Below, one piece after another: positions 1 through 64,000 of a DNA stretch of 64,000 nt (the stretch's first letter is position 1; each line of letters begins with the position of its first letter). Source of the stretch: Ignavibacteriota bacterium (GTDB lineage: Bacteria; Bacteroidota; Ignavibacteria; UBA10030); the NCBI GenBank assembly GCA_003170475.1, contig PMZI01000066.1:1-64000 (forward strand), read 5' to 3'. A model generated the notes under the pieces. The model was not told the origin of the DNA and did no database searches. It saw only the letters and a program-made list of their open reading frames with translations. Made by a program: the position numbers and the translations under genes.

Positions 1-7
1 TATTTAT

Positions 8-211
8 TTACGCTGCCTTACGGATGAAATACCGCGGCGTGGTCGCTTCAGGAAAACGCCCGATCTTTTCTTTACCGGCGAAAAGTGAATCAATTGCCTC
101 TTGCGCGCCGGGGTAGACCGGGGCTGAGTAATCGTAATCGTCGAATACGGTGTACTTTCCTGGAATTATCCGGGGGTGGAAGAATTCCAGGCAAGTTAGG
201 GATAGACACAA
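8..211 (-). pseudogene. C-terminal remnant of a TylF-type SAM-dependent methyltransferase
   Basis: Only about 67 codons are open, and the only in-frame start is a TTG. The peptide contains 'CLEFFHPR', 'PGKYTVFDDYDY' and 'PGAQEAIDSLF'. These match the end of the TylF/MycF family of sugar or macrolide O-methyltransferases, where a proline-arginine-proline-glycine turn precedes a metal-binding Asp-Asp-Tyr and a 'PGA..A.D.F' helix. A normal member is about 220-270 residues, so the SAM-binding Rossmann part is missing: the frame is closed upstream by unrelated sequence. I read it as a decayed gene or the scar of a deletion. Similarity is judged by eye from family motifs. Confidence 0.5.
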
Positions 212-215
212 ATTA

Positions 216-314
216 TCACAGGCTGCGCTGCGGTTCCTGTTGCCTATAGCCTCGGAAATACTGCTCGCGCACCTGCGCGATCTGCGCCGCGCCCTCTATG
301 CCGACGATCTGCAT
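216..314 (-). pseudogene. Possible N-terminal remnant of a GNAT-like acetyltransferase
   Basis: A 32-codon frame starts with ATG two bases after the stop of the metallo-hydrolase gene and ends at a TGA. The peptide has 'IAQVREQYFRGYR', which resembles the first helix of small GNAT N-acetyltransferases ('..QVR.LFREYA..'). The rest of such a protein is absent; the next stretch is the methyltransferase remnant. Both fragments probably mark a deleted segment. It could also be chance coding. Confidence 0.2.
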
Positions 315-315
315 C

Positions 316-1152
316 TCACGCTACAACCGCGGTGAACTGCTTTTTCGGATCCGTCGCGATCCGGGCGAAAGCCACGCTATCGTGCGCGAAGCCGCACAGC
401 CAGTTGCCCGCCGCCGCTGCGCCTAGCCACTTCGTCTTGTTCGCGATGGTCCCGAGCGGATACAGATCGAACGCCGTCACCCAGGCCGGCTGCACGTGGG
501 CCGCCGTGGGAACCAGGTCGGAAAGAAAGCAGAACGTCTCACCGGCGCTCTCGGCCGTCACCACCATCATGTCGCGGGTGTGCCCCGGCGCCGTCCGCAT
601 CCAGATGCCCGGCAGCACTTCGTAGGCGCCCTCCACCAGCGTCATCCGGCCGGATTCCACCAGCGGATCGTAGTTGGCGTCAAGATAGCTGACGGCGTCG
701 CGCACGTTTCGCTCGTGCGCATGCTCCCACTCGCCGCGCGGCGCGTAGTAGCGGGCGCGCGGAAACGCCGGTTCCACCAAGTCTCCGCGCAGAATCGTAT
801 TCCCGCTGCAATGGTCCCAATGCAGGTGGCTGTTGATGACGATGTCGATGGTTTCGGGGTCGATCCCCTGTGCCGCGATCGCCGCCGGCAGCGATTCGGT
901 CACCGCCGGGATGCGCATCCGTTCCCGCTCGCGCGCATCGCGCTTATCGCCGAGCCCGGTCTCGATCAGGATGCCGTGGCTCCCCGTGCGAATCAGGTAA
1001 CAGTTGAAAGCCAGAGGAATCCGGTTGAGTTCATCGGGTGGAATCTTGCGGCTCCACAACGTCTTGGGCACCACGCCGAACAGCGCCCCGCCGTCCCACC
1101 AATAGGCCGTCTGGTTCACCCGCAAGATTTCGAAATCGCCCAGAACGGGCAT
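316..1152 (-). CDS. MBL-fold metallo-hydrolase
   Basis: A 278-residue protein of the metallo-beta-lactamase superfamily. The diagnostic dinuclear zinc motif H-x-H-x-D-H is present as 'HLHWDH' at residues 109-114. A further ligand histidine follows in 'APGHTRDM', and the bridging aspartate is probably in 'LSDLVP'. No signal peptide is seen, so the enzyme should be cytoplasmic. Family members hydrolyse lactones, thioesters or phosphodiesters; the spacing resembles AHL-lactonase/glyoxalase II-like hydrolases, but the substrate cannot be read from sequence. It follows the YtxH gene by 9 bases, so the two are probably cotranscribed. Codon use is GC-rich like the rest of the left part. Confidence 0.8.
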   Translation of the reverse strand: MPVLGDFEILRVNQTAYWWDGGALFGVVPKTLWSRKIPPDELNRIPLAFNCYLIRTGSHGILIETGLGDKRDARERERMRIPAVTESLPAAIAAQGIDPETIDIVINSHLHWDHCSGNTILRGDLVEPAFPRARYYAPRGEWEHAHERNVRDAVSYLDANYDPLVESGRMTLVEGAYEVLPGIWMRTAPGHTRDMMVVTAESAGETFCFLSDLVPTAAHVQPAWVTAFDLYPLGTIANKTKWLGAAAAGNWLCGFAHDSVAFARIATDPKKQFTAVVA

Positions 1153-1161
1153 GCCGGCCGC

Positions 1162-1458
1162 TTACCCTTTGACCAGTTTGCGGCCGCGTTCAAACAGATC
1201 GGCGGCGTCATCCACCAGTTGCTTGCCGCGCTCGAACATGTCGCGGCTGGCTTCCACGATGCCGCTGCTCGTATCGGCCACCGCATCTTTGCTCTGCTGC
1301 ACCTTGCCGGCGAGGTATTGCCGGGTTTCCTTGCCGCTCTTGGGCGCATACAAAACGGCGAAGGCCGCGCCGATACACGCCCCCGCCAGAAACCACGCGA
1401 CGTTGCCGGTGAAGTTCGATTGCGTATCTTCGGTCCGCTCTTCAATTTCGTGAGTCAT
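1162..1458 (-). CDS. YtxH-domain small membrane protein
   Basis: A 98-residue protein. The ATG at 1458 is preferred over an upstream frame extension because it is preceded by a GAGG ribosome site. Acidic residues are followed by one hydrophobic segment ('VAWFLAGACIGAAFAVLYAP'), then by 'KSGKETRQYL' and an amphipathic helical tail rich in K, D and A. This is the YtxH (Gsr-like) layout: a single membrane anchor with the signature '..G..AllfAPksGkE.R..' and a coiled tail. Such proteins are stress-associated in many bacteria, and a molecular role is not established. It is the first gene of a two-gene unit with the metallo-hydrolase and is divergent from the DUF2007 gene. Confidence 0.75.
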   Translation of the reverse strand: MTHEIEERTEDTQSNFTGNVAWFLAGACIGAAFAVLYAPKSGKETRQYLAGKVQQSKDAVADTSSGIVEASRDMFERGKQLVDDAADLFERGRKLVKG

Positions 1459-1500
1459 CGGAATGGGGCCTCTATGGATATTCTGCGATATCCTGGAGGC
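1459..1500. promoter_or_regulatory. Divergent upstream region between YtxH and DUF2007 genes
   Basis: Only about 40 bases separate the two divergent starts, so their promoters must overlap each other or the coding starts. The ribosome site GGAGG for the rightward gene lies at 1493-1497. No clear -10/-35 pair was identified. Confidence 0.35.
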
Positions 1501-1818
1501 ATGGCGCAAGATCCCAGGCACGACGAAGATTCCGCGGGCGACGATCAACTCAACCCTTCCCCCGATTTGGACATGGTCACGCTCTATGACGCACCCATCG
1601 TGGACGCTGAAATTGAGGCTGACATGATTCAAGGCGTTCTGGAGTCGAACGGCATCCCGTCCATCCTGGTGCGCAACTCGATCTTACCGTCATTGGGCTT
1701 CGAGGTGAAGGTGCCGCGGGCCAGGGTGGAAGAAGCCGAGCGTTTGATTGAGGAGGCGAAGGCCGCCGGTCCGGAAGCCGCCGCCGAGGCCGAAAGAGCC
1801 TCCGAAGAGCCGTCCTAG
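1501..1818 (+). CDS. DUF2007-family putative signal transducing protein
   Basis: A 105-residue protein. The ATG at 1501 is chosen because GGAGG stands 4 bases upstream; an earlier in-frame ATG at 1474 lacks a ribosome site. The core reads 'MVTLYDAPIVDAEIEADMIQGVLESNGIPSILVRN', then 'FEVKVPRARVEEAERLIEEAK'. This is the ferredoxin-like alpha/beta pattern of DUF2007, with the typical idea 'access two sites, choose shorter-lived copy, residue conversion to loop'. The C-terminus is an Ala/Glu-rich tail. The family is annotated as putative signal transduction, and no reaction is known. It stands alone, facing away from YtxH. Confidence 0.75.
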   Translation: MAQDPRHDEDSAGDDQLNPSPDLDMVTLYDAPIVDAEIEADMIQGVLESNGIPSILVRNSILPSLGFEVKVPRARVEEAERLIEEAKAAGPEAAAEAERASEEPS

Positions 1819-1865
1819 GTCTCTGACCGCCTGGTTTGGTGCCTTTTCGCGGTCGCCCATTCGCG

Positions 1866-2060
1866 CTGTTGGACCAGGCGTACTTCCAAAAGATGGAAGA
1901 CGTGCTGGCCGTTTACGAGAAGCCCTATAATCCCGTCCAACCCGTCCTTTGCCTGGATGAGAGACCTATCTCCCTGCACGCTGACGTGCGAGCGCCGATA
2001 CCGGCCAAACCGGGGAAACTGGCCAAGCAAGACAACGAGCATAATTGGAACGCCGACGCC
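1866..2060 (+). pseudogene. IS630-family transposase remnant
   Basis: A short open stretch encodes 'MEDVLAVYEKPYNP', 'PVLCLDERPISL' and 'PIPAKPGKLAKQD'. In intact IS630-type DDE transposases this is the start of the catalytic domain: 'MEDVL.VY.rPyDp..PvvClDE...QL...vr.PiPa.PGrp...DyEY', in which the Asp of 'C.DE' is the first catalytic residue. Here the reading continues into unrelated sequence after about 65 residues, and neither a helix-turn-helix N-terminus nor the last catalytic residues are present. No terminal inverted repeats were found. The remaining bases to 2196 hold nothing recognisable. Confidence 0.6.
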
Positions 2061-2196
2061 TCCGGGCGACTATCACCTCACCATTCAGGCTGAAACTGCC
2101 AGGCACCGGGTCATCTACAGCACAGCCCTGAGTCGGCCCTTCCAAGACGCAGCCCGTCATCCACGTCTGATACATTGTTGAGTTGAAGCGGCCACT

Positions 2197-2853
2197 ATGA
2201 AAGCCTTGATAGTAGGGGCCGGCGCGCAGGGCCGGGTAATCCTCGATATCCTGCGAGCCGAAGCCCGTCACGAAAGCGTCGCCTTCGTCGACGACAACTC
2301 CGCGATGCGCGGCCGCCTGGTGAATGGCGTCGCCATCGAGTGCGGCCTCGAGGAGGCTCTCGCCCGCTCCGACGGCATCGAGATGATCGTCGCACTCGGC
2401 GACCCGGACCGCCGCCTCGCCGTCGCCGCGCGCATCGCCGGCCGCGGCATCCCACTACTGAACGCTGTGCATCCCTCGGCTGTCGTTGTGTTCTCCGCCA
2501 CACTCGGCCGCGGCATCATGATCGGCGCCAATGCCGTCGTCAATTCCAATGCTCGAATCGGCGATAATGTCAATATCAACACCGCGGCGGTAGTCGAGCA
2601 TGATTGCGTTATCGCCGCAGGCGCAGCGGTTAGTCCCGGGGCGCGAATCGGAGGGCGTGTCACCATTGGCGAGTGCGCATTCATCGGCAGCGGCGCGATT
2701 CTACTCGCGCGCGTCGCCATCGGTGCGCGGACCGTGGTGGGCGCCGGTGCCGTCGTGACGAAAAGCCTGCCGGAACAGGTGCTGGCGCTGGGAGTGCCCG
2801 CCCGCATCACCAAACGGCTGGATGCGAACTTCGATTGGAGCCGGGTTTTATGA
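2197..2853 (+). CDS. NeuD/PglD-type sugar O- or N-acetyltransferase
   Basis: A 218-residue protein. The N-terminus 'MKALIVGAGAQGRVILDIL' is the Rossmann-like GxGxxG element that NeuD/PglD proteins use to bind the sugar nucleotide. It is followed by 'VAFVDDN'. From about residue 95 to 205 come hexapeptide repeats ('VVVFSATLGRGIMIGANAVV' and similar) that build a left-handed beta-helix for acetyl-CoA binding, ending in 'VVGAGAVVTKSLPEQVLALGVPAR'. Such enzymes acetylate an amino-sugar nucleotide or sialic-acid-type sugar. Its stop overlaps the start of the next aminotransferase gene (ATGA). An aminotransferase followed by a PglD-like acetyltransferase suggests an N-acetylated amino sugar (inference). 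It is the first gene of the cassette. Confidence 0.85.
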   Translation: MKALIVGAGAQGRVILDILRAEARHESVAFVDDNSAMRGRLVNGVAIECGLEEALARSDGIEMIVALGDPDRRLAVAARIAGRGIPLLNAVHPSAVVVFSATLGRGIMIGANAVVNSNARIGDNVNINTAAVVEHDCVIAAGAAVSPGARIGGRVTIGECAFIGSGAILLARVAIGARTVVGAGAVVTKSLPEQVLALGVPARITKRLDANFDWSRVL

Positions 2854-4007
2854 GTGCCACAGATCTGTTTCAAGACCAGATTCCCCTGCTGAAGCCGTGG
2901 ACCGGCGAAGAAGAAGTTCGCGCCGCCGCCGAAGTGATCCTCTCCGGCTGGGTGAGCCAGGGGCCCAAGGTCGCCGAGTTCGAAACCGCGGTCGCCGGCT
3001 ACGTCGGCGCGCGCTATGGCGTCGCCACCAACGCCTGCACCACCGCGCTTCACCTCACGCTGCACCTCAGCGGCGTCGGGCCCGGTGACGACGTGGTCAT
3101 GCCCTCCCACACCTGCATGGCTACCGCCAACGCCGTGCACCACGCCGGAGGCCAGCCGGTCTTCGCCGATATCGACCCGCGCACCTACAACCTCGATCCC
3201 CAGTCCGCCGCCGCCGCCATCACTCCGCGCACCAAGGCGATTCTCGTCGTCCACCAGATCGGTCTCGCCGCCGACATGCAGCCGTTCGTCGCGCTCGCAG
3301 CCAGGCACGGCCTGGCCCTCATCGAAGACGGCGCATGCTCGCTCGGCGCAACCTCGCGCGGCAAGCGCGTGGGCGGCATCGCGGCGCCCACCTGCTTCAG
3401 TTTTCACCCCCGCAAAATGATCACCACCGGCGAAGGCGGCATGATCACAACCAACGACGCCGCACTCGCCGATAAAGCCCGCATCCTCCGCGCCACCGGA
3501 GCTTCCATCTCCGACCTGGAGCGCCACAAGGCCAAGGGCCTGCTGGTGCAGAAGTACGGCGAAGTGGGCTACAACTACCGCCTCACCGATATCCAAGCAG
3601 CCATAGGCATCGTACAGATGAAGAAGCTGGACGCCATGGTCCAGCAGCGCACCGCGCAGGCCCGCCGCTACGACGCCGCTCTGGCCGGGATCGACGAAGT
3701 CGAGCCCCCCTACGTGCCGCCCTACGCTACCCACGCCTATTCGTCCTACCTGATCCGCCTGCGGCCTGGGGCGTGCATGGATCGCGACACCCTTCTGCGC
3801 CGCATGGCCGAACGCGGCATCTCCTGCCGCAGCGGAATTCAGCCGCTCCACCAGGAACCTTTCTACGAAGCGCGCTACGCCGGCGTGCATTTCCCCGCCA
3901 GCGAAGACGCGGCGCGCACTACTATGTTCCTGCCGATCTTCCCCGGCCTCACCGAAGAGCAACAGGATCGCGTCATCGCGGAGCTGAGAAGTGCCCTGGG
4001 GCGGTGA
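2850..4007 (+). CDS. DegT/DnrJ/EryC1/StrS aminotransferase (first copy)
   Basis: A 385-residue PLP-dependent sugar aminotransferase that converts a keto-sugar nucleotide to an amino sugar, usually with glutamate as donor. The start ATG overlaps the stop of the acetyltransferase gene. Typical motifs are 'GWVSQGPKVAEFE', 'ATNACTTALHL', 'PSHTCMATANAV' and 'LIEDGACSLGA'. The 'SFHPRKMITTGEGG' segment places the Schiff-base lysine at K189. 'GYNYRLTDIQAAIG' is the other family signature. Length is normal for the family. A second, related copy lies at 5689-6870 in the same cassette. Specific substrate is unknown. Confidence 0.9.
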   Translation: MSATDLFQDQIPLLKPWTGEEEVRAAAEVILSGWVSQGPKVAEFETAVAGYVGARYGVATNACTTALHLTLHLSGVGPGDDVVMPSHTCMATANAVHHAGGQPVFADIDPRTYNLDPQSAAAAITPRTKAILVVHQIGLAADMQPFVALAARHGLALIEDGACSLGATSRGKRVGGIAAPTCFSFHPRKMITTGEGGMITTNDAALADKARILRATGASISDLERHKAKGLLVQKYGEVGYNYRLTDIQAAIGIVQMKKLDAMVQQRTAQARRYDAALAGIDEVEPPYVPPYATHAYSSYLIRLRPGACMDRDTLLRRMAERGISCRSGIQPLHQEPFYEARYAGVHFPASEDAARTTMFLPIFPGLTEEQQDRVIAELRSALGR

Positions 4008-4725
4008 CGGCATCACGGTCGTCTTCGCGGCCTATAACGAAGAGAAAAACGTGGAAGCAGCCATGGCCCAGGCGCTGGACGCCCTCCGCGGTCAGTTCCA
4101 GCGCTTCGAGATCATCATCGTCGAGGATGCCAGCCGCGACGGCACCCCCGCCCTCTGCGATGCGCTCGCCGCGGTTCATCCCGAAATCCGCGTCCTCCAC
4201 AACGAAAAGAACCTGGGCCAGGGCGCCACTCTCGTGCGCGGTTTCCAGCAAGCCCGCTTCGACCTGGTCACCCACAACGCCATGGACTACCCGTTCGACC
4301 TCCGCGACCTCAAGCTCATGACCCCGCTCCTCGCCGAGGCCGATATCGTAGTGGCCGTGCGCCGCTCCCAGGCCGGCTACTCGCCCTACCGCGTCCTCAC
4401 CTCGGCCGTCCACCGCACGCTCCTCCATCTGCTCTTCCCCCTGCGCCTGCGCGATTACAACTTCGTGCAGCTCTACCCCCGCTCGGTGTGGGAAGCCGTG
4501 AAAGTGGAGGCGCGCAGCACCGCCTTCCTCACGCCCGAAGCGCTCATCCGCGCGTACGATATGGGCTACCGCGTTCGCGAAGTCGAAATCGAATACCATC
4601 CCCGCACCGCCGGAGTGGCCACGTCCGGAAAACCCAAAGTGATTCTGCATTCCCTCCGCGACATGTTTGCCTTCTGGTGGAAGCGGCTGCGGCGCCAGAC
4701 GCCACGCAGGAAGAAACTCATATGA
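3991..4725 (+). CDS. Family 2 glycosyltransferase (DPM/GtrB-like, no membrane tail)
   Basis: About 244 residues. A GTG start at 3991 overlaps the end of the aminotransferase gene by 17 bases, with GGAG upstream. The N-terminus 'GITVVFAAYNEEKNVEAAM' followed by 'FEIIIVEDASRDGT' is the GT-A nucleotide-sugar binding fold of family 2. The metal-binding acidic motif is less standard: 'VTHNAMDYPFDL' stands where DxD is expected. There are no transmembrane helices at the C-terminus, unlike GtrB; the tail is strongly basic ('RLRRQTPRRKK'), perhaps for membrane contact. Its place between amino-sugar genes suggests transfer of the cassette's sugar to a lipid carrier or glycan. Confidence 0.8.
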   Translation: MPWGGDGITVVFAAYNEEKNVEAAMAQALDALRGQFQRFEIIIVEDASRDGTPALCDALAAVHPEIRVLHNEKNLGQGATLVRGFQQARFDLVTHNAMDYPFDLRDLKLMTPLLAEADIVVAVRRSQAGYSPYRVLTSAVHRTLLHLLFPLRLRDYNFVQLYPRSVWEAVKVEARSTAFLTPEALIRAYDMGYRVREVEIEYHPRTAGVATSGKPKVILHSLRDMFAFWWKRLRRQTPRRKKLI

Positions 4726-5696
4726 AAGACAAACGCGTATTAATTACCGGTGGCGCCGGCCTGGTCGGCTCCCACATCGCCGACCTGCTGGTTGAGCGCT
4801 CGGCGAAAGAAATCGTCGTCCTCGATAACTTCGTCCGGGGCCGAAGAGAAAACATCGCTCGCGCCATTTCGAGCGGCCTCGTCGCCGTGGTCGAAGGCGA
4901 CATCCGCGACCGCAAGCTCCTCGCCGAAGTCATGCAGGGTATCGACATCGTCTTCCATCAGGCCGCCATCCGCATCACGCAGTGCGCCGAGGATCCGCGT
5001 CTGGCCCTCGAAGTCCTGGTCGATGGCACGTTCAACGTGGCAGAGCAGGCCGTGAAGGCCAAGGTCGCCAAGGTCGTGGCGGCTTCCTCGGCCTCGGTCT
5101 ACGGCATGGCCGACGGGTTCCCCACCACCGAGTGCCACCACCCCTACAACAACCGCACGTTCTACGGCGCGTCCAAGGTATTCAACGAAGGGCTGTTCCG
5201 CAGCTTTCACGAAATGTACGGCCTGCCCTACGTGATGCTACGCTACTTCAACGTGTACGGCCCCCGCATGGATATCTTCGGCGTCTACACGGAAGTGCTG
5301 ATCCGCTGGATGGAGCGCATCGTCGCCGGCAAGGGCCCGCTCATCTTCGGCGACGGCAAGCAGACCATGGACTTCATCTTCTCCGAGGACATCGCCCGCG
5401 CCAACATCGCCGCCGCCGCCGCCCCCGTGGTGGACGAGGTCTTCAACGTCGCCAGCGGCGTCGAAACCAGCCTCAACGACCTGGCCGCCGCCCTGCTACG
5501 CGTCATGGGCTCCAGCGCGCCCCTCGAATACGGCCCCGAGCGGAAGGTGAATCCCGTAGCCCGGCGCATCGCCGACACGTCCAAGGCCAAACGCCTGCTC
5601 GGTTTCGAAGCCTCCGTCTCGCTCGATGAAGGCCTGCGCAAGCTGGTAAAGTGGTGGCGGAGCGAGCAGCAAGCCAAAGAGGCCGTGCATGTCTGA
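4722..5696 (+). CDS. NAD-dependent sugar-nucleotide epimerase/dehydratase
   Basis: A 324-residue short-chain dehydrogenase of the extended SDR type. 'VLITGGAGLVGSHI' is the NAD-binding GxxGxxG loop. 'ASSASVYG' supplies the catalytic serine region, and Y148-x-x-x-K152 ('YGASK') is the catalytic pair. 'RYFNVYGPRMD' and 'FIFSEDIARAN' are typical of UDP-glucose 4-epimerase and UDP-GlcNAc epimerase relatives. The start ATG overlaps the previous stop (ATGA), and the end overlaps the next gene by 8 bases, so translation is coupled. Its likely role is to make the sugar-nucleotide precursor for the cassette; exact chemistry cannot be fixed. Confidence 0.88.
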   Translation: MKDKRVLITGGAGLVGSHIADLLVERSAKEIVVLDNFVRGRRENIARAISSGLVAVVEGDIRDRKLLAEVMQGIDIVFHQAAIRITQCAEDPRLALEVLVDGTFNVAEQAVKAKVAKVVAASSASVYGMADGFPTTECHHPYNNRTFYGASKVFNEGLFRSFHEMYGLPYVMLRYFNVYGPRMDIFGVYTEVLIRWMERIVAGKGPLIFGDGKQTMDFIFSEDIARANIAAAAAPVVDEVFNVASGVETSLNDLAAALLRVMGSSAPLEYGPERKVNPVARRIADTSKAKRLLGFEASVSLDEGLRKLVKWWRSEQQAKEAVHV

Positions 5697-6870
5697 TCCG
5701 CAACCAGCCCTCAAACCCATCCCCATCACCAGGCCGTGGATGGACGAGCGTGAGGCCGAAGCCGCGCGCCGGCCCATCTCCAAAGGCTGGGTGACGCAAG
5801 GCCCCGAAGTCGCGGCCTTTGAAACCGAATTCGCGCAAGCGGTGGGCGCGCGCCACGCCTGCGCGGTCTCGAACTGCACCACCGCGTTACACCTGGCGCT
5901 TCTCGCGGTTGGTGTGGGGCCCGGCGATGAAGTGATCACTGTGAGCCATTCCTTCGTCGCCACCGCCAGTTCGATCCGCTACTGCGGCGCACTGCCGGTG
6001 TTCGTCGATATCGAGCCCGCCACCTTCAACATGGACCCGCGCTCGATTGAGCCCGCCGTCTCGCCGCGCACCAAAGCCATCCTGGTGGTCCACCAGGTGG
6101 GAATGCCCTGCGACCTCCGCCAGATCCTGGCCATCGCCGTGCGCCACGGTCTGCCCGTGATCGAGGATGCCGCCTGCGCCGCCGGCAGCCAGATCCTCTG
6201 GAACGGCGCCTGGGAGCGAATCGGCAAGCCCCACGGCGATATCGCCTGCTTCTCCTTCCACCCGCGCAAGCTCCTCACCACCGGCGATGGAGGCATGTTG
6301 ACCACCGCCAACCCCGCATATGACGCCCGCTTCCGCGCCCAGCGCCAGCACGGCATGAGCATACCCGATACCGTGCGCCACGGCGCCAACCGAGTCATCT
6401 TCGAGGAGTACCCCGAGCTGGGCTACAACTGCCGCCTTACCGACATCCAAGCCGCCGTGGGCCGGGAACAACTCAAGAAACTCCCCGAAATCCTCGTCCG
6501 CCGCCGATCCCTGGCCGGCCGGTATCGCAAGCTCCTCGCGAACATCGAGGGCCTCGCTCTCCCCGTCGAGCCGGACTGGGCCCGCACCAACTGGCAAAGC
6601 TTCTGCGTCCGCCTCCCGGAAGCCTGCGACCAGGGCGCGATCATGCAGACTCTCCTCGACCAAGGCATAGCGACCCGCCGAGGCATCATGAACGCCCATC
6701 GTGAAAGGGCGTATCCCGAAGGCACCTGGAGGCCGGGAGGCCCTCTGACCGAATCCGAAGCCGCGCAGGACCACTGCATCATCCTGCCGCTGTACCACGA
6801 CATGACAGAAACGGACCAGGACCGAGTGGCCGCCGCCCTGCAATCAGCCCTGTCCGCAATCCAAAGATAG
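5689..6870 (+). CDS. DegT/DnrJ/EryC1/StrS aminotransferase (second copy)
   Basis: A 393-residue paralogue of the first cassette aminotransferase. Shared landmarks are 'GWVTQGPEVAAFE', 'SNCTTALHLAL', 'VSHSFVATASSI', 'VIEDAACAAGS', 'SFHPRKLLTTGDGGM' with the PLP lysine at K194, and 'GYNCRLTDIQAAVG'. It overlaps the epimerase gene by 8 bases. Its final 27 bases overlap the end of the convergent glycosyltransferase gene. Two such enzymes in one five-gene unit imply either a di-amino sugar or two different amino sugars. Relative to copy one it has an insertion, 'LWNGAWERIGKPHGD', near the active-site segment. Confidence 0.9.
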   Translation: MSDPQPALKPIPITRPWMDEREAEAARRPISKGWVTQGPEVAAFETEFAQAVGARHACAVSNCTTALHLALLAVGVGPGDEVITVSHSFVATASSIRYCGALPVFVDIEPATFNMDPRSIEPAVSPRTKAILVVHQVGMPCDLRQILAIAVRHGLPVIEDAACAAGSQILWNGAWERIGKPHGDIACFSFHPRKLLTTGDGGMLTTANPAYDARFRAQRQHGMSIPDTVRHGANRVIFEEYPELGYNCRLTDIQAAVGREQLKKLPEILVRRRSLAGRYRKLLANIEGLALPVEPDWARTNWQSFCVRLPEACDQGAIMQTLLDQGIATRRGIMNAHRERAYPEGTWRPGGPLTESEAAQDHCIILPLYHDMTETDQDRVAAALQSALSAIQR

Positions 6871-8043
6871 GGATCTCACCGCGACGGCATCGGCCACCGC
6901 ACTGCGCAAAACTTGCAAATTGGTGGACCAGTCAAAGCGCCGCAAAAGGGCCTGGCGGACCGCGGGGGCATCCGCTATCCAACTGCCGGCGGAGAGATGC
7001 TGAAGGTATGCCTGTTCTGAATCGCAGGCGATCATGCCTGGGGGGATATCGGAGCCAAAAGTGCGGCACACAGCACTTGAGGCAAGTACGGATTTCCCCA
7101 TCGCCAGCGCCTCCAGCACCTTGTTCTGGATGCCCCGCGCGATGCGGAGCGGCGTCACCACGGCCTGCGCATGTTTCAGATAAATGCGGATATCCGTAAC
7201 CGCCCCGGTCACATGGACGCCCGGAAGGCCGTCGAGGGCGGCCACCTGTTTTGTCGGGCTCCGTCCAGCGATGAAGAACTCCATTTCCGGACTCTGGCGA
7301 CGCAACTCCGGAAGGACGCGGGTGGCGAACCACTGGGCGGCGTCAATGTTGGGCCAATAGTCCATGGTGCCGGTAAAGACGACGTACTTGCGCCGGGCAA
7401 GGTCTTCCACCGCCGGGGTCCGAGCGGGGTCGAAATACTCGAAATCGACCCCGTTTTCCATATAGGTGGTCGGGATATCCGGCGCGAAGCTCTGGAATAG
7501 CTCTTCTTCATTCCGCGTCGAGAAAATCGTTCGGACCGAAGACCGGGCCCAGCGGATTTCCTCCTGGCGGAGGCGCTTCGCTTCAATGCGGTAGGGGAGT
7601 CTGGGTCGACGGGATTTCGCGTATTGGAACCACTTTTCAGAATCCACATCCACCATGTCCAGGATGCGGGGTACCTGAGAAGGGATATAGGGGGCCATGA
7701 CTGCCGTATACGCCACGCCGCCCCGGAGGGGAACCCGCCGGGCCAGATCGTCGACGTGCTGTCGCAACAACCGGCTGGAAAAAAAGGCGAAATTGAGGCA
7801 GCCGCCCAGCGCGAAGCGAACCGCCGCGGCCGGCAGTGCCGCCGCGGAGATGGGGTGTGCATAAACGGAAGCGCAACGGTCAGAGAGCTCATGAGCGGCC
7901 GCAACTTCTTCCGCATTTCGCGCAAAACAGGCTAGATGAACGCGGAAATCCTTACAAAGCGCGTTGACGGAATGAAACGCGCGGATTTTTTCTCCCTTAT
8001 TCGGAGGATTGGGGACGCAATGGGAAGCGAAAAGAATGTCCAT
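6844..8043 (-). CDS. GT4-like glycosyltransferase, TIGR03087 (PEP-CTERM/exosortase-associated) type
   Basis: About 399 residues from the ATG at 8043; two earlier in-frame codons (GTG CTA) could add two residues. The opening 'MDILFASHCVPNPPNKGEKIRAFHSV' closely follows the signature of the TIGR03087 sugar transferases found in exosortase-linked exopolysaccharide loci ('..HR.P.PPnKGdKiR..'). The C-terminal half has the GT-B donor domain: 'VVFTGTMDYWPNIDA', 'FFIAGRSP', and 'RIARGIQNKVLEALAMGKSVLAS', with the donor-contacting glutamate in that helix. It is convergent with the cassette and heads away from it. No exosortase gene is seen here. Confidence 0.82.
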   Translation of the reverse strand: MDILFASHCVPNPPNKGEKIRAFHSVNALCKDFRVHLACFARNAEEVAAAHELSDRCASVYAHPISAAALPAAAVRFALGGCLNFAFFSSRLLRQHVDDLARRVPLRGGVAYTAVMAPYIPSQVPRILDMVDVDSEKWFQYAKSRRPRLPYRIEAKRLRQEEIRWARSSVRTIFSTRNEEELFQSFAPDIPTTYMENGVDFEYFDPARTPAVEDLARRKYVVFTGTMDYWPNIDAAQWFATRVLPELRRQSPEMEFFIAGRSPTKQVAALDGLPGVHVTGAVTDIRIYLKHAQAVVTPLRIARGIQNKVLEALAMGKSVLASSAVCRTFGSDIPPGMIACDSEQAYLQHLSAGSWIADAPAVRQALLRRFDWSTNLQVLRSAVADAVAVRSLSLDCGQG

Positions 8044-8160
8044 TAGCACGACAGCTCATTTCTCATGCCGCGGTTTCCACGTGGCGTTCTCGGTTCTGGC
8101 GAGTATTCCCGCTGTGTAGGTTAACGTCGATTTTAGAACGAAATGGGACTGAGGTGCATG

Positions 8161-8201
8161 TGACGCCAGCTAATGTAACCCCAGCTAATGCGGTGGCGTC
8201 A
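8161..8201. repeat. Stem-loop and direct repeat at the 3' end of the GH42-like gene
   Basis: TGACGCCA (8161-8168) and TGGCGTCA (8194-8201) form an 8-bp perfect stem. Inside the loop the 10-mer CCAGCTAATG occurs twice. The stem overlaps the stop codon of the leftward hydrolase gene. It may act as a 3' hairpin, but no T-run follows. Confidence 0.35.
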
Positions 8202-10338
8202 ATTCGAGGATCAAGGGGCTCCATGGATCGAGATCGGCGTCCAGTTCAGCAGTCACGCCAAAGTCGCGGCCGGTTCGGAGATCCCGCAGCCGGGAGCGCG
8301 CGGGGAGGAACACATGGATACGAACAGGCTGCTCCAGCGCCTTGTTTACCACAGCGGAATCCTTGCCCAGCTCGCTGTCGAATTCAGGGTTGCGCATCAG
8401 AGCCACGTAATGCACGTCCCCGTTGGAATAGCGCCAGACACGCACGCCCGGAAGCGTCTGGCGCCCGGAAGCGGTTTGCACCTGGATGGCGGCCTGCACA
8501 CCCGATTCGCGCAGGAGCTTGCCAAATAACTCGGTGTAGTTTTCACCCTGGGGTGGCGTGAGCCGAAGCTTACCATAGTCATGCATATCCAGGTTCAAAT
8601 AGATGGTCCGCCCCTTTCCGGTTCGGTTCTCGATGAGAACCGGCGCGCCTCGCGAGGTGGCCGCGCGGGCCGTGGCGGAACCGGCCTTCACATCGGGATC
8701 GAAACCCTGCAAGCGCGAGGCGGATGGAACCGCGGGTGGGACGGCGCCCGCCTCACCGCTCTTTCTCCAGAGGGTGGCGCTGCCGCGAATACCGAAGAGA
8801 TCGTCCAGTTGCCCGGTTGCCAGTCTGCGGCAGTGCTCGTCCATGGCGGCGGTCAAATTGTCCGCGATCACGGTGCCTCCGGCCCGCACAAATGCTTCGA
8901 TACGCCGGCATTCCCGCGCCGACATGGCAATCGACTGGGGCAGTATCAGCACCTTATATCCCTGCTGAATCAGAGCGTCGTTCTCCACCTGCTCATACGA
9001 GACGAAATCGTAGTCGAGTCCGAGATCTTCGAGGATACGGGCAAAGCTGTCGCGCACCCGGGCTAGCCGGGAGTGGGTTTGCTCGTAGGATGCCAGGCGG
9101 CGGTACCAGGTGTCGCCGTCCTCGCGCGAGTCGAGCATCCAGTACGCGCGAATGCTGGCCTGCGAGTAATGAATGGCGATCCGGTCGCGCTCCGGGCGCA
9201 GGGCGAAAAGTTTTGGGGCGACGGTTTTCAGTTCGGCGAACAGCGGCGCCAGATCCATGCCGCGCGGCGTAACCGGCATGGCGGGGACGTCCTTGCGGAT
9301 GCATCGGCTGTCCGCATCGTCCCACACGATCGCTCCGCGGTCCTGGTACAGAGCCAGCCGCCAGAGTTGGCGCCGGATTCGGGCAATATCACTTCCGAAA
9401 ACGGTGGCGAGCATGGGAGCACCGGGCGGCAAGAACGATGCGAGGATTTTGCGGCTGCCACCGACATCATATGGCTCCAACCAGTCGACCGCCCGGCTCA
9501 GCCGCCACAGGTCATATCCGCCCCAAGCGCTGGGCAGTTGCGATCCGGCTATGCCAACCGGCGTGTCCGGGTCGAACTGGTGAACCAGGGAGCGCAAGCG
9601 GTCGATGGCGCCGGTAAAACTGATATCCATGAAAGCGCGATGATCGGCCCATGGCGCATAGTTCTCGCGCTGGTTCCGGTTAAGTTGCAGGCGTTCCCGG
9701 TCTTTGATCTCAAAGGTGGTGAGCGGGGTGACGTCGTCCCAGCGCGCAAAGGAAGTTTCCCATTCCCGGTTTAGGCCGGCGAGGGTACCATACTGGGTCT
9801 GTAGCCACTGCCGAAAGGCGCCGAGAGTTGACGGGTTGAAGGAGTAGTCCATGGGTGAGGTAAACGAGCCGAGGGAGGGCTCATCGCGCAGATTATAGAG
9901 CAGCGGCTTGTTAGCCGCGTGCCGGCTCACAATGGACTGCACTTTCTGCTTCGCCTGTACCCAGAAAGCCGGATCCTCGAAGGAAGGACTGCGGGAGAGG
10001 AATTTCTTGTCGCGGGTGGTGGTGTAGCCCTGCCAATCGCTCTTATAGAGAGCGGCCCGCGCGGAATGGAACCCCAACTCCGGGATCATGCTGTCCACAT
10101 AAAAGCCGAAACCGCGGTCGGGCCAAAGGCGGGAGTCATCGCTGGCGGGACACTGTTCGGCGGTAAATCCAAGCTCCTTCAGGCGCTGGATCCAGATGGG
10201 GAATGCGGAGGGGCCAGGAAATTCGCCGGCGCTCCACATGATGACCTGGTATCGATCCCAACCTCTCCAGGGGCGGACCGTTTGCGCGTGTAGCCCCGTC
10301 GCCAGCGCCGCAGCCAATACCCACCTGGCCGGTTTCAC
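8185..10338 (-). CDS. Secreted GH42-like glycoside hydrolase (beta-galactosidase-type)
   Basis: A 717-residue protein with a GTG start and a signal peptide ('RWVLAAALATGLHAQ'). The N-terminal part is a TIM barrel. Around residues 150-200, 'LLYNLRDEPSLGSF' precedes 'TLGAFRQWLQTQYGTLAGLNREWETSF', which parallels GH42 enzymes ('..DNEyG... FR.WL..KYgtl..LN..WgtaFW'). The glutamate of 'RDEPS' is then the probable acid/base. Residues about 430-560 look like the trimerisation domain ('YKVLILPQSIAMSARECRRIEAFVRAGGTVIADN'). A C-terminal beta domain follows. Cysteines are scarce and no zinc cluster is seen. It is 15 bases after the CapK-type gene and likely cotranscribed. Substrate is uncertain. Confidence 0.7.
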   Translation of the reverse strand: MKPARWVLAAALATGLHAQTVRPWRGWDRYQVIMWSAGEFPGPSAFPIWIQRLKELGFTAEQCPASDDSRLWPDRGFGFYVDSMIPELGFHSARAALYKSDWQGYTTTRDKKFLSRSPSFEDPAFWVQAKQKVQSIVSRHAANKPLLYNLRDEPSLGSFTSPMDYSFNPSTLGAFRQWLQTQYGTLAGLNREWETSFARWDDVTPLTTFEIKDRERLQLNRNQRENYAPWADHRAFMDISFTGAIDRLRSLVHQFDPDTPVGIAGSQLPSAWGGYDLWRLSRAVDWLEPYDVGGSRKILASFLPPGAPMLATVFGSDIARIRRQLWRLALYQDRGAIVWDDADSRCIRKDVPAMPVTPRGMDLAPLFAELKTVAPKLFALRPERDRIAIHYSQASIRAYWMLDSREDGDTWYRRLASYEQTHSRLARVRDSFARILEDLGLDYDFVSYEQVENDALIQQGYKVLILPQSIAMSARECRRIEAFVRAGGTVIADNLTAAMDEHCRRLATGQLDDLFGIRGSATLWRKSGEAGAVPPAVPSASRLQGFDPDVKAGSATARAATSRGAPVLIENRTGKGRTIYLNLDMHDYGKLRLTPPQGENYTELFGKLLRESGVQAAIQVQTASGRQTLPGVRVWRYSNGDVHYVALMRNPEFDSELGKDSAVVNKALEQPVRIHVFLPARSRLRDLRTGRDFGVTAELDADLDPWSPLILELTPPH

Positions 10339-10353
10339 GCGCGATCCCGCCTG

Positions 10354-11667
10354 CTACTCATGGACGACCTGCACGAGCTTGCCCTGAGGGGTAAGCGGGA
10401 TGCGATCCACCCAGGCGATGGAGGCCGGCATCCCGGTGAAATCCTGGATCAGACGGAGCACACTGGCCTCCCGGTCCGCGGAAAAGCGCGTCCCGCGCAG
10501 ACGGATATACAACTCTCTTTCGCCCCGGACGGCCACCTGGAACTGCTTCACTTCAGGACACTCTTTGAACAGATGGTTCCAATAAAGGCAATTGATGGTC
10601 TTTCCGCCAGGCAGGCGCAGGAGGCCGGCGATGCGGCCATGGATCTGCTCCAAGGCGCGGATACCGGATTCGTCCTGGTCCTTGGCGGCATATGCAGCGA
10701 GATCCCCTACTTCATATCGCAGGAACGGGGTCCCCTTGCAAACGGTGCTCGTCCAGAGCAGGCGGCCGCTCTCGCCGGGCGCCGCCGGCCGCCCATCCTC
10801 ACCGACGATTTCGGCAAACAGAAAAGGCCGCAGCAGGTGTAGTTTCGCGGAATTCATCGGCTGATACGCCATTACGGACAATTCCCGGCCTCCATAGCAG
10901 TTGAGAATCGGGACTCCGAAGGCCCGGCGGAAGGTTTCGGACTGCGATTCAAACAGCATCTCTCCACCGTTCCAAGCGGTGTGGACCCTTCCCGAGGGTG
11001 GCGCGGCTCGACGCTCCACCACGCGCTGCGCCACAGCCTCCAGCAGGCTGGTGAAACCGTAGATCGCCACCTGGCGACGCCTTCGGATCTCCTCCAGGAC
11101 GCGGTCCACGGTAGCGTCGTTGATCTCGTAACCGGGTATGATCACTTCATTTCGCGCCGAGGCCAGCCAACGGCTTCGCGACTGCTGTATCTTGCCAATA
11201 TCCCGATCGGATCCCCAGACGCAAATCATGGTCATGCCGGGGCGCCAGCCCATCCGCCGCCAGCAGTAAACAGAGGTGGCCACGCTCACGTCGATCATGG
11301 GTTGATCGTGGAAGAAAAAAGTCGGTTCGCCAGTAGAGCCGCCGCTGGAGCTGATTTTCCCCTTCAGACCAAAGCGAGGAGCCATTTCCCGTGGATGGAA
11401 TCGGGTGACCAGGTCGTTCTTGGTGAGGATGGGGAGCGAAGGCCACACCCGCCAAAGCTCTTCGACGTCCTGGATGGAAGCGGCCTCACGCCATTCCGGC
11501 AGAGCATCGGCGCGGTTGCCGAAGTAGTGGAGCTGGGCTAATAGTCTCCGGCCCACCTCACGCCGCGATTCGACGGGAGAGAGCATTTCGAATCTGTCCA
11601 ATTCCCGCCACGCCACCTCCAACCCGTTTCGCCGAACGTAGAGCCACCAGAAGGCCTCAGTGATCAT
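10354..11667 (-). CDS. CapK/PaaK-type adenylate-forming enzyme
   Basis: A 437-residue protein, ATG preceded by AAAGGAG. It contains the adenylation signature 'SSSGGSTGEPTFFF' (P-loop-like Ser/Gly motif), 'GGEMLFES', 'NCYGGRELS' and 'LRYEVGDLAAY', the last being the ATP-ribose contact, and ends with 'RIPLTPQGKLVQV' carrying the mobile-domain lysine. These are the marks of phenylacetate-CoA ligase/CapK proteins. In polysaccharide loci CapK-like enzymes are thought to activate a carboxylate for attachment to a sugar or amine; true phenylacetate catabolism is not supported by the neighbours. It is the first gene of a leftward pair with the GH42-like hydrolase. Confidence 0.82.
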   Translation of the reverse strand: MITEAFWWLYVRRNGLEVAWRELDRFEMLSPVESRREVGRRLLAQLHYFGNRADALPEWREAASIQDVEELWRVWPSLPILTKNDLVTRFHPREMAPRFGLKGKISSSGGSTGEPTFFFHDQPMIDVSVATSVYCWRRMGWRPGMTMICVWGSDRDIGKIQQSRSRWLASARNEVIIPGYEINDATVDRVLEEIRRRRQVAIYGFTSLLEAVAQRVVERRAAPPSGRVHTAWNGGEMLFESQSETFRRAFGVPILNCYGGRELSVMAYQPMNSAKLHLLRPFLFAEIVGEDGRPAAPGESGRLLWTSTVCKGTPFLRYEVGDLAAYAAKDQDESGIRALEQIHGRIAGLLRLPGGKTINCLYWNHLFKECPEVKQFQVAVRGERELYIRLRGTRFSADREASVLRLIQDFTGMPASIAWVDRIPLTPQGKLVQVVHE

Positions 11668-11772
11668 GCCTGCTTACTCCTTTCTTAGGATACCCCGCGA
11701 GGTCATGGTGCGGTGCTGGTTGACTTTCTTATTGGTATCCACACGCTGGTTGAACGCGGAAAACGGAATGGG

Positions 11773-11781
11773 TGCTATAAT
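11773..11781 (+). promoter_or_regulatory. Extended -10 promoter of the deacetylase gene
   Basis: TGCTATAAT is a perfect extended -10 element ending 41 bases before the ATG. A TTGAAC at 11750-11755 is a weak -35 with a long 20-base spacer. The same GCTATAAT core recurs before asnB at 12903-12910. Confidence 0.5.
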
Positions 11782-11822
11782 TTCCAGGATAACTTGCTGC
11801 CTTGCGCCACGGCGGCAAACGT

Positions 11823-12851
11823 ATGCCTCGTCGCTTTAAGCAGTTCATTCTGACGCTTGCAGGAAACCGGATTCTGCAGCGAAAAAACGGTGCGATGGTG
11901 CTCTACTACCACGGGGTAGCCGAGCGTGTTTTCGATCCTGTCGTGCAAGCGCTGCACATGCCGGTCAATGAATTCGAGGAACAGATCCAGTACTTTCATA
12001 AGCACCATACCATCATCTCGATGGATGAGTTTTGCGAAGCCCTGCAGAAGCGGCGGCTGCACTCGTCCCAGGTGGTCCTGACCTTCGACGACGGATTTAA
12101 AAACAACCTGACAGTAGTAGCGCCACTGTTAAGATCGTACGGTTTGCCCTTCACGGTTTTCATCAGCACGGAGCAGGTGGAGAATGGATGGAGATATCCG
12201 GGCTACCAGATGCGCGCTTCCATCTGGTGTACGGAGATGGATACGCTGACGATACCGAGCCTCAATCTCCAGCTTCACATCCCCACCTCTGAAGAGCGGC
12301 TGATGGCAATCGAACTGATAGGCGATAAGATGCGGGACCTGTCCGAAATGAAACTGAAAGTTGTGCTGGCCGAACTGAGAGCGCACATTCCAGACAGTCG
12401 ATGGTCGGAGTTGAACGAGATGTTTTCCACCGACGCGGTAATGACCTGGGATGACGTGCGCGCGCTGCATGCACAAGGCGTGACCATCGGGTCCCATTGC
12501 CACTCCCACGCAATTTTGCACAAGCTTCAAGACCGCCAGGAAATCCGGCGCCAGATTGAAACCAGCAAGAGACTGATCGTCGAACATGTGGGCGAGTGCC
12601 GGTACTTCTCCTATCCGCATGGAACGAAGCGCGACATCTCGAAGACGGCCTACGAGTTGGTAAAGGCCACGTACCAGTTAGGTTTCAGCACGGTCAACGC
12701 CCCCGTCGACAACTTCGCCGATCCGCACCTCATTCCGAGAGTGGGTACCCCGTCCGAGTTGGGCCGTTTGCGGGGTGCGATGGTCTCGTGCCGTCTGGGC
12801 GGCGGAAACTACCGAAAGTGGGCTAAGCAGATGGTGCTGCAAAGTGGGTGA
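11823..12851 (+). CDS. Polysaccharide deacetylase (NodB domain)
   Basis: A 342-residue carbohydrate esterase family 4 protein from the ATG at 11823. Metal and catalytic motifs are present: 'LTFDDGFKNN' at about 86-95 with the catalytic base and metal aspartates D89 and D90, 'GSHCHSH' with histidines 225 and 229, and 'YFSYPHGTKRD' around 265. The region before the first motif has 'MVLYYHGV', usual for exopolysaccharide deacetylases. There is no evident signal peptide; the basic N-terminus could be peripheral. Such enzymes remove N-acetyl groups from nascent polysaccharides. Third-position GC is lower than in the genes further left. Confidence 0.85.
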   Translation: MPRRFKQFILTLAGNRILQRKNGAMVLYYHGVAERVFDPVVQALHMPVNEFEEQIQYFHKHHTIISMDEFCEALQKRRLHSSQVVLTFDDGFKNNLTVVAPLLRSYGLPFTVFISTEQVENGWRYPGYQMRASIWCTEMDTLTIPSLNLQLHIPTSEERLMAIELIGDKMRDLSEMKLKVVLAELRAHIPDSRWSELNEMFSTDAVMTWDDVRALHAQGVTIGSHCHSHAILHKLQDRQEIRRQIETSKRLIVEHVGECRYFSYPHGTKRDISKTAYELVKATYQLGFSTVNAPVDNFADPHLIPRVGTPSELGRLRGAMVSCRLGGGNYRKWAKQMVLQSG

Positions 12852-12904
12852 AGCGCCCGCCAGGCCGGCTCGAACCGCGAAGCGCGTAAAACCGGTGGAG
12901 AGGC

Positions 12905-12910
12905 TATAAT
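12905..12910 (+). promoter_or_regulatory. -10 element of asnB
   Basis: TATAAT stands 26 bases before the asnB ATG. The block GCTATAAT, then a CAG-containing spacer and ACTTG, resembles the promoter before the deacetylase gene. This suggests the asnB 5' end belongs with the left-hand genome. No obvious ribosome site precedes the ATG. Confidence 0.45.
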
Positions 12911-12936
12911 ACAACAGAAGACTTGGCTCTTCTTGC

Positions 12937-14817
12937 ATGTGTGGGATAGCCGGATATATACCCCATTACGGAAATGAACCCAACCTCCTGCGCCTGGAAG
13001 AGATGTGCAACCGGTTGGTGCACCGCGGCCCGGATGCGGCGGGCTACTTCTGTGACGACCGTGTGGCGCTGGGGCATCGCCGGCTGAGTATCATCGACCT
13101 GAGCGGCGGAAGCCAGCCGCTGGGAAATGAAGACGGCCGCATCCAGGTGGTTTTCAACGGCGAGATCTACAACTACATTGAACTCCGCAAGGAATTGGCG
13201 GAGAAGGGATTCGTTTTCCGAACGCAATCTGACACGGAAGCCATTCTCCACGCATACACGGCCTGGGGTCAGGATTGTGTGCAGTACCTGAACGGCATGT
13301 GGAGTTTCGCCCTCTATGACGTCCTCAACAAACGCTTGTTTTGTTCGCGTGACCGGTTCGGCATCAAACCGTTTTACTATCACTGGGATGGCACAACGTT
13401 TCGCTTTGCGTCAGAAATCAAAGCGTTGCTCGAGTGCGATGAAATCCCACGCAGAGCCAACAGCGCGATGGTGTACGACTATCTCGCCCATCGGATCCTC
13501 GACCACACTGACCAGACATTTTTCGAATCCATCCTTCAGCTTCGCCCGGGTCACTCCCTGCAACTCGACCCATCGGGCCTGAGGACGCGTGAATACTATA
13601 CCCTGGAGTACAATCCCGAGCTTGGCCATTTCGACGAACAGGGAGCTCGCCGGTTTGCAGATGAATTCCGTGAACGTTTTACGGATTCCATCCGCCTCCA
13701 TCTTCGCACCGACGTAACCTTGGGGAGCTGCCTGAGCGGCGGATTGGACTCTTCCTCCATCGTGTGCACGAGCAACCAACTTATTTTCGGCAAGGAAGGC
13801 GTGAGCAGGGCGATCGTCGGAGATAGACAGAAAACATTTACGGCAACTTCGAGCGACGCCCGATTCAGCGAGGAGCAGTTCGTCAAGAGCGTTATCCAGC
13901 AAACCCACGCAAATCCGTTCTTTATCGAGCCGACAAGCGAAGGCTTACTTGCTGATCTACCGGCGTTCGTACGCGCTCATGATGAACCGGTGATTTCGAC
14001 TTCGATGTATGCCCAGTGGAATGTCATGAAGCTCGCGTCTCAACACAACATCAAGGTGTTGCTCGATGGCCAGGGAGGTGACGAACTCCTGGGCGGGTAC
14101 CGATGGCATTTCCCCGTCTATCATGGACAGTTCTTGAAAGCACTGCGGCTGAGAGACTTGTACGGCGAGCTTTGTGCAACCCGGAATGTGACGGATCTTT
14201 CGCTGTTGAATCTTGTGACGCCGGTGGCGCTCAAAGTTGCAAAGTCCCTTGTCCCCAAAGCTTTGCGAGGAAATCTGCTTGATGTGTCCACCTACTTCGG
14301 TCCTGATTTTTCATCAGGGCGTACGCGTCTTCCCGGCGCTCTGCAGAAGAGCGATTTCAACCTTCAGCGGCGATTGTGGGAAGAAGAAACCCGGTTCAAC
14401 ATGCAGCAGTTGCTACACTATGAAGATCGTAATTCGATGGCGTTCTCCATCGAAGCCCGCGTTCCGTTCATTGAACACCGCCTCATTGAATTTGTCATGA
14501 AGGTCCCCGCGGTATATAAGATTCACCAGGGTTGGTCCAAGTATCTTCTCCGCACCGCCATGGAAGGTCTCTTGCCGAAGGACATCCAGTGGAGGAAGGA
14601 CAAGATGGGATTTGTCACACCGGAAGAGAAATGGATTCAGGATCTGCGCTCACACTTCGTCAAACTCATCCGGCAGGAAGCATTTCGCTCCGCGCGGTTT
14701 ACCGACATGAAGAAGTTCATCGATCATTTCGATCGTAAATCCATCTCTCTCGCGAGCAGCGACATCTGGCGCTTCCTGAATCTCGAATTCTGGATGAGAG
14801 AATTCCGCGTCAGCTGA
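12937..14817 (+). CDS. asnB: Asparagine synthase (glutamine-hydrolysing)
   Basis: A 626-residue amidotransferase, a full-length member of the AsnB type found in surface-polysaccharide loci. The protein starts 'MCGIAGY', giving the N-terminal catalytic Cys2. 'NRLVHRGPDAAG' and 'VVFNGEIYNY' complete the glutaminase domain. 'CLSGGLDSSSIV' (S267 onward) is the ATP-pyrophosphate loop of the synthetase domain, and 'LDGQGGDELLGGY' binds aspartyl-AMP. In such loci AsnB-like proteins often amidate uronic acids or peptides rather than make asparagine. The first about 70 codons favour CTG leucine and GC-ending codons; later codons look like the right-hand genes. The change of genome character falls in or beside this gene. 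Confidence 0.88.
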   Translation: MCGIAGYIPHYGNEPNLLRLEEMCNRLVHRGPDAAGYFCDDRVALGHRRLSIIDLSGGSQPLGNEDGRIQVVFNGEIYNYIELRKELAEKGFVFRTQSDTEAILHAYTAWGQDCVQYLNGMWSFALYDVLNKRLFCSRDRFGIKPFYYHWDGTTFRFASEIKALLECDEIPRRANSAMVYDYLAHRILDHTDQTFFESILQLRPGHSLQLDPSGLRTREYYTLEYNPELGHFDEQGARRFADEFRERFTDSIRLHLRTDVTLGSCLSGGLDSSSIVCTSNQLIFGKEGVSRAIVGDRQKTFTATSSDARFSEEQFVKSVIQQTHANPFFIEPTSEGLLADLPAFVRAHDEPVISTSMYAQWNVMKLASQHNIKVLLDGQGGDELLGGYRWHFPVYHGQFLKALRLRDLYGELCATRNVTDLSLLNLVTPVALKVAKSLVPKALRGNLLDVSTYFGPDFSSGRTRLPGALQKSDFNLQRRLWEEETRFNMQQLLHYEDRNSMAFSIEARVPFIEHRLIEFVMKVPAVYKIHQGWSKYLLRTAMEGLLPKDIQWRKDKMGFVTPEEKWIQDLRSHFVKLIRQEAFRSARFTDMKKFIDHFDRKSISLASSDIWRFLNLEFWMREFRVS

Positions 14818-14995
14818 AATGTTGATGATCACCCCTTGAACCGCAGCAGCACCCCAGACTTGCAGTGGCCTTGATCAGGTGCTTCCTAGTCTCGTATTCT
14901 CCGTCACACCTCTCGCTTGACTTTCTTCCCTTCCACAGCTAAGTTGATACCGTCGCACCGCTCCCTCTCGCAAACTGACCTGAAAATCCGGCATT

Positions 14996-15015
14996 TTGGG
15001 TTTTCTGCAACCCAA
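14996..15015. repeat. Inverted repeat between asnB and the LamG gene
   Basis: TTGGGTT, a 6-base loop, then AACCCAA. No strong T-run follows, so a terminator role is uncertain. The rest of the 275-base gap (14818-15092) shows nothing else beyond the ribosome site GGAGGGA at 15080. Confidence 0.35.
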
Positions 15016-15092
15016 TTGTGATTTCACTTAATGCGCCAATTTGAGTGAAGTTGTTTCATCCCGCTCCGTCGTGTCCCATGGAGGGATTCGCC

Positions 15093-18000
15093 ATGAAACG
15101 TGGACTCTTTCGCTCGATCTTTTTCCTTTCGGTGGTTCATCTCTGCAGCCTGTCCCCAACATTCTCCCAGATTCCAACGAACGGATTGGTGGCATACTAT
15201 CCGCTCAACGGGAACGCCGTGGACCAGAGTAGCAGCGGGTACAACGGTACGGTCATTGGAGCAACTCCGGCGATGGACAGGTTCGGGAGACCCAATTACG
15301 CGCTGCGATTTAATGGGTCAACGAATTACATTCGACTCGGCAACATTCTTAATTCCGTCTTCTGCGCTCCCGTCGCGCAGTTCACGGTGTCGGGTTGGGC
15401 CAACTCCGATGGCTATCCCCCCTATCCTCTGGCACGGGCGATTGTCGCAAAATCCGCAGGAGGCATTGGCCCATACCAGTGGAGCGTTTCCGTGGACAAC
15501 GATCATAAGCTGAAGGGTCTACTCGCAACGAAGGCAGACGCAAGTGCGTTCATCGATCAGACCAGCGGCATCTTGCCGATTGGACGGTGGTTCCATTTCG
15601 TCTTTGTTTTTGATGGATCGCTTCCCGACTCAAGCCGTAGCCGGATGTACGTCGATAATGTCGCGGGCTCACTGATCCGATTAGTCGGCACCTTAGGTAC
15701 GTCAACGGAAAATATCACTCAAGAACTCACCATTGGTGCAGGACATGTGCCAGGGAATCCCGGCTCTCCCAATAATCAGTTCACCGGAAGTGTAGATGAT
15801 GTTCGAATCTACAACCGCGTACTGAATACATCCGAAATCGACGCCCTGTTTCACGAGAATGGGTGGGGATCGAATCCACCTGCCTGGGGAGAATACGCGT
15901 CCGATGCCAGCACGCTTCTTCTGGTCCACATGAACGAATTCAGTGGTTCCACCGCGGCCGATGCCAGCGTTAACCACGCCGACGGCACGACAATAGGCAC
16001 ATCGATTGTCGCTGGAAAATTTGGAAATGCGCGAGGCTTCAACGGGACAACGGATTTCATCGAGGGGCCGTCCTCCAACCTTGTGACCGCCGGACAGAAC
16101 TTCACTCTTGAAGCGTGGATAAAGACCTTTTCGAGCAATGGTCAGGCAATCATTACGACTCACAATCCTGGAACCAGTTCGTTCAGCAATACCGGACTCT
16201 ACCTCGGGGCCGGCGGGTATTTTGATATGGACATCAATAATGGCTCAGGAGCTCCTTCGCAGAACGTCAACGGAAGGAAAATTAATGACGGACGATGGCA
16301 CCACGTTGCGGGAGTGCGCAATGTCGGCACCATCGCCCTGTATATCGACGGAAGATTCGACTTCCAAAAATCGATCACGCAGGACCCATTTTCATCGACC
16401 CTGTATAGAATCGGACAGACATATCCGGGGAGCTTCTTTAACGGTTCTATCGATGAAGTGCGAATCTCAAGCAAAGCACGTCAACCCAACGAATTCAATC
16501 TTCAGCTCCCCCCGGTGAACCTTACGGCAACGACGGTGAGCAGTTCGGTGAACCTCACCTGGCAAAACGGCGGCGGCGGTGCTCCACTTCAACGGTACAG
16601 AATCTACCGCGGCCTCGACTCGACAGCGGTCAGCTTGATTGATTCTTCGACATCGCCCTCTTACTCGAACTCAGGATTGGCAGGGGGCAAAACGTATTTC
16701 TTCCGCGTCAGCGCCGTTGATTCCACGGGATTCGAAGCCGCGATGAGCTACTCGGCGAGCGCCTCCGTCATAGCAGTCCTGGGAGAATATTCACCAGACG
16801 CCAACACCGTCCTCCTGCTGCATATGGATGAGGCGTTCGGAGCCGCTGTTGCAGATGGGAGCAGTTTCAACACCAGCGGCACTGCGTTCGGAACAACGAT
16901 CGTCGGAGGCCGATTCAGCAACGCGAGATCCTTCAACGGAACATCAGACTACATTGAAGGCGCAACGAGCAATATGAATTTTGGAATAAACAGCTTCACT
17001 CTGGAGGCATGGATCAATACAACCTCCAGCACTGCTCAGGCAATTTTCACAACGCACAGTCCCCCGACCAGCAAGTACAGCAATGCTGGCCTCTATATCG
17101 CTGGAGGAGTAAACGGGGGCTATCTCAACATGGATATCGACAATGGCTCCGGCACATCAAACGTCAACGGCAAAAAGGTCAACGACGGACAGTGGCATCA
17201 CGTTGCAGGAGTTCTTAACAGCAGCACCAATTCGCTTTATGTGTACGTCGACGGCAAGTTGGATTTCAGCAAATTGTTTTCATCATATCCGTATGGCTCG
17301 ACCCTCTACAGGGTGGGTCAATCAAACTCCGGCAGTTACTTCAACGGCTTGATCGATGAGGTACGTATTTCCAATATTGTCCGTCAACCGGCACAGTTCG
17401 ACCTACAACTCGCCCCCGTGAATCTCACAGCAACTGCCGTTGCAAACTCCATCAATCTCGGATGGCAAAATGGCGGCGGAGCTATCCCTGTTCTCCGCTA
17501 CAAGATTTATCGCGGTGCCGACTCGACCAACGTCGTGCTCCTCGACTCAACGAGTTCCACATTTTACACAGATGCAGGACTGATTTCCGGCAGGAAGTAC
17601 TACTACCGCGTCTGTGCAACAGATGCGGCCGGGTTCGATGGGGCAAAAGGATATGCTGCGAGCGCCGTTGCGCTTTCGTTAACCGGAGAGTACACGTCGG
17701 ACGCAAATACGGTTCTCTTGGTTCATATGGATGAATTCGGAGGCACCGATGTTCCCGATGCCAGCACGTTTAACACCGGAGGGACAGCCACAGGTTCGAC
17801 CGTCGTCACCGGACGATTCGGCAACGGACGGAGCTTCAACGGCACCACCGACTATGTCGAAGGAGCATCCAACAACCTCATTTCATCCGGGCAGAACTTC
17901 ACGTTCGAAGCCTGGATCAATACTCTCTCGAATTCAGGCGGAGCGATTTTCTCGACACATAATCCCGGCGCAGGAAAATACGGCATTCTAGTGCTTTCTC

Positions 18001-20672
18001 TCGGAGGAGGAGTCGGCGGCGGCTATCTCGACGTTGACATCAACAACGGCCAGGGAACTTCTGCCGTCAACGTCAACGGCCGCAAGGTGAATGACGGCCT
18101 ATGGCATCATATCGCTGCAGTACGTTTGGGGACAACTCTTTCGCTGTACGTCGATGGCAAGCTCGATTTCCAGAAAACCGTCGTGCAAGAGCCGAACGTA
18201 TCGACACTCTACAGGATTGCGCAGAACAACTCCGGCGGATTCTTCCAGGGTCTCGTTGATGAGATCCGGATATCCAACAAAGCCCGGTTGCCGAATGAGT
18301 TTGACTTGCAGTTACCCCCCGTGAACATATCCGCGACGCCGGTGAGCAACGCGATCAACCTCAGTTGGTCAAATGGCGGAGGAATCAACGGACTCCTTCG
18401 GTATAAAATCTATCGGGGAACAGACTCCACCGCGGTGGTGCCCATCGACTCAACGATTTCCGGGACGTACTCTAACGCCGGACTCACCAACGGCAAGACG
18501 TACTTCTATCGCATCAGTGCGGTCGACGCGACCGGATTCGAAGGAGCAAGAAGTTATGCCGTGAACGCAACCACTCCTGCACTCACGGGGGAATACTTCT
18601 CAGACCTTGCCACCCTTCTGCTTCTGCATTTGGATGAAGGTACTGGTTCGGTCCTGACTGACGCATCCCGTTTTACCCTCAACGGTTCAGTAACCGGAAC
18701 GAGCATAGTGGCCGGACGTTTTGGCAATGCGCGAAGCTTCAACGGTACGACAGATTTCATCGAGGGATACCCGACCAACATGAATCTCGCCGGTCTGGAT
18801 TTCACGATTGAGGCATGGATCAAGACCACATCGATTTCGACACAGGCAGTCTTCACCACGCACAACCCTCCGGCAGGATCTTATAGCAGCACGGGCCTTT
18901 ACATCATCACCGGAAGCGGCACGCTCGACATAGATATTAACAACGGCCAGGGCACTTCGGCTTCAAGCTCGAACGGCCGTAAGATCAACGACGGGGCATG
19001 GCACCATGTGGCGGGTGTTCGCAAAGGTTCTGCGGTCACACTGTATGTCGATGGCCGTTTCGATTCACAGAAATCCGTGACACAAGAGCCCAATCCCGCG
19101 ATTCTGTACAGGGTGGGCAAATCATACACGAGTAATTCCTTCAGCGGCATCATTGAAGAGCTTCGCGTCTCCAACGTCGCCCGCCAACCCGGCGAGTTCA
19201 AACTGCAGCTTCCCCCGGTGAACATTGCAGCGACCGTTGGCGGCAATATTGTCAGTCTAGTCTGGCAAAACGGGGGTGGGGCCATTGGATTGCTCCGCTA
19301 CAGAATCTATCGGGGAACTGACTCGACCAATGTTACGCTCCTTGATTCGACGGCGACGACGGTGTACTCCAATACAGGGCTTACACCGGGAAGAGCATAT
19401 TACTACCGAGTCTCGGCTGTCGATTCGCTTGGCTTCGAAGGAATAAGGAGCTACACCGCCAGCGCGTTGATACCAGCGCTCTCCGGGGAGTATTCGGCAG
19501 ATGCGACAACTGTTTTACTGCTCCATATGAACGAATCCTCCGGATCGGTTGTCTCCGATGCGACGAGCTACAACAGCCACGGTACTGCAACCGGGACCGG
19601 CATTACCTTCGGGCGATTTGGCAACGCTCGAAGTTTCAACGGAACGTCGGATTTTGTTGAAGGGCCGTCACCCAATCTCAACTTTGCCGGTCAGAGTTTC
19701 ACGATGGAGGCGTGGATCAACACGACTTCCACTGCAGGCCAGGCAGTCCTCACGACGCATAACACATCGACGGGAATGTATGACAACGTAGATCTCTCGA
19801 TCATCGGTGGCACAGGGGGCGGCTTTCTCGACATGAACATCAATGGCGGACAAGGATCGCCTTCCGTGAACACCACCGGCCGCAGGATCAATGATGGCAG
19901 ATGGCATCATGTGGCGGGCGTCCGTTCTGGGAGCGCGATCACTTTGTACGTCGACGGACGTTTCGATTTCCTGAAGCTTGTAACGCAGGAGCCCCGGAGC
20001 TCGACAATCTACAGAATTGGCCAGGCATACCCGGGCAATTATTTCAATGGAGTGATCGACGAAGTCCGAATTTCCAGCAAAGCGTGCCAGCCAAACGAAT
20101 TCAACCTTCAGCTTCCCCCGGCGGGACTCGTTGCGACAACGGTCGGAACGAGTATTGGCCTCATCTGGACCAACGGCGGCGGGGGCATCGGCTTGCTTCG
20201 CTACAGAATCTACCGTGGCACTGACTCAACCAACGTCGCACTCCTCGACTCAACGACAGCGACGTCATACCTGAATCTTGGCCTGCCAATCGGCAGGACG
20301 TATTTCTATCGTGTCTCCGCCGTTGATGCCGTGGGATTCGAAGGAGCGATGAGTTACGCCGCCAGCGGCAGGACGGGCGTAGATGCGATCGACCGCGAAG
20401 CGATTCCCGATGAGTTTTTCCTCTATCAAAACTATCCCAATCCTTTCAATCCGTCAACGAGAATCACGTTCTCAGTCCCAAAATCCACTCACGTCCAAAT
20501 ACGAGTGCTGGACCTTCTCGGCCGGGAAGTGGCCGTGCTTGTCAACGGAGATCGGACACCGGGAACCTATGAAGTGCAATGGGACGCCAGTGCTCATCCG
20601 AGTGGAATGTACATCTGCCGCATTCAGGCCGGCGATTTTGTTCAGATGAGGAAGATGACTCTCCTCAAGTAA
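15093..20672 (+). CDS. Giant surface protein with LamG and five LamG-Fn3 modules, T9SS sorting domain
   Basis: A 1,859-residue protein; the ATG at 15093 has GGAGGGA upstream and leads into a signal peptide ('SIFFLSVVHLCSLSPTFSQ'). Residues about 30-260 form a LamG-like jelly roll ('GLVAYYPLNGNAVDQSS'). Then five tandem modules begin at residues 266, 564, 865, 1166 and 1465, each opening with 'GEY..D..TLLL.HM.E'. Each has a LamG domain ('FNGTTDFIEG', 'FTLEAWI', 'WHHVAGV', 'YVDG') and an Fn3 domain ('YRIYRGTDST'). The end (1779-1859) is a type A sorting domain, 'QNYPNPFNPST' to 'KMTLLK', exporting it via type IX secretion. Probable role is adhesion or glycan binding. Confidence 0.88.
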   Translation: MKRGLFRSIFFLSVVHLCSLSPTFSQIPTNGLVAYYPLNGNAVDQSSSGYNGTVIGATPAMDRFGRPNYALRFNGSTNYIRLGNILNSVFCAPVAQFTVSGWANSDGYPPYPLARAIVAKSAGGIGPYQWSVSVDNDHKLKGLLATKADASAFIDQTSGILPIGRWFHFVFVFDGSLPDSSRSRMYVDNVAGSLIRLVGTLGTSTENITQELTIGAGHVPGNPGSPNNQFTGSVDDVRIYNRVLNTSEIDALFHENGWGSNPPAWGEYASDASTLLLVHMNEFSGSTAADASVNHADGTTIGTSIVAGKFGNARGFNGTTDFIEGPSSNLVTAGQNFTLEAWIKTFSSNGQAIITTHNPGTSSFSNTGLYLGAGGYFDMDINNGSGAPSQNVNGRKINDGRWHHVAGVRNVGTIALYIDGRFDFQKSITQDPFSSTLYRIGQTYPGSFFNGSIDEVRISSKARQPNEFNLQLPPVNLTATTVSSSVNLTWQNGGGGAPLQRYRIYRGLDSTAVSLIDSSTSPSYSNSGLAGGKTYFFRVSAVDSTGFEAAMSYSASASVIAVLGEYSPDANTVLLLHMDEAFGAAVADGSSFNTSGTAFGTTIVGGRFSNARSFNGTSDYIEGATSNMNFGINSFTLEAWINTTSSTAQAIFTTHSPPTSKYSNAGLYIAGGVNGGYLNMDIDNGSGTSNVNGKKVNDGQWHHVAGVLNSSTNSLYVYVDGKLDFSKLFSSYPYGSTLYRVGQSNSGSYFNGLIDEVRISNIVRQPAQFDLQLAPVNLTATAVANSINLGWQNGGGAIPVLRYKIYRGADSTNVVLLDSTSSTFYTDAGLISGRKYYYRVCATDAAGFDGAKGYAASAVALSLTGEYTSDANTVLLVHMDEFGGTDVPDASTFNTGGTATGSTVVTGRFGNGRSFNGTTDYVEGASNNLISSGQNFTFEAWINTLSNSGGAIFSTHNPGAGKYGILVLSLGGGVGGGYLDVDINNGQGTSAVNVNGRKVNDGLWHHIAAVRLGTTLSLYVDGKLDFQKTVVQEPNVSTLYRIAQNNSGGFFQGLVDEIRISNKARLPNEFDLQLPPVNISATPVSNAINLSWSNGGGINGLLRYKIYRGTDSTAVVPIDSTISGTYSNAGLTNGKTYFYRISAVDATGFEGARSYAVNATTPALTGEYFSDLATLLLLHLDEGTGSVLTDASRFTLNGSVTGTSIVAGRFGNARSFNGTTDFIEGYPTNMNLAGLDFTIEAWIKTTSISTQAVFTTHNPPAGSYSSTGLYIITGSGTLDIDINNGQGTSASSSNGRKINDGAWHHVAGVRKGSAVTLYVDGRFDSQKSVTQEPNPAILYRVGKSYTSNSFSGIIEELRVSNVARQPGEFKLQLPPVNIAATVGGNIVSLVWQNGGGAIGLLRYRIYRGTDSTNVTLLDSTATTVYSNTGLTPGRAYYYRVSAVDSLGFEGIRSYTASALIPALSGEYSADATTVLLLHMNESSGSVVSDATSYNSHGTATGTGITFGRFGNARSFNGTSDFVEGPSPNLNFAGQSFTMEAWINTTSTAGQAVLTTHNTSTGMYDNVDLSIIGGTGGGFLDMNINGGQGSPSVNTTGRRINDGRWHHVAGVRSGSAITLYVDGRFDFLKLVTQEPRSSTIYRIGQAYPGNYFNGVIDEVRISSKACQPNEFNLQLPPAGLVATTVGTSIGLIWTNGGGGIGLLRYRIYRGTDSTNVALLDSTTATSYLNLGLPIGRTYFYRVSAVDAVGFEGAMSYAASGRTGVDAIDREAIPDEFFLYQNYPNPFNPSTRITFSVPKSTHVQIRVLDLLGREVAVLVNGDRTPGTYEVQWDASAHPSGMYICRIQAGDFVQMRKMTLLK
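15888..20387 (+). repeat. Five tandem LamG-Fn3 coding repeats, about 900 bp each
   Basis: Units begin at 15888, 16782, 17685, 18588 and 19485, spaced 894, 903, 903 and 897 bases. All spacings are multiples of three, so the frame is kept. Units are diverged at DNA level but share word-for-word peptide landmarks. Confidence 0.85.
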
Positions 20673-20686
20673 TTTGCAGTGAACGC

Positions 20687-20716
20687 GTGACCGTCATCCT
20701 CGAAGGTGACGGTCAC
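20687..20716. terminator. Strong hairpin after the LamG gene
   Basis: GTGACCGTCA (20687-20696) and TGACGGTCAC (20707-20716) form a perfect 10-bp stem with a 10-base loop, 15 bases after the stop codon. It is followed by a C-run rather than T, so it is a T-less terminator candidate or RNA 3' hairpin. Confidence 0.45.
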
Positions 20717-20802
20717 CTGCATTCGCCCCCCCAACACGCCCTTGCCTTCGCATACCAAGTTGCGTATCTTGATGTCGCACTTCAAACGATACGCAATCCC
20801 AC

Positions 20803-22788
20803 ATGATGAAGGTCCATTCCAGGCGAGTTATCCATCGACTGCTCAAACCTACCCTTTGGCGCCTGTACGGCCAAGGAAAGGCAGAACAGCTGTCAGATGG
20901 CAAGTTTCGTTCGCTCTTTCCTTTTCGACAAGACCTTGATGGGTTTCTCCAGGACTTCTACGAATCTGCGCGTTTGAGATTCTTCTTCCACCCCCGAAAC
21001 AGAAAAGACTTCTTCCTTCACCTGCTCACGCAATCTCAACCGTACGAGGAAGTTCTCAGCGACGCACAGGATGTGCTTGGAAATATCTTCGAGGCCTTCG
21101 GATCGGGAAAAATTCACCTCGGCGATTCCATCAATTGGCAGAAGGACTACAAGAGCGGCAAGGAATGGCCTATGAAACGCCTCTCCGCTGCCGAGCTTCT
21201 AGACATTGAACATTCGTCTGACATCAAGATTCCGTGGGAGATCAATCGCTTTCATCAGGTCTGGTGGCTCGGGAAGGCCTATTGGGCCACTCACAACGAG
21301 GACTACGCCCGCAAGTTCGGAGAACTCGTCGATGATTGGATCGGGAAAAATCCGGTAGGCACCGGACCGAACTGGAGTATTGCCATGGAGGTGTCGATCC
21401 GCGCGTGCAACTGGATCGCCGGTTATTACTTTTTCTGCGACTCTCCCTCGCTCACAGCCGAATTCTGGCAGCGCTTTTTCAAGAATCTCTTCGTCCACGG
21501 CCGTTATATCGAGCATCACCTCGAATATGCAAAGCGAAACGGCAACCATCTCCTTGCCGATATCGTCGGCCTTCTCTTCATCGGCATCTTCTTCCGTTCT
21601 GCTTCCTTTGGCCTGCAGTGGACATCATCCTCTGTTGACGCACTTCAGGAGGAGATGGAAACGCAAGTCTACCCGGACGGCGTGAACTACGAGAAGTCCA
21701 TCGGATACCACCGCCTCGTCCTCGAGCTCTTCTACACGGCAACGCTCCTTTGCCAGTACAACAAGATTCCGCTCGACACCTTATTTATGAAACGCCTGGA
21801 AAAGATGTTTGACTTCACCCTCGCGTACACCCGGCCGGACGGATCAGCCCCCGTTGTTGGCGATGCGGACGATGCCCGCCTCTTTCAGTATTCCGCCCGA
21901 GAAGATTTCAACGACCACCGACATGCACTTTCTATCGGAGCCCTTCTCTTCCATCGCGGGGATTTTCGCTCCGCAGGTGGCGGATTCACGCAGGAAGCTC
22001 TCTGGCTTTTCGGAGGAGAGGGATTCGAACGTCACCAAAAACTCGAAGCGCCCCCCCCAACGGTTGCATCACAAGGGTTTCCTCAGGGTGGATTCTATGT
22101 TCTGCGCGGTAGTGAATCGCATCTCTTTGTCGACGCAGGCGATATCGGGATGAAGGGCCGGGGCGGACACGGACACAATGACACGTTTGGGTTTGAGCTC
22201 TGGTGCAACGGAGGTCCGTTGATCGTCGATTCCGGGACATTCACCTACTCGGCGGACGTCAAGCTGCGAAATGAGTTCCGCAGCACAGCTGCACATAACA
22301 CGCTGATGGTCGATGGAAAGGAACTCGCTGACTTCACCGGCCTTTGGTCTATCCGCGCCGACGAGACGCAGCCGCGTGTCGTTCGCTGGCTTGTGGAAGA
22401 CAATCGGTGCGTTCTCGAAACAGAACACTCTGCCTACATGTCGATGCCATCTCGCATCATCCATCGCCGGCAATTTGAGCTCATCCAATTTCCGCTCTCC
22501 CTCACCATCACCGATACGTTGAAGGGGACGGGAACACATCGCATCGAGAGTTTTTTACACTTCGCTCCCCACGTCGCAGTCGAAGTTGTAACTCCCCAGA
22601 AAGCGATAGCAAGAAATGAAAACGGGCGTTATATTATCTCCGTTAACGCAGGCGTGCTCTCACTTCACGACACTTCGTATTCCGGAAGTTATGGAGTGAG
22701 GGAACGGAACAAGGCCCTGAAAGTCGCATGGAACACCATGCTCCCAACTGCGTTCCAGATCATGATCCATCGTGAAGTTGCAAGCTAG
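20803..22788 (+). CDS. Heparinase II/III-like (alginate-lyase family) protein
   Basis: A 661-residue protein with two successive ATGs and no clear signal peptide. The N-terminal half is an all-alpha toroid with 'WEINRFHQVWWLGKAYW', 'EVSIRACNWIAGYYFF' and 'YAKRNGNHLLADIVGLLFIG', the pattern of the Hepar_II_III_N domain. The C-terminal half has 'GGHGHNDTFGFELWCNGGPLIVDSGTFTY' (read as two shorter motifs: 'GHGHND' and 'VDSGTFTY') and 'AHNTLMVDG'. This matches the heparinase II/III beta-sheet domain, where the histidines bind metal or substrate. In exopolysaccharide loci such proteins cleave or edit uronate polysaccharides. The next genes are a GT2, methyltransferase and membrane transferase on the same strand. 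Confidence 0.82.
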   Translation: MMKVHSRRVIHRLLKPTLWRLYGQGKAEQLSDGKFRSLFPFRQDLDGFLQDFYESARLRFFFHPRNRKDFFLHLLTQSQPYEEVLSDAQDVLGNIFEAFGSGKIHLGDSINWQKDYKSGKEWPMKRLSAAELLDIEHSSDIKIPWEINRFHQVWWLGKAYWATHNEDYARKFGELVDDWIGKNPVGTGPNWSIAMEVSIRACNWIAGYYFFCDSPSLTAEFWQRFFKNLFVHGRYIEHHLEYAKRNGNHLLADIVGLLFIGIFFRSASFGLQWTSSSVDALQEEMETQVYPDGVNYEKSIGYHRLVLELFYTATLLCQYNKIPLDTLFMKRLEKMFDFTLAYTRPDGSAPVVGDADDARLFQYSAREDFNDHRHALSIGALLFHRGDFRSAGGGFTQEALWLFGGEGFERHQKLEAPPPTVASQGFPQGGFYVLRGSESHLFVDAGDIGMKGRGGHGHNDTFGFELWCNGGPLIVDSGTFTYSADVKLRNEFRSTAAHNTLMVDGKELADFTGLWSIRADETQPRVVRWLVEDNRCVLETEHSAYMSMPSRIIHRRQFELIQFPLSLTITDTLKGTGTHRIESFLHFAPHVAVEVVTPQKAIARNENGRYIISVNAGVLSLHDTSYSGSYGVRERNKALKVAWNTMLPTAFQIMIHREVAS

Positions 22789-22831
22789 TAAGAATACGAA
22801 ATACCCGGGGTGACCGGGAGGATGAATTACC

Positions 22832-23812
22832 ATGGCACTAGTTATCAAAAAGAAATCGTCAGCCCGCAAGAAGTCACAGGTAATCTCCATCGCGATCCCG
22901 GTCTACAACGAGGTGGAGAATGTTCCAATCCTGTATGATCATCTGAAACCGGTACTGCAGAAACTTCCCTTTATCTTTGAGATCATCTTTGTAGACGATG
23001 GCAGCACCGACGGAACGTACGCCGCCATTCAGAAGCTGCAGCAGCAGGACCACCGGATCAAAGCGATTTCGTTTTCGCGGAATTTCGGCCACCAGGCCGC
23101 TCTCACCGCGGGATTGCAGTGTTCAACCGGTGACGCGGTCATCACGATGGATGGCGATCTTCAACACCCACCGTCACTCCTTCCCACCCTGATCGAGAAG
23201 TGGCAGCAGGGTAATCAGGTTGTCTTCACGGTCCGGGAATCGACCGCCGACGAGTCATTGTTCAAGAAGCTCACATCAAAGCTCTTCTACCGGATCATGG
23301 CCGCGTCGTCCAAGACGCCCGTTCAACCGTTCGGCGCCGACTTTCGGCTTCTCGATCGCGCCGTCGTGGCAAGTCTGAATACACTCGAAGAGCGTGACCG
23401 ATTCCTGCGAGGGCTTATCGGTTGGTTGGGCTTCACGGCGATAGGCGTGCCGTACACCGCAGATGCGCGCGCCGCGGGCACCAGCAAGTACAGCACGCGG
23501 AAGATGATCAAATTCGCTGTCGATGGCATCCTTTCCTTTTCCGCCACACCGCTCCATCTCGTGACATTCCTGGGTTTGATTGTCTCTGCGCTGAGCTTCG
23601 CTTACGGAGCATATTCTCTCTACGCATATTTCTTTACAGAGCGAACGATCCCCGGCTGGACATCACTCCTCGTGACCATCTTGTTTCTCGGGGGCGTACA
23701 GCTGATCAGCATTGGATTCCTTGGAGAGTATCTTCTCCGCGTGTACAACGAAACAAAACGCCGGCCCCTGTATATCATCAAAGACACCCTGAACATTGAC
23801 ATCCCACAATAA
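22832..23812 (+). CDS. GtrB/DPM1-type family 2 glycosyltransferase with two membrane helices
   Basis: A 326-residue protein, ribosome site GGGAGGA before the ATG. The GT-A core reads 'VISIAIPVYNEVENVPIL', 'IIFVDDGSTDGTYAA', 'SFSRNFGHQAALTAGL' and 'ITMDGDLQHPP', the last holding the DxD metal site. Two C-terminal transmembrane segments, 'LVTFLGLIVSALSFAYGAYSLY' region and 'LLVTILFLGGVQLISIGFLG', are as in GtrB/ArnC. These enzymes charge a polyprenyl phosphate with glucose, mannose or aminoarabinose; the product would feed a membrane transferase such as the GT39-like protein two genes on. The end overlaps the next gene by 17 bases. Confidence 0.88.
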   Translation: MALVIKKKSSARKKSQVISIAIPVYNEVENVPILYDHLKPVLQKLPFIFEIIFVDDGSTDGTYAAIQKLQQQDHRIKAISFSRNFGHQAALTAGLQCSTGDAVITMDGDLQHPPSLLPTLIEKWQQGNQVVFTVRESTADESLFKKLTSKLFYRIMAASSKTPVQPFGADFRLLDRAVVASLNTLEERDRFLRGLIGWLGFTAIGVPYTADARAAGTSKYSTRKMIKFAVDGILSFSATPLHLVTFLGLIVSALSFAYGAYSLYAYFFTERTIPGWTSLLVTILFLGGVQLISIGFLGEYLLRVYNETKRRPLYIIKDTLNIDIPQ

Positions 23813-24671
23813 CCCAATCCCGGACGCTGCGCCGGTTGCTCCACTGTGCATCCTCTGCGGACACGATGCGAGCGATCACATCCTGTACCCCGGAATTCTC
23901 CAATGCCCTTTCTGCGGTTTCGTGTTTGCAGATACAAAGCTCTCTGCCGCCGATCTTCAGAAGCTGTACCAGCGCAATTATTTTTTCGGAAATGAGTACC
24001 TGAATTACCTTGAGGACAAACCTGCGCTCCAGAAGAATTTCAGCACTCGAATACGCGCGCTGTTGAAGTACTCTTCTGGAGGAAATCTCTTCGAAGTCGG
24101 TTGTGCCTACGGATTTTTCCTCGAACTCGCAAACCGTTATTGGAAAACGGAGGGATGTGACATCTCGGCTCCCGCCTGCGACGAAGCACGGCACCAGGGA
24201 AACAATGTCACCTGCGGCGACTTCCTCCACCTCCCGCTGAAGGAAGATCACTACGACGTCGTTGCTATGTGGGACACCATCGAACATCTCGCCCGGCCGG
24301 ATCTCTATGTTCAAAAGGCTTCGACGCTTCTGAAACGCGGCGGCATACTGTGTGCAACCACCGGCGACATCGGCAGCGCCATGGCGAAGATGCGGAAACA
24401 TCGTTGGCGCCTCATTCATCCTCCGACGCACTTGTACTATTTCGACAGGAAGTCGATAGAGCGGCTGATGCAGAAGAATGGGCTCGAGATCATTCGCTTC
24501 GAGCACTGCGGTTATTCACGGAGTGTCCAGCAGATTCTCTATTCGCTGTTAGTCCTCAACCGCGAGACAGATCTGAGGAAAAAGATCTACGCGCTGCTGA
24601 AGCCGCTGTTCGGTTTCTCCGTGTATGTCAATTTGTACGACATCATGTTTGTCGTAGCCCGGAAGAAGTGA
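23796..24671 (+). CDS. Class I SAM-dependent methyltransferase with N-terminal zinc ribbon
   Basis: A 291-residue protein. The start is a TTG at 23796; a stop lies in frame two codons before it, and no ATG is nearby, so it is translated coupled to the GT2 gene. An N-terminal 'CILCG...CPFCG' four-cysteine ribbon precedes the Rossmann core: 'LFEVGCAYGFFLELA' (motif I), 'GCDISAPAC', 'DVVAMWDTIEHLARP' and 'LLKRGGILCATTGD'. This arrangement is common for methyltransferases of surface-glycan loci, which modify sugars or lipid-linked products. It shares one base with the start of the next gene. Confidence 0.85.
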   Translation: MTSHNNPIPDAAPVAPLCILCGHDASDHILYPGILQCPFCGFVFADTKLSAADLQKLYQRNYFFGNEYLNYLEDKPALQKNFSTRIRALLKYSSGGNLFEVGCAYGFFLELANRYWKTEGCDISAPACDEARHQGNNVTCGDFLHLPLKEDHYDVVAMWDTIEHLARPDLYVQKASTLLKRGGILCATTGDIGSAMAKMRKHRWRLIHPPTHLYYFDRKSIERLMQKNGLEIIRFEHCGYSRSVQQILYSLLVLNRETDLRKKIYALLKPLFGFSVYVNLYDIMFVVARKK

Positions 24672-26041
24672 TGAATCTCACCCCCTCCTACCGATCGCGG
24701 ACCTGGATTCTCGGCGTGCTCGTGCTTGCCGCAGTGATGAGGGTCGGATTTCTCTATAAGAATTGGGACAATCTCGACTTCGCGCCTTCATTCATGATTC
24801 ATGCGGAAGTCGCCCGCAACATTCTCAACGGACACTGGTTCCAGGAGAACCGGGCCTATCTTCACGATTACGTCGACTCCTGTCAGCAGTCCCATCGGCT
24901 TATTGATCCGGAGGATTACGCCCCGCCGAAAGAAGAACAGCTGACGCCGCTGTATAATGATGAAGGAGGGTACGGCCTGTTGTTGGCGGCAATATGGAAG
25001 ATGACCGGCGTCAAGCGATGGTGGTACGTCCGCATCCTCCAGATCATGCTCGATCTCATCATGTGTTGGCTCATCTACGCAACGGGGAAGAAACTGTTCG
25101 GAGAAAAGTCTGGGCTGCTTGCTGCGCTGTTGTACGCCTGCTTCATCCCCGGAATCGAGCTTGTGGTTCGGCCTCATCGGGACATCTGGGTCACTTTTCT
25201 CTTCATCACGAGCGTCTATCAACTCGTGTCCCTGACAGAGAACAGAAATGCGTTGTGGCGGATGCTGTTCATAGGAGTTGCAACAGGCATTGTCGCCTGG
25301 ATGCGGTCGACCGTCCTGTTGTACGTGATCCTCATGATTCCCATACTCTTTATGACGCGTGAGAGGAATCCGGCGCTTCGCTTTTCACTCGTTCTCTTCG
25401 CCGGATTTGTACTGACCTTCTCGCCACTCATCGTCCGCAATTACGTCGTCTTCGACAAATTCATGGCAACGCGGGGAGCGTTCTGGCATTCCTTCTGGGC
25501 AGGAATCGGACAGACTCCGAATCCATACCATGTTCGTGATGACGATGAAACCGTTGTGCGATTCGCTCAGTCCATTGACTCAACGGCACAACTCGACACA
25601 GACCATTACGAGCAAGTGCTGAAGCAAGAAGCGGTCAGACTGCTTCGGGATCATCCTCTCTGGTATGTCGGATCGGTGGCAAAGCGGGCTGTTGTTTTTG
25701 TCTTTCCGAAGATCGGCCGCGAGCTGTTCTTCCAGCCCCAGCTGCCGCAGCACATCACGGGAACGATGAATGTTTCTTTTGGAAAGGCGTTCTTATTGGC
25801 CGTCGATGGGGTTCTGACCGGACTCTTCTTTGCAGGAATCTGGATCACGAGAAAGCGGTGGAAGGATCTTCTCGTGGTTTGTTACCCATATCTTTACACG
25901 CTTGTTTCTCTCGCTCCCTTCTATCTCGCTGGCCGCAATATCATGAACGTCTATTTCGTCGTGCTCCTGCTTGCCTCTGTTGCCCTTATTCACCTTTGGA
26001 ATCGTCTGATGCGCGGTTCCATCCAATCCTCAAGGCCATAG
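24671..26041 (+). CDS. GT39/ArnT-like polytopic membrane glycosyltransferase
   Basis: A 456-residue membrane protein whose ATG overlaps the previous stop. Hydrophobic helices start at 'WILGVLVLAAVMRVGFLY' and recur about ten times. After the first helix comes a large loop with 'NILNGHWFQENRAY' and 'TPLYNDEGGYGLLLAAIWKMTG', resembling the acidic donor-binding loop of polyprenyl-phosphate-sugar transferases. 'RPHRDIWVTFLFI' and 'WMRSTVLLYVILMIP' follow. These enzymes move a sugar from a lipid carrier to protein, lipid or glycan outside the cytoplasm. The GtrB-like gene upstream could supply its donor. Confidence 0.75.
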   Translation: MNLTPSYRSRTWILGVLVLAAVMRVGFLYKNWDNLDFAPSFMIHAEVARNILNGHWFQENRAYLHDYVDSCQQSHRLIDPEDYAPPKEEQLTPLYNDEGGYGLLLAAIWKMTGVKRWWYVRILQIMLDLIMCWLIYATGKKLFGEKSGLLAALLYACFIPGIELVVRPHRDIWVTFLFITSVYQLVSLTENRNALWRMLFIGVATGIVAWMRSTVLLYVILMIPILFMTRERNPALRFSLVLFAGFVLTFSPLIVRNYVVFDKFMATRGAFWHSFWAGIGQTPNPYHVRDDDETVVRFAQSIDSTAQLDTDHYEQVLKQEAVRLLRDHPLWYVGSVAKRAVVFVFPKIGRELFFQPQLPQHITGTMNVSFGKAFLLAVDGVLTGLFFAGIWITRKRWKDLLVVCYPYLYTLVSLAPFYLAGRNIMNVYFVVLLLASVALIHLWNRLMRGSIQSSRP

Positions 26042-26071
26042 TTGTTTTGATATCCATGGCGGCGTAAAGAA

Positions 26072-26115
26072 AACGCTCCTGCCTGAGTCATCAATCTGAC
26101 CCAAACAGGAGCGTT
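26072..26115. terminator. Bidirectional terminator between the GT39-like and M28 genes
   Basis: AACGCTCCTG (26072-26081) and CAGGAGCGTT (26106-26115) pair perfectly over 10 bp. An A-rich flank lies on the left and GTGTTTCTT on the right, so it can end both convergent transcripts. Confidence 0.7.
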
Positions 26116-26135
26116 GTGTTTCTTACAGAAAGCTG

Positions 26136-27884
26136 TTAGTTGCTGCCCGGAGCCCGCTGGGGACGCGGTGCCGGTAATGGTTTCCGGGGAAACATCTCAT
26201 CACGCATCGCAGCCTGATATGCAAACCCAGCCATGATCGTTGCTGCCTGTTTCAAATCATCAGCCTGAATGCGCTCGTACACATCTGCATTTGAATGATG
26301 CGTACGTGTCTCATATTCCAACGGATCCTGGATGAACTGGAATCCGGGCAGTCCCACGCCGTCGAATGACAAGTGGTCTGTTCCGCCTGTGTTCTGCAGC
26401 GTGACGGTGGAAGCTCCCAGCGATGCAAACGGAGCAAGCCACGCTCGGAAGATCGGCCTTGCAGCCTCATTGCCTTGAAGGTAAATACCGCGGAGCTTCC
26501 CGGATCCGTTGTCATGGTTGAAGTACACGGACAGCTTCTCGTGCTCGGGTTTCAGCTTCAGCTCTCCACCACCGCCGCCCATCATCGCCGCCATTCCTCC
26601 ACCTCCGCCGACACGCTCGCCGAAATGTTGCGCCACATATGAGCGTGAGCCGAACAAGCCTTCTTCTTCAGCAGCCCACAAGGCTACGCGAATGGTTCTT
26701 CGCGGTTGAAGGTTGAGTGCCTTGAGAATACGCATTGCCTCCACCACTGTCCCAACACCGGTTCCGTCATCTGTTGCACCCGTGCCGCCCTGCCATGAAT
26801 CAAGGTGCCCGCCCATCATCACAACCTGATCTTTGAGATCACTACCGGAAATTTCTCCAATGACATTGAACGAAGAATCTGCAGGTGTCCATGCCACATC
26901 GAAGGCCATTTCCATTTTCACCTTCTGACCCTTTTGGATCATCCGCACAAGACGATTGTATTGCTCTGCCGCTACCGTAACCTGCGGAACAATTTGAGGC
27001 GCCTTCGCATCATATGCATTGATCATCTCGTTCCGTGGAGTATTGGCTGGTTGCGGAACCGTCGCCTGTTGAACGAAAACTGTTCCGCCGTCACCTAATC
27101 TGCTCACATCAAGAACCACAAGAGCGCCTTCATTCTGACAGAACTCGAGTTTCTTCGGTCCAATGGTCTGCGCATCGATTCTGTCAGCGACCATTTTCGT
27201 AATCGTTGCATCGTCAGCATCGGGGTTGCTTTGTTTAATCATAACGCGCATCATCGAATCACGGGCTGCGGGATTCATCTGGCCGAAGTTTCCGCGCCGT
27301 CCCCCGCCAGCCTCTGGCAATCCTGAGTTCGCCATCTTCAGAAGATCGGAATCCGTGTACCGCCGGCCTTCTGCATCGAGGTGAGCAGTGACATCACGAA
27401 GGGCGCTCACCAGAACGAATTTCCCTTTCAACTGACCTTTGTATGCATTCAACTCCGCCTCGTTCTTCGCATTGAGGAAGACGACATCCGCGACAACCGG
27501 ACCTTTGATTCCCGGTGACCACGCCTTCGGATACGCTGTGATGGGAAACGCCTTTGGCTGCATCGCGTTCACGTAGAATTTCTTCAGCTGCCAACCTTTC
27601 GCGACGGGTGCAGACTTTTCAAAGTGTACGTTCTGCAGTCCCATCGATGTGAGTTTCTGGCTCACCCAGGCTCCCGCCTCTTTGTAATCCGGAGATCCTG
27701 CCAGTCGAGGTCCGTAGATGTCGGAAAGGTAACTCATGAACTCCATCACCTGGGATCTCTTGAATCCTTCCTCCTTGATCTGGTTCATCACCAGCGTATC
27801 GACTTTCTCTGCCACCATTTGCGCCAGACCGAACGAAACGAAGACGGCGGTTAGCACAACAATACCAAGTATGCGTTTCATCAT
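26136..27884 (-). CDS. Secreted M28-family zinc aminopeptidase
   Basis: A 582-residue protein with an AGGAGGA site before ATGATG and a signal peptide ('ILGIVVLTAVFVSFGLAQ'). The middle part (about 60-340) includes a PA-like insert. The peptidase domain carries the cocatalytic zinc ligands: 'MMGGHLDSWQGG' (His, with catalytic Asp two residues on), 'GATDDGTGVG' (bridging Asp), 'LWAAEEEGLFGS' (catalytic and metal Glu), 'NTGGTDHLSF' (Asp) and 'TRTHHSNADVYE' (His). A glycine-rich insert ('GGGGGMAAMMGGGGG') sits between ligands. The enzyme probably trims peptides in the periplasm or outside the cell for amino-acid use. Confidence 0.92.
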   Translation of the reverse strand: MMKRILGIVVLTAVFVSFGLAQMVAEKVDTLVMNQIKEEGFKRSQVMEFMSYLSDIYGPRLAGSPDYKEAGAWVSQKLTSMGLQNVHFEKSAPVAKGWQLKKFYVNAMQPKAFPITAYPKAWSPGIKGPVVADVVFLNAKNEAELNAYKGQLKGKFVLVSALRDVTAHLDAEGRRYTDSDLLKMANSGLPEAGGGRRGNFGQMNPAARDSMMRVMIKQSNPDADDATITKMVADRIDAQTIGPKKLEFCQNEGALVVLDVSRLGDGGTVFVQQATVPQPANTPRNEMINAYDAKAPQIVPQVTVAAEQYNRLVRMIQKGQKVKMEMAFDVAWTPADSSFNVIGEISGSDLKDQVVMMGGHLDSWQGGTGATDDGTGVGTVVEAMRILKALNLQPRRTIRVALWAAEEEGLFGSRSYVAQHFGERVGGGGGMAAMMGGGGGELKLKPEHEKLSVYFNHDNGSGKLRGIYLQGNEAARPIFRAWLAPFASLGASTVTLQNTGGTDHLSFDGVGLPGFQFIQDPLEYETRTHHSNADVYERIQADDLKQAATIMAGFAYQAAMRDEMFPRKPLPAPRPQRAPGSN

Positions 27885-28234
27885 GAATGGATTCCTCCTG
27901 ATTAGGGGTTTGTACGTGAATGAGGGTTATTGATGATTACAATCGGATTTTCGGGTGGTAAGTGTATGAATAGACGGAGTAAGATACCAAAAGTGGCGCG
28001 AGGAGGGTCCTTTTTCCTCTGACGCAACAGTCCAAGATTCGCTCACAAACGCGGTAGCAACAGATGCAAAGCGAATCTGGCTATGAGAATAGCACATATT
28101 TGGACGAAAAGGACAGTTTTCGGTCAAAAAGACCGGCCATTCTGAATATTCGCAAAAAATGCTTGACTGACTCCCTCTTTTTGTTCAATTTTGGGTGTCG
28201 GATTCTCCCTGAGAGGAATGATCGAAACCTGACA
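27885..28234. other. Gene-free stretch with hairpins
   Basis: Between divergent M28 and MshEN genes. It holds an inverted repeat AGATTCGCT / AGCGAATCT (28035-28043 and 28070-28078) and a short GGTC-AAAAA-GACC hairpin near 28123. A TTGACT near 28163 could be a -35 element for the rightward gene. No gene was recognised. Confidence 0.4.
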
Positions 28235-28504
28235 ATGATAGACCTCAACACGCTCCATATTGACCCTGCGATTCTGGATATGATTCCGAAGACCTCGGCT
28301 CTTGAGTTGTCGGTTCTTCCTATCTCTCAGCAAAACGGCGTGGTCATTGTAGCGGTTCCCGAAATGTTTCCCAAGCAGCTTCTCATCGATGTCCGGTTTC
28401 TCCTCGGCACCAAGAAAGTGAAACCTATCCCCGTCTCGCGCGAGAACATCGTCGCCGCCATTCATCATTTCTACGCCACACGTCCGAGGCCAAGATCGAA
28501 GTAG
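28235..28504 (+). CDS. Stand-alone MshEN (GspE/PilB N-terminal) domain protein
   Basis: An 89-residue protein from the ATG at 28235; a longer in-frame opening lacks a ribosome site and looks non-coding. The sequence 'MIDLNTLHIDPAILDMIPKTSA' followed by 'LSVLPISQQNGVVIVAVPEM' and 'LIDVRFLLGTKKVKPIPVSRENIVAAIHHFY' follows the MshEN fold found at the N-terminus of type II secretion/type IV pilus ATPases ('idl...idp.vl.liP...a....vlPl..dg..l.vAm.dP.d...iddlr...g..v.pv.....i..ai...Y'). Some MshEN domains bind c-di-GMP. Here no ATPase is attached or adjacent, so it may be a free regulatory subunit. Confidence 0.7.
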   Translation: MIDLNTLHIDPAILDMIPKTSALELSVLPISQQNGVVIVAVPEMFPKQLLIDVRFLLGTKKVKPIPVSRENIVAAIHHFYATRPRPRSK

Positions 28505-28681
28505 CATTCTCGGCAACGCACTCATTTCATACGCGCTGTTAAGTCCCTAAGAGCTGGATCCTCATCTCGAAATCCGGATTTTTCGATCGTCTCATCGCAA
28601 TGCTGTTCCGCAATCACCGCTTTCCTAGGCACTGTGCCCAAGGATTGCCCACCACAAACCACCAACCTCACGGAGGACGTC

Positions 28682-28903
28682 ATGACAAACAACACTTCGC
28701 TCTATTCCACTATGGTCCGCTCCGGCCGGACGACCTATTTTGTTGACCTCAAGGAAGCTAAGAACGGAAACAAATACCTTTCCATTTGTGAAAGCAAGAT
28801 CGACGGAGAAGACAAGAAGCGCACCACGGTGAGAGTCTTCGGTGAGTCGATCGGCGAATTCAAAAAAGCCGTTGAAGATGCTGCCGCCGCCATTCCACAA
28901 TAG
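28682..28903 (+). CDS. PUR-alpha-like (DUF3276) DNA/RNA-binding protein
   Basis: A 73-residue protein with GGAGG six bases before the ATG at 28682. 'STMVRSGRTTYFVDLKEAKNGNKYLSICESK' carries the PUR repeat landmarks of the DUF3276 proteins widespread in Bacteroidota: the basic 'R.GRRTYFFDVKE...G..YL.ItESKk' strand pattern and a C-terminal helix ('EFKKAVEDAAAAI'). The fold binds single-stranded nucleic acid. The protein supports a Bacteroidota/Ignavibacteria origin for this part of the window. A strong terminator follows at 28992-29019. Confidence 0.82.
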   Translation: MTNNTSLYSTMVRSGRTTYFVDLKEAKNGNKYLSICESKIDGEDKKRTTVRVFGESIGEFKKAVEDAAAAIPQ

Positions 28904-28991
28904 AGTACTCGGTGTCGTCGGCATACAGGGCCGGTCCACGCGGAGGGCTGGCCCACCCTTGTAAGATACTCATTCAACAGGATGCAAATGG

Positions 28992-29019
28992 AACGCCCTC
29001 GTTTTCCAGCGAGGGCGTT
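28992..29019. terminator. Intrinsic terminator after the PUR gene
   Basis: AACGCCCTCG and CGAGGGCGTT form a 10-bp stem with loop TTTTCCAG; flanking GCAAA and TTTGC could extend it. Followed by TTGCACTTCTT. Confidence 0.7.
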
Positions 29020-29154
29020 TGCACTTCTTCGGGGCACCCTGCCGGTGAGTGTTGTGAATGACAGTTCGCTTTGCCATCCGGTCCCCATCGTAGAACGACG
29101 TCCATGCATCCTTCGTCGCCTTCATCATCATCACGCTGATACACAACCCATCCA

Positions 29155-29334
29155 TTACACCAGCCGCCTCAGGAACGCAACGATCATGTCGTCGCTCTGG
29201 GAGGCGTTGATGACATGTGTGCCAATGGACTCAAAGATCTTCGCCACCAGTATTCCGTCGTAATCATCGAACAACGTCAATCTCTTGCAGCTGAGATTCC
29301 CCAATCCGATCGCAAACCGATGATCAAGAGTCAT
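29155..29334 (-). CDS. Small hypothetical protein (59 residues)
   Basis: An ATG-to-TAA frame whose peptide looks protein-like: 'LTLFDDYDGILVAKIFESIGTHVINASQSDDMIVAFLRRLV' splits into a strand, helix and helix. No ribosome site is evident, and a TGA lies in frame three codons upstream, so it may be the last part of a decayed gene. I do not recognise a family. The frame that follows it toward 28970 runs through the PUR terminator and is not credited. The surrounding 29020-29578 stretch otherwise holds only AT-rich upstream sequence of plsC. Confidence 0.25.
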   Translation of the reverse strand: MTLDHRFAIGLGNLSCKRLTLFDDYDGILVAKIFESIGTHVINASQSDDMIVAFLRRLV

Positions 29335-29578
29335 GGAATCTCAGGAGCATTCGTGGGTGATGTCATATCCGAGAATTCAGCTATTTTTTGGAAAAGGCTC
29401 GTTTTGCTATATCTTATGCTTCAAACCTTTTTCTTCAATGAAAACTGCATTCCCACAAGCATGAGGCCGATGCACCACCTTCTCACGGATCACCTTGATT
29501 TGAGAGCGTGGATTTTCGGGGACGAATTACTATCTTTGTGTGAATGAACGATTTTTCTGACCGCTTCTCTAGAACTCA

Positions 29579-30355
29579 ATGATACGATCTTCCTTCATCT
29601 GGCTCATTTCCTCGTTGCTCATCCTCCTGTGGCTTCCCCTGCTTGTGATCAGCCGTCTTTTTGACCGCGATCCGGTTCTTTACCGGACAGGGTATCTCTT
29701 CCGCAAGCTCGGCAACGCGATGTTGTGGGCGAACCCTATGTGGAGACTGCACATTTCCGGCGAAACGATCACCAATCCACGAAATCCTTACATGGTGGTT
29801 TCGAACCATCAGTCTCTCGCTGACATTCCGCTGATCAGCAATCTTCCCTGGGAGATGAAGTGGATGGGAAAAGTGGAACTCTTCAAGCTCCCCATCATAG
29901 GATGGATGATGCATCTCTCAGGAGATATCTCCGTCGACCGGAAAAATCCCCGCAGCGGCGCACTGGCGTTGATCAAAGCACAACGATATCTCGAAAAGCA
30001 CTGCTCTGTGATTATTTTCCCTGAAGGCACACGAACAACCGACGGCCGCGTTCGCCCATTTTCTGACGGGGCATTTCATCTTGCGATCAGGGCGAAGGTC
30101 CCGGTTCTTCCTCTTGTTGTCGAGGGATCGCGCGATTGCATCCCGAAGAACAGTTGGAAATTCGGTAAGTCCTCTGACATCCGCATCAAAGTTCTTCCCC
30201 CCGTCGATACCTCGTCGATGACTATGGATGATGTTTCGGCACTCAGGGATAAGGTTCGACACGCGATCATGACACAGATCGCGGAGTGGCGATCGGTGCC
30301 TCTCGAGGCAGTCGACGGATTGGCTCCGCAAACAAACTCCGAAGTTCATACATAA
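29579..30355 (+). CDS. plsC: 1-acyl-sn-glycerol-3-phosphate acyltransferase
   Basis: A 258-residue membrane-bound acyltransferase that adds the second acyl chain in phosphatidic acid synthesis. An N-terminal membrane helix ('FIWLISSLLILLWLPLLVI') is followed by the catalytic 'NHQSLAD' (residues 76-82, NHx4D box) and by 'FPEGTRTTDG' (147 onward), which binds glycerol phosphate. 'VDRKNPRSG' and 'VPVLPLVVEGS' are also family elements. Length is usual for bacterial PlsC. The next gene, a PAS protein, starts 29 bases downstream and may be cotranscribed. Confidence 0.9.
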   Translation: MIRSSFIWLISSLLILLWLPLLVISRLFDRDPVLYRTGYLFRKLGNAMLWANPMWRLHISGETITNPRNPYMVVSNHQSLADIPLISNLPWEMKWMGKVELFKLPIIGWMMHLSGDISVDRKNPRSGALALIKAQRYLEKHCSVIIFPEGTRTTDGRVRPFSDGAFHLAIRAKVPVLPLVVEGSRDCIPKNSWKFGKSSDIRIKVLPPVDTSSMTMDDVSALRDKVRHAIMTQIAEWRSVPLEAVDGLAPQTNSEVHT

Positions 30356-30384
30356 GGGATTTTGAAAAGAAAGAGGATGGATCA

Positions 30385-30741
30385 ATGAATAGTGATCGAT
30401 GGGTGCGTGAATTCCCCGCGGCAATCACCGTCTGTGATGCGGAAGGAGTGCTTCTCGCTATGAACGATAAGGCTTGCGCCACATTCGAAGCCGACGGCGG
30501 CGAAGCACTGATCGGGACAAACCTGCTCGATTGCCACCCCGAACCCTCACGCACGAAGGTAAAACAAATGCTCGAAACCGGGTCCCCCAATGTCTACACG
30601 ATTGAAAAAGGGGGAATCAAAAAACTGATCTACCAGTCTCCCTGGTTTCAGGACGGTGCGTACGCGGGGTTTATTGAGCTCTCGCTTCCCATCCCCGAAG
30701 CGATGCCGCATTTCAATCGTGACATTCCACTCACTTCCTAG
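30385..30741 (+). CDS. Small PAS-domain protein
   Basis: A 118-residue protein; the ATG at 30385 has AAAGAGG upstream. It is one PAS fold: 'FPAAITVCDAEGVLLAMNDKACATFEADGGEALIGTNLLDCHPEP' (split into strand and helix elements) ends in the 'GkNLLDCHP' motif seen in DUF438-like PAS sensors. The C-terminal strands are 'YTIEKGGIKKLIYQSPWF' and 'YAGFIELSLPIP'. No output domain is attached, so it would act as a free sensor, cofactor or binding protein. Ligand unknown. Confidence 0.75.
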   Translation: MNSDRWVREFPAAITVCDAEGVLLAMNDKACATFEADGGEALIGTNLLDCHPEPSRTKVKQMLETGSPNVYTIEKGGIKKLIYQSPWFQDGAYAGFIELSLPIPEAMPHFNRDIPLTS

Positions 30742-31137
30742 GGCAAGGTGTACGATTCCTGCAACAGACCAGAGACCTTTGTTGCCTGGCGGAATTATCT
30801 GAAGGAAACGGAAGCGCTCAACCGAGGAGAGACATAACGGGCTCCCTCGTCCTGTCTCCATTGTTTCCGCTGTCGAGTTCTCACCTCTTCGTCCCGCCAT
30901 TCCGATTTCCGCAACAAGTTTTCTGTGACCGTCGTCAACAAGAGAACACCTCGTTAATAAAAAGCACACCGCCGTCTTGCATTTTGTTCAATTGCTGGAG
31001 AATATGTGGCCAACGTGTTCGGTGTAGCGGAAAAAGGATCTGTGATCCAGGTCCAATGATGTCATGCGAGCAACCGTTTCGAACACACTCCTCTACCGTT
31101 CACCTTCGCTTCAAAGCAAAAGAAAGGAAACCAAGCA
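30742..31137. other. Gene-free stretch
   Basis: About 395 bases between the PAS and lipoprotein genes. I see no convincing coding frame, tRNA or hairpin. The last 30 bases contain the purine-rich AAAAGAAAGGAAAC that serves as ribosome site region for the lipoprotein. Confidence 0.4.
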
Positions 31138-31569
31138 ATGATCAGATCATTTCTCTCGATCCTGACCACCGTACTGCTCATCTCACTCTTGGCGGGCTGC
31201 AAAAAGGATGACGCCAGCACCAACAGCGACCAATTCACCGACAATCTGAAACTTGGCACCGGCATGAGTGCATCCACGTTTACGATCACGGGAGAGACAT
31301 CGACGTTTGTGGGAACTCCGAACAACATGATTTACTGGAGACTGGAGAGCGCAGACGACATGGCTGGATCGGCCGTTACCATCAAGATCGAAAAGAACTC
31401 CGGCGGGACGTACACTACGGCAGGATCGTTCCCATTCACGAATCCTCAGAGCTACGGTCACATTATGATGTCAGCGTTTCTGTGGAGCACGACCGGAAGT
31501 TATCGTGCAACAGGAATTCTGTCAGCTACAAACAAAATCGTCGCAACGGCGAATTTCACGGTCAACTAA
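31138..31569 (+). CDS. Hypothetical lipoprotein
   Basis: A 143-residue protein with a lipoprotein signal: 'MIRSFLSILTTVLLISLLAGC' ends in lipobox L-A-G-C at residue 21, followed by 'KKDD', so it is likely an outer-membrane lipoprotein. The mature part is Thr/Ser-rich with beta character ('ASTFTITGETSTFVGTPNNMIYWRLES', 'GSYRATGILSATNKIVATANFTVN'), perhaps one immunoglobulin-like domain. I recognise no named family. Confidence 0.7.
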   Translation: MIRSFLSILTTVLLISLLAGCKKDDASTNSDQFTDNLKLGTGMSASTFTITGETSTFVGTPNNMIYWRLESADDMAGSAVTIKIEKNSGGTYTTAGSFPFTNPQSYGHIMMSAFLWSTTGSYRATGILSATNKIVATANFTVN

Positions 31570-31654
31570 GGAACATTTTCGGGTTTCAATCGAGGGACCC
31601 GTAATTATCCGATGATCGCGATGGGTTTCGCAGAATCTCCCACTATCGAACAAA

Positions 31655-31683
31655 AAAAGCCGATCCATTCACGGATCGGCTTT
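31655..31683. terminator. Bidirectional terminator between lipoprotein and RND operon
   Basis: AAAGCCGATCC and GGATCGGCTTT form an 11-bp stem with loop ATTCAC. An A-run precedes it and TCATTTCT follows, so it can serve the convergent genes on both sides. Confidence 0.8.
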
Positions 31684-31720
31684 CATTTCTCAATGGTATG
31701 GCGAATCTCCTGCTCTCCGC

Positions 31721-34700
31721 TCACTCCAGGTGAGGCGTCACCTCTGATCGCTCCTGGGCTTCCTTCTTCAACTTCTCCAATTCTTCCTTGCTGTACGCAA
31801 TTCGCGTTATCGTAACGAACAAAACGGGGACAATGAAAATCGCGAGCATGGTTGCTGCTAACATCCCCCCGAGCACTGTCCAACCGATCGTCGCTCTTGC
31901 CTGCGCACCCGCCCCGGTGGCGAACGCCAGCGGCGACACTCCGAGGATGAAGGCGAGAGATGTCATGAGAATCGGCCGAAGCCGCAGCTTCACAGCCTCG
32001 ATGGTTGCTTCTACCAGCTCCATACCTTTGTCGACGCGCGCCTTGCCGAATTCCACGATGAGGATGGCATTCTTCGCTGCCAGACCGATCAACGTGATCA
32101 GACCGATTTGCGCATAGATATTGTTGCTCAGTCTCGGGAGAAGTGTCAGTGTGAGAATGGCGCCAAACGCGCCGATCGGCACTGCCAGCAGAACAGCGAA
32201 GGGAACGGACCAGCTTTCGTACAGCGCTGTCAGGAACAGGAAGACGAACACAACAGACAATCCGAAGATCATGAGTGTGCTGCTTCCTGCGTTGATCTCT
32301 TCCCTGCTGAGGCCCGAAAACTCATAACCGTAGCCCGCCGGCAGCACATCGGCTGCCACTTCCCTCAGCGCCTGAATCGCCTGACCGCTGCTGAATCCTT
32401 CCGCCGCATTGCCGTTGATCTCTGCCGTACGGAAAAGGTTATAATGCGTGATGAGCGGTGCATTTTCAATCACCTTGGTGGTGACGAGTGTCCCTAGTGG
32501 AATCATCTGGCCTGATGCATTCCGAACGTAGTACTTCTCCAGGTTCTGGATGTTGGTCCGGTACATGGTGTCGGCCTGAGCGACGACACGGAAATTGCGG
32601 CCGTAGATCGTGAAATCGTTTACGTAGCGGCTCCCGAGAAATGTCTGCAGCGTCGAATAGACGTCTGCAATGGAAAGTCCGAGCTTCTTGCACTTCTCTC
32701 TGTCAACATCTACCTGGTATCCCGGTGTGTGCGCGCTGAAGAACGAGAACACGCGACTGAGTTCCGGACGCTTGTTCGCCGCAATCACGAAGGACTGTAC
32801 AGTCTTCTCGAACTGCTTGATGTCATCCGTGCTTTCATGCTGCTCGAGCTCGAAGGTGAAGCCCCCCGTCTGTCCGAGGCCGGGGATAGCTGGAGGCGAG
32901 ATGACGACGACGTTCGCGCTTTTGATCGCCGCGAACTTCCGCTGCAAGGTGGCAATCAGCGAACTCAGTTGAAGCGACTGGTCTTTCCGATCGTCCCAGT
33001 GCTTCAATTGTACAAAAATGGTGCCGCTGTTTGACTTCGTTGCAAACGTCACAACATTGAGCCCTCCCAGTGCGGCAAAATGGCCAATCCCCGGCGTGTC
33101 TTTCAGGATATCCATCATGCTGTTCAGCACCTCGAGGCTCCTTGTCGTCGATGACGCCTCGGGTAGTTCAAAGGTGACGTACAAACGACCCTCATCTTCG
33201 GTCGGTATGAAGCCCGTGGGCTTGTTCTTGAAAAGCACCCCGGTGGCCACATAGAGGACCGCCAGCATAATCAGGGCGTACCGAGCCCTGCGTATCCACA
33301 CTTTGACGACATTCGAATACGAGTTGGTTGTTTTCTCGAACCAGGTGTTGAAACGGGCGAAGAACTTGTTCAGACCTTTCGACGTCTCGTCGAAGTGTGA
33401 CGGCCTAAGAAGAAGCGTGCAAAGAGCCGGCGTTAACGACAGAGCAACAAACGCAGATATGAGAACAGAGATCGCGATGGTGATGGCAAATTGCTGGTAC
33501 AATCTCCCAACAATGCCGGGAATGAAACCAACCGGAATGAAGACCGCCGCAAGGATGAGGGCAATTGCAACCACCGGCCCTGAAATATCCTGCATGGCTT
33601 TGAACGTCGCATCCTTTGGCGAGAGTTTTTCCCGGTCGATGTAATGCTGTGCCGCTTCCACAACAATGATCGCATCGTCTACCACAATGCCGATGGCCAG
33701 CACAAAACCAAACATCGTCAGGGTGTTGATGGTAAAACCAAGTGGTACGAAGAACGCAAATGTGCCGATGATCGAAACGGGAATCGCGAGCACCGGGATA
33801 AGTGTCGCGCGCCAACTCTGAAGAAACAGGAACACAACGAGAACGACGAGCCCCAACGCCTCGAGCAAGGTTGTTACAACTTCATCAATAGACACTTTCA
33901 CAACAGAGACCGCCTCGAACGGCACAACGTAGTCGATGTCTTTGGGGAAGGACCTCTTGAGCGTCTCCATGGTCTTGTATATTCCCTCAGCGACATCGAG
34001 GGCGTTGCTTCCGGGAGCCTGATATACCAGCAAATAAGAGGCTCGCTTTCCGTCGACAAACGAATTGTTGGCATAACTGAATTTGCCGAGTTGGACCCGG
34101 GCAACATCATGCAGGTGGACCGCGGAGCCCTCCCGCGGATTCGACCGGATGATGATGTTTCCAAACTGCTCTTCTGATTTGAGACGGCTGTTTGTGAACA
34201 CGGTGTATTCAAAAGCCTGTACATCTTTCTGCGGAGGAGCGCCGACCGAGCCGGCAGCAATTTGCAGGTTCTGTTCGGCAAGAGCGTTTACAACGTCACT
34301 GGCGGTCAGGCCGCGCTGTGCAAGCCGATCGGGTGACAACCAGACACGCATGCTGAAATCATCGGCGCGTGTAAACACGTCGCCGACGCCACTGACACGC
34401 AACAATGCGTCCCTGACGAAGATGTTCGCGTAATTATCGATGAAGGTGACGTCGTGTGTCGCCTCGGGTGAATACATGGCCACCAGCATCAAAATGCTCG
34501 GGTTTCGTTTCCTGGTGGTCAATCCGAGACGCTTCACATCATCCGGGAGCTGCGGCGTCGCAATGCCGACACGGTTCTGAATGTCGAGCGCCGCAATATC
34601 CGGATTGGTGCCGACACTCAAGGTGACGTTGATCGTCGTCCGGCCGTCGCTCGTGCTATTCCCTTGCATATACGCCATGCCGGGTGTGCCATTCACCTGA

Positions 34701-34903
34701 GACTCGATGGGAGTGGTGACCGTCTGCTCAACCGTCTGGGCGTCTGCGCCGCTGAACGATCCCGTGATCTGGACGGTCGGCGGAGTGATGTCCGGATATT
34801 GGCTGACGGGAAGCTTGAAAATCGAAAGGAGCCCGACGAGAACAATGACGATGGAGAGAACAATTGCTGTGACGGGTCTATGGATAAATGTGTTTGCGAT
34901 CAT
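31721..34903 (-). CDS. RND multidrug efflux pump, HAE1 (AcrB-like) inner-membrane subunit
   Basis: A 1,060-residue proton-driven transporter, the usual length for HAE1 pumps. The N-terminal 'MIANTFIHRPVTAIVLSIVIVLVGLLSIFKLPVSQYP' region is typical. Transmembrane helix 4 has 'IGIVVDDAIIVVEAAQHYI' with the paired aspartates of the proton relay. Helix 10 has 'IGLAAKNAILIVEFGKARV' with the partner lysine. 'FKNKPTGFIPTEDEGRLYV' opens the second periplasmic repeat. It is the last gene of a leftward operon with the outer-membrane factor and the adaptor, together a tripartite pump for drugs or hydrophobic compounds. Substrates cannot be deduced. Confidence 0.95.
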   Translation of the reverse strand: MIANTFIHRPVTAIVLSIVIVLVGLLSIFKLPVSQYPDITPPTVQITGSFSGADAQTVEQTVTTPIESQVNGTPGMAYMQGNSTSDGRTTINVTLSVGTNPDIAALDIQNRVGIATPQLPDDVKRLGLTTRKRNPSILMLVAMYSPEATHDVTFIDNYANIFVRDALLRVSGVGDVFTRADDFSMRVWLSPDRLAQRGLTASDVVNALAEQNLQIAAGSVGAPPQKDVQAFEYTVFTNSRLKSEEQFGNIIIRSNPREGSAVHLHDVARVQLGKFSYANNSFVDGKRASYLLVYQAPGSNALDVAEGIYKTMETLKRSFPKDIDYVVPFEAVSVVKVSIDEVVTTLLEALGLVVLVVFLFLQSWRATLIPVLAIPVSIIGTFAFFVPLGFTINTLTMFGFVLAIGIVVDDAIIVVEAAQHYIDREKLSPKDATFKAMQDISGPVVAIALILAAVFIPVGFIPGIVGRLYQQFAITIAISVLISAFVALSLTPALCTLLLRPSHFDETSKGLNKFFARFNTWFEKTTNSYSNVVKVWIRRARYALIMLAVLYVATGVLFKNKPTGFIPTEDEGRLYVTFELPEASSTTRSLEVLNSMMDILKDTPGIGHFAALGGLNVVTFATKSNSGTIFVQLKHWDDRKDQSLQLSSLIATLQRKFAAIKSANVVVISPPAIPGLGQTGGFTFELEQHESTDDIKQFEKTVQSFVIAANKRPELSRVFSFFSAHTPGYQVDVDREKCKKLGLSIADVYSTLQTFLGSRYVNDFTIYGRNFRVVAQADTMYRTNIQNLEKYYVRNASGQMIPLGTLVTTKVIENAPLITHYNLFRTAEINGNAAEGFSSGQAIQALREVAADVLPAGYGYEFSGLSREEINAGSSTLMIFGLSVVFVFLFLTALYESWSVPFAVLLAVPIGAFGAILTLTLLPRLSNNIYAQIGLITLIGLAAKNAILIVEFGKARVDKGMELVEATIEAVKLRLRPILMTSLAFILGVSPLAFATGAGAQARATIGWTVLGGMLAATMLAIFIVPVLFVTITRIAYSKEELEKLKKEAQERSEVTPHLE

Positions 34904-34921
34904 CGCTTTCTTGTCGGAGTC

Positions 34922-36067
34922 TTATATGCCATGTCGATTGTCGCCGCTCGGTTTTGACCCCGCAGGAGTCACCAGGACGAGAGAGTTCTCTCTTAACCGT
35001 TGCATCCCCTCCACAACAATCTGGTCACCGGGTTGCAGTCCTTTATTCACAATGACCATATCGTCGATGTTCATGCCGAGCATGACTCTTCGCTGCATTG
35101 CCTTGTTTTCTTTCACTGCAAACACGAAGTATTCCCCCATTTGTTCTGTGACCGCTTTGTAGGGAATCAGCATGCTTGCTGACGCGCTGGTCGTGCGAAC
35201 ACGGAGATTGCACGTGAGCCCTGCTTTCAAGAGTCTCTTGGGATTGGGGAAAACGATCCTAATTCTGATGGTCCCTGTTTGCGAATCGACGGAACGGTCA
35301 AGGAAACTAAGGTGACCGAGGTACGGGTAAAGGGATTGATCAGGGAGGGTGATCATCAGCGTCGAATCCTTGCCGTTGGCAGAACTTTGCAGCAAGGCGT
35401 TGAACCTGGTGATCAGTTTTTCGTCAACTGCGCAATCGACTGCGATGGGATCATCGGAGGAAATCGTGTTCAGGACGGTCTGACCCGTTGTCACTGCTGA
35501 CCCCAATTTCACGAGTGAGCCTCCTATCGTCCCGTCAAACGGTGAGTAGATAACGGAATACCGGAGGTTTGTCTCCACGCTCTTGACCGTCGCTTCAGCT
35601 GCAGCGACCTGCATCTTGGCCGATTCGAGATCCGCCTGTGCATGCTCCAGCGTCTGACGCGCAACGGCGTCGTTTTTCGCGAGATCCGCGTACCGGTCAG
35701 CGTCTTGCTGCGATTTGGCAAGATTGGATTTGGCGACATTCAGATTCGCCCGGGCCTGATCGTAGGCGGCTTCGTATTGCTGTCGATCAATCGAATAGAG
35801 CTTCATCCCCTTCACAACATGTTGGCCATCCTGTACCGAGATGTCGGTAATGTACCCAGACACTTCGGCCCGAAGGTCGACTTGATTCAGGGCCACAACG
35901 GTGGCGGGAAACTCATCATGATATGTCGCGTTTCCGGTTTTGACCTCAACCACCGAAACTTGTACCGGAGGAGGTCCCTTTTGTTCTGCTGCCTTGTTGA
36001 CACTGCAGGAAGAGAGCAGTGCTGAGACAACCAGCAGGAGTGCCAGCACCAGGATGAAGTGTTTCAT
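34922..36067 (-). CDS. RND periplasmic adaptor (AcrA/MexA-like membrane fusion lipoprotein)
   Basis: About 381 residues from the ATG at 36067, which begins a clean lipoprotein signal 'MKHFILVLALLLVVSALLSSC'; an ATG at 36082 would add five residues, and neither has a strong ribosome site. The barrel-sandwich halves are visible as 'LRAEVSGYITDISVQDGQHVVKGMKLYSID' and 'YSPFDGTIGGSLVKLGSAVTTGQ', separated by an alpha-helical hairpin rich in A, K, D and Q. A beta-barrel and membrane-proximal domain follow. It bridges the pump and the outer-membrane channel. Gaps to its neighbours are 18 and about 20 bases. Confidence 0.92.
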   Translation of the reverse strand: MKHFILVLALLLVVSALLSSCSVNKAAEQKGPPPVQVSVVEVKTGNATYHDEFPATVVALNQVDLRAEVSGYITDISVQDGQHVVKGMKLYSIDRQQYEAAYDQARANLNVAKSNLAKSQQDADRYADLAKNDAVARQTLEHAQADLESAKMQVAAAEATVKSVETNLRYSVIYSPFDGTIGGSLVKLGSAVTTGQTVLNTISSDDPIAVDCAVDEKLITRFNALLQSSANGKDSTLMITLPDQSLYPYLGHLSFLDRSVDSQTGTIRIRIVFPNPKRLLKAGLTCNLRVRTTSASASMLIPYKAVTEQMGEYFVFAVKENKAMQRRVMLGMNIDDMVIVNKGLQPGDQIVVEGMQRLRENSLVLVTPAGSKPSGDNRHGI

Positions 36068-36089
36068 ACTTGAATGATCCATTCGATTG

Positions 36090-37406
36090 TTAGTAAGAAA
36101 TTGTCCCGAGCGCCTTTTGAACGTCCAGTCTGCTGATCAGCAATTGATAAAGAGCGTTGGTCCGATTGACCTGTGCCGTCCTCAGGTCAGTTTCGGCGGT
36201 GATGAATTCGAGATATGATTTCGTCCCGGCTTTGTACTGAAGCTGGATGGTCTGATAGACATCCTGGGCAAATTGGAGATTCTCTGTCAGGACTTTGTAG
36301 TTGTTGAGGCTGCTTTTGTAATTTGCCAACGCCCCTGCATACTGCGTGTTGATGTTGTTTGTCAGTGAGAAGAGATCATAATCAAATCGATCAACCTGCA
36401 GACTCGCTTGCCTGATCTGCTGGAGCCTTTTCCCCCCCTGAAAGAGTGGGAAGGAGAGTTGGAGACCGACGAACGAGTAGGGATAGCTCTGGTTGAAGAG
36501 AGGATTCGCGAGACTGTTTTGGTAGTTGATGGTGTATCCCCCATAGGCGCTCAACGATGGAAAGAAATTCCACTTAGAGTAGTTGAGGTTATCCTCTTGA
36601 AGGCGCTTCTGTGTTTGTAGCAACTGAAACTCAATTCTGTTGTCGTAGTGAACAAAGTACGTTGTGTCGACCAGCGCTTCGGGAGCAGTTTGTGAGTCAT
36701 TATATTCCAAATTCAGGTTCGCGCCGGTCGGATAACCCATCTGTTCCTTCAAAGCGGCATATCGTGCCTTTAACAACTCTTGGGCTTGATTCCTGTCGGC
36801 TTTCACATTGTTCAACGCGATCAGGGCCCGCATGTAGTCTGTTTTGTCGACGATGCCTCCCTGATATTTGGTGTACGCATCCTTGTAGCTTTGTTCGAGC
36901 CGCAGAACGGATTCATCAAGCAGCGCGATTTGTTGCTTCGTCACCAGCGTTGCGTAGTATGCCTTGCTCACGTTGACCACAACATCGATTTTGGTGCTCG
37001 AGGTTCGTTGTCTCGCAAAAGCTCTGACATCGCTGGCGCTGCTGCTGGCGAGCAAGACGTCTTTGTTGAACAGCGTTTGCGTCGCGGTGAACTGGATGTT
37101 CGAAGAATTCGCGAGACCCTGATTGATCGGAACCCCCTGGACAATCGCCACCGGCAATTGGGGATTGTGTTGTACGTTGAAATTCACGCTCAACTGCGGA
37201 AACCAATCGGCGAGTTTGCCCTGGATCGTGCGCTCTGCAATTTCTTCATCGATCAGCGACTCTTGCACCAGCGGTTGATGCAACAGTGCATACCGAACGC
37301 AGTTCTGGAGCGTCCCTTCCTGCAATAGTGAGTCGGGTGAGGACTGCGACCAAGCCGGTAGTGCTGAAACCAGAACAAGAGAGATGACGCATATCATTCT
37401 AGACAT
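36090..37406 (-). CDS. TolC-family outer-membrane efflux channel
   Basis: A 438-residue protein with a signal peptide ('MICVISLVLVSALPAWSQ'). It has two OEP repeats with long amphipathic helices: 'LQNCVRYALLHQPLVQESLIDEEIAERTIQG', 'AFARQRTSSTKIDVVVNVSKAYY' and 'FDYDLFSLTNNINTQYAGALANYKSSLNNYKVLTENLQFA' regions. Beta segments include 'FFPSLSAYGGYTINYQ' and 'VGLQLSFPLFQGGKRLQQIRQA'. It is the first gene of the efflux operon; GAAGAAGAAAAG precedes the ATG. Confidence 0.92.
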   Translation of the reverse strand: MSRMICVISLVLVSALPAWSQSSPDSLLQEGTLQNCVRYALLHQPLVQESLIDEEIAERTIQGKLADWFPQLSVNFNVQHNPQLPVAIVQGVPINQGLANSSNIQFTATQTLFNKDVLLASSSASDVRAFARQRTSSTKIDVVVNVSKAYYATLVTKQQIALLDESVLRLEQSYKDAYTKYQGGIVDKTDYMRALIALNNVKADRNQAQELLKARYAALKEQMGYPTGANLNLEYNDSQTAPEALVDTTYFVHYDNRIEFQLLQTQKRLQEDNLNYSKWNFFPSLSAYGGYTINYQNSLANPLFNQSYPYSFVGLQLSFPLFQGGKRLQQIRQASLQVDRFDYDLFSLTNNINTQYAGALANYKSSLNNYKVLTENLQFAQDVYQTIQLQYKAGTKSYLEFITAETDLRTAQVNRTNALYQLLISRLDVQKALGTISY

Positions 37407-37897
37407 TGTGCTGACTTTTCTTCTTCTGTTGATGTTTTGCCGATAATCGAGCTATTTCAAACCAGTTGAGGGAATCTTCCTTCCCGAGCGCCATAAAGGC
37501 GTATTATATACAACACAAAATGGCGGTGAGAGGTTTCGAACCCGGAAGAATCCTTTGACGCCAGAAGTCCAGATTGCTTTGCAAACATTGGTCAGAAGTT
37601 GATAGCGTACAAACAGACGATTCAGGCTGGCGACAGTACCAGTATGAAGAACCACGCCATGTCTCTTTTGGTGTGGACGAGCGGCTGGAACGAGTTCAAT
37701 GTTCATTCTGTTGGGGAGTTACTTAGAGTTATCCTGAGAGAATTGGGTCCTTCTTTTCATACGCATACGTTTTTCCGCCACTGAATTGCCCATTTTCCGC
37801 ACAGGAAAGCTCCTTTTCCCGATGTGAGCACGGTGTCGTGCTTTGTTCAAACCCTCAAAGGTCCGAGGGTCTATTCCAGTTCGACAAGGAGAATTGT
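37407..37897. other. Gene-free stretch with a tRNA-3'-end-like fragment
   Basis: About 490 bases between divergent TolC and NmrA genes. On the minus strand, bases 37545-37521 read CCGGGTTCGAAACC...CACCGCCA, which looks like a tRNA T-arm and CCA end. The 5' half of a tRNA and the T-stem pairing are not intact. A TATAAT on the minus strand at 37508-37503 could drive the efflux operon. No coding frame is convincing. Confidence 0.4.
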
Positions 37898-38848
37898 ATG
37901 GCTGAAAAGAAAATCATAGCAGTAGTTGGTGCGACCGGGGCGCAGGGAGGCGGTCTCGTCCGAGCCATCCTCAACGATCCCAATGGCGGCTTTCAGGCTC
38001 GAGCCATTACGAGAAACATCAACTCTGACAAGGCGAAAGAGCTCGCCAGGTTGGGCGCTGAGGTCGTCTCAGCTAATGTCGATGACCCAGAAAGCCTGAA
38101 GCGAGCATTCAAGGGTGCGTACGGAGTCTATTGCGTTACGTTCTTCTGGGCGGACTTTTCGCCGGAAAAAGAGATTACACAGGCAATCGCGATGGCTCAT
38201 GCAGCGAAGGATGCAGGTATCCAGCACGCGATCTGGTCAACATTCGAGGATACTCGCAAGTGGGTACCGCTTAGTGACAACCGAATGCCGACTCTCCTGG
38301 GCAAGTACAAGGTGGCACACTTCGATGCGAAGAGCGAAGCGGACCATGTCTTCACAGATCTTGGCGTCCCGACGACGTTTCTCCTTACATCATTCTATTG
38401 GGAGAATCTCATCTATTTCGGTTCAGGTCCAAAGAAGGGCCCTGACGGGAAACTCGCCATCACGTTCCCGATGGGAGATAAGAAGCTCCCGGGAATTTCT
38501 TCCGAAGATATCGGCAAGTGTGCTTACGGAATATTCAAGAAGGGTCGTGAGTTCATCGGAAAGACCGTCGGCATTGCCGGCGAGCACCTGACAGGCGCAC
38601 AGATGGCGACTTCACTCACCAAAGCGCTTGGAAGGGACGTGCGTTACAATGAGGTTTCACCAGATGTCTATCGCGGTTTTGGATTTCCGGGCGCTGAGGA
38701 TATGGGCAACATGTTTCAGTTTAAACGCGATTTCGAGCAGGACTATTGTGGTTCACGCAATCTCGAATTTACCCGATCATTGAATCCGGGGCTACAGACT
38801 TTTGAAGCGTGGTTACGTCTGAACAAGAACCGCATCCCGCTTGAGTAA
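37898..38848 (+). CDS. NmrA-like NAD(P)-binding protein
   Basis: A 316-residue atypical short-chain dehydrogenase-like protein, ATG preceded by AAGGAG. 'IIAVVGATGAQGGGLVRAILND' is the GxxGxxG dinucleotide-binding loop. 'ARAITRNINSDKAKELARLGAEVVSANVDDPESL' and 'IQHAIWSTFEDTR' are NmrA-family features, and the tyrosine-lysine catalytic pair of true SDR enzymes is not in its usual place. Relatives such as HSCARG sense the NADPH/NADP ratio; others reduce small compounds. No partner is suggested by the neighbours. Confidence 0.85.
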   Translation: MAEKKIIAVVGATGAQGGGLVRAILNDPNGGFQARAITRNINSDKAKELARLGAEVVSANVDDPESLKRAFKGAYGVYCVTFFWADFSPEKEITQAIAMAHAAKDAGIQHAIWSTFEDTRKWVPLSDNRMPTLLGKYKVAHFDAKSEADHVFTDLGVPTTFLLTSFYWENLIYFGSGPKKGPDGKLAITFPMGDKKLPGISSEDIGKCAYGIFKKGREFIGKTVGIAGEHLTGAQMATSLTKALGRDVRYNEVSPDVYRGFGFPGAEDMGNMFQFKRDFEQDYCGSRNLEFTRSLNPGLQTFEAWLRLNKNRIPLE

Positions 38849-38929
38849 CATGATCAACCCACTATTCCCGATGCCTCAGTAAATCTCACGGAAGAGCACC
38901 GCGATGAGGTGGATCGCATGATGAACAAC

Positions 38930-38961
38930 ACCGGTCCCGAACGCGTCACTTCGGGACCGGT
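38930..38961. terminator. Bidirectional terminator between NmrA and uxuA genes
   Basis: ACCGGTCCCGAA and TTCGGGACCGGT form a 12-bp stem with loop CGCGTCAC, followed by TTCTTTC. It lies between the convergent ends of the two genes. Confidence 0.8.
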
Positions 38962-38969
38962 TTCTTTCG

Positions 38970-40160
38970 TCACAATCCAAGCGACCGCCTGATGCCGAGT
39001 TCCATCCCTCGCAACTCTGACAATCCCCGCATTCTTCCGAACAAGGAATAGCCGGGATAAATGTTTGCCTTCTTTTGATCAGCTATCATGAGATGGCCGT
39101 GGTCCGGTCGCATCGGTAATCGTGTATCTCTTCGTCCTTCGCCTTCACGTCGCTTCTGCTCGAGGATGAGGGCTTTGATCACACCATACATGTCCACATC
39201 CCCTTCCAAATGATTGTCTTCTAGAAAATCACCCTCTCCGCTTTTCGTGACGTTTCGCAAGTGAATGAAGCTTACCCTGTTCGCGAACCTGTCCGCCATA
39301 TCCACCAAATCATTCTGTCCGCCAGCTCCCAATGAGCCGGTACACAAAGTTAATCCGTTCGACGGCGAATTGACGACATGCAGTAGCTGTTCGACATCAT
39401 GTTTGTTGCTCACGACTCTCGGAAGACCAAGTAATGGCCACGGAGGATCATCCGGGTGGATTGCCATGGATACTCCGAATTCTTCTGCGACCGGAATGAT
39501 CTCGCGAAGAAATCCATACAGATTCTCGCGGAGTCCCTCGTCTCCGACATCATCATATTCCCTCAGTGCCAACTTGAATTGCTCAAGTGTGTAGGCTTCC
39601 TTTGATCCCGGAAAACCAAGGAGCACGGCTTCTCTGAGTTGTTCCTTTCGGTCCTCATCGAGACCTTCACAGTATTTCTTTGCCTGACGATACTGCTCGT
39701 CGCTGTAGTCTCTTGTTGCGTTTGGTCGATTCAGAATGAAGAGATCGAATGCTGCAAACGCTTTGGCTTCGAATTTTGTTGTTATGGATCCGTCTTTGAA
39801 TTCCACCTCCAGAGCTGTGCGCGACCAATCGAGAACTGGCATGAAGTTGTAGCAGACCGTGTCAACACCGCAATGTCCGAGGTTTCGCAGGGAGGTTTTG
39901 TAGTTCTCCGTACGTTGACCGTAATTGCCTTTACGCTTCTTGATTTCTTCGTGAACCGGCAAACTCTCCGCGACAGACCAACGCAACCCCTCTGATTCAA
40001 TATCGCTCTTCCTCTTCATGATCTCATCGACGGACCACACCTCACCAATCGGGATGTGGTGCAGAGCCGTCACGATGCCGGTTGCGCCTGTCTGCCGCAC
40101 TTCTTTCAGTGTGATGGGGTCCGACGGACCGAACCATCTCCATGTGGGTTCAAGTGTCAT
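38970..40160 (-). CDS. uxuA: Mannonate dehydratase
   Basis: A 396-residue enzyme that dehydrates D-mannonate to 2-keto-3-deoxygluconate in the glucuronate pathway. Landmarks are 'TWRWFGPSDPITLKEVRQTGATGIVTALHHIP' at the start, 'TVCYNFMPVLDWSRT', 'AIHPDDPPWPLLGLPRVVS', 'LCTGSLGAG' and 'FIHLRNV', ending with 'MRPDHGHLM'. The histidines, cysteine and aspartates of these blocks bind the metal. Length is normal. It is divergent from the GH3-symporter-xylA genes across a region with two palindromes, so it is probably coregulated with xylan use, handling the glucuronic acid side chains released by GH30. Confidence 0.95.
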   Translation of the reverse strand: MTLEPTWRWFGPSDPITLKEVRQTGATGIVTALHHIPIGEVWSVDEIMKRKSDIESEGLRWSVAESLPVHEEIKKRKGNYGQRTENYKTSLRNLGHCGVDTVCYNFMPVLDWSRTALEVEFKDGSITTKFEAKAFAAFDLFILNRPNATRDYSDEQYRQAKKYCEGLDEDRKEQLREAVLLGFPGSKEAYTLEQFKLALREYDDVGDEGLRENLYGFLREIIPVAEEFGVSMAIHPDDPPWPLLGLPRVVSNKHDVEQLLHVVNSPSNGLTLCTGSLGAGGQNDLVDMADRFANRVSFIHLRNVTKSGEGDFLEDNHLEGDVDMYGVIKALILEQKRREGEGRRDTRLPMRPDHGHLMIADQKKANIYPGYSLFGRMRGLSELRGMELGIRRSLGL

Positions 40161-40508
40161 CGATGCTAGTCCTTCTGAAATGTTCTTTCGGTCATCGTCT
40201 TTGAGGCAATATGCATTTTTTTCTCAACATGAAGTTTCTTCAACTTGCGTGTCAGCGATGTGTTCCTCTCTCTGAGTATGCTGCTTGGGCACCATAGATC
40301 CTGAGACCCGGGAGATGTTGTCCCTGCAAAGTGTGGAGGTTCTGGGATTGCAGCTTCCGGATATGCGCCCGTCAGCCCTGAAGTGGCATCGGGACCAATA
40401 TCGCAGAGGGAGACAGAAAGTAGATCGCCGATTTCTGGCTCAAAATGGCCGTTTCTCACATCCGGAGCATCGCTTTTTCCCTTGCCTTTTACGAATCGCC
40501 TGTTTAAT

Positions 40509-40524
40509 ATTGAAACGGTTCAAT
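40509..40524. promoter_or_regulatory. LacI-type operator candidate
   Basis: ATTGAAACGGTTCAAT is a 16-base palindrome with a central CG and one mismatched pair. This is the general form of LacI/CcpA-family operators. It lies between two divergent sugar-catabolism transcripts. No LacI-type regulator gene is in the window. Confidence 0.5.
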
Positions 40525-40525
40525 C

Positions 40526-40547
40526 ACTATTTAACCCATTAAATAGT
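40526..40547. promoter_or_regulatory. AT-rich palindrome, possible operator
   Basis: ACTATTTAA, CCCA, TTAAATAGT is a perfect 9-bp inverted repeat with a 4-base centre, one base after the LacI-type palindrome. It may be a second regulator site or a promoter-overlapping element. Confidence 0.4.
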
Positions 40548-40783
40548 ACCGTAGTTCCAACCTTCCGCGTCAGCCAATTCCACAGGACCGATGGTTCTCT
40601 CTCCTTCGAAAGGCCGGGTTCACGGCGGAAGATGTGGTTGCGTTCCGGGAAAATTGACGGAGGTCTCCTACAGTTCCTTCGCCACACTGCAGCGTCTGTG
40701 CAGATAAATTCCCGGATCACCTGTCATATGGGCCGATCATCCAATCTTCTCCCGATCGACAGCCCCAGCTCTCGCCACGGAAC

Positions 40784-43108
40784 ATGACAATGATGGAAAA
40801 ACCCGTTCACACCGATACCTTGAGCCAGGAAGTCATACCAGACTATAAGAACTGCAGACTCACAGTCGATGATCGACTCTCAGATCTTTTGAAGCGTATG
40901 ACGATCGAAGAGAAGGTCGCTCAGATGATCTGTGTCTGGCGACAGAAGCAGACTGTGCTCTTCGACGAAAACGGAAAACTCGATCTCAACAGACTCAAGG
41001 CAAGCTACCCTAACGGCGTCGGTCAAATGGCACGCATCAGCGATACGTCCGGCGGCCTCAACGCTCCGCAGATGGCGGACCTTGCCAATACTCTCCAGAG
41101 ATTCTTTCTAGAAGAGACTCGTCTCGGCATCCCGGCGATCTTTCACGAAGAATGTCTCCACGGGCTTGTCGCCATCGATGCCACAAGCTACCCCCAACCC
41201 ATTGGACTCGCATCCACATTCGATCCCGCTCTCATCGAAACAATCTACACAGCAATTGCAGAGGATGCGCGCTCGCGCGGAACGCATCAGGCATTGACCC
41301 CGGTGGTCGACGTTGCCCGCGAACCACGCTGGGGACGCGTCGAAGAGACGTTTGGTGAAGACCCCTTCCTCGTCGCCCAAATGGGCATCGCTGCTGTTCG
41401 AGGGTTGCAAGGTGACGGAAGCATGAAGGACAAGAAACGAGTCATTGCAACGCTGAAGCACTTTGCCGCCCACGGTCAGCCCGAATCCGGTTCAAATTGC
41501 GGCCCGGGGAATTTCTCCGAACGCCTCCTGCGCGATACGTTCTTCTATCCATTCCGTGAAGTCATTCAGAAGGCGAATGCCCTGAGCATCATGCCCTCGT
41601 ACAATGAAATTGATGGGGTCCCATCACATGCCAACAAGTGGCTGTTGCGGGACATTCTTCGCAACGAGTGGGGTTTCCGGGGTATGGCTGTTTCAGACTA
41701 TTTTGCGATCACGGAACTGAACCAACGAGATGAGGCAACGAGCTTCTCTCTCGCCAAAGACAAAGTTGAAGCTGCACTTCTCGCCGCGGAGGCGGGCGTC
41801 AATATCGAATTGCCCGATGCAGACTGCTATCCCAACCTGATCCAGCTTGTCCAAAGAGGCAGGCTCGACGAATCTGTCATCGATGAACTGGTCTCCCCCA
41901 TGCTGCGATTCAAGTTCCAGCTGGGATTGTTCGAAGATCCATTTGTTCATTTTGATGTCCCTCAACAGGAAATCAAGATTGAAAAGGACCGAAAGCTCGC
42001 GCTTCGAGCTGCGCACGAGACCATCACCTTGCTCAAAAACGAAGGGGATCTGCTGCCTCTCCGTTTGAAAGAAGGTGATACCATTGCAGTTATTGGTCCG
42101 AATGCAGATCGTAAGCTTCTGGGAGGATACAGCAGCAGGCCAAAACACTACACTTCGGTTCTCCAAGGTATCAAAGAGAGAGCCGGGATGAATTTCAACG
42201 TTCTTTACAGTGAAGGATGCAAGATAACGGTAGGCGGCTCCTGGGATGAAGATGTCGTAACACCGTCAAATCCGGAGGACGATCGGAAAGCCATCGATCG
42301 GGCCGTGGAAACGGCGAAGAAGGCCGCACTCGTCATTCTTGCCCTCGGCGACAATGAGCAGACTTCAAGAGAGGCCTGGAGCAAGACTCACCTCGGCGAC
42401 AGAGCTTCCCTCGATCTCGTTGGCATGCAGAACGATCTGGTCAAAGCAGTTCTCCAAACCGGCAAGCCGATTGTCGTTCTTCTCTTTAATGGTCGCCCGA
42501 ATTCAATGAATTACGTCCAGCCACACGTGCCGGCCATTGTTGAATGCTGGTACTTGGGGCAAGAGACCGGCCATGCTGTAGCGGATGTTCTGTTCGGAGA
42601 TCATAATCCTGCGGGGAAACTGCCAATTTCGATTCCGCGGTCTGTTGGACATCTTCCCTGTTTCTACAATCACAAACCCTCAGCGCGCCGGGGATATCTG
42701 TTTGATGACATTACGGCGTTGTACCCCTTTGGCTTTGGCCTGAGCTATACAACGTTCAGTTTTTCTCATGCGAGACTGGAGAAGTCGACCATTCGCAAGA
42801 ACGAATCGACCAGAGTGCTCGTGGATGTTCAGAATACCGGTAAGACCGCAGGCGGTGAGACTGTTCAGATGTATATCCGGGATCTCATCAGCTCTGTCAC
42901 GCGACCGGTGAAGGAATTGCGAGGATTCAAGAAAATCTATCTGGAACCCGGTCAATCGATCACGGTCGCTCTGGACATTTTGCCTGAACACCTGGCATTT
43001 ACCAACATCGATATGGAGTACGGAGTTGAAAACGGAGATTTTGAGATCATGGTCGGGAATTCTTCCCGCGATCAGGACCTCACCAAAACGATTCTTCACG
43101 TAGAATAG
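40784..43108 (+). CDS. GH3 beta-glycosidase (beta-xylosidase or beta-glucosidase)
   Basis: A 774-residue cytoplasmic-type enzyme without signal peptide. The N-terminal barrel shows 'GIPAIFHEECLHGL', 'ALTPVVDVAREPRWGRVEETFGEDP' and 'ATLKHFAAHGQPESG'. The catalytic nucleophile is the Asp of 'FRGMAVSDYFAI'. The second domain has 'AVIGPNADRKLLGGYS' and 'LGDNEQTSREAWS'. A C-terminal Fn3-like domain follows ('VDVQNTGKTAGGETVQMYIRD'). 'HEECLHG' is common in GH3 enzymes active on xylooligosaccharides, and its position next to a sugar symporter and xylA supports beta-xylosidase. The symporter gene begins 67 bases on. Confidence 0.88.
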   Translation: MTMMEKPVHTDTLSQEVIPDYKNCRLTVDDRLSDLLKRMTIEEKVAQMICVWRQKQTVLFDENGKLDLNRLKASYPNGVGQMARISDTSGGLNAPQMADLANTLQRFFLEETRLGIPAIFHEECLHGLVAIDATSYPQPIGLASTFDPALIETIYTAIAEDARSRGTHQALTPVVDVAREPRWGRVEETFGEDPFLVAQMGIAAVRGLQGDGSMKDKKRVIATLKHFAAHGQPESGSNCGPGNFSERLLRDTFFYPFREVIQKANALSIMPSYNEIDGVPSHANKWLLRDILRNEWGFRGMAVSDYFAITELNQRDEATSFSLAKDKVEAALLAAEAGVNIELPDADCYPNLIQLVQRGRLDESVIDELVSPMLRFKFQLGLFEDPFVHFDVPQQEIKIEKDRKLALRAAHETITLLKNEGDLLPLRLKEGDTIAVIGPNADRKLLGGYSSRPKHYTSVLQGIKERAGMNFNVLYSEGCKITVGGSWDEDVVTPSNPEDDRKAIDRAVETAKKAALVILALGDNEQTSREAWSKTHLGDRASLDLVGMQNDLVKAVLQTGKPIVVLLFNGRPNSMNYVQPHVPAIVECWYLGQETGHAVADVLFGDHNPAGKLPISIPRSVGHLPCFYNHKPSARRGYLFDDITALYPFGFGLSYTTFSFSHARLEKSTIRKNESTRVLVDVQNTGKTAGGETVQMYIRDLISSVTRPVKELRGFKKIYLEPGQSITVALDILPEHLAFTNIDMEYGVENGDFEIMVGNSSRDQDLTKTILHVE

Positions 43109-43175
43109 CAGACCAGGACGAACAATGGTCCAGCAGTCCACCGAACACATCCAGAAACTCATACGCGGGTGACTT

Positions 43176-44684
43176 GTGGCATCGACTAACGAGAAACTTT
43201 CGGTAGGTGAAAAAATTGGCTACGGCTTTGGCGATGCGGCTGCCAATTTTGTATTCCAGACGATGCTGATTTTTCAGCTTGGGTTTTACACGGACGTCTT
43301 TGGCATTTCCGCAATTGCAGCGGGGACGCTGCTTCTCGTGGGTCGATTCTGGGACGCGATTTTTGATCCGTTCATGGGCGTCGTTGCCGACCGCACAAAT
43401 ACCCGATGGGGCAAGTTCCGGCCCTGGGTTCTGTGGTCTGCCATTCCGTTCGCCGTCATGTTTGTCCTCGCATTCACGACGCCGAACTTTGGAATGACCG
43501 GGAAGGTGATCTACGCCTACATCACCTACATTCTTCTGATGACGGTCTATTCAGTCAACAACCTCCCCTACTCCGCTCTCAATGGAGTCATCACGGGCGA
43601 TGTCAACGAGCGCACCAGTCTCTCCTCCTACCGGTTCTTCTTTGCCATGTCTGCATCGTTCCTTGTTCAGGGATTGATGCTCCCGCTGGTTGGAAAATTC
43701 GGACACGGAGATGCCGCCGCAGGATGGACGTTGACAATCGGGTTGTTTGCCGCACTGAGCGTCGTTTTCTTCGTCATTACCTTCTTCAGCGTTCGCGAAC
43801 GTATTCACCCTGATCCGAATCAGAAATCTTCTCCCAAGCAGGACTTTGCCGATCTCCTGAAGAACAAACCATGGATTTCCATGTTTGTGCTCACGCTTTT
43901 CGTCTTCATTACGCTCGCGCTGTGGGGAAGCGGGATGTTCTACTACTTCACGTACTATCTCGGCAAAGACCAACTGTTCGCGTTCCTGCAATCGTGGGGG
44001 CTTGTTACTGCGGCCGAAAGCGCCCATGTCACCACTTCCTGGTGGCACGATCTGCTCAATGCGTTTGGACTCGTCGCCAAAGAGGATCGGAGCAACGTCA
44101 CGTCGGTCGCCTTCAGCCTCTTTAACATGAGCGGCCAGCTGGTTACCATCCTCGGCGTTCTGGCTTCTAAATGGCTGGCGATCAGGTTCGGTAAACGCCT
44201 TGTGTTCCTCGTCGGATTATCGTTCACGACCCTCTTCACACTATCGTTCATCATTGTCCCGCCGGAAGCAGTCGAACTCACATTTGTTCTGAACATCCTC
44301 AAGTCTCTTGCGTACGGCCCAACAATTCCATTGCTGTGGGCAATGATGGCAGACGTTGCGGATTTTGCAGAGTGGAGAACACACCGTCGTGCTACCGGTG
44401 TGGTGTTCGCGGGAATCGTCTTTGCTTTGAAGGCAGGACTAGGATTTGGCGGCGCCATCTGTGGATGGCTGCTTGCGACATACGGCTATGTGCCCAATGC
44501 CGTGCAGTCAGACTCAGCGCTGTTGGGCATCCGACTCACAGGAAGCGTCTATCCGGCGATCACCTTCCTGATCGGCGTGATTGCGCTGTTGTTCTATGGA
44601 ATTACGAAGAAATTGAACCTGCAAATTCAGGACGAATTAGCCGAACGGCGCAAGAGTTTTTCAACCGCCACGCCGACAGCTTGA
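43176..44684 (+). CDS. GPH-family sugar:cation symporter
   Basis: A 502-residue twelve-helix transporter with a GTG start. 'GEKIGYGFGDAAANFVFQTMLIFQLGFYTDVFG' and 'DAIFDPFMGVVADRTNTRWGKFRPWVLW' are hallmark blocks of the glycoside-pentoside-hexuronide symporters (MelB/XynB type), including the conserved Asp in helix 2 and 'RWGKFRPW' loop. 'LLWAMMADVADFAEWRTHRRATG' is the late signature. The central loop is expanded around residues 265-310. It sits between GH3 and xylA, so xylose or xylooligosaccharides are the likely substrate, driven by Na+ or H+. Confidence 0.9.
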   Translation: MASTNEKLSVGEKIGYGFGDAAANFVFQTMLIFQLGFYTDVFGISAIAAGTLLLVGRFWDAIFDPFMGVVADRTNTRWGKFRPWVLWSAIPFAVMFVLAFTTPNFGMTGKVIYAYITYILLMTVYSVNNLPYSALNGVITGDVNERTSLSSYRFFFAMSASFLVQGLMLPLVGKFGHGDAAAGWTLTIGLFAALSVVFFVITFFSVRERIHPDPNQKSSPKQDFADLLKNKPWISMFVLTLFVFITLALWGSGMFYYFTYYLGKDQLFAFLQSWGLVTAAESAHVTTSWWHDLLNAFGLVAKEDRSNVTSVAFSLFNMSGQLVTILGVLASKWLAIRFGKRLVFLVGLSFTTLFTLSFIIVPPEAVELTFVLNILKSLAYGPTIPLLWAMMADVADFAEWRTHRRATGVVFAGIVFALKAGLGFGGAICGWLLATYGYVPNAVQSDSALLGIRLTGSVYPAITFLIGVIALLFYGITKKLNLQIQDELAERRKSFSTATPTA

Positions 44685-44769
44685 ATTCCAGACGGGGCGT
44701 GACCATATTCGCGTATCCGTTGTTGTTTGTAGGCCCCAAGAACTGTCATGAATAGTTGAAAGAAGAAGA

Positions 44770-46092
44770 ATGTCCAAGACGTATTTTCCGAACATCCCGA
44801 CCACCATTCCCTTCGAAGGCAAGAATTCGAAGAATCCGCTCGCCTTCAAGTACTATGATAGAGATCAGCGGGTCGGCTCGAAGACGATGGCTGAACATCT
44901 TCGCTTTTCTGTTGCGTACTGGCACACCATGCTTGGTAATGGCGCTGACAGGTTCGGTGGCCCAAGCATCGAGCGCACTTGGCGGCAGGCAAGCGACCCG
45001 ATGGACCGTGCGAAAGAGACGCTGGACGCGGCATTCGAGTTCTTTCAGAAATTAGGGATCGACTACTACTGCTTCCACGATCGGGACATCGCTCCTGAAG
45101 GCGTCACCGTCACCGAGTCGATCAGAAATTTGCAAACCATCATCGGTATCGCCAAACAGAAGCAGAAAGCGACGGGCGTCAAGCTGTTGTGGGGAACGGC
45201 AAACCTGTTCAGCAATCCCATCTATTCCCAGGGAGCCGGAACAAATCCAAACGCTCTCGTGATGGCTCATGCTGCGACGCAGGTCAAGAATGCTCTCGAG
45301 GCAACCAAAGAACTTGGCGGAGAGAACTACGTGTTTTGGGGCGGACGGGAAGGATACGAGACGCTCCTCAGCACGGATTTGAAACGAGAGCAGGAGCAGA
45401 TGGCTCGGTTCTTCCAGATGGCGGTCGATTACAAGAAGAAGATCGGCTTCAAGGGACAATTCCTCATTGAACCAAAACCCGCGGAACCGTCCAAGCACCA
45501 ATACGATACCGATGCTGCAACCACCCTCGCCTTCCTCAGAGAATTCGATCTCATCGACGACTTCAAGCTCAACATCGAGGCAAACCACGCAACGCTTGCC
45601 GGACATACGTTTGAACATGAACTTGCTGTTGCGTCTGCAGCAGGAAAGTTGGGAAGTGTGGATGCAAACCGCGGAGATCTTTTGCTCGGATGGGACACGG
45701 ATCAGTTCCCGACCGATGTCTATTCAACGACGCTCGCGATGGTCATCATTCTGAAACAAGGCGGTCTGGGAAAAGGCGGACTCAATTTTGATGCGAAGGT
45801 GCGCCGCAGCTCCATCGATCCGAGTGATCTGTTCTACGCGCACATCGGCGGCATGGACGCATTTGCACGCGGCCTCTTGATCGCTCACGAGATTATGGAA
45901 GAGAAGGTGTTTTCAAAATTTGTAGCAGAGCGCTACAAGAGCTTTGACTCGGGGATGGGCGCCAAGATCATGTCCGGAAAAGTCGGTTTGAGCGATCTCG
46001 AGAAGTGGGCTGTCAAAGAGGGGGCGCCGGATCTTGCAAGCGGACGGCAGGAAATGCTTGAGAATATTCTCAACTCATACATATTTCGTTAG
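44770..46092 (+). CDS. xylA: Xylose isomerase
   Basis: A 440-residue class II enzyme converting D-xylose to D-xylulose. Key segments are '[13 protein letters not shown]' (catalytic His and Asp), '[17 protein letters not shown]', '[16 protein letters not shown]' (metal Glu and substrate Lys), '[19 protein letters not shown]' and '[10 protein letters not shown]', giving the two-metal site. Length matches the long class II form. It follows the symporter by 85 bases with AAGAAGAAG before the ATG and ends the GH3-symporter-xylA unit. No xylulokinase gene is in the window. Confidence 0.96.
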
Positions 46093-46134
46093 AACTCGTT
46101 TTTGTCATTCCGAGGTTGTTCAACAAGTCATGTT

Positions 46135-46223
46135 TGTCATTTCGAAGGAGCGAAGCGACTGAGAAATCTGAACAAAAAGAAAGATTTCTCCCCCGATTGG
46201 AAAACATCGGGATCGAAATGACA
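46135..46223. repeat. Nested inverted repeat of the 'GTCATTTCGA' dispersed type
   Basis: Outer arms TGTCATTTCGA (46135-46145) and TCGAAATGACA (46213-46223) are perfect 11-mers. Inner arms GAGAAATCT (46161-46169) and AGATTTCTC (46182-46190) are perfect 9-mers. The arm contains AGGAGCGAAGCGACTGAG, a word family known from interspersed repeats of Bacteroidota-type genomes. It lies between xylA and the receptor gene and may fold into a long RNA hairpin. Confidence 0.7.
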
Positions 46224-46374
46224 TTGACACTTTCAAGTCAGCCTCGGCAACAAAAACCGAAACTGAGCTTCACCATCACACGAAGCGAATAAAGGCCATA
46301 TGTTGAATTACCACTCGAAGCGTGCACGTTTTTCGACCGTCATAAGGCCAGAACATCATAAAGGAGACACTGTT

Positions 46375-49300
46375 GTGAAAAACTTACTGGTTCGTACAAC
46401 AGCAGCGATCGCACTACTCTTGTTCTTCGCGGCTTCTTCTCTCATGGCGAACGGAACGATCAAGGGAAAAGTGTTTGACAAGGACACCAAGGAAGGGCTC
46501 CCCGGCGCCAACGTCACGATCAAAGGGACAAGCACAGGGACGGCGTCCGATCTGAATGGAGCGTTCACCCTCCCCAGCGTGCCGCCTGGAACATATACCC
46601 TTCAGGTCTCCTATGTCGGGTACCTGCCAAAGACCGCAACTGTAAGCGTGAGCAATGATGGCGTAGTCGTATCGGATTTCGCTCTCACGGGGGCCGTAAT
46701 CCAGGGACAGGAAGTCCTCGTCACGGCACAAGCTGTGGGACAGATGCAGGCGATCAACCAGCAGCTGGCCTCCAACAAGATAGCCAACATGGTGTCGGAG
46801 GAAAGAATCCAGGAGCTCCCAGACTTCAACGCGGCGGCTGCCATGAGTCGTTTGCCGGGTGTCTCGACGCTCCAGAGTTCCGGCGAAGCAAACAAGGTTG
46901 TCATCAGAGGGTTGGCTCCTCAGTACAATCAGGTATCGGTGGGCGGCATCACGATGGCATCAACTGGAAGTACTCAGATCGGCACAGCTTCTCAGGGCGG
47001 AACTTCAGGGTTTATTTACGACGACAGAAGCGTCGATTTGACAATGATCACCACCTATATGATCAAGTCCATCGAGGTTTTCAAATCTCTCACTCCCGAC
47101 ATGAATGCAAATGCCATCGGTGGGGTTGTCAATATGCAACTGCGCGAAGCTCCTTCATCGATGCACTCCGATGTTCTGTGGCAGTCCGGTTATACACAAA
47201 AGACAGGCAATTACGGCAACTACAGGGGAATTGGATCTGTCAGCGATCGTTTCTTCAACGATGCTCTTGGCATCTATTTCCTCGGCAGTGCAGAGCAATA
47301 CGACCGCGATGCGGACAACATGAATGCCACCTACTCGACCGCCCAGATTGGAATCAACCCGCTCACAGGCTACAACGACGTACAGGTCAACAATGTCCAA
47401 CTCAATCGACACAAGGAAACAAGAAAACGATATGGCGGCAACCTTATCCTGGACTATCGACTGCCATTTGGTACACTCAGGTCGGTGAATATGTTCAGCG
47501 AGTTGAACTCGGATTATCGGGACTACAACACCGTCCTCGACTATCAGAACAACAACCTCCTTTTCAGATATCGGTCCGGAAAAGGGACCCTTGATGCGGG
47601 GGTCAACTCTTTGCAATTTGAAAGTGATTTCGGATTTATGTCTGTTGACCTTGAGGGCGCGTACACCTACTCGAAGAATTACTTGCCGAACTCACCGTAC
47701 TACCAGTTCCAGCAGACTGGCGGCGCACGCTCTTCCTCTCAACAATCAAATGTGATTCCCGAGAACCTGTTATCCGATGTGAGATACGTCAGCGACACCA
47801 CTGCGTATCTGATGTCCGTAAGCCTGTTCTCATCCGAATATCGCGAGAAGGATGCGGTGTTCAAAGGCAGTTTCAAAGTTCCCTTTAGTCTTGGAGAAGC
47901 AATCTCCGGCCACCTCAAGTTCGGAGGAGAATTTAACCGCAACGATCATATCAATGATCAGAATACGCCGTATTGGGGTGCAAGCGGGGGCAATAACGGG
48001 GCGACCACTATAGACCGACAGATTATGGACGGCGTGAAAGCCCAATTTCCTTTCCTGGTAACCGACGCAACCGGAAGATTCCGGACAAGCAACTTTACGT
48101 CACACGATTCGAAACTGTACGATCCATTTCTGAACAACAGTTTCGGAAGTATGTACTGGGTTAATGATCCTGGGGTGTTAGACCAGGTCGTGAACTACAT
48201 CAGTCATGTGCCAGCATTCGACGCGATTAATTCAACCTCGGTAAACCCTGGTGGATGGTTTCAAGGTGCATATCAGATGCTGACGAACGACTACCAGTAC
48301 GTCGAGAAATACTACGCGGCATACTTGATGTCGCAGATTAACTTTGGCCCGAGTGTCATGGTGGTGGGCGGGGTCCGGTATGAAGAAATCAAAGGCATCT
48401 ATCAGGCTTACAATCTCGCGGACGGTCGTAATCCAGCGACTCAAAGAGTCTTTGACGCCGCCATTTATCCGGAGAATCATTTCGTTCTCCCCCAGGTGCA
48501 GACGAAGGTCGATATTTTCGATTGGGTCGACGCACGGTATTCGTACGCCCAAACGCTTGCCCGGCCGGACTATCATCAGCTTTCGCCGCACTATACGATG
48601 GACTACACTCAGACGAACGTCTGGGCAGGCAACCCTCATCTGCAACCCGCGCAAGCCTACAACCACGATTTGATATTTACCTTCCACAGTAACGAATTGG
48701 GTCTTCTGTCGATCGGTGGATTCTACAAGGAAGTGAAGAATTTTACTTTCTACACACAGTACAAACTGCACCAGTACTACGATCCGATCACCCGGGTAAC
48801 AACCATTATTCCACCGGGATATGATTCGATCGGCACGTACTCATCACTCGGCGTCCCTCCGAAATCCGGCGCGTTGCTGTACACTTACATAAACAATCCC
48901 TTCAAAGCTTACGTGCGGGGTGTCGAAGCCGATCTGCAGACGAGATTCTGGTATCTCCCCTTCCCATTCAACGGCTTGCTGATGGGTATCAACTACACAC
49001 ACATCTCGTCTTCAGCGCGCTATCCGTTGAGAGACGAGAAGACGGCTGGTAGACCGCCCAATCAGGTCATTACTCAGATCGACAGTTCCCGAGCCGGTCG
49101 GCTGCTGTACCAGCCGAATGACATTGCAAACGCTTTCGTGGGGTACGACTACAAGGGTTTTTCGGGCAAGGTGACCTTTGCATTCCAAGGAAATTCTGTC
49201 AGCAACATCGGTGCGTTCCCGGAAGCAGATGGTTTCACGGACAACTACTTCAGGGTTGATGCCTCTTTCAGGCAAGTGCTCCCCTTGCCCGGCCTCCAAG

Positions 49301-49431
49301 TGTTTCTTGACTTGACGAATATTAATAATAGGATGAATGTTTCCAGACAAATATCGATCAGCGGATTCACGATCGAGCAGAACTACGGAATGACGGCAAA
49401 TCTGGGCGTGAGATATCAACTAGGACAGTAG
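46375..49431 (+). CDS. TonB-dependent outer-membrane receptor
   Basis: A 1,018-residue receptor. The GTG at 46375 has AAGGAG nine bases upstream and starts a signal peptide ('AAIALLLFFAASSLMA'). Residues about 27-105 are a carboxypeptidase-regulatory-like domain ('GTIKGKVFDKDTKEGLPGANVTIKGTSTGTASDLNG' region). The plug domain follows: 'FNAAAAMSRLPGVSTLQSSGEANKVVIRGLAPQYNQVSVGGI' and 'SLTPDMNANAIGGVVNMQLREAP'. The rest is a barrel with aromatic strands, ending 'LGVRYQLGQ'. It would import oligosaccharides using TonB energy. No SusD follows; the partner position holds a secreted beta-helix protein, so this may be a SusD-less import system. Confidence 0.9.
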   Translation: MKNLLVRTTAAIALLLFFAASSLMANGTIKGKVFDKDTKEGLPGANVTIKGTSTGTASDLNGAFTLPSVPPGTYTLQVSYVGYLPKTATVSVSNDGVVVSDFALTGAVIQGQEVLVTAQAVGQMQAINQQLASNKIANMVSEERIQELPDFNAAAAMSRLPGVSTLQSSGEANKVVIRGLAPQYNQVSVGGITMASTGSTQIGTASQGGTSGFIYDDRSVDLTMITTYMIKSIEVFKSLTPDMNANAIGGVVNMQLREAPSSMHSDVLWQSGYTQKTGNYGNYRGIGSVSDRFFNDALGIYFLGSAEQYDRDADNMNATYSTAQIGINPLTGYNDVQVNNVQLNRHKETRKRYGGNLILDYRLPFGTLRSVNMFSELNSDYRDYNTVLDYQNNNLLFRYRSGKGTLDAGVNSLQFESDFGFMSVDLEGAYTYSKNYLPNSPYYQFQQTGGARSSSQQSNVIPENLLSDVRYVSDTTAYLMSVSLFSSEYREKDAVFKGSFKVPFSLGEAISGHLKFGGEFNRNDHINDQNTPYWGASGGNNGATTIDRQIMDGVKAQFPFLVTDATGRFRTSNFTSHDSKLYDPFLNNSFGSMYWVNDPGVLDQVVNYISHVPAFDAINSTSVNPGGWFQGAYQMLTNDYQYVEKYYAAYLMSQINFGPSVMVVGGVRYEEIKGIYQAYNLADGRNPATQRVFDAAIYPENHFVLPQVQTKVDIFDWVDARYSYAQTLARPDYHQLSPHYTMDYTQTNVWAGNPHLQPAQAYNHDLIFTFHSNELGLLSIGGFYKEVKNFTFYTQYKLHQYYDPITRVTTIIPPGYDSIGTYSSLGVPPKSGALLYTYINNPFKAYVRGVEADLQTRFWYLPFPFNGLLMGINYTHISSSARYPLRDEKTAGRPPNQVITQIDSSRAGRLLYQPNDIANAFVGYDYKGFSGKVTFAFQGNSVSNIGAFPEADGFTDNYFRVDASFRQVLPLPGLQVFLDLTNINNRMNVSRQISISGFTIEQNYGMTANLGVRYQLGQ

Positions 49432-49558
49432 CACCTCATGAGTGAACCCGAACTCGATCGAGTCTTGTCGGGACGCTCGACAAACGAAAGAGAATTCTAG
49501 AGTATCGTCTTGTTTCGTTCTTATAACTCACTCTACATCATCAACAAGGAGAATTATC

Positions 49559-51328
49559 ATGAAGAGACTGGTTCTTACAGTTTTTCTTGTGGCCCTCTTG
49601 ATCGCGGTACCAGGATCGGGGTTTGCCCAGACCATTGTGAATGTGGTCAGTGACATCACGGGGGGTACCGAAGGAAACCTCAACAAAGCTATTCAGACGG
49701 CCATCACTGCCAATAAGCTCTCCACAACATTGTTCAAGCTGGAGGCGTACGGCTACTATATCTCGACCGGCACAATCAACGTTCCGTCTGGACAAACACT
49801 GAACATCGAAGGGGCTACACCGGGAACGACACAGGCCACTGCCCCTCCGCAGATCGTTTGGACGGCCAGCGGCACCCCTGATACCAGATTCAACTTTGCC
49901 GTAAACGGAAACCTCAGCTTAAAGAACGTTTGGCTCTTGTACGCGAACGCAACCGGCGCTCAGGTTGGCTCCAGTCTTGCCTTCCAGGATGATCCGCTCG
50001 CGGTCAACGGACAGAGAGGGACGTTCGAAAATGTCATCTTCGACTACGCCCCCTGCCCGGGGGATGCTTCAGGATCCGTGGATGTCGCATGCAAGCACTT
50101 CAGAGGAAACTTCAAAAACTGCTACTGGAAGAACTGCATGGACTCGCACCTCAAATACTATGGTCGGGCCGTGTCATACCCCTACAGCACCACCGGATGG
50201 CATTCCGACAGTCTCACCTTCGAGAATTGCACCTTTGCGAACATGGGCTATGTCGTCATGCAAGAAGCGGACGAGTATGCGGACTACATCAAGATGAACC
50301 ATTGCACGTTCCTTGACATTGTGGAATTTGCTTTGGAACAGGGTCGGTGGTACAAGCTCTCCGTAACAAACTGCCTTTTCGTGAATAGCTGGATGGAAGG
50401 CTATATTCCAGCGCAAGGCACGCCGGGTAGCGCCATTATTTCAATAGACAGCGTTGCCACTTTTTCATATACAGTCCCGTGGACCGAGCAGGATCGGCGC
50501 ATCCTCTTCTCGAATAGTGCTAATTATCTCGATCAGTGGATTGTTGATTGGATGGGGCCGAATGGCAATCCGTACAGCAAGAATCTTCATCTCAACCGGC
50601 AGGATGATCAGATCCCGGCGCCGAGGCCGATGCTCATGCGGACGACACTCACGTTCTTTGATAGCGTTGCAAACGGAAAGAAAGTCTTTCCGTATATCAA
50701 CCGATTCGCCCTCACCGATGGCGTCAATCCAGCGTTTATTGCACCTCCGACCGACACCGGGCTCGTGAAAAACTTCCTTTACAGGAAATGGAACGACAAC
50801 TCGGATACAAACTGGGCCTGGAGGCCGTACAATAGCATTAGTCAGCTGTGGCCGTTGGTTGAAAACCTGTCATACACAAACACCACGCTCAAGACTGCAG
50901 CCATGGGAAATTACCCCCTGGGAGACTTGTATCACTGGTGGCCGACTCAGTATACGGCGTGGGCGGCTCAGGCGAGCGCTGAAAACACACGACTCAACAC
51001 CTGGCTCTCGACCGGCAAGGATCCTCTGGCATCTGACGTAGAGAAGGTGAGCGGCATCGTTCCTCAGGAGTACATGCTTGGCCAGAACTATCCGAATCCA
51101 TTCAACCCGACAACACACATCGAATACTCTGTTCCAAAGACGGGTTACGTTTCGTTGAAGGTGTTCAACGCGCTTGGCCAGGAAGTGGCGACACTCTATG
51201 ATGGGCTTCAAAATCCTGGTAAGTACATTGCAACATTCGACGGCAAGGGATTAACAAGCGGTATTTACTTCTACCGTCTGCAATCCGGAACAGCTTCGAT
51301 TACACAAAAACTCATTCTCATGAAATAA
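49559..51328 (+). CDS. Secreted right-handed beta-helix protein with T9SS sorting domain
   Basis: A 589-residue protein, AAGGAGA before the ATG, signal peptide 'LVLTVFLVALLIAVPGSGFAQ'. Residues about 40-330 read as stacked strands of a pectate-lyase-like helix ('LSLKNVWLLYANATG', 'GTFENVIFDYAP', 'FKNCYWKNCMDSHLKYYG', 'LTFENCTFANMGYVVMQEADEYADYIKMNHCTFLD' region). 'ENCTF' and 'KNCYW' asparagine ladders support this. The sorting domain runs from Q509 ('QNYPNPFNPTTHIEYSV') to the end. It directly follows the receptor gene with a 127-base gap, in the place where SusD usually lies. Role could be glycan capture or lyase; catalytic residues were not identified. Confidence 0.8.
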   Translation: MKRLVLTVFLVALLIAVPGSGFAQTIVNVVSDITGGTEGNLNKAIQTAITANKLSTTLFKLEAYGYYISTGTINVPSGQTLNIEGATPGTTQATAPPQIVWTASGTPDTRFNFAVNGNLSLKNVWLLYANATGAQVGSSLAFQDDPLAVNGQRGTFENVIFDYAPCPGDASGSVDVACKHFRGNFKNCYWKNCMDSHLKYYGRAVSYPYSTTGWHSDSLTFENCTFANMGYVVMQEADEYADYIKMNHCTFLDIVEFALEQGRWYKLSVTNCLFVNSWMEGYIPAQGTPGSAIISIDSVATFSYTVPWTEQDRRILFSNSANYLDQWIVDWMGPNGNPYSKNLHLNRQDDQIPAPRPMLMRTTLTFFDSVANGKKVFPYINRFALTDGVNPAFIAPPTDTGLVKNFLYRKWNDNSDTNWAWRPYNSISQLWPLVENLSYTNTTLKTAAMGNYPLGDLYHWWPTQYTAWAAQASAENTRLNTWLSTGKDPLASDVEKVSGIVPQEYMLGQNYPNPFNPTTHIEYSVPKTGYVSLKVFNALGQEVATLYDGLQNPGKYIATFDGKGLTSGIYFYRLQSGTASITQKLILMK

Positions 51329-51373
51329 CAACTAATCCACAATTCACAAACTCTTTACAGGAGCAGGAATATC

Positions 51374-54121
51374 ATGAAGAAACTCTTCGTGTTAATTGTT
51401 CTCGCAACCATATTTCTTGTCGTGATGGGAAATATGTTGCAGGCTCAGACAGCCGTTACTCAATGGGGTTCGACGCCTCGCGGTACCTCTGATTGGACTG
51501 TTCTTAATACAGCATCAACACCAGCTGGTAATGCCTCTATGGGTGGTACTGCAGCTCCAACAGCATGGATGTCGATCAAAGGTGGTTTTGCTCCCATGAC
51601 ACCAACCACCTCCCAGGCCTTTGTCATCACCGGTACTTTTGAGTTTGTTGGGGGTGGCAACGGTGCTGCTTATACGTGGCTTCGTTTTGCTTTATTTAAT
51701 GAAGCCGGAACGCTGACCGGACAGAATACACCTACCGCTGCCTGGAGCGAGGATGCCAACGCTTATGGATACGAGTTTGATCCAAGATCAGGCGCAGGTA
51801 CCATAGCAAATGGCAGTGGTGGTGGTGTTGGTGAACAGGGTACTGAGTGGTATATCAATAACTCAAAATCCTGGACCAGTACCAACAGCAATGGCGGCAG
51901 AGCTATTTCGACTGTACTGCAAGCCCCGTACAATCAAGTAGCAACGGCGGGTGTTTATGATTGGGCGATATCCGTTCAACCGCTCGCGACTGGTGGAAGC
52001 CAAGTAAATTGGTATTTTATACAACAGCATGCAGCAAGTTCAACGAACTACTATTGGTGGGGCGGCTCGTTCGTTGATCCTACACCGGTAACAACTTCGT
52101 TCAACAGCATCGGTTTTGGTGTTAACGGTTCTGGTGTAGACGCTACAATGAAGCAGGTTAATTTAACGAATGTCAAAGTGTCGCTTGGTTCACCGATCAC
52201 AGTGCCGACAGCCCCATTTCAGTCATTTTACGTTGACGCTTGGGGTGGCACACCCCGTGGTACCCAGGATTGGACTATACTCAATGACTCAACGTATCTG
52301 ATTGGTGATGCCAGTATGGGTGGTACTGCTGCTCCAAGTAATTGGATGACGATTAAAGGTGGTTTTAGAGAAAAGGATTCAACTCTAAAAACTGTTAAAC
52401 CAACCGTTGACAAAGCCCTCGTCATCACCGGCACTTTTGAGTTTGTTGGGGGTGGCAACGGTTCTGCTTACACGTGGCTTCGTTATGCCTTATTCAATGA
52501 AAGAGGTACGCTGACTGGTAGGAATACACCTGCTGCTGCATGGAGCGAGGATACCGTCGCCTGGGGATACGAGTTTGATCCAAGATCAGGCGCAGGCACC
52601 ATAGCAAATGGCAGTGGTGGCGGTGTTGGCGAACAGGGGACTGAGTGGTATGTTGTTAACTCAAAATCCTGGACGAGCACCAATAGCAATGGCGGCAGAG
52701 CTATTTCGACTGTACTGCAAGCCCCTTCCAATCAAGTAGCCTCCGCGGGCGTCTATGATTGGGCGATATCCGTTCAACCGCTCGCTACTGGTGGAAGCGA
52801 AGTGCGGTGGTATTTCATACAACAGCACACAGCAGGTACAAGCAATTACTATTGGTGGGGCGGCTCCTTCATTGATCCGACGCCTGTAGCAACTGGGTTT
52901 AACAGCATTGGTTTTGGCGTCAATGGTTCTGGTGTAGACGCCACAATGAAGCGGGTTAACATCAGGAACGTCAAAGTCGACTTAACTACGCCGATAACAG
53001 TTCCCACTGCTCCATGGCAAGCTTACTATGTTAAGGACTGGGGTTTCATCGGCGGCAGGATGTACGGATGGACCTTTACGCAGGGCGATGTCGTCGGTAA
53101 TGCAACCATTTCGGGAACGAAGGCGAATGACAAGTGGGCTGCAATCCGTGGCGGTTTCGAGGCCCTTGCACCCACGGCGGCAAAGGCTATGGTGTTGACA
53201 GGATCAGTGGAATTTGTCGGCGGTGGGCTCTTTAACCCCGGCACATTCCGCTTTGGTACTTTCTATAGCGATCAGGCAGGAAAGGTCATCCTGGACACTG
53301 CGAAAGCCACACTTCCAGACTCCACACGCTGGGATGGAACCGAATTCAATACCAATGGATATTTGTTCGTCCCACCAATCAGTACAACAGGGCTCTTCAA
53401 CTGGGCGGGAGTCAATCAGGGTGCAAGCTCCGGCGGTGTCATCAACGGAGCGTGGCTGCATACCGACTATCCGGCAACAGGATGGACGACCAACTACACG
53501 CTGGGCACCGATGTTCAAACACCGGCGAACTCACCATTCCCGGCGGGTGTTTACGACTTCACAATTACAGCATATGCGAAGTCTACGACATCGAATGATG
53601 TCCGGTGGAAGCTGGCGAAACAGGGGGGTGGCTATTCGATCACAGGAAAACTCACCGACTCCCATATGCCGCTGGCAGCCACGAAATTCAACAGCATCAA
53701 CTTCGCGATCTCCGGGGATTCTCCCGTAACCGGACTGAAACTGACGAACGTGAAAGTTGACTATGTCGATGTCGCGTCTGTGCCCATCGCCTCGATTGTC
53801 GGTGTGACGAGCGTTGAAGGAGCTAGCTCCACGGCGCCAACGACATTCGCGATGGAACAGAACTATCCCAATCCGTTCAATCCTTCGACAACGATCCGCT
53901 ACGACGTTGCGAAGCCCGCGTATGTGACAATCCGTGTGTACGATGTGCTGGGCCGGATGGTCTCGCAGCTCGTCGATGGAGTACATGCGGCGAGCAGCTA
54001 CGTGGTTCGCTGGAACCCGTCCGGACTGAGCAGCGGTACGTATCTCTACCGGATCGATGCCCGAAACGTGGATGGTTCGGGATCGTTCAGTTCTGTGAAG
54101 AAGCTGATTCTGATGAAGTAG
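51374..54121 (+). CDS. Secreted three-repeat protein of unknown fold with T9SS sorting domain
   Basis: A 915-residue protein with signal peptide ('LFVLIVLATIFLVVMGNMLQAQ'). Three copies of a roughly 265-residue unit lie at about 31-290, 297-556 and 560-815. Each has 'DWT.L', 'W..I.GGF', 'TG..EFVGGG', then 'GVYDW.IS..' or 'GVYDFTITA' and 'FNSI.F...G'. Copies 1 and 2 are almost identical at DNA level with a 798-base offset; copy 3 is diverged and GC-richer. The alternating strand pattern suggests beta-sandwich domains. The sorting domain starts at Q829. It may bind polysaccharide beside the receptor, but I recognise no known family. Confidence 0.75.
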   Translation: MKKLFVLIVLATIFLVVMGNMLQAQTAVTQWGSTPRGTSDWTVLNTASTPAGNASMGGTAAPTAWMSIKGGFAPMTPTTSQAFVITGTFEFVGGGNGAAYTWLRFALFNEAGTLTGQNTPTAAWSEDANAYGYEFDPRSGAGTIANGSGGGVGEQGTEWYINNSKSWTSTNSNGGRAISTVLQAPYNQVATAGVYDWAISVQPLATGGSQVNWYFIQQHAASSTNYYWWGGSFVDPTPVTTSFNSIGFGVNGSGVDATMKQVNLTNVKVSLGSPITVPTAPFQSFYVDAWGGTPRGTQDWTILNDSTYLIGDASMGGTAAPSNWMTIKGGFREKDSTLKTVKPTVDKALVITGTFEFVGGGNGSAYTWLRYALFNERGTLTGRNTPAAAWSEDTVAWGYEFDPRSGAGTIANGSGGGVGEQGTEWYVVNSKSWTSTNSNGGRAISTVLQAPSNQVASAGVYDWAISVQPLATGGSEVRWYFIQQHTAGTSNYYWWGGSFIDPTPVATGFNSIGFGVNGSGVDATMKRVNIRNVKVDLTTPITVPTAPWQAYYVKDWGFIGGRMYGWTFTQGDVVGNATISGTKANDKWAAIRGGFEALAPTAAKAMVLTGSVEFVGGGLFNPGTFRFGTFYSDQAGKVILDTAKATLPDSTRWDGTEFNTNGYLFVPPISTTGLFNWAGVNQGASSGGVINGAWLHTDYPATGWTTNYTLGTDVQTPANSPFPAGVYDFTITAYAKSTTSNDVRWKLAKQGGGYSITGKLTDSHMPLAATKFNSINFAISGDSPVTGLKLTNVKVDYVDVASVPIASIVGVTSVEGASSTAPTTFAMEQNYPNPFNPSTTIRYDVAKPAYVTIRVYDVLGRMVSQLVDGVHAASSYVVRWNPSGLSSGTYLYRIDARNVDGSGSFSSVKKLILMK
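51460..53010 (+). repeat. Near-identical intragenic duplication, offset 798 bp
   Basis: For example, GGATACGAGTTTGATCC occurs at 51767 and again at 52565, with long matching stretches on both sides. The offset is 266 codons. A third related unit (about 53030-53820) matches only at protein level. Confidence 0.85.
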
Positions 54122-54139
54122 AACATCTTCATTGTTCAG

Positions 54140-54179
54140 ACAGCCCGTCCGTGTTTCTCGGGCGGGCTGTTTTTGTTTT
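54140..54179 (+). terminator. Terminator after the three-repeat gene
   Basis: ACAGCCCG (54140-54147) pairs with CGGGCTGT (54163-54170), followed by TTTTGTTTT. It separates the receptor-linked genes from the downstream hydrolase genes. Confidence 0.8.
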
Positions 54180-54235
54180 CAGGCATCGTTTGATCATATT
54201 GAACTGAATCGATGTTCTTAGGATAGAGGATTGTT

Positions 54236-55888
54236 ATGCTTTCCTTGCTCAGAATTTCGTGCGTCAACCCCTCGGAAATTCGGGACGATTATTTTCAACC
54301 ACCTATTGTACCAACGCGAACTTGGTCGCACTATGGACGGCGGTTGACAACGATCGTTTTGATATTTCTCACGGCGTTCACGCTGTTATCTGAACGGGCT
54401 TCATCACAACCCCTGTCCAGCAACAAGGAGAAGTTTCTCGGAGCAGGCACGAGCTCTCCCCCTGAGAGAAACATGTATCAATATTGGAATCAGGTGACGC
54501 CGGGGAACGATGGCAAATGGGGTTCCGTCTCCTTCGCACGGGGACAATATAACTGGTCAAACCTGGACGCGATCTACAACTATGCGAAGAACCTCGGCCT
54601 CCTCTACAAACATCACACGCTGGTGTGGGGTAGTCAACAGCCTGCATGGGTGAGCGCCCTTTATCCCGATACAGCTGCCGTGAGAGCAGCGGTCGAGGAT
54701 TGGATCAGTCGTGTCGGGCAACAGTATCCGAAGATGAATTTCGTCGACGTTGTAAACGAGCCTATTCACGCTCCTCCGTCCTATCTTGCAGCGCTTGGGG
54801 GGAACGGATCAACCGGATGGGACTGGGTCATTACCGCATTTCAACTTGCGCGGAAGTACTGCCCCAACGCCAAGCTCCTCGTGAACGAATACAATATCCT
54901 CGGCAGCACACCAACAGCAAACACCTATCTGACGATCATCAACCTCCTAAAAGACCGCGGCCTGATCGACGGCATCGGTGTACAGGGACATTATTTCGAG
55001 TTCAGGAGCCATATCGGCACCACAGGTTACAACTACAGTCTAACCGACATCAAAACCAATCTCAACAGACTTACGGCGACCGGGCTTCCCGTTTACATTA
55101 CCGAGTTTGATATTGATGAACCGATTGATTCCAACCAGGTGTCACAGTACAAGATTTATTTCCCCATTCTCTGGAGCAATCCCGGGGTCAAAGGCATTAC
55201 GTTCTGGGGATATATCCAAAACGATGTTTGGAGTTCGTATCCCAACACCTATCTACTGTACTCCGATGGACGAGAACGCCCCGCGATGCAATGGCTGCGG
55301 ACATACGTCTCGAGTCCCCAACCTCCATCTCTGATTTCACCCATCAATCAAATAGGGATTGTGCGCAATCCGCTTTTAGTTTGGCAATCTTCTGCCACTG
55401 CAACATCTTATCACGTTCAGGTTTCCGACAACAGTGTGTTCGTAGGCATGGTTGTCGACACAATGGTTGCCGATACAACGCTTCGGCTTAGTGCCCGGGC
55501 GGCAAATTCGACATACTATTGGCGCGTAAGCGGCGTGAATCAATATGGAGCAAGCGACTATTCGGCCTCCGGATTTGTTACAGGAGATCTGATCTCAACT
55601 GTCGAAACGAATAATGATGTCCCGAAGGATTTCAGTCTGTCGCAAAATTACCCAAATCCGTTTAATCCAAGCACAAATTTTGAGTTGCGAGTTGCGAGTT
55701 CCGAGTTTGTTTCGGTGAAGGTGCTTGATGTGCTGGGAAGAGAAGTTGCGACACTCGTAAACGAACAGCGACAACCGGGAACATATTCGGTTCGATGGAG
55801 CGCCTCGGGGCTGCCCAGTGGCGTGTACTTTTATCGCCTCCGTGCTGGCGAATTCGTGGAAACAAAGAAGATGATTCTCGCGAAATAA
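54236..55888 (+). CDS. Secreted GH10 endo-1,4-beta-xylanase with Fn3-like and T9SS domains
   Basis: A 550-residue enzyme. The N-terminus has a long leader before the hydrophobic signal ('TIVLIFLTAFTLLSERASS'), so the true start could be a later codon; the ATG at 54236 has AGGATAGAGGA upstream. The GH10 barrel shows 'HHTLVWGSQQPAWV', acid/base E175 in 'DVVNEPIH', 'LLVNEYNI', 'GVQGHYFE' and nucleophile E290 in 'YITEFDID'. The conserved Trp pair appears in 'ITFWGY'. An Fn3-like domain (about 375-455) precedes the sorting domain from Q470. It cuts xylan backbones outside the cell. Confidence 0.92.
   Translation: MLSLLRISCVNPSEIRDDYFQPPIVPTRTWSHYGRRLTTIVLIFLTAFTLLSERASSQPLSSNKEKFLGAGTSSPPERNMYQYWNQVTPGNDGKWGSVSFARGQYNWSNLDAIYNYAKNLGLLYKHHTLVWGSQQPAWVSALYPDTAAVRAAVEDWISRVGQQYPKMNFVDVVNEPIHAPPSYLAALGGNGSTGWDWVITAFQLARKYCPNAKLLVNEYNILGSTPTANTYLTIINLLKDRGLIDGIGVQGHYFEFRSHIGTTGYNYSLTDIKTNLNRLTATGLPVYITEFDIDEPIDSNQVSQYKIYFPILWSNPGVKGITFWGYIQNDVWSSYPNTYLLYSDGRERPAMQWLRTYVSSPQPPSLISPINQIGIVRNPLLVWQSSATATSYHVQVSDNSVFVGMVVDTMVADTTLRLSARAANSTYYWRVSGVNQYGASDYSASGFVTGDLISTVETNNDVPKDFSLSQNYPNPFNPSTNFELRVASSEFVSVKVLDVLGREVATLVNEQRQPGTYSVRWSASGLPSGVYFYRLRAGEFVETKKMILAK
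55682..55709 (+). repeat. Four 7-base tandem units inside a T9SS sorting domain
   Basis: GAGTTGC, GAGTTGC, GAGTTCC, GAGTTTG lie in frame-shifting heptamers that encode 'ELRVASSEF' between 'NPSTNF' and the 'VLGREVATLV' strand. The second GH10 gene has a similar heptamer run at the same place. Confidence 0.7.
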
Positions 55889-55924
55889 GGAACCTCGGCA
55901 ATCAGGTCACCCCGAAAAGTTCCG

Positions 55925-55975
55925 CTTTATGAATCCCGCCTGTGAGCGGAATCCTGAGAGGCGGGACTTCAGTTC
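55925..55975. repeat. Inverted repeat related to the one at 62749-62790
   Basis: TCCCGCC and GGCGGGA arms flank CGGAATCC. The words CCCGCCTG, GGAATCC or GGGATCC, AGAG and GCGGGACTT occur in the same order near 62755-62792, suggesting a shared dispersed element. Confidence 0.5.
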
Positions 55976-56042
55976 GGGGTCTCAAGACAAGGTCCTGACC
56001 AGAACCATGTCAGGACGACATTTCGATGTGAAAGGAGATTGT

Positions 56043-57671
56043 ATGTCGAGAACAGGAACGTGCCTTCTTGTGCTCGTGCTCATCGGGTTTTCTCTGAAGG
56101 CCCAGACGAACAAACCTGCAACTATTCCCCATCTGGAAAAACATGGCACTGCCACTCAGCTCATCGTTGACGGCAAGCCGATGCTGATGCTCGCCGGTGA
56201 GACGGGAAATTCCAGCGCGTCCGACCTGAAGTATCTGGATGAGATCTGGCCCAAGATCGAGAAGATGAACCTCAATAGCTTGCTCGTGCCGGTGTACTGG
56301 GAATTGATCGAACCGGGCGAAGGGAAATTTGATTTCACACTTGTGGACGGTGCAATCAACGGTGCGAGGAAGCATAACATCAAACTGGTATTCCTCTGGT
56401 TCGGGACATGGAAAAACAGTATGTCCTGCTACGCTCCGTTTTGGGTCAAAATAAATCAAGAGAAATTTCCGCGCGCCCGGGATGCACAGGGTCGGGCTCA
56501 GGAAATCCTGACGCCGTTCAACAACGAGAATCTGAACGCTGACAAGAAGGTTTTTTCCGAGCTCATGAAGCACATCCGCATGGTCGATGCAGACTATCAT
56601 ACCGTCGTCATGGTACAGGTGGAAAATGAGATCGGCATGATCCCGGATTCCCGGGATCATAGCAAGGAAGCAGATCGAGCCTTCAACGCGAATGTTTCGG
56701 CCGAATTGCTTCAGTACCTCGAGAAGAACAAGGAGTCACTGACCCCCGAACTTCGAAAGGCCTGGGGCGACCGGGGTTTCAAGACTTCGGGAACGTGGGA
56801 AGAGATATTTGACAAGGGGCCACTGACGGATGAGTTGTTCATGGCCTGGTATTTCGCAAAATACACAAATGCAGTTGCCGAGGCCGGCAAGAAAGAGTAT
56901 ACGCTCCCTATGTACGTCAACGCAGCTCTGATACGGCCCGGCTACAAACCCGGGCAATATCCGAGCGCCGGACCACTCCCCCACCTATTCGATGTCTGGA
57001 AAGCGGCAGCTCCTGCGATAGATTTTCTCTCCCCTGATCTCTATTTCAAAAATTTTGCCGAGTGGGTCACCAAGTACGACCGCCCGGGGAATCCGCTCTT
57101 CGTCCCGGAGGCGAGCAACGCTCAGAGCATGGCCAATGCGTTCTACGCGATCGGCCCGTTGAACGCTATGGGCTACAGCCCGTTTTCGATAGAATCATTG
57201 GAGCATCCGGAGAACAACCAGGTCACAAAAGCGTATGACGTTCTGAAGCAGCTCACCCCTCTGATCCTCGCCAATCAGGGAAAGGGAACGATGACCGGAG
57301 CGCTGCTCGACAGCGCAAACCAGAAAGCTGAACTGAAACTCGGCGACTACGTATTCACTGTCAGCCATGAGTACAGCTGGCCTTATGCCACGCGGGCCGA
57401 CGGAGAAACACCGCGATTCGGTTGCATGATCATCATGGTTTCTCCGAATGAGTACTACATCGCCGGCCGCGGCGTGATCGTGACATTTCAAACCGTTGCT
57501 GGTGACGGCTCCATCGCAGGTATCGGCACTATGGATGAAGGGCGCTTCGTTGACGGGAAGTGGGCGCCCGGCCTCCGTATGAACGGAGACCAAAGTCATC
57601 AGGGGAGGCACTTGAATCTCAACGGGAACACATTCAGCATTCAGAAAGTGCAACTCTACAGGTACAAATGA
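56043..57671 (+). CDS. Secreted GH35 beta-galactosidase-type enzyme (DUF5597 C-terminus)
   Basis: A 542-residue protein. The ATG at 56043 has AAAGGAGA upstream and begins a signal peptide ('TGTCLLVLVLIGFSLKAQ'). The GH35 barrel includes 'DGKPMLMLAGETGNSSA', 'LNSLLVPVYWELIEPGEGKFDF', acid/base E196 in 'VQVENEIG' and the probable nucleophile E356 in 'LFVPEASNA'. The remaining part matches the DUF5597 type of C-terminal beta domain found in polysaccharide-utilisation loci. No sorting domain is present, so it is probably periplasmic. It may remove galactose from xylan or xyloglucan side chains. Its stop overlaps the GH30 start. Confidence 0.88.
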   Translation: MSRTGTCLLVLVLIGFSLKAQTNKPATIPHLEKHGTATQLIVDGKPMLMLAGETGNSSASDLKYLDEIWPKIEKMNLNSLLVPVYWELIEPGEGKFDFTLVDGAINGARKHNIKLVFLWFGTWKNSMSCYAPFWVKINQEKFPRARDAQGRAQEILTPFNNENLNADKKVFSELMKHIRMVDADYHTVVMVQVENEIGMIPDSRDHSKEADRAFNANVSAELLQYLEKNKESLTPELRKAWGDRGFKTSGTWEEIFDKGPLTDELFMAWYFAKYTNAVAEAGKKEYTLPMYVNAALIRPGYKPGQYPSAGPLPHLFDVWKAAAPAIDFLSPDLYFKNFAEWVTKYDRPGNPLFVPEASNAQSMANAFYAIGPLNAMGYSPFSIESLEHPENNQVTKAYDVLKQLTPLILANQGKGTMTGALLDSANQKAELKLGDYVFTVSHEYSWPYATRADGETPRFGCMIIMVSPNEYYIAGRGVIVTFQTVAGDGSIAGIGTMDEGRFVDGKWAPGLRMNGDQSHQGRHLNLNGNTFSIQKVQLYRYK

Positions 57672-59605
57672 ACACTGACCACAAAGACCTCACCGTTCGC
57701 GTTGTTTCTGCGGTCGTTGCTCTTTTGACGCTTTCGACGCTGGTTTCCTTGACTGCATCTGCTCAGACGCTTGTCGTCAGAGGTGCCGTGACTACACCTT
57801 CGGGCGCCGCTCGGTTTGCTTCCGTGACGTTTGTCGACAAAGGGGATACGACGAAGAAGACCTCTGTCCTAACAGATACTGCCGGGAGATATTCCATCAA
57901 TCTCGTCACGTTTGTGAGCCAAGTCGCTGCCCCGCCTTCGGAATTCAGGCTGGAACAAAACTATCCGAACCCGTTCTCTTCTTCAACGGCGATATCCTAT
58001 CAACTCGACAAGCCGGCCGATGTAACCGTCACGGTCTACGATATTCTTGGAAGAGAAATAAGGAAATTCGCAGTAGGAGATCAGGCGGTCGGAACACACG
58101 GGATGTTGTGGGATGGGAAGAACAATGCCGGGGCTGTCGTCTCGAGGGGGATATATTTCTATCAGTTGCGCGCCCAGAACGAAACGCGGGTGAAAAAGAT
58201 GTTGTATGGCTTCGGCGGAAACGAAATGACGGTTTCGTCCGCTGGATTTCTCGTTCCACAGATTGCTGAGTCGAGAAGAGGAACGAACGCGGATCTCCTC
58301 GGGGGCAGTTATTCCGTACGAATAGCGAACACAGACAGCACGTTTCCTCCCGTCATCGCGCAGCAATTCGATAATATAACCGTTCAGAGCAGTTCGACGC
58401 AGGATTTCGGGGTTAGCGCCAATGGCACATACCCCGATCCTACGGCAGCGACGATTTATGCTGACAATCCGCAGCAGTTGATCAGGGGTTTTGGGGCGGC
58501 AAATATTCTGCCATGGCGACCCGATATGACGTCTGACCAGGTACAAAAAGCATTTGGGAGCGGGCCGGGTCAATTGGGGTTCTCCATCCTTCGCCTTCGC
58601 GTTCCTTACAAAGATACAACATCGGACCCGTTTAGGAATCAAATTCCCACTGCCAAACTCGCTCAGTCGCTTGGGGCAATCGTCTTTGCAACTCCCTGGA
58701 CTCCACCACCTGCGATGAAAAGCAACAACAATATTGTCGGCGGTACTCTCAATGCAAGCTCATATGCAGATTACGCCGCCTATTTGAAAAGCTTTGCCGA
58801 CTATATGTCCGCGAACGGCGCGCCCCTCTATGCAATCTCGCTTCAAAATGAGCCGGACGCCACTGTTACGTACGAGTCGTGCAGCTGGAACGGCACACAG
58901 TTTCTCAATTTCACGAAGAATAACGCAGGTTCCATCGGAACGAGAGTCATGATGCCTGAATCGCAGAACTTCGTCCATGCGTTATCGGATCCGACGCTCA
59001 ACGATTCTCTCGCTGCATCAAACACCGCAATTATCGCCGGCCATCTTTATGGAGGCGGGCTTACATCCTACCCTCTGGCTACCACCAAGGGGAAGGAATT
59101 GTGGATGACGGAGTACCTCGATCTTGATACAACATGGCTCGGGGCGACCAGCACGCCGCCAGCTGGCGTGCTCAACACTGGAAAACAGATCAGCGATTGT
59201 ATGAAAGCTGGCATGAATGCGTACGTCTGGTGGTATATTGTGAGATATTATGGACCTATTGACGAGTCCGGAGTGGTGACCAAGCGCGGCTATGTCATGT
59301 CACAGTTTGCCCGTTTTGTCCGCCCCGGTTCTTATAGATTGTTTTCAACAGACAACAGTTTCCGATCGCAGGTTGACGTTACGGCGTATCGGAACGGTTC
59401 AAAGATCGTTCTCGTTGCCGTGAACAGGAAATCATCGACAGCTGCACAACTGTTTACTTTGTGGAATGGAACCGTTGGAACGTTCACACCCTACGTTACA
59501 TCCAGCAGCAAGAATTGCGAACAACAGAGCGGCGTTTCCTTTAAGAACGGCACCTTCAGCTATACACTGGAACCTCTCAGTGTCACCACGTTCGTGCTGA
59601 ATTGA
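57668..59605 (+). CDS. Secreted GH30 (glucurono)xylanase with an internal sorting-like domain
   Basis: A 645-residue protein whose ATG overlaps the GH35 stop. A signal peptide (about 1-33) is followed by a short carboxypeptidase-regulatory-like piece and, unusually, by a FlgD/T9SS-type domain at about 97-180 ('QNYPNPFSSSTAISY', 'DILGREIRKF', 'GIYFYQLRA', 'VKKMLYG'). The catalytic domain begins about residue 270 ('QLIRGFGAANILPW'), with 'VFATPWTPPPAMK', acid/base E395 in 'SLQNEPD', nucleophile E482 in 'LWMTEYLD', and 'YVWWYIVRYYGP'. The last element resembles the GH30 subfamily that recognises glucuronate side chains. The C-terminus lacks the usual sorting domain. Confidence 0.88.
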   Translation: MNTDHKDLTVRVVSAVVALLTLSTLVSLTASAQTLVVRGAVTTPSGAARFASVTFVDKGDTTKKTSVLTDTAGRYSINLVTFVSQVAAPPSEFRLEQNYPNPFSSSTAISYQLDKPADVTVTVYDILGREIRKFAVGDQAVGTHGMLWDGKNNAGAVVSRGIYFYQLRAQNETRVKKMLYGFGGNEMTVSSAGFLVPQIAESRRGTNADLLGGSYSVRIANTDSTFPPVIAQQFDNITVQSSSTQDFGVSANGTYPDPTAATIYADNPQQLIRGFGAANILPWRPDMTSDQVQKAFGSGPGQLGFSILRLRVPYKDTTSDPFRNQIPTAKLAQSLGAIVFATPWTPPPAMKSNNNIVGGTLNASSYADYAAYLKSFADYMSANGAPLYAISLQNEPDATVTYESCSWNGTQFLNFTKNNAGSIGTRVMMPESQNFVHALSDPTLNDSLAASNTAIIAGHLYGGGLTSYPLATTKGKELWMTEYLDLDTTWLGATSTPPAGVLNTGKQISDCMKAGMNAYVWWYIVRYYGPIDESGVVTKRGYVMSQFARFVRPGSYRLFSTDNSFRSQVDVTAYRNGSKIVLVAVNRKSSTAAQLFTLWNGTVGTFTPYVTSSSKNCEQQSGVSFKNGTFSYTLEPLSVTTFVLN

Positions 59606-59640
59606 GAAGAACGTGCAGGGGACAAGAATAGTTCTTTGAA

Positions 59641-59685
59641 GAAGTCCGACTTCTTCATGAAGTATCGGGGTGGAAGTCGGACTTC
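59641..59685. repeat. Perfect 13-bp inverted repeat before the second GH10 gene
   Basis: GAAGTCCGACTTC (59641-59653) and GAAGTCGGACTTC (59673-59685) flank a 19-base loop. It looks like a dispersed REP-type hairpin and may end the GH35-GH30 transcript or stabilise its 3' end. Confidence 0.7.
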
Positions 59686-59723
59686 TACCGCAGCAAGAAA
59701 CTATTCACAAGGGAGTACATGCA

Positions 59724-61436
59724 ATGCGCAGCGCACTGTGTTCTAAAAAATGGCAGGTTGTTCTTCTCCTCAGTCTGGGGTTCAGCGTAGAAGCCTCAGC
59801 TCAAATCCAAACCAACGTTCCGGCATTGAAAGATGTTTTCGCGAAAGACTTCTATATCGGATGCCTCCTTTCGTATACTCACGTCGGGTTCGCCACGGAC
59901 ACTGTGGTACTGGGGCAATCGAACGTCGTGGATGTCAATGGCGGCCCCCTGATCAAGTACCACATGAACTCGATGTCGCCCGGCAATAACATGAAACCGA
60001 TCTACACAGTCGACTTGGCCGGCAGCGCCGCGGCGTATGCTGCCGCCGCCACACAGGCACAGAAGGACTCAATTGATGTCAGACCGATCATCACCTTCAA
60101 TGCAAACATTATTGCCCAACTTAATTGGGCTCGGCGGCAGGGCTTCACGTTTCGCGGCCATACGCTCGTATGGCACAGTCAGACCCCTGGTACCGGGTTC
60201 TTTTGCACGGGCTACAGTGCGACCGGCAATCGGCTGACGAAGGCAAAGATGACGGACAGGCTGGAGAACTACATCAAGGAGATGATCCGCACCATACATG
60301 AAGGCTGGCCGGGATTGCTGTCGGCCTACGATGTCGTGAATGAGGCGATGAACGACAATGGCACTGACCGGACGGACAGCGATTGGTATGTCACCTTCGG
60401 CGACAATTCCTATATTGCGAAAGCGTTTGAATTTGCCCGCAAATACACCCAGTTCTACAACGAAAAGCAGATCAAGCTCTACTACAATGACTATAATACC
60501 TATGTGGCCTCGAAAGCCGATGCGATCGTACGCGTCGTCGGGCCAATTTTCCGGGCCGGCAATCTCGACGGCCTCGGCATGCAGGAGCATGACGCTTTTT
60601 CGTATCCCACCGCTAATCAATGGATCGCTACCTACAATAAATATGACACGGTTTGCACTGAGATGGCCGTCACCGAACTGGACATCAACACCAACAGCGG
60701 GACAAATACACCATCGGCATCCATCCTGGCACAGCAGGCGAATCAGTATGGGCAGTTGTTCAAGTGTTTCGTGGAACGAAGCTACAAATCAGGACGCGGT
60801 AAGATCATCAATGTTTCCAAGGATGGCTTGAACGATCAGTACACGTTCGTTACTAACAACGCCACCTCTCTGTGGGACACGAAGGACCAATGCAAGCCGG
60901 CGTTCTACGCCGTCGTGGACGTAGGAAGAAACTATAACGCGCTTGATTCGCTGATCAAATACTCCATAACACTTCAGCAGAACAAGTTTACGGCCAGTTC
61001 ATGGACAACGCTCGCGGGGGCCTTGTCTGCAGCGCAAACAGCGAAAGTCCAAAATTATTCAGTATCGGTTTCGGCGGCGACCGCGTTGAGCGCAGCAAAG
61101 GACAGCCTGAATAATGCACTGAACGGTCTTGTGAAAACCGTTAGCGGCGTGACGTCCACCGGAAGTTTGCCCGGCACATTCGCCCTCAGCCAAAACTATC
61201 CAAATCCGTTCAATCCAAGCACGAATTTCGAATATCGAATTGTCAATTCCGAATTGGTACGCCTGACCGTGATCGATATGCTCGGCAGAACCGTTGCTAC
61301 GCTTGTCAATGAAGCTCGTCAGCCCGGCATATACACCGCACGATGGGACGCCTCCGCGTTCCCAAGCGGTGTCTATTACTATCGACTTCAAGCCGGAACA
61401 TTTGTCGATACAAAAAAGATGGTACTGATGAAGTAG
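59724..61436 (+). CDS. Secreted GH10 endo-1,4-beta-xylanase (second) with T9SS domain
   Basis: A 570-residue enzyme; GGGAG precedes the ATG at 59724, and the signal peptide is 'WQVVLLLSLGFSVEASAQ'. The barrel has 'FRGHTLVWHSQTPG', acid/base E207 in 'DVVNEAMN', 'KLYYNDYNTY', 'GLGMQEHDAF' and nucleophile E318 in 'AVTELDIN'. It differs from the first GH10 in its loop lengths and in having a helical linker ('WTTLAGALSAAQTAKV') instead of Fn3 before the sorting domain, which starts at Q490. The two GH10 enzymes probably act on different regions of xylan. purU follows after 34 bases. Confidence 0.92.
   Translation: MRSALCSKKWQVVLLLSLGFSVEASAQIQTNVPALKDVFAKDFYIGCLLSYTHVGFATDTVVLGQSNVVDVNGGPLIKYHMNSMSPGNNMKPIYTVDLAGSAAAYAAAATQAQKDSIDVRPIITFNANIIAQLNWARRQGFTFRGHTLVWHSQTPGTGFFCTGYSATGNRLTKAKMTDRLENYIKEMIRTIHEGWPGLLSAYDVVNEAMNDNGTDRTDSDWYVTFGDNSYIAKAFEFARKYTQFYNEKQIKLYYNDYNTYVASKADAIVRVVGPIFRAGNLDGLGMQEHDAFSYPTANQWIATYNKYDTVCTEMAVTELDINTNSGTNTPSASILAQQANQYGQLFKCFVERSYKSGRGKIINVSKDGLNDQYTFVTNNATSLWDTKDQCKPAFYAVVDVGRNYNALDSLIKYSITLQQNKFTASSWTTLAGALSAAQTAKVQNYSVSVSAATALSAAKDSLNNALNGLVKTVSGVTSTGSLPGTFALSQNYPNPFNPSTNFEYRIVNSELVRLTVIDMLGRTVATLVNEARQPGIYTARWDASAFPSGVYYYRLQAGTFVDTKKMVLMK
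61223..61257 (+). repeat. Five 7-base quasi-tandem units inside a T9SS sorting domain
   Basis: GAATTTC, GAATATC, GAATTGT, CAATTCC, GAATTGG encode 'EFEYRIVNSELV'-like residues just after 'NPSTN', at the same place as the heptamers of the first GH10 gene. Confidence 0.65.
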
Positions 61437-61470
61437 CGTGTAAGTATTTCCCTTATCGATGGAGTTCCAG

Positions 61471-62346
61471 ATGCCCGATACAACATTCAACAGTGATTCT
61501 GTCCACTCCGCCGTTTTGCTTCTTTCGTGCAAAGACCGAACGGGCTTGATATCCCGCATTTCACACTTTGTCTTCGAACGCGGCGGCAACATCATCGATC
61601 TTGACGAGCACGTTGATGGTCAGAATTTTTTCATTCGCATCGCTTGGGACATGCGGAATTTCTCGGTCCCCGAAGCGGAAGTTCGGGCTGCGTTCACTCC
61701 CCTGGCAAAGGAGTTCGATGCAACATGGCAAATCAGCTTCACGTCTCAGAAACAGCGGGTTGCGATCTTTGTCTCCAAGCTCGATCACTGTTTACAGGAA
61801 ATTCTCTGGCGGCAGAGGTTGGGTGAATTCGATATCGATATCGCACTTATTATTTCAAATCATGAAGATCTCCGGCCGCTGGCGAACCAGTACGGAATCC
61901 CCTACCACGTTTTTCCAATCACAAACGACACTCGCGCGGGGCAGGAAAAGAAAGAGCTGTTGTTGCTCCGGGAACACGGGATCAGCACGATTATTCTGGC
62001 GAGGTACATGCAGGTCCTTTCTCCGGAGTTCGTCGACCAGTATCCGAATCAGATCGTTAATATCCATCATTCCTTCCTTCCCGCATTCGCCGGCCGGGAT
62101 CCTTACACGAAAGCATATGAGCGGGGCGTGAAAATCATCGGGGCAACGAGCCATTATGTAACAAAGGACCTTGATGAGGGACCGATCATCGAGCAGGACA
62201 TCATCCGGATTTCTCACAAGGACGGTGTGAAAGATCTTGTCCGAAAGGGACGGGACCTCGAACGGCTCATCCTTGCACGTGCATTGTTCTATCATGCACA
62301 ACACAGGGTGTTGGTGCACGGGACAAAGACCATTGTGTTTGACTAG
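61471..62346 (+). CDS. purU: Formyltetrahydrofolate deformylase
   Basis: A 291-residue enzyme that hydrolyses 10-formyl-THF to THF and formate. The ATG at 61471 has GGAG six bases upstream and is preferred to the ATG at 61459. Residues about 14-90 are an ACT domain ('VLLLSCKDRTGLISRISHFVFERGGNIIDLDEH' region). The formyltransferase domain has 'KQRVAIFVSKLDHCLQEIL', 'YMQVLSPEF', catalytic Asn-His in 'NIHHSFLPAFAG' and Asp in 'VTKDLDEGPIIEQD'. It is a housekeeping gene lodged in the xylan locus, perhaps cotranscribed with the GH10 gene. Confidence 0.93.
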   Translation: MPDTTFNSDSVHSAVLLLSCKDRTGLISRISHFVFERGGNIIDLDEHVDGQNFFIRIAWDMRNFSVPEAEVRAAFTPLAKEFDATWQISFTSQKQRVAIFVSKLDHCLQEILWRQRLGEFDIDIALIISNHEDLRPLANQYGIPYHVFPITNDTRAGQEKKELLLLREHGISTIILARYMQVLSPEFVDQYPNQIVNIHHSFLPAFAGRDPYTKAYERGVKIIGATSHYVTKDLDEGPIIEQDIIRISHKDGVKDLVRKGRDLERLILARALFYHAQHRVLVHGTKTIVFD

Positions 62347-62363
62347 ATACCGCCTGTATATGT

Positions 62364-62392
62364 TGCCGCTTTCTTTGACAAAGAAAGCGGCA
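62364..62392. terminator. Palindromic hairpin after purU
   Basis: A 14-bp perfect inverted repeat with a one-base centre, 18 bases after the purU stop. The T-rich side is on the minus strand, so termination of purU by this element is uncertain. Confidence 0.45.
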
Positions 62393-62747
62393 GAAAGAAA
62401 CAATTGTGCGACATTTAACGCACGTGGTATTGCTGTCCCCCCACAGGCCGAAATGTCGCACGCGAGGATGGATGCTGCGAAGATATCTAGCTCAAGCGAA
62501 TGACAATCGACGAGCGTCTCAGATTAGAGAATACTCAGATGCCGAGTAATGCCCATGATCAGAGCTGCCGAAATCGTCGGCGGTGTGCGTTGGGCGGACA
62601 GAATGTGCGTTTACTTTCCGTGCAATTGCACTTCTGCCAAAATCTCGTCCTGCTTTGTGCACGGAAAGTATGGCAAGAGCGGTGGCTGGCTCTCCACGAG
62701 GGTTACGATTTCGGAAAGATTTCTTTGGTTACTTTTCCCGCTTTCCA

Positions 62748-62792
62748 GGATCCCGCCTGGTTGCGGGATCCAAAGAGCGGGACTTTCTCGGA
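62748..62792. repeat. GGATCCCGC inverted repeat with relatedness to 55925-55975
   Basis: GGATCCCGC, CTGGTT, GCGGGATCC, then AAAGAGCGGGACTTT. The order of words matches the inverted repeat after the first GH10 gene. Confidence 0.5.
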
Positions 62793-62900
62793 AAGAAAGT
62801 GACACAAAAATAGCCATGCTCGGAGGGAGTTCCGCTCCCGACGATCACTACATGGAGTTCAGGAGCAGAGCTCCTTCACAGCTTGCGAGGATTATTAAAT

Positions 62901-64000
62901 ATGAAGACACAATTTACACTCTTGCTTCTGGCTGTTTGCGTTCTCTCCTTTCTGTGCTCAGCTATTACATCCGCAACAGCGCAACCGTCCGGCGGCCCCT
63001 ATGGCCCGATTCCACAAAAGTATCAATTGCCCAAAGTTTCCGGCAAAATACTCTACGTCGCGGTCGATGGGCAGGCAGATCAAACCGGCGAATCGCTTGC
63101 CAAACCGACAACGCTTGAGGCGGCCGTCGATCGGGCAAAAACCGGAGATGCCATCGTCATGCGAGGCGGAACATATCGCACGGGCAATCTCCTTACCAAT
63201 CAGGGGATTACAATTCAGCCCTACACAGATGAACAGCCTATACTCAAGGGTACATTCGTTGCAACGGAATGGAAAGACCTCGGCAACGGATTGTGGAAAA
63301 CTGCGTGGACACATTTGTTCCCGGCAAAACCGGATAGCTGGTGGTCGAGAGACCGCTTTGGAAAAGATACGCCTCTTTGCCTCTTCAACAACGACATGGT
63401 GTTCATCGATGGCAGGTTCCTGCATGCGGTCAGCCGCGAAGGAGAGGTTGATGAGAATTCATACTATATCGACTACGACGCCGGGCAGGTCTACATAGGT
63501 GCAAATCCTGCGCATCATCTCGTTGAGATCACAGCATTTGATTTAGGGCTCAAGAGAACCATCGGCGAAGTACATGGAATGAAAGCGGATCATATTGGCC
63601 TGATCATCCGGGGTATCATCTTTACACAGTATGCGTACCGCGCATTTGAAGTGGAGGGAAAAGAGCCCGAAGGAGTTTCCCCCGAGGCGGAGCATGGGAA
63701 AGATGTCGTAGGAACAACACTTGAGGATTGCACAATCACGTTTTGTTCGCGTGTTGCGGCGTACCTCCGCGGAGACCGGCTCACAGTACGCCGATGCAAA
63801 GTAAGCGATACAAGCACAGAAGGGCTCTATATCATCGGCTCCTCTGATGTACTGCTGGAAAAAAACATTTTCAGCCGCAACAACATTGAGCGGTACACCG
63901 GTTATTATCCTGCCGCTGTAAAAATCTTCAACCAGAGTTACCGTGTGACATGTCAGGATAATCTGGTGATTGATCTCCCGTACTCAAACGGCATTTGGTA
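62901..64000 (+). CDS. Secreted right-handed beta-helix protein, cut by the window end
   Basis: The ATG at 62901 with GAGG upstream begins a signal peptide ('FTLLLLAVCVLSFLCSAITSATAQ'). The frame stays open for 366 codons to the last base, so the gene is partial. After 'YVAVDGQADQTGESLAKPTTLEAAVDRAKTGDAIVMRGGTYRTGN' (family-typical opening of DUF1565/pectate-lyase-like helices: 'YVa.dG.D...Gts..Pf.tl..A...a..GD.i.v..GtY') come coil repeats such as 'LEDCTITFCSRVAAYLRGD', 'VRRCKVSDTSTEGLYIIGSSDVLLEKNIFSRNN' (split by turns). Such proteins are polysaccharide lyases or glycan-binding proteins. Whether it has a sorting domain cannot be seen. Confidence 0.8.
   Translation, partial: MKTQFTLLLLAVCVLSFLCSAITSATAQPSGGPYGPIPQKYQLPKVSGKILYVAVDGQADQTGESLAKPTTLEAAVDRAKTGDAIVMRGGTYRTGNLLTNQGITIQPYTDEQPILKGTFVATEWKDLGNGLWKTAWTHLFPAKPDSWWSRDRFGKDTPLCLFNNDMVFIDGRFLHAVSREGEVDENSYYIDYDAGQVYIGANPAHHLVEITAFDLGLKRTIGEVHGMKADHIGLIIRGIIFTQYAYRAFEVEGKEPEGVSPEAEHGKDVVGTTLEDCTITFCSRVAAYLRGDRLTVRRCKVSDTSTEGLYIIGSSDVLLEKNIFSRNNIERYTGYYPAAVKIFNQSYRVTCQDNLVIDLPYSNGIW

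Follow-up and report, generated by a model that had tools for sequence, protein, structure and literature searches.

The type IX secretion system (T9SS) recognizes its cargo by a signal so far described as a C-terminal domain (CTD), in the accessible parts of a review and two structural papers. According to the available text of PMC10994853, binding of the CTD to SprA and PorV loops involves a large surface, with exit proceeding CTD-first. The available text of PMC11285876 states that mutants show the T9SS to need both the lysine of strand beta7 and the beta3-beta4 loop, that the C-terminus tolerates a histidine extension, and that the uncleaved CTDs of PorU and PorZ bear an extra beta-ribbon after strand 5. 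The literature searched yielded, in titles and abstract openings, no description of an internal or N-terminal T9SS CTD; subscription journals were thinly covered, which makes this weak evidence of absence.

Here we analyzed a 64,000-nucleotide stretch of an Ignavibacteriota genome (contig PMZI01000066.1; hereafter the window), in which a gene for a GH30_8-type glucuronoxylanase carries a sorting-type domain ahead of its catalytic domain. Between the signal peptide and the catalytic domain lies a conserved module of three parts. The middle part combines a leading linker with a sorting domain of the T9SS type-A-like kind.

Results

The sorting-type domain precedes a complete GH30 enzyme

The open reading frame at 57668-59605 runs from ATG to TGA and encodes 645 amino acids (Table 1). 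A Pfam scan placed GH30 matches between residues 321 and 642, and the XynC profile NF052681 matched residues 260-645 with 358.6 bits, under its cut-off of 650. The glucuronoxylanase structure 1nof aligned over residues 6-383 of 385 (E 4.8e-94). E395, E482 and R526 are invariant in nine aligned sequences and also align with 1nof; we take the first two to be the catalytic glutamates and the third the glucuronate-binding arginine. Polymeric xylan is the substrate of GH30_8 endo-xylanases. The C-terminus is that of a native GH30, as 12 GH30 orthologues end at the same "TTFVSN"-like place and 1nof aligns up to that end.

Residues 99-178 match both Por_Secre_tail (PF18962; 28.6 bits, cut-off 27) and TIGR04183, "T9SS type A sorting domain" (40.2 bits, cut-off 23), each over its curated cut-off, and residues 106-171 match FlgD_ig (49.7 bits, cut-off 27). 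By profile the domain is T9SS type-A-like. Its position differs from that of such CTDs, since the domain occupies residues 81-180 of 645, and orthologues are arranged likewise. No sorting domain is encoded in any frame between 59603 and 60000. The preliminary description of this DNA had given the same gene coordinates, had placed the domain at about residues 97-180, and had noted a GH30 enzyme with the domain on the N-terminal side and no C-terminal copy; the open reading frame list, Pfam, TIGR04183, the downstream frames and the orthologue ends all agree with it. It had also considered a frameshift near 59605 hiding a C-terminal sorting domain, or a misassembled fusion. An artefact of either kind, joining a gene with a terminal CTD to one for GH30, has nothing in its favour and can be practically dismissed: independent assemblies show the same layout and C-terminus in the 12 aligned orthologues and an N-side domain in 34 GH30 genes in all, and no downstream frame holds a CTD.

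The stop codon of the upstream DUF5597 gene overlaps the GH30 start (ATGA), and from this overlap the two genes are probably translationally coupled. The DUF5597 protein apparently has a plain signal peptide and lacks a sorting domain, so not every enzyme of the cluster needs one. Profile searches found PorU (974.9 bits) and SprA (1102.8 bits) in the window's genome.

Table 1. Positions in the window of the parts of the GH30 gene and of its neighbours.
Feature	Position	Strand	Basis and remarks
GH10 xylanase, ordinary C-terminal T9SS sorting domain, same cluster	54236..55888	+	Pfam
GH42/GH35-like DUF5597 protein, upstream	55929..57671	+	stop overlaps GH30 start (ATGA)
GH30_8-type glucuronoxylanase gene, N-terminal nested module	57668..59605	+	645 aa plus stop; ORF list, Pfam, XynC profile, 1nof alignment
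Signal peptide (type I; residues 1-32), probably cut at ASA|Q33	57668..57763	+	read by eye from sequence; AlphaFold helix 3-26
Outer prealbumin/CarboxypepD_reg-like domain, first half, residues 34-80	57767..57907	+	CarboxypepD_reg 37-80 below cut-off; module model; structural rows across both halves
T9SS type-A CTD-like / FlgD_ig-like insert (cassette of residues 81-180), leading linker + QNYPNPF ... VKKM	57908..58207	+	profiles, structure search, alignment
Variable low-confidence linker, residues 181-211	58208..58300	+	low pLDDT; alignment
Outer domain, second half, residues 212-250	58301..58417	+	module model; structural matches that start at module residue 1 or 5 and end at 218-219
GH30 catalytic TIM barrel + beta-sandwich, residues 260-645, E395/E482/R526 conserved	58445..59602	+	profiles, alignments, 1nof
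GH10 xylanase, ordinary C-terminal T9SS sorting domain, same cluster	59670..61436	+	Pfam

Structure models suggest a sorting domain nested in a split beta-sandwich

The AlphaFold model of the whole protein is weak (mean pLDDT 62, pTM 0.46; pLDDT below 50 at residues 181-211). A model of the module alone is better in pLDDT (74; pTM 0.44), and our reading of the nesting leans on it. In this model the first outer half forms four strands (pLDDT about 75-95), the second outer half is modelled at about 85-95, and the linker of residues 181-211, which varies in the alignment, is poorly modelled (module residues 150-177, pLDDT below 50).

Four structural matches run from module residue 1 or 5 to 218-219, with 83-86 aligned residues at 2.2-2.6 A and Z 8.3-8.9, where the ranges give first and last residues only and a Z near 8 can reflect a common arrangement. 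All four are prealbumin or B-type domains (6fwv, Z 8.9; 3rkp, 8.8; 9c7u, 8.4; SdrD, 8.3). CarboxypepD_reg (PF13620) matched below its cut-off (17.9 versus 32.3 bits), over profile positions 2-45 of 82. The model suggests that residues 34-80 and 212-250 form one prealbumin/CarboxypepD_reg-like sandwich with the sorting domain nested inside it.

The inserted part, modelled at a pLDDT of about 80, matches the seven-strand Ig-like fold of solved CTDs, and other Ig-like domains score as high. PorU (6za2) aligned with Z 10.1 over 92 residues at 2.4 A, in a range of 947-1158 that ends in the PorU CTD, and FlgD (3osv) with Z 9.5; Foldseek also returned the RgpB CTD and PorZ with weaker scores.

The module recurs in the class and precedes several enzymes

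An N-side sorting-type domain was found in 34 GH30 genes with named records, the window gene included; in one of these (L174) both the inserted domain and the first half are of another kind, and another (L191) is cut at its 5' end. An oddity confined to the window is thereby rejected. Within the class sample, at least 48 full-length module matches (145 bits or more) lie in 40 of 391 genomes, with seven candidates scored per genome. Module-carrying M19 dipeptidases number at least 26, one of them in the window's genome, as counted from the best 30 loci of 113 matching genomes out of 245, the remaining matches being mostly shorter frames. Beta-propellers, a beta-helix and a GHL15 enzyme carry the module as well. 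Full-length nested modules were confined to the window's class in phylum-wide samples. Prevalence figures are lower bounds, because few candidates were scored per genome (7 for the module, 4 for GH30, 12 and 9 in other searches), a limit made plain by a later search for M19 carriers. Some of the genomes searched had also contributed to the module profile, and these match by construction. The domain rearrangement that the preliminary description had raised holds insofar as the cassette sits inside what appears to be another domain, but it is not peculiar to this gene: the module is conserved and also precedes other enzymes.

Of 61 carrier genomes, 58 have a PorU match above the cut-off (two more partial, one none). 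PorU passed the cut-off in all eight genomes without a module match too, and its presence is thus non-discriminating as a test of T9SS dependence.

Nested, C-terminally tagged and lipoprotein-like forms of GH30

The N-side layout is conserved among related genomes. Forty-one GH30 genes of the 391-genome class sample (four candidates per genome) could be classified: 30 are nested, 4 have a C-terminal CTD and 7 are lipoprotein-like, a count that leaves out 8 of 49 matches as fragments and includes a lipoprotein-like gene cut at its 3' end (L195) and the nested L191. In none of the 41 were two of these features seen together, both ends being visible in 39. Likewise, none of 56 nested-type proteins shows a terminal CTD; two of these (in L141 and L149) are cut off ahead of their C-terminus, and the L122 frame is broken. 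Since five of the seven genomes with a lipoprotein-like GH30, and one of the four with a C-terminally tagged one, also hold a nested copy, the nested copies may serve another destination rather than substitute for the other signals.

Lipoproteins were called by a regular expression and reading by eye. The pattern also matched Ruminococcus heads and L044, judged false, and marked possible lipoboxes in 5 of 56 nested heads and in 2 of 28 M19 sequences, which we judged more likely to be signal peptidase I sites.

T9SS motifs are kept in the nested copies

Among 50 main nested, 26 M19 and 86 terminal copies, the beta7 lysine is conserved in 98%, 100% and 77%, and the beta3-beta4 loop glycine in 98%, 100% and 100%, respectively; equating these alignment columns with the motifs of PMC11285876 is our own reading. 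As aligned, nested copies preserve the functional T9SS motifs no less well than terminal copies do. Nested copies also keep the leading linker T.V..P..F.L.QNYPNPF and the lysine-containing beta7 end.

Strand 5 is followed in the main nested form by additional residues (columns about 110-119), which we read as a putative counterpart of the PorU/PorZ beta-ribbon, although 23% of terminal CTDs also have letters there. These residues bear on the fate of the domain. PorU might cut at the usual place before the CTD, leaving the outer halves clasped non-covalently and the first half, sugar-anchored at its new C-terminus, tethering the enzyme to the surface. The cassette includes the linker found ahead of terminal CTDs, the outer halves may form one sandwich, PorU is encoded in the genome, and PorU removes the CTD and is able to attach the new C-terminus to A-LPS (PMC11285876, available text). 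The strand-5 residues, compared with uncleaved PorU and PorZ, point instead to no cleavage, and we regard this cut as improbable.

Trees set the nested domains apart

On the GH30 tree, 11 changes are needed among four labels (nested, CTD, lipoprotein-like and outgroup). The domain tree, built from 97 columns with a bootstrap that had not settled, has a 99/99 branch that parts 86 terminal CTDs, four M19 copies, L156 and L174 from 50 main nested domains and three terminal CTDs of other phyla (L103, L104). Nested domains form their own groups rather than mixing with the terminal CTDs of the class, and on these alignments we claim two distinct nested groups, main and M19. In a constrained quick tree of a smaller set, neither joining main and M19 (AU p 0.97) nor joining all nested domains (0.91) was rejected; both constrained trees outscored the free one, so the free search was poor. 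Many independent nestings are not established on these trees.

Separate groups are what a repurposed domain would give. The main rival to a delivery signal, plausible and given roughly one chance in three, is that a descendant of a T9SS CTD has been repurposed for docking or as a rigid spacer, an Ig-like and FlgD-like domain that the T9SS does not see. The enzyme would then remain periplasmic or sit on the inner side of the outer membrane, working on imported glucuronoxylan oligosaccharides. In this xylanase, as in 15 of 20 further carriers, the FlgD_ig score exceeds that of Por_Secre_tail; the M19 clade mostly has Arg or Lys where 97% of terminal CTDs have a leucine; some carriers, such as M19 dipeptidases and beta-propellers, could be periplasmic workers; membrane segments seem, by eye, to be present at the N-terminus of four bare M19 homologues; and nested and lipoprotein-like GH30 copies stand side by side in five genomes. 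A plain spacer, however, has no obvious need for the conserved linker and beta7 end, the same GH30 otherwise bears a C-terminal CTD or a lipobox that is never seen with the module, and GH30_8 enzymes act on the polymer.

Discussion

The preliminary description had left a choice between a FlgD-like structural domain and a changed export route. Our evidence leans toward a delivery role, because the module is never seen with a C-terminal sorting domain, the T9SS motifs are kept, and the PorU CTD region is among the best structural matches. That the nested domain is an internal, probably uncleaved T9SS delivery signal seems to us an evenly balanced proposition. In such a pathway, Sec would export the protein to the periplasm, where it would fold; the outer domain would close and hold out the CTD-like domain on a pair of flexible linkers, the first of 15-25 residues and the second of about 30. 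The T9SS would read this domain as a sorting signal despite its internal position, probably leaving it uncleaved as in PorU and PorZ. In this way the xylanase would arrive at the cell surface together with the GH10 enzymes of its cluster, which bear their tags at the C-terminus.

We counted in favour of delivery the probable coupling of the GH30 gene to a cluster with two CTD-tagged GH10 enzymes and the presence of PorU and SprA. Counted against it were the C-terminal place of CTD signals throughout the available parts of PMC11285876, PMC10994853 and other literature; the nature of the tolerated extensions, which are histidine tags in the accessible text of PMC11285876, versus about 465 residues here; the sharing of genomes by nested and lipoprotein-like or C-terminally tagged GH30 copies; the upstream DUF5597 enzyme, which apparently does without a sorting domain; and the FlgD_ig scores, separate groups and replaced M19 leucine already described.

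The broader claim, that the T9SS can read a sorting domain inside a protein, such that a CTD nested in a split N-terminal beta-sandwich acts as an internal, uncleaved export and surface-delivery module, portable between enzymes and alternating with C-terminal CTDs and lipid anchors in one enzyme family, is possible, and we give it a little under an even chance. If the nested copy works, models of substrate recognition must admit an internal signal, secretome surveys that require a C-terminal CTD overlook one kind of cargo, and nature already offers an N-terminal module for export and display. If it does not work, an export signal has turned into a structural domain. A TIGR04183 match alone cannot tell the two apart.

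Among known systems, the window domain shares with T9SS type A CTDs (RgpB, PorU and PorZ; PF18962/TIGR04183) the Ig-like fold, the QNYPNPF start, the DxLG loop, the GVYFY strand and the last-strand lysine. Unlike them, it is internal and N-terminal to the enzyme, with about 465 residues before the stop, and the main nested group is set apart from the terminal CTDs of the class. It resembles the Ig-like domain of the flagellar hook-cap protein FlgD (PF13860) in fold and profile score, whereas its carriers are signal-peptide enzymes rather than hook proteins and keep the T9SS-type KKM end; the window scan returned no other flagellar Pfam family, and the rest of the protein is a GH30 enzyme, not a whole FlgD. 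The apparent outer domain has the strand pattern of CarboxypepD_reg and prealbumin-like domains (PF13620; the TIE, BcpA, SdrD B and BOS complex matches, all four of which span both halves), yet it is interrupted by a whole CTD and scores under the profile cut-off. Finally, the enzyme aligns over its whole catalytic part with the GH30_8 glucuronoxylanases 1nof and XynC (3gtn), with NEPD, MTE and WWYI.R.YG kept, and differs from them by its N-terminal module, since GH30 relatives in the PDB align with the catalytic part only.

Apparent nesting of a sorting-type domain in the GH30 enzyme

The GH30 gene encodes 645 residues; in the sequence ATGA, its start codon overlaps the stop codon of the preceding gene. 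Pfam and NCBIfam searches matched the GH30 enzyme from residue ~260 onward, and FlgD_ig, Por_Secre_tail (both Pfam) and TIGR04183 (NCBIfam) within residues 99-178, placing the sorting-type domain before the catalytic part, as the preliminary description had claimed. GH30_8 glucuronoxylanases align with the full length of the catalytic part, in which NEPD, MTE and WWYI.R.YG are kept, and E395, E482 and R526 are invariant in an alignment of nine sequences. The C-terminus is the native GH30 terminus, and the frames downstream of the gene encode no sorting domain.

A CarboxypepD_reg match, under its cut-off, is limited to residues 37-80, and the alignment revealed a second conserved block at 212-250, separated from the sorting-type domain by a variable linker of 30 residues. 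An AlphaFold model of the module alone, built from nine sequences, has a confidence of ~75-95 in both flanking blocks, ~80 in the inserted domain and <50 in much of the linkers. Structural comparison of the inserted part returned Vpr peptidase as the top row (Z 11.5), PorU (Z 10.1), where the matched range ends in the C-terminal sorting domain (CTD), and FlgD (Z 9.5), together with many other Ig-like domains. Four rows, namely TIE, BcpA, the SdrD B region and a BOS-complex chain (which we take to be NOMO), start at module residue 1 or 5 and end at 218-219, yet have just 83-86 residues aligned (Z 8.3-8.9); the comparison gives end residues only, and a Z close to 8 may reflect a common arrangement. 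The simplest reading of these model-based matches is that they use both outer blocks and skip the insert. Residues 34-80 and 212-250 would then form a single sandwich of prealbumin-like type, interrupted by a whole CTD cassette; the evidence for this is moderate.

The gene lies in a cluster with two GH10 xylanases, and the table lists further observations on its surroundings. The inverted repeat downstream is possibly a processing or attenuation site.

Features of the window and of compared loci
Feature	Location	Strand	Observation
915-aa protein	51374-54121		Three similar repeats apparent by eye; C-terminal sorting domain; no further Pfam match over cut-off
GH10 xylanase	54236-55888		Pfam; normal C-terminal sorting domain
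DUF5597/GH42-like enzyme	55929-57671		Pfam; between first GH10 and GH30; apparent plain signal peptide, no sorting domain; start-stop coupled to GH30 gene
GH30 enzyme	57668-59605	+	Apparently nested domain
Inverted repeat	~59638-59690		By eye, between GH30 and GH10 genes; type GAAGTCCGACTTC ... GGAAGTCGGACTTC
GH10 xylanase	59670-61436		Pfam; normal C-terminal sorting domain
L105, contig 14 of the window's genome	1678-3486		Membrane-dipeptidase (M19) gene with nested module
L142	847-2802; 2820-4775	-	Tandem pair of neighbouring nested GH30 genes
L174 (genome G419)	1457-3478	-	GH30; N-side insert of terminal-CTD type, different first half
L197	2132-2764		Small protein, half-module
L235	946-1626	-	Small protein, half-module
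L236	1189-1683		Small protein, half-module

Distribution of the nested layout

Twelve GH30 orthologues shared the layout in a first comparison. In the class sample (391 genomes, at most four GH30 candidates scored per genome), 49 homologues occurred in 36 genomes. After eight fragments were dropped, the 41 remaining genes comprised 30 with N-side nesting, four without the module whose CTD is C-terminal, and seven lipoprotein-like members of the same clade (L169, L173, L175, L177, L192, L195 and L202), which have a lipobox, usually then lysines, and neither module nor CTD. No gene among the 41 was seen to carry two label types, both ends being visible in 39. Named records added four nested, three C-terminal and one lipoprotein-like GH30; four further records were genes already sampled. 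By our models, homologues from Bacteroidales and other more distant ones have neither module nor CTD, and some end in an unclassified tail of ~86 residues. Among the seven genomes with a lipoprotein-like GH30, five also had a nested copy, as did one of the four genomes whose GH30 is C-terminally tagged. Placing the four labels (nested, CTD, lipoprotein-like, outgroup) on the GH30 tree takes 11 changes; when only supported branches count, five are required for the nested, four for the lipoprotein and three for the CTD label.

With seven candidates scored per genome, the module profile gave 48 full-length matches scoring 145 bits or more, spread over 40 of the 391 genomes; the listed matches below these were mostly terminal CTDs followed by a stop, except for G419:C142, a half-module at 157 bits. 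Partners other than GH30 were PD40/WD40-like, PQQ-like and BNR/YCF48 propellers, a right-handed beta-helix, a GHL15 enzyme and M19 dipeptidases, and five carriers (L106, L140, L144, L146, L156) had no clear partner family. A search directed at M19 gave matches in 113 of the 245 genomes covered. Of the best 30 loci, 25 had the module (in several, the second half was assigned by eye), four were bare and one was truncated; with L159 from an earlier search, this makes at least 26 nested M19 proteins in the class. None of 56 nested-type proteins showed a terminal CTD, two of them being cut before their end.

In the L197, L235 and L236 proteins (open frames of 165-227 aa), a signal peptide is followed by the first outer-domain half only and then by an ordinary terminal CTD, after which the frame stops. 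Such proteins may represent steps on the way to nesting, remnants of modules that have decayed, or half-domains complementing something. The L174 insert may reflect domain replacement or a separate nesting.

Export signal or spacer

In a CTD tree of 97 columns and 145 rows, whose bootstrap had not settled, a 99/99 branch placed 50 main nested copies and three terminal CTDs from other phyla on one side, and the 86 remaining terminal CTDs, the M19 clade (100/99), L156 and L174 on the other. A quick tree test did not reject a single origin of nesting. A lysine is kept in 98% of the 50 main and 100% of the 26 M19 nested copies, versus 77% of the 86 terminal ones, and the loop glycine in 98-100% of every group.

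The likelier reading, to which we give an even chance, is that the nested domain serves as an internal, uncleaved T9SS signal: Sec would export the GH30 protein, which would then fold, and T9SS would recognize the CTD-like domain and deliver the enzyme to the cell surface. As supporting context, the GH30 family acts on a polymer and the gene sits beside CTD-tagged GH10s. Close behind stands the tentative alternative of a repurposed spacer. It is favored by FlgD_ig scoring above Por_Secre_tail in the window protein and 15 of 20 other carriers, by the separate groups of nested copies in the CTD tree, by the M19 clade mostly replacing a leucine found in 97% of terminal CTDs, and by nested and lipoprotein-like GH30 copies occurring side by side. 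The window's genome encodes SprA and PorU. Of 61 carriers, 58 had PorU above its cut-off, two (G374 and G356) had a partial match and one (G389) had none; PorU was also present in all eight genomes without a module match.

In Melioribacter roseus, a published genome account describes the glucuronoarabinoxylan xylanase Mros2090 as clustered with the GH10 Mros2091 (PMC3534657); we infer that carrier genome G188 belongs to this species and has Mros2090 as its nested GH30. As for an internal T9SS signal, the CTDs of PorU and PorZ are described as not removed and as carrying an extra beta-ribbon (PMC11285876), and a translocon-bound CTD is described as gripped by loops of SprA and PorV across an extensive surface, and as one that would exit CTD-first (PMC10994853).
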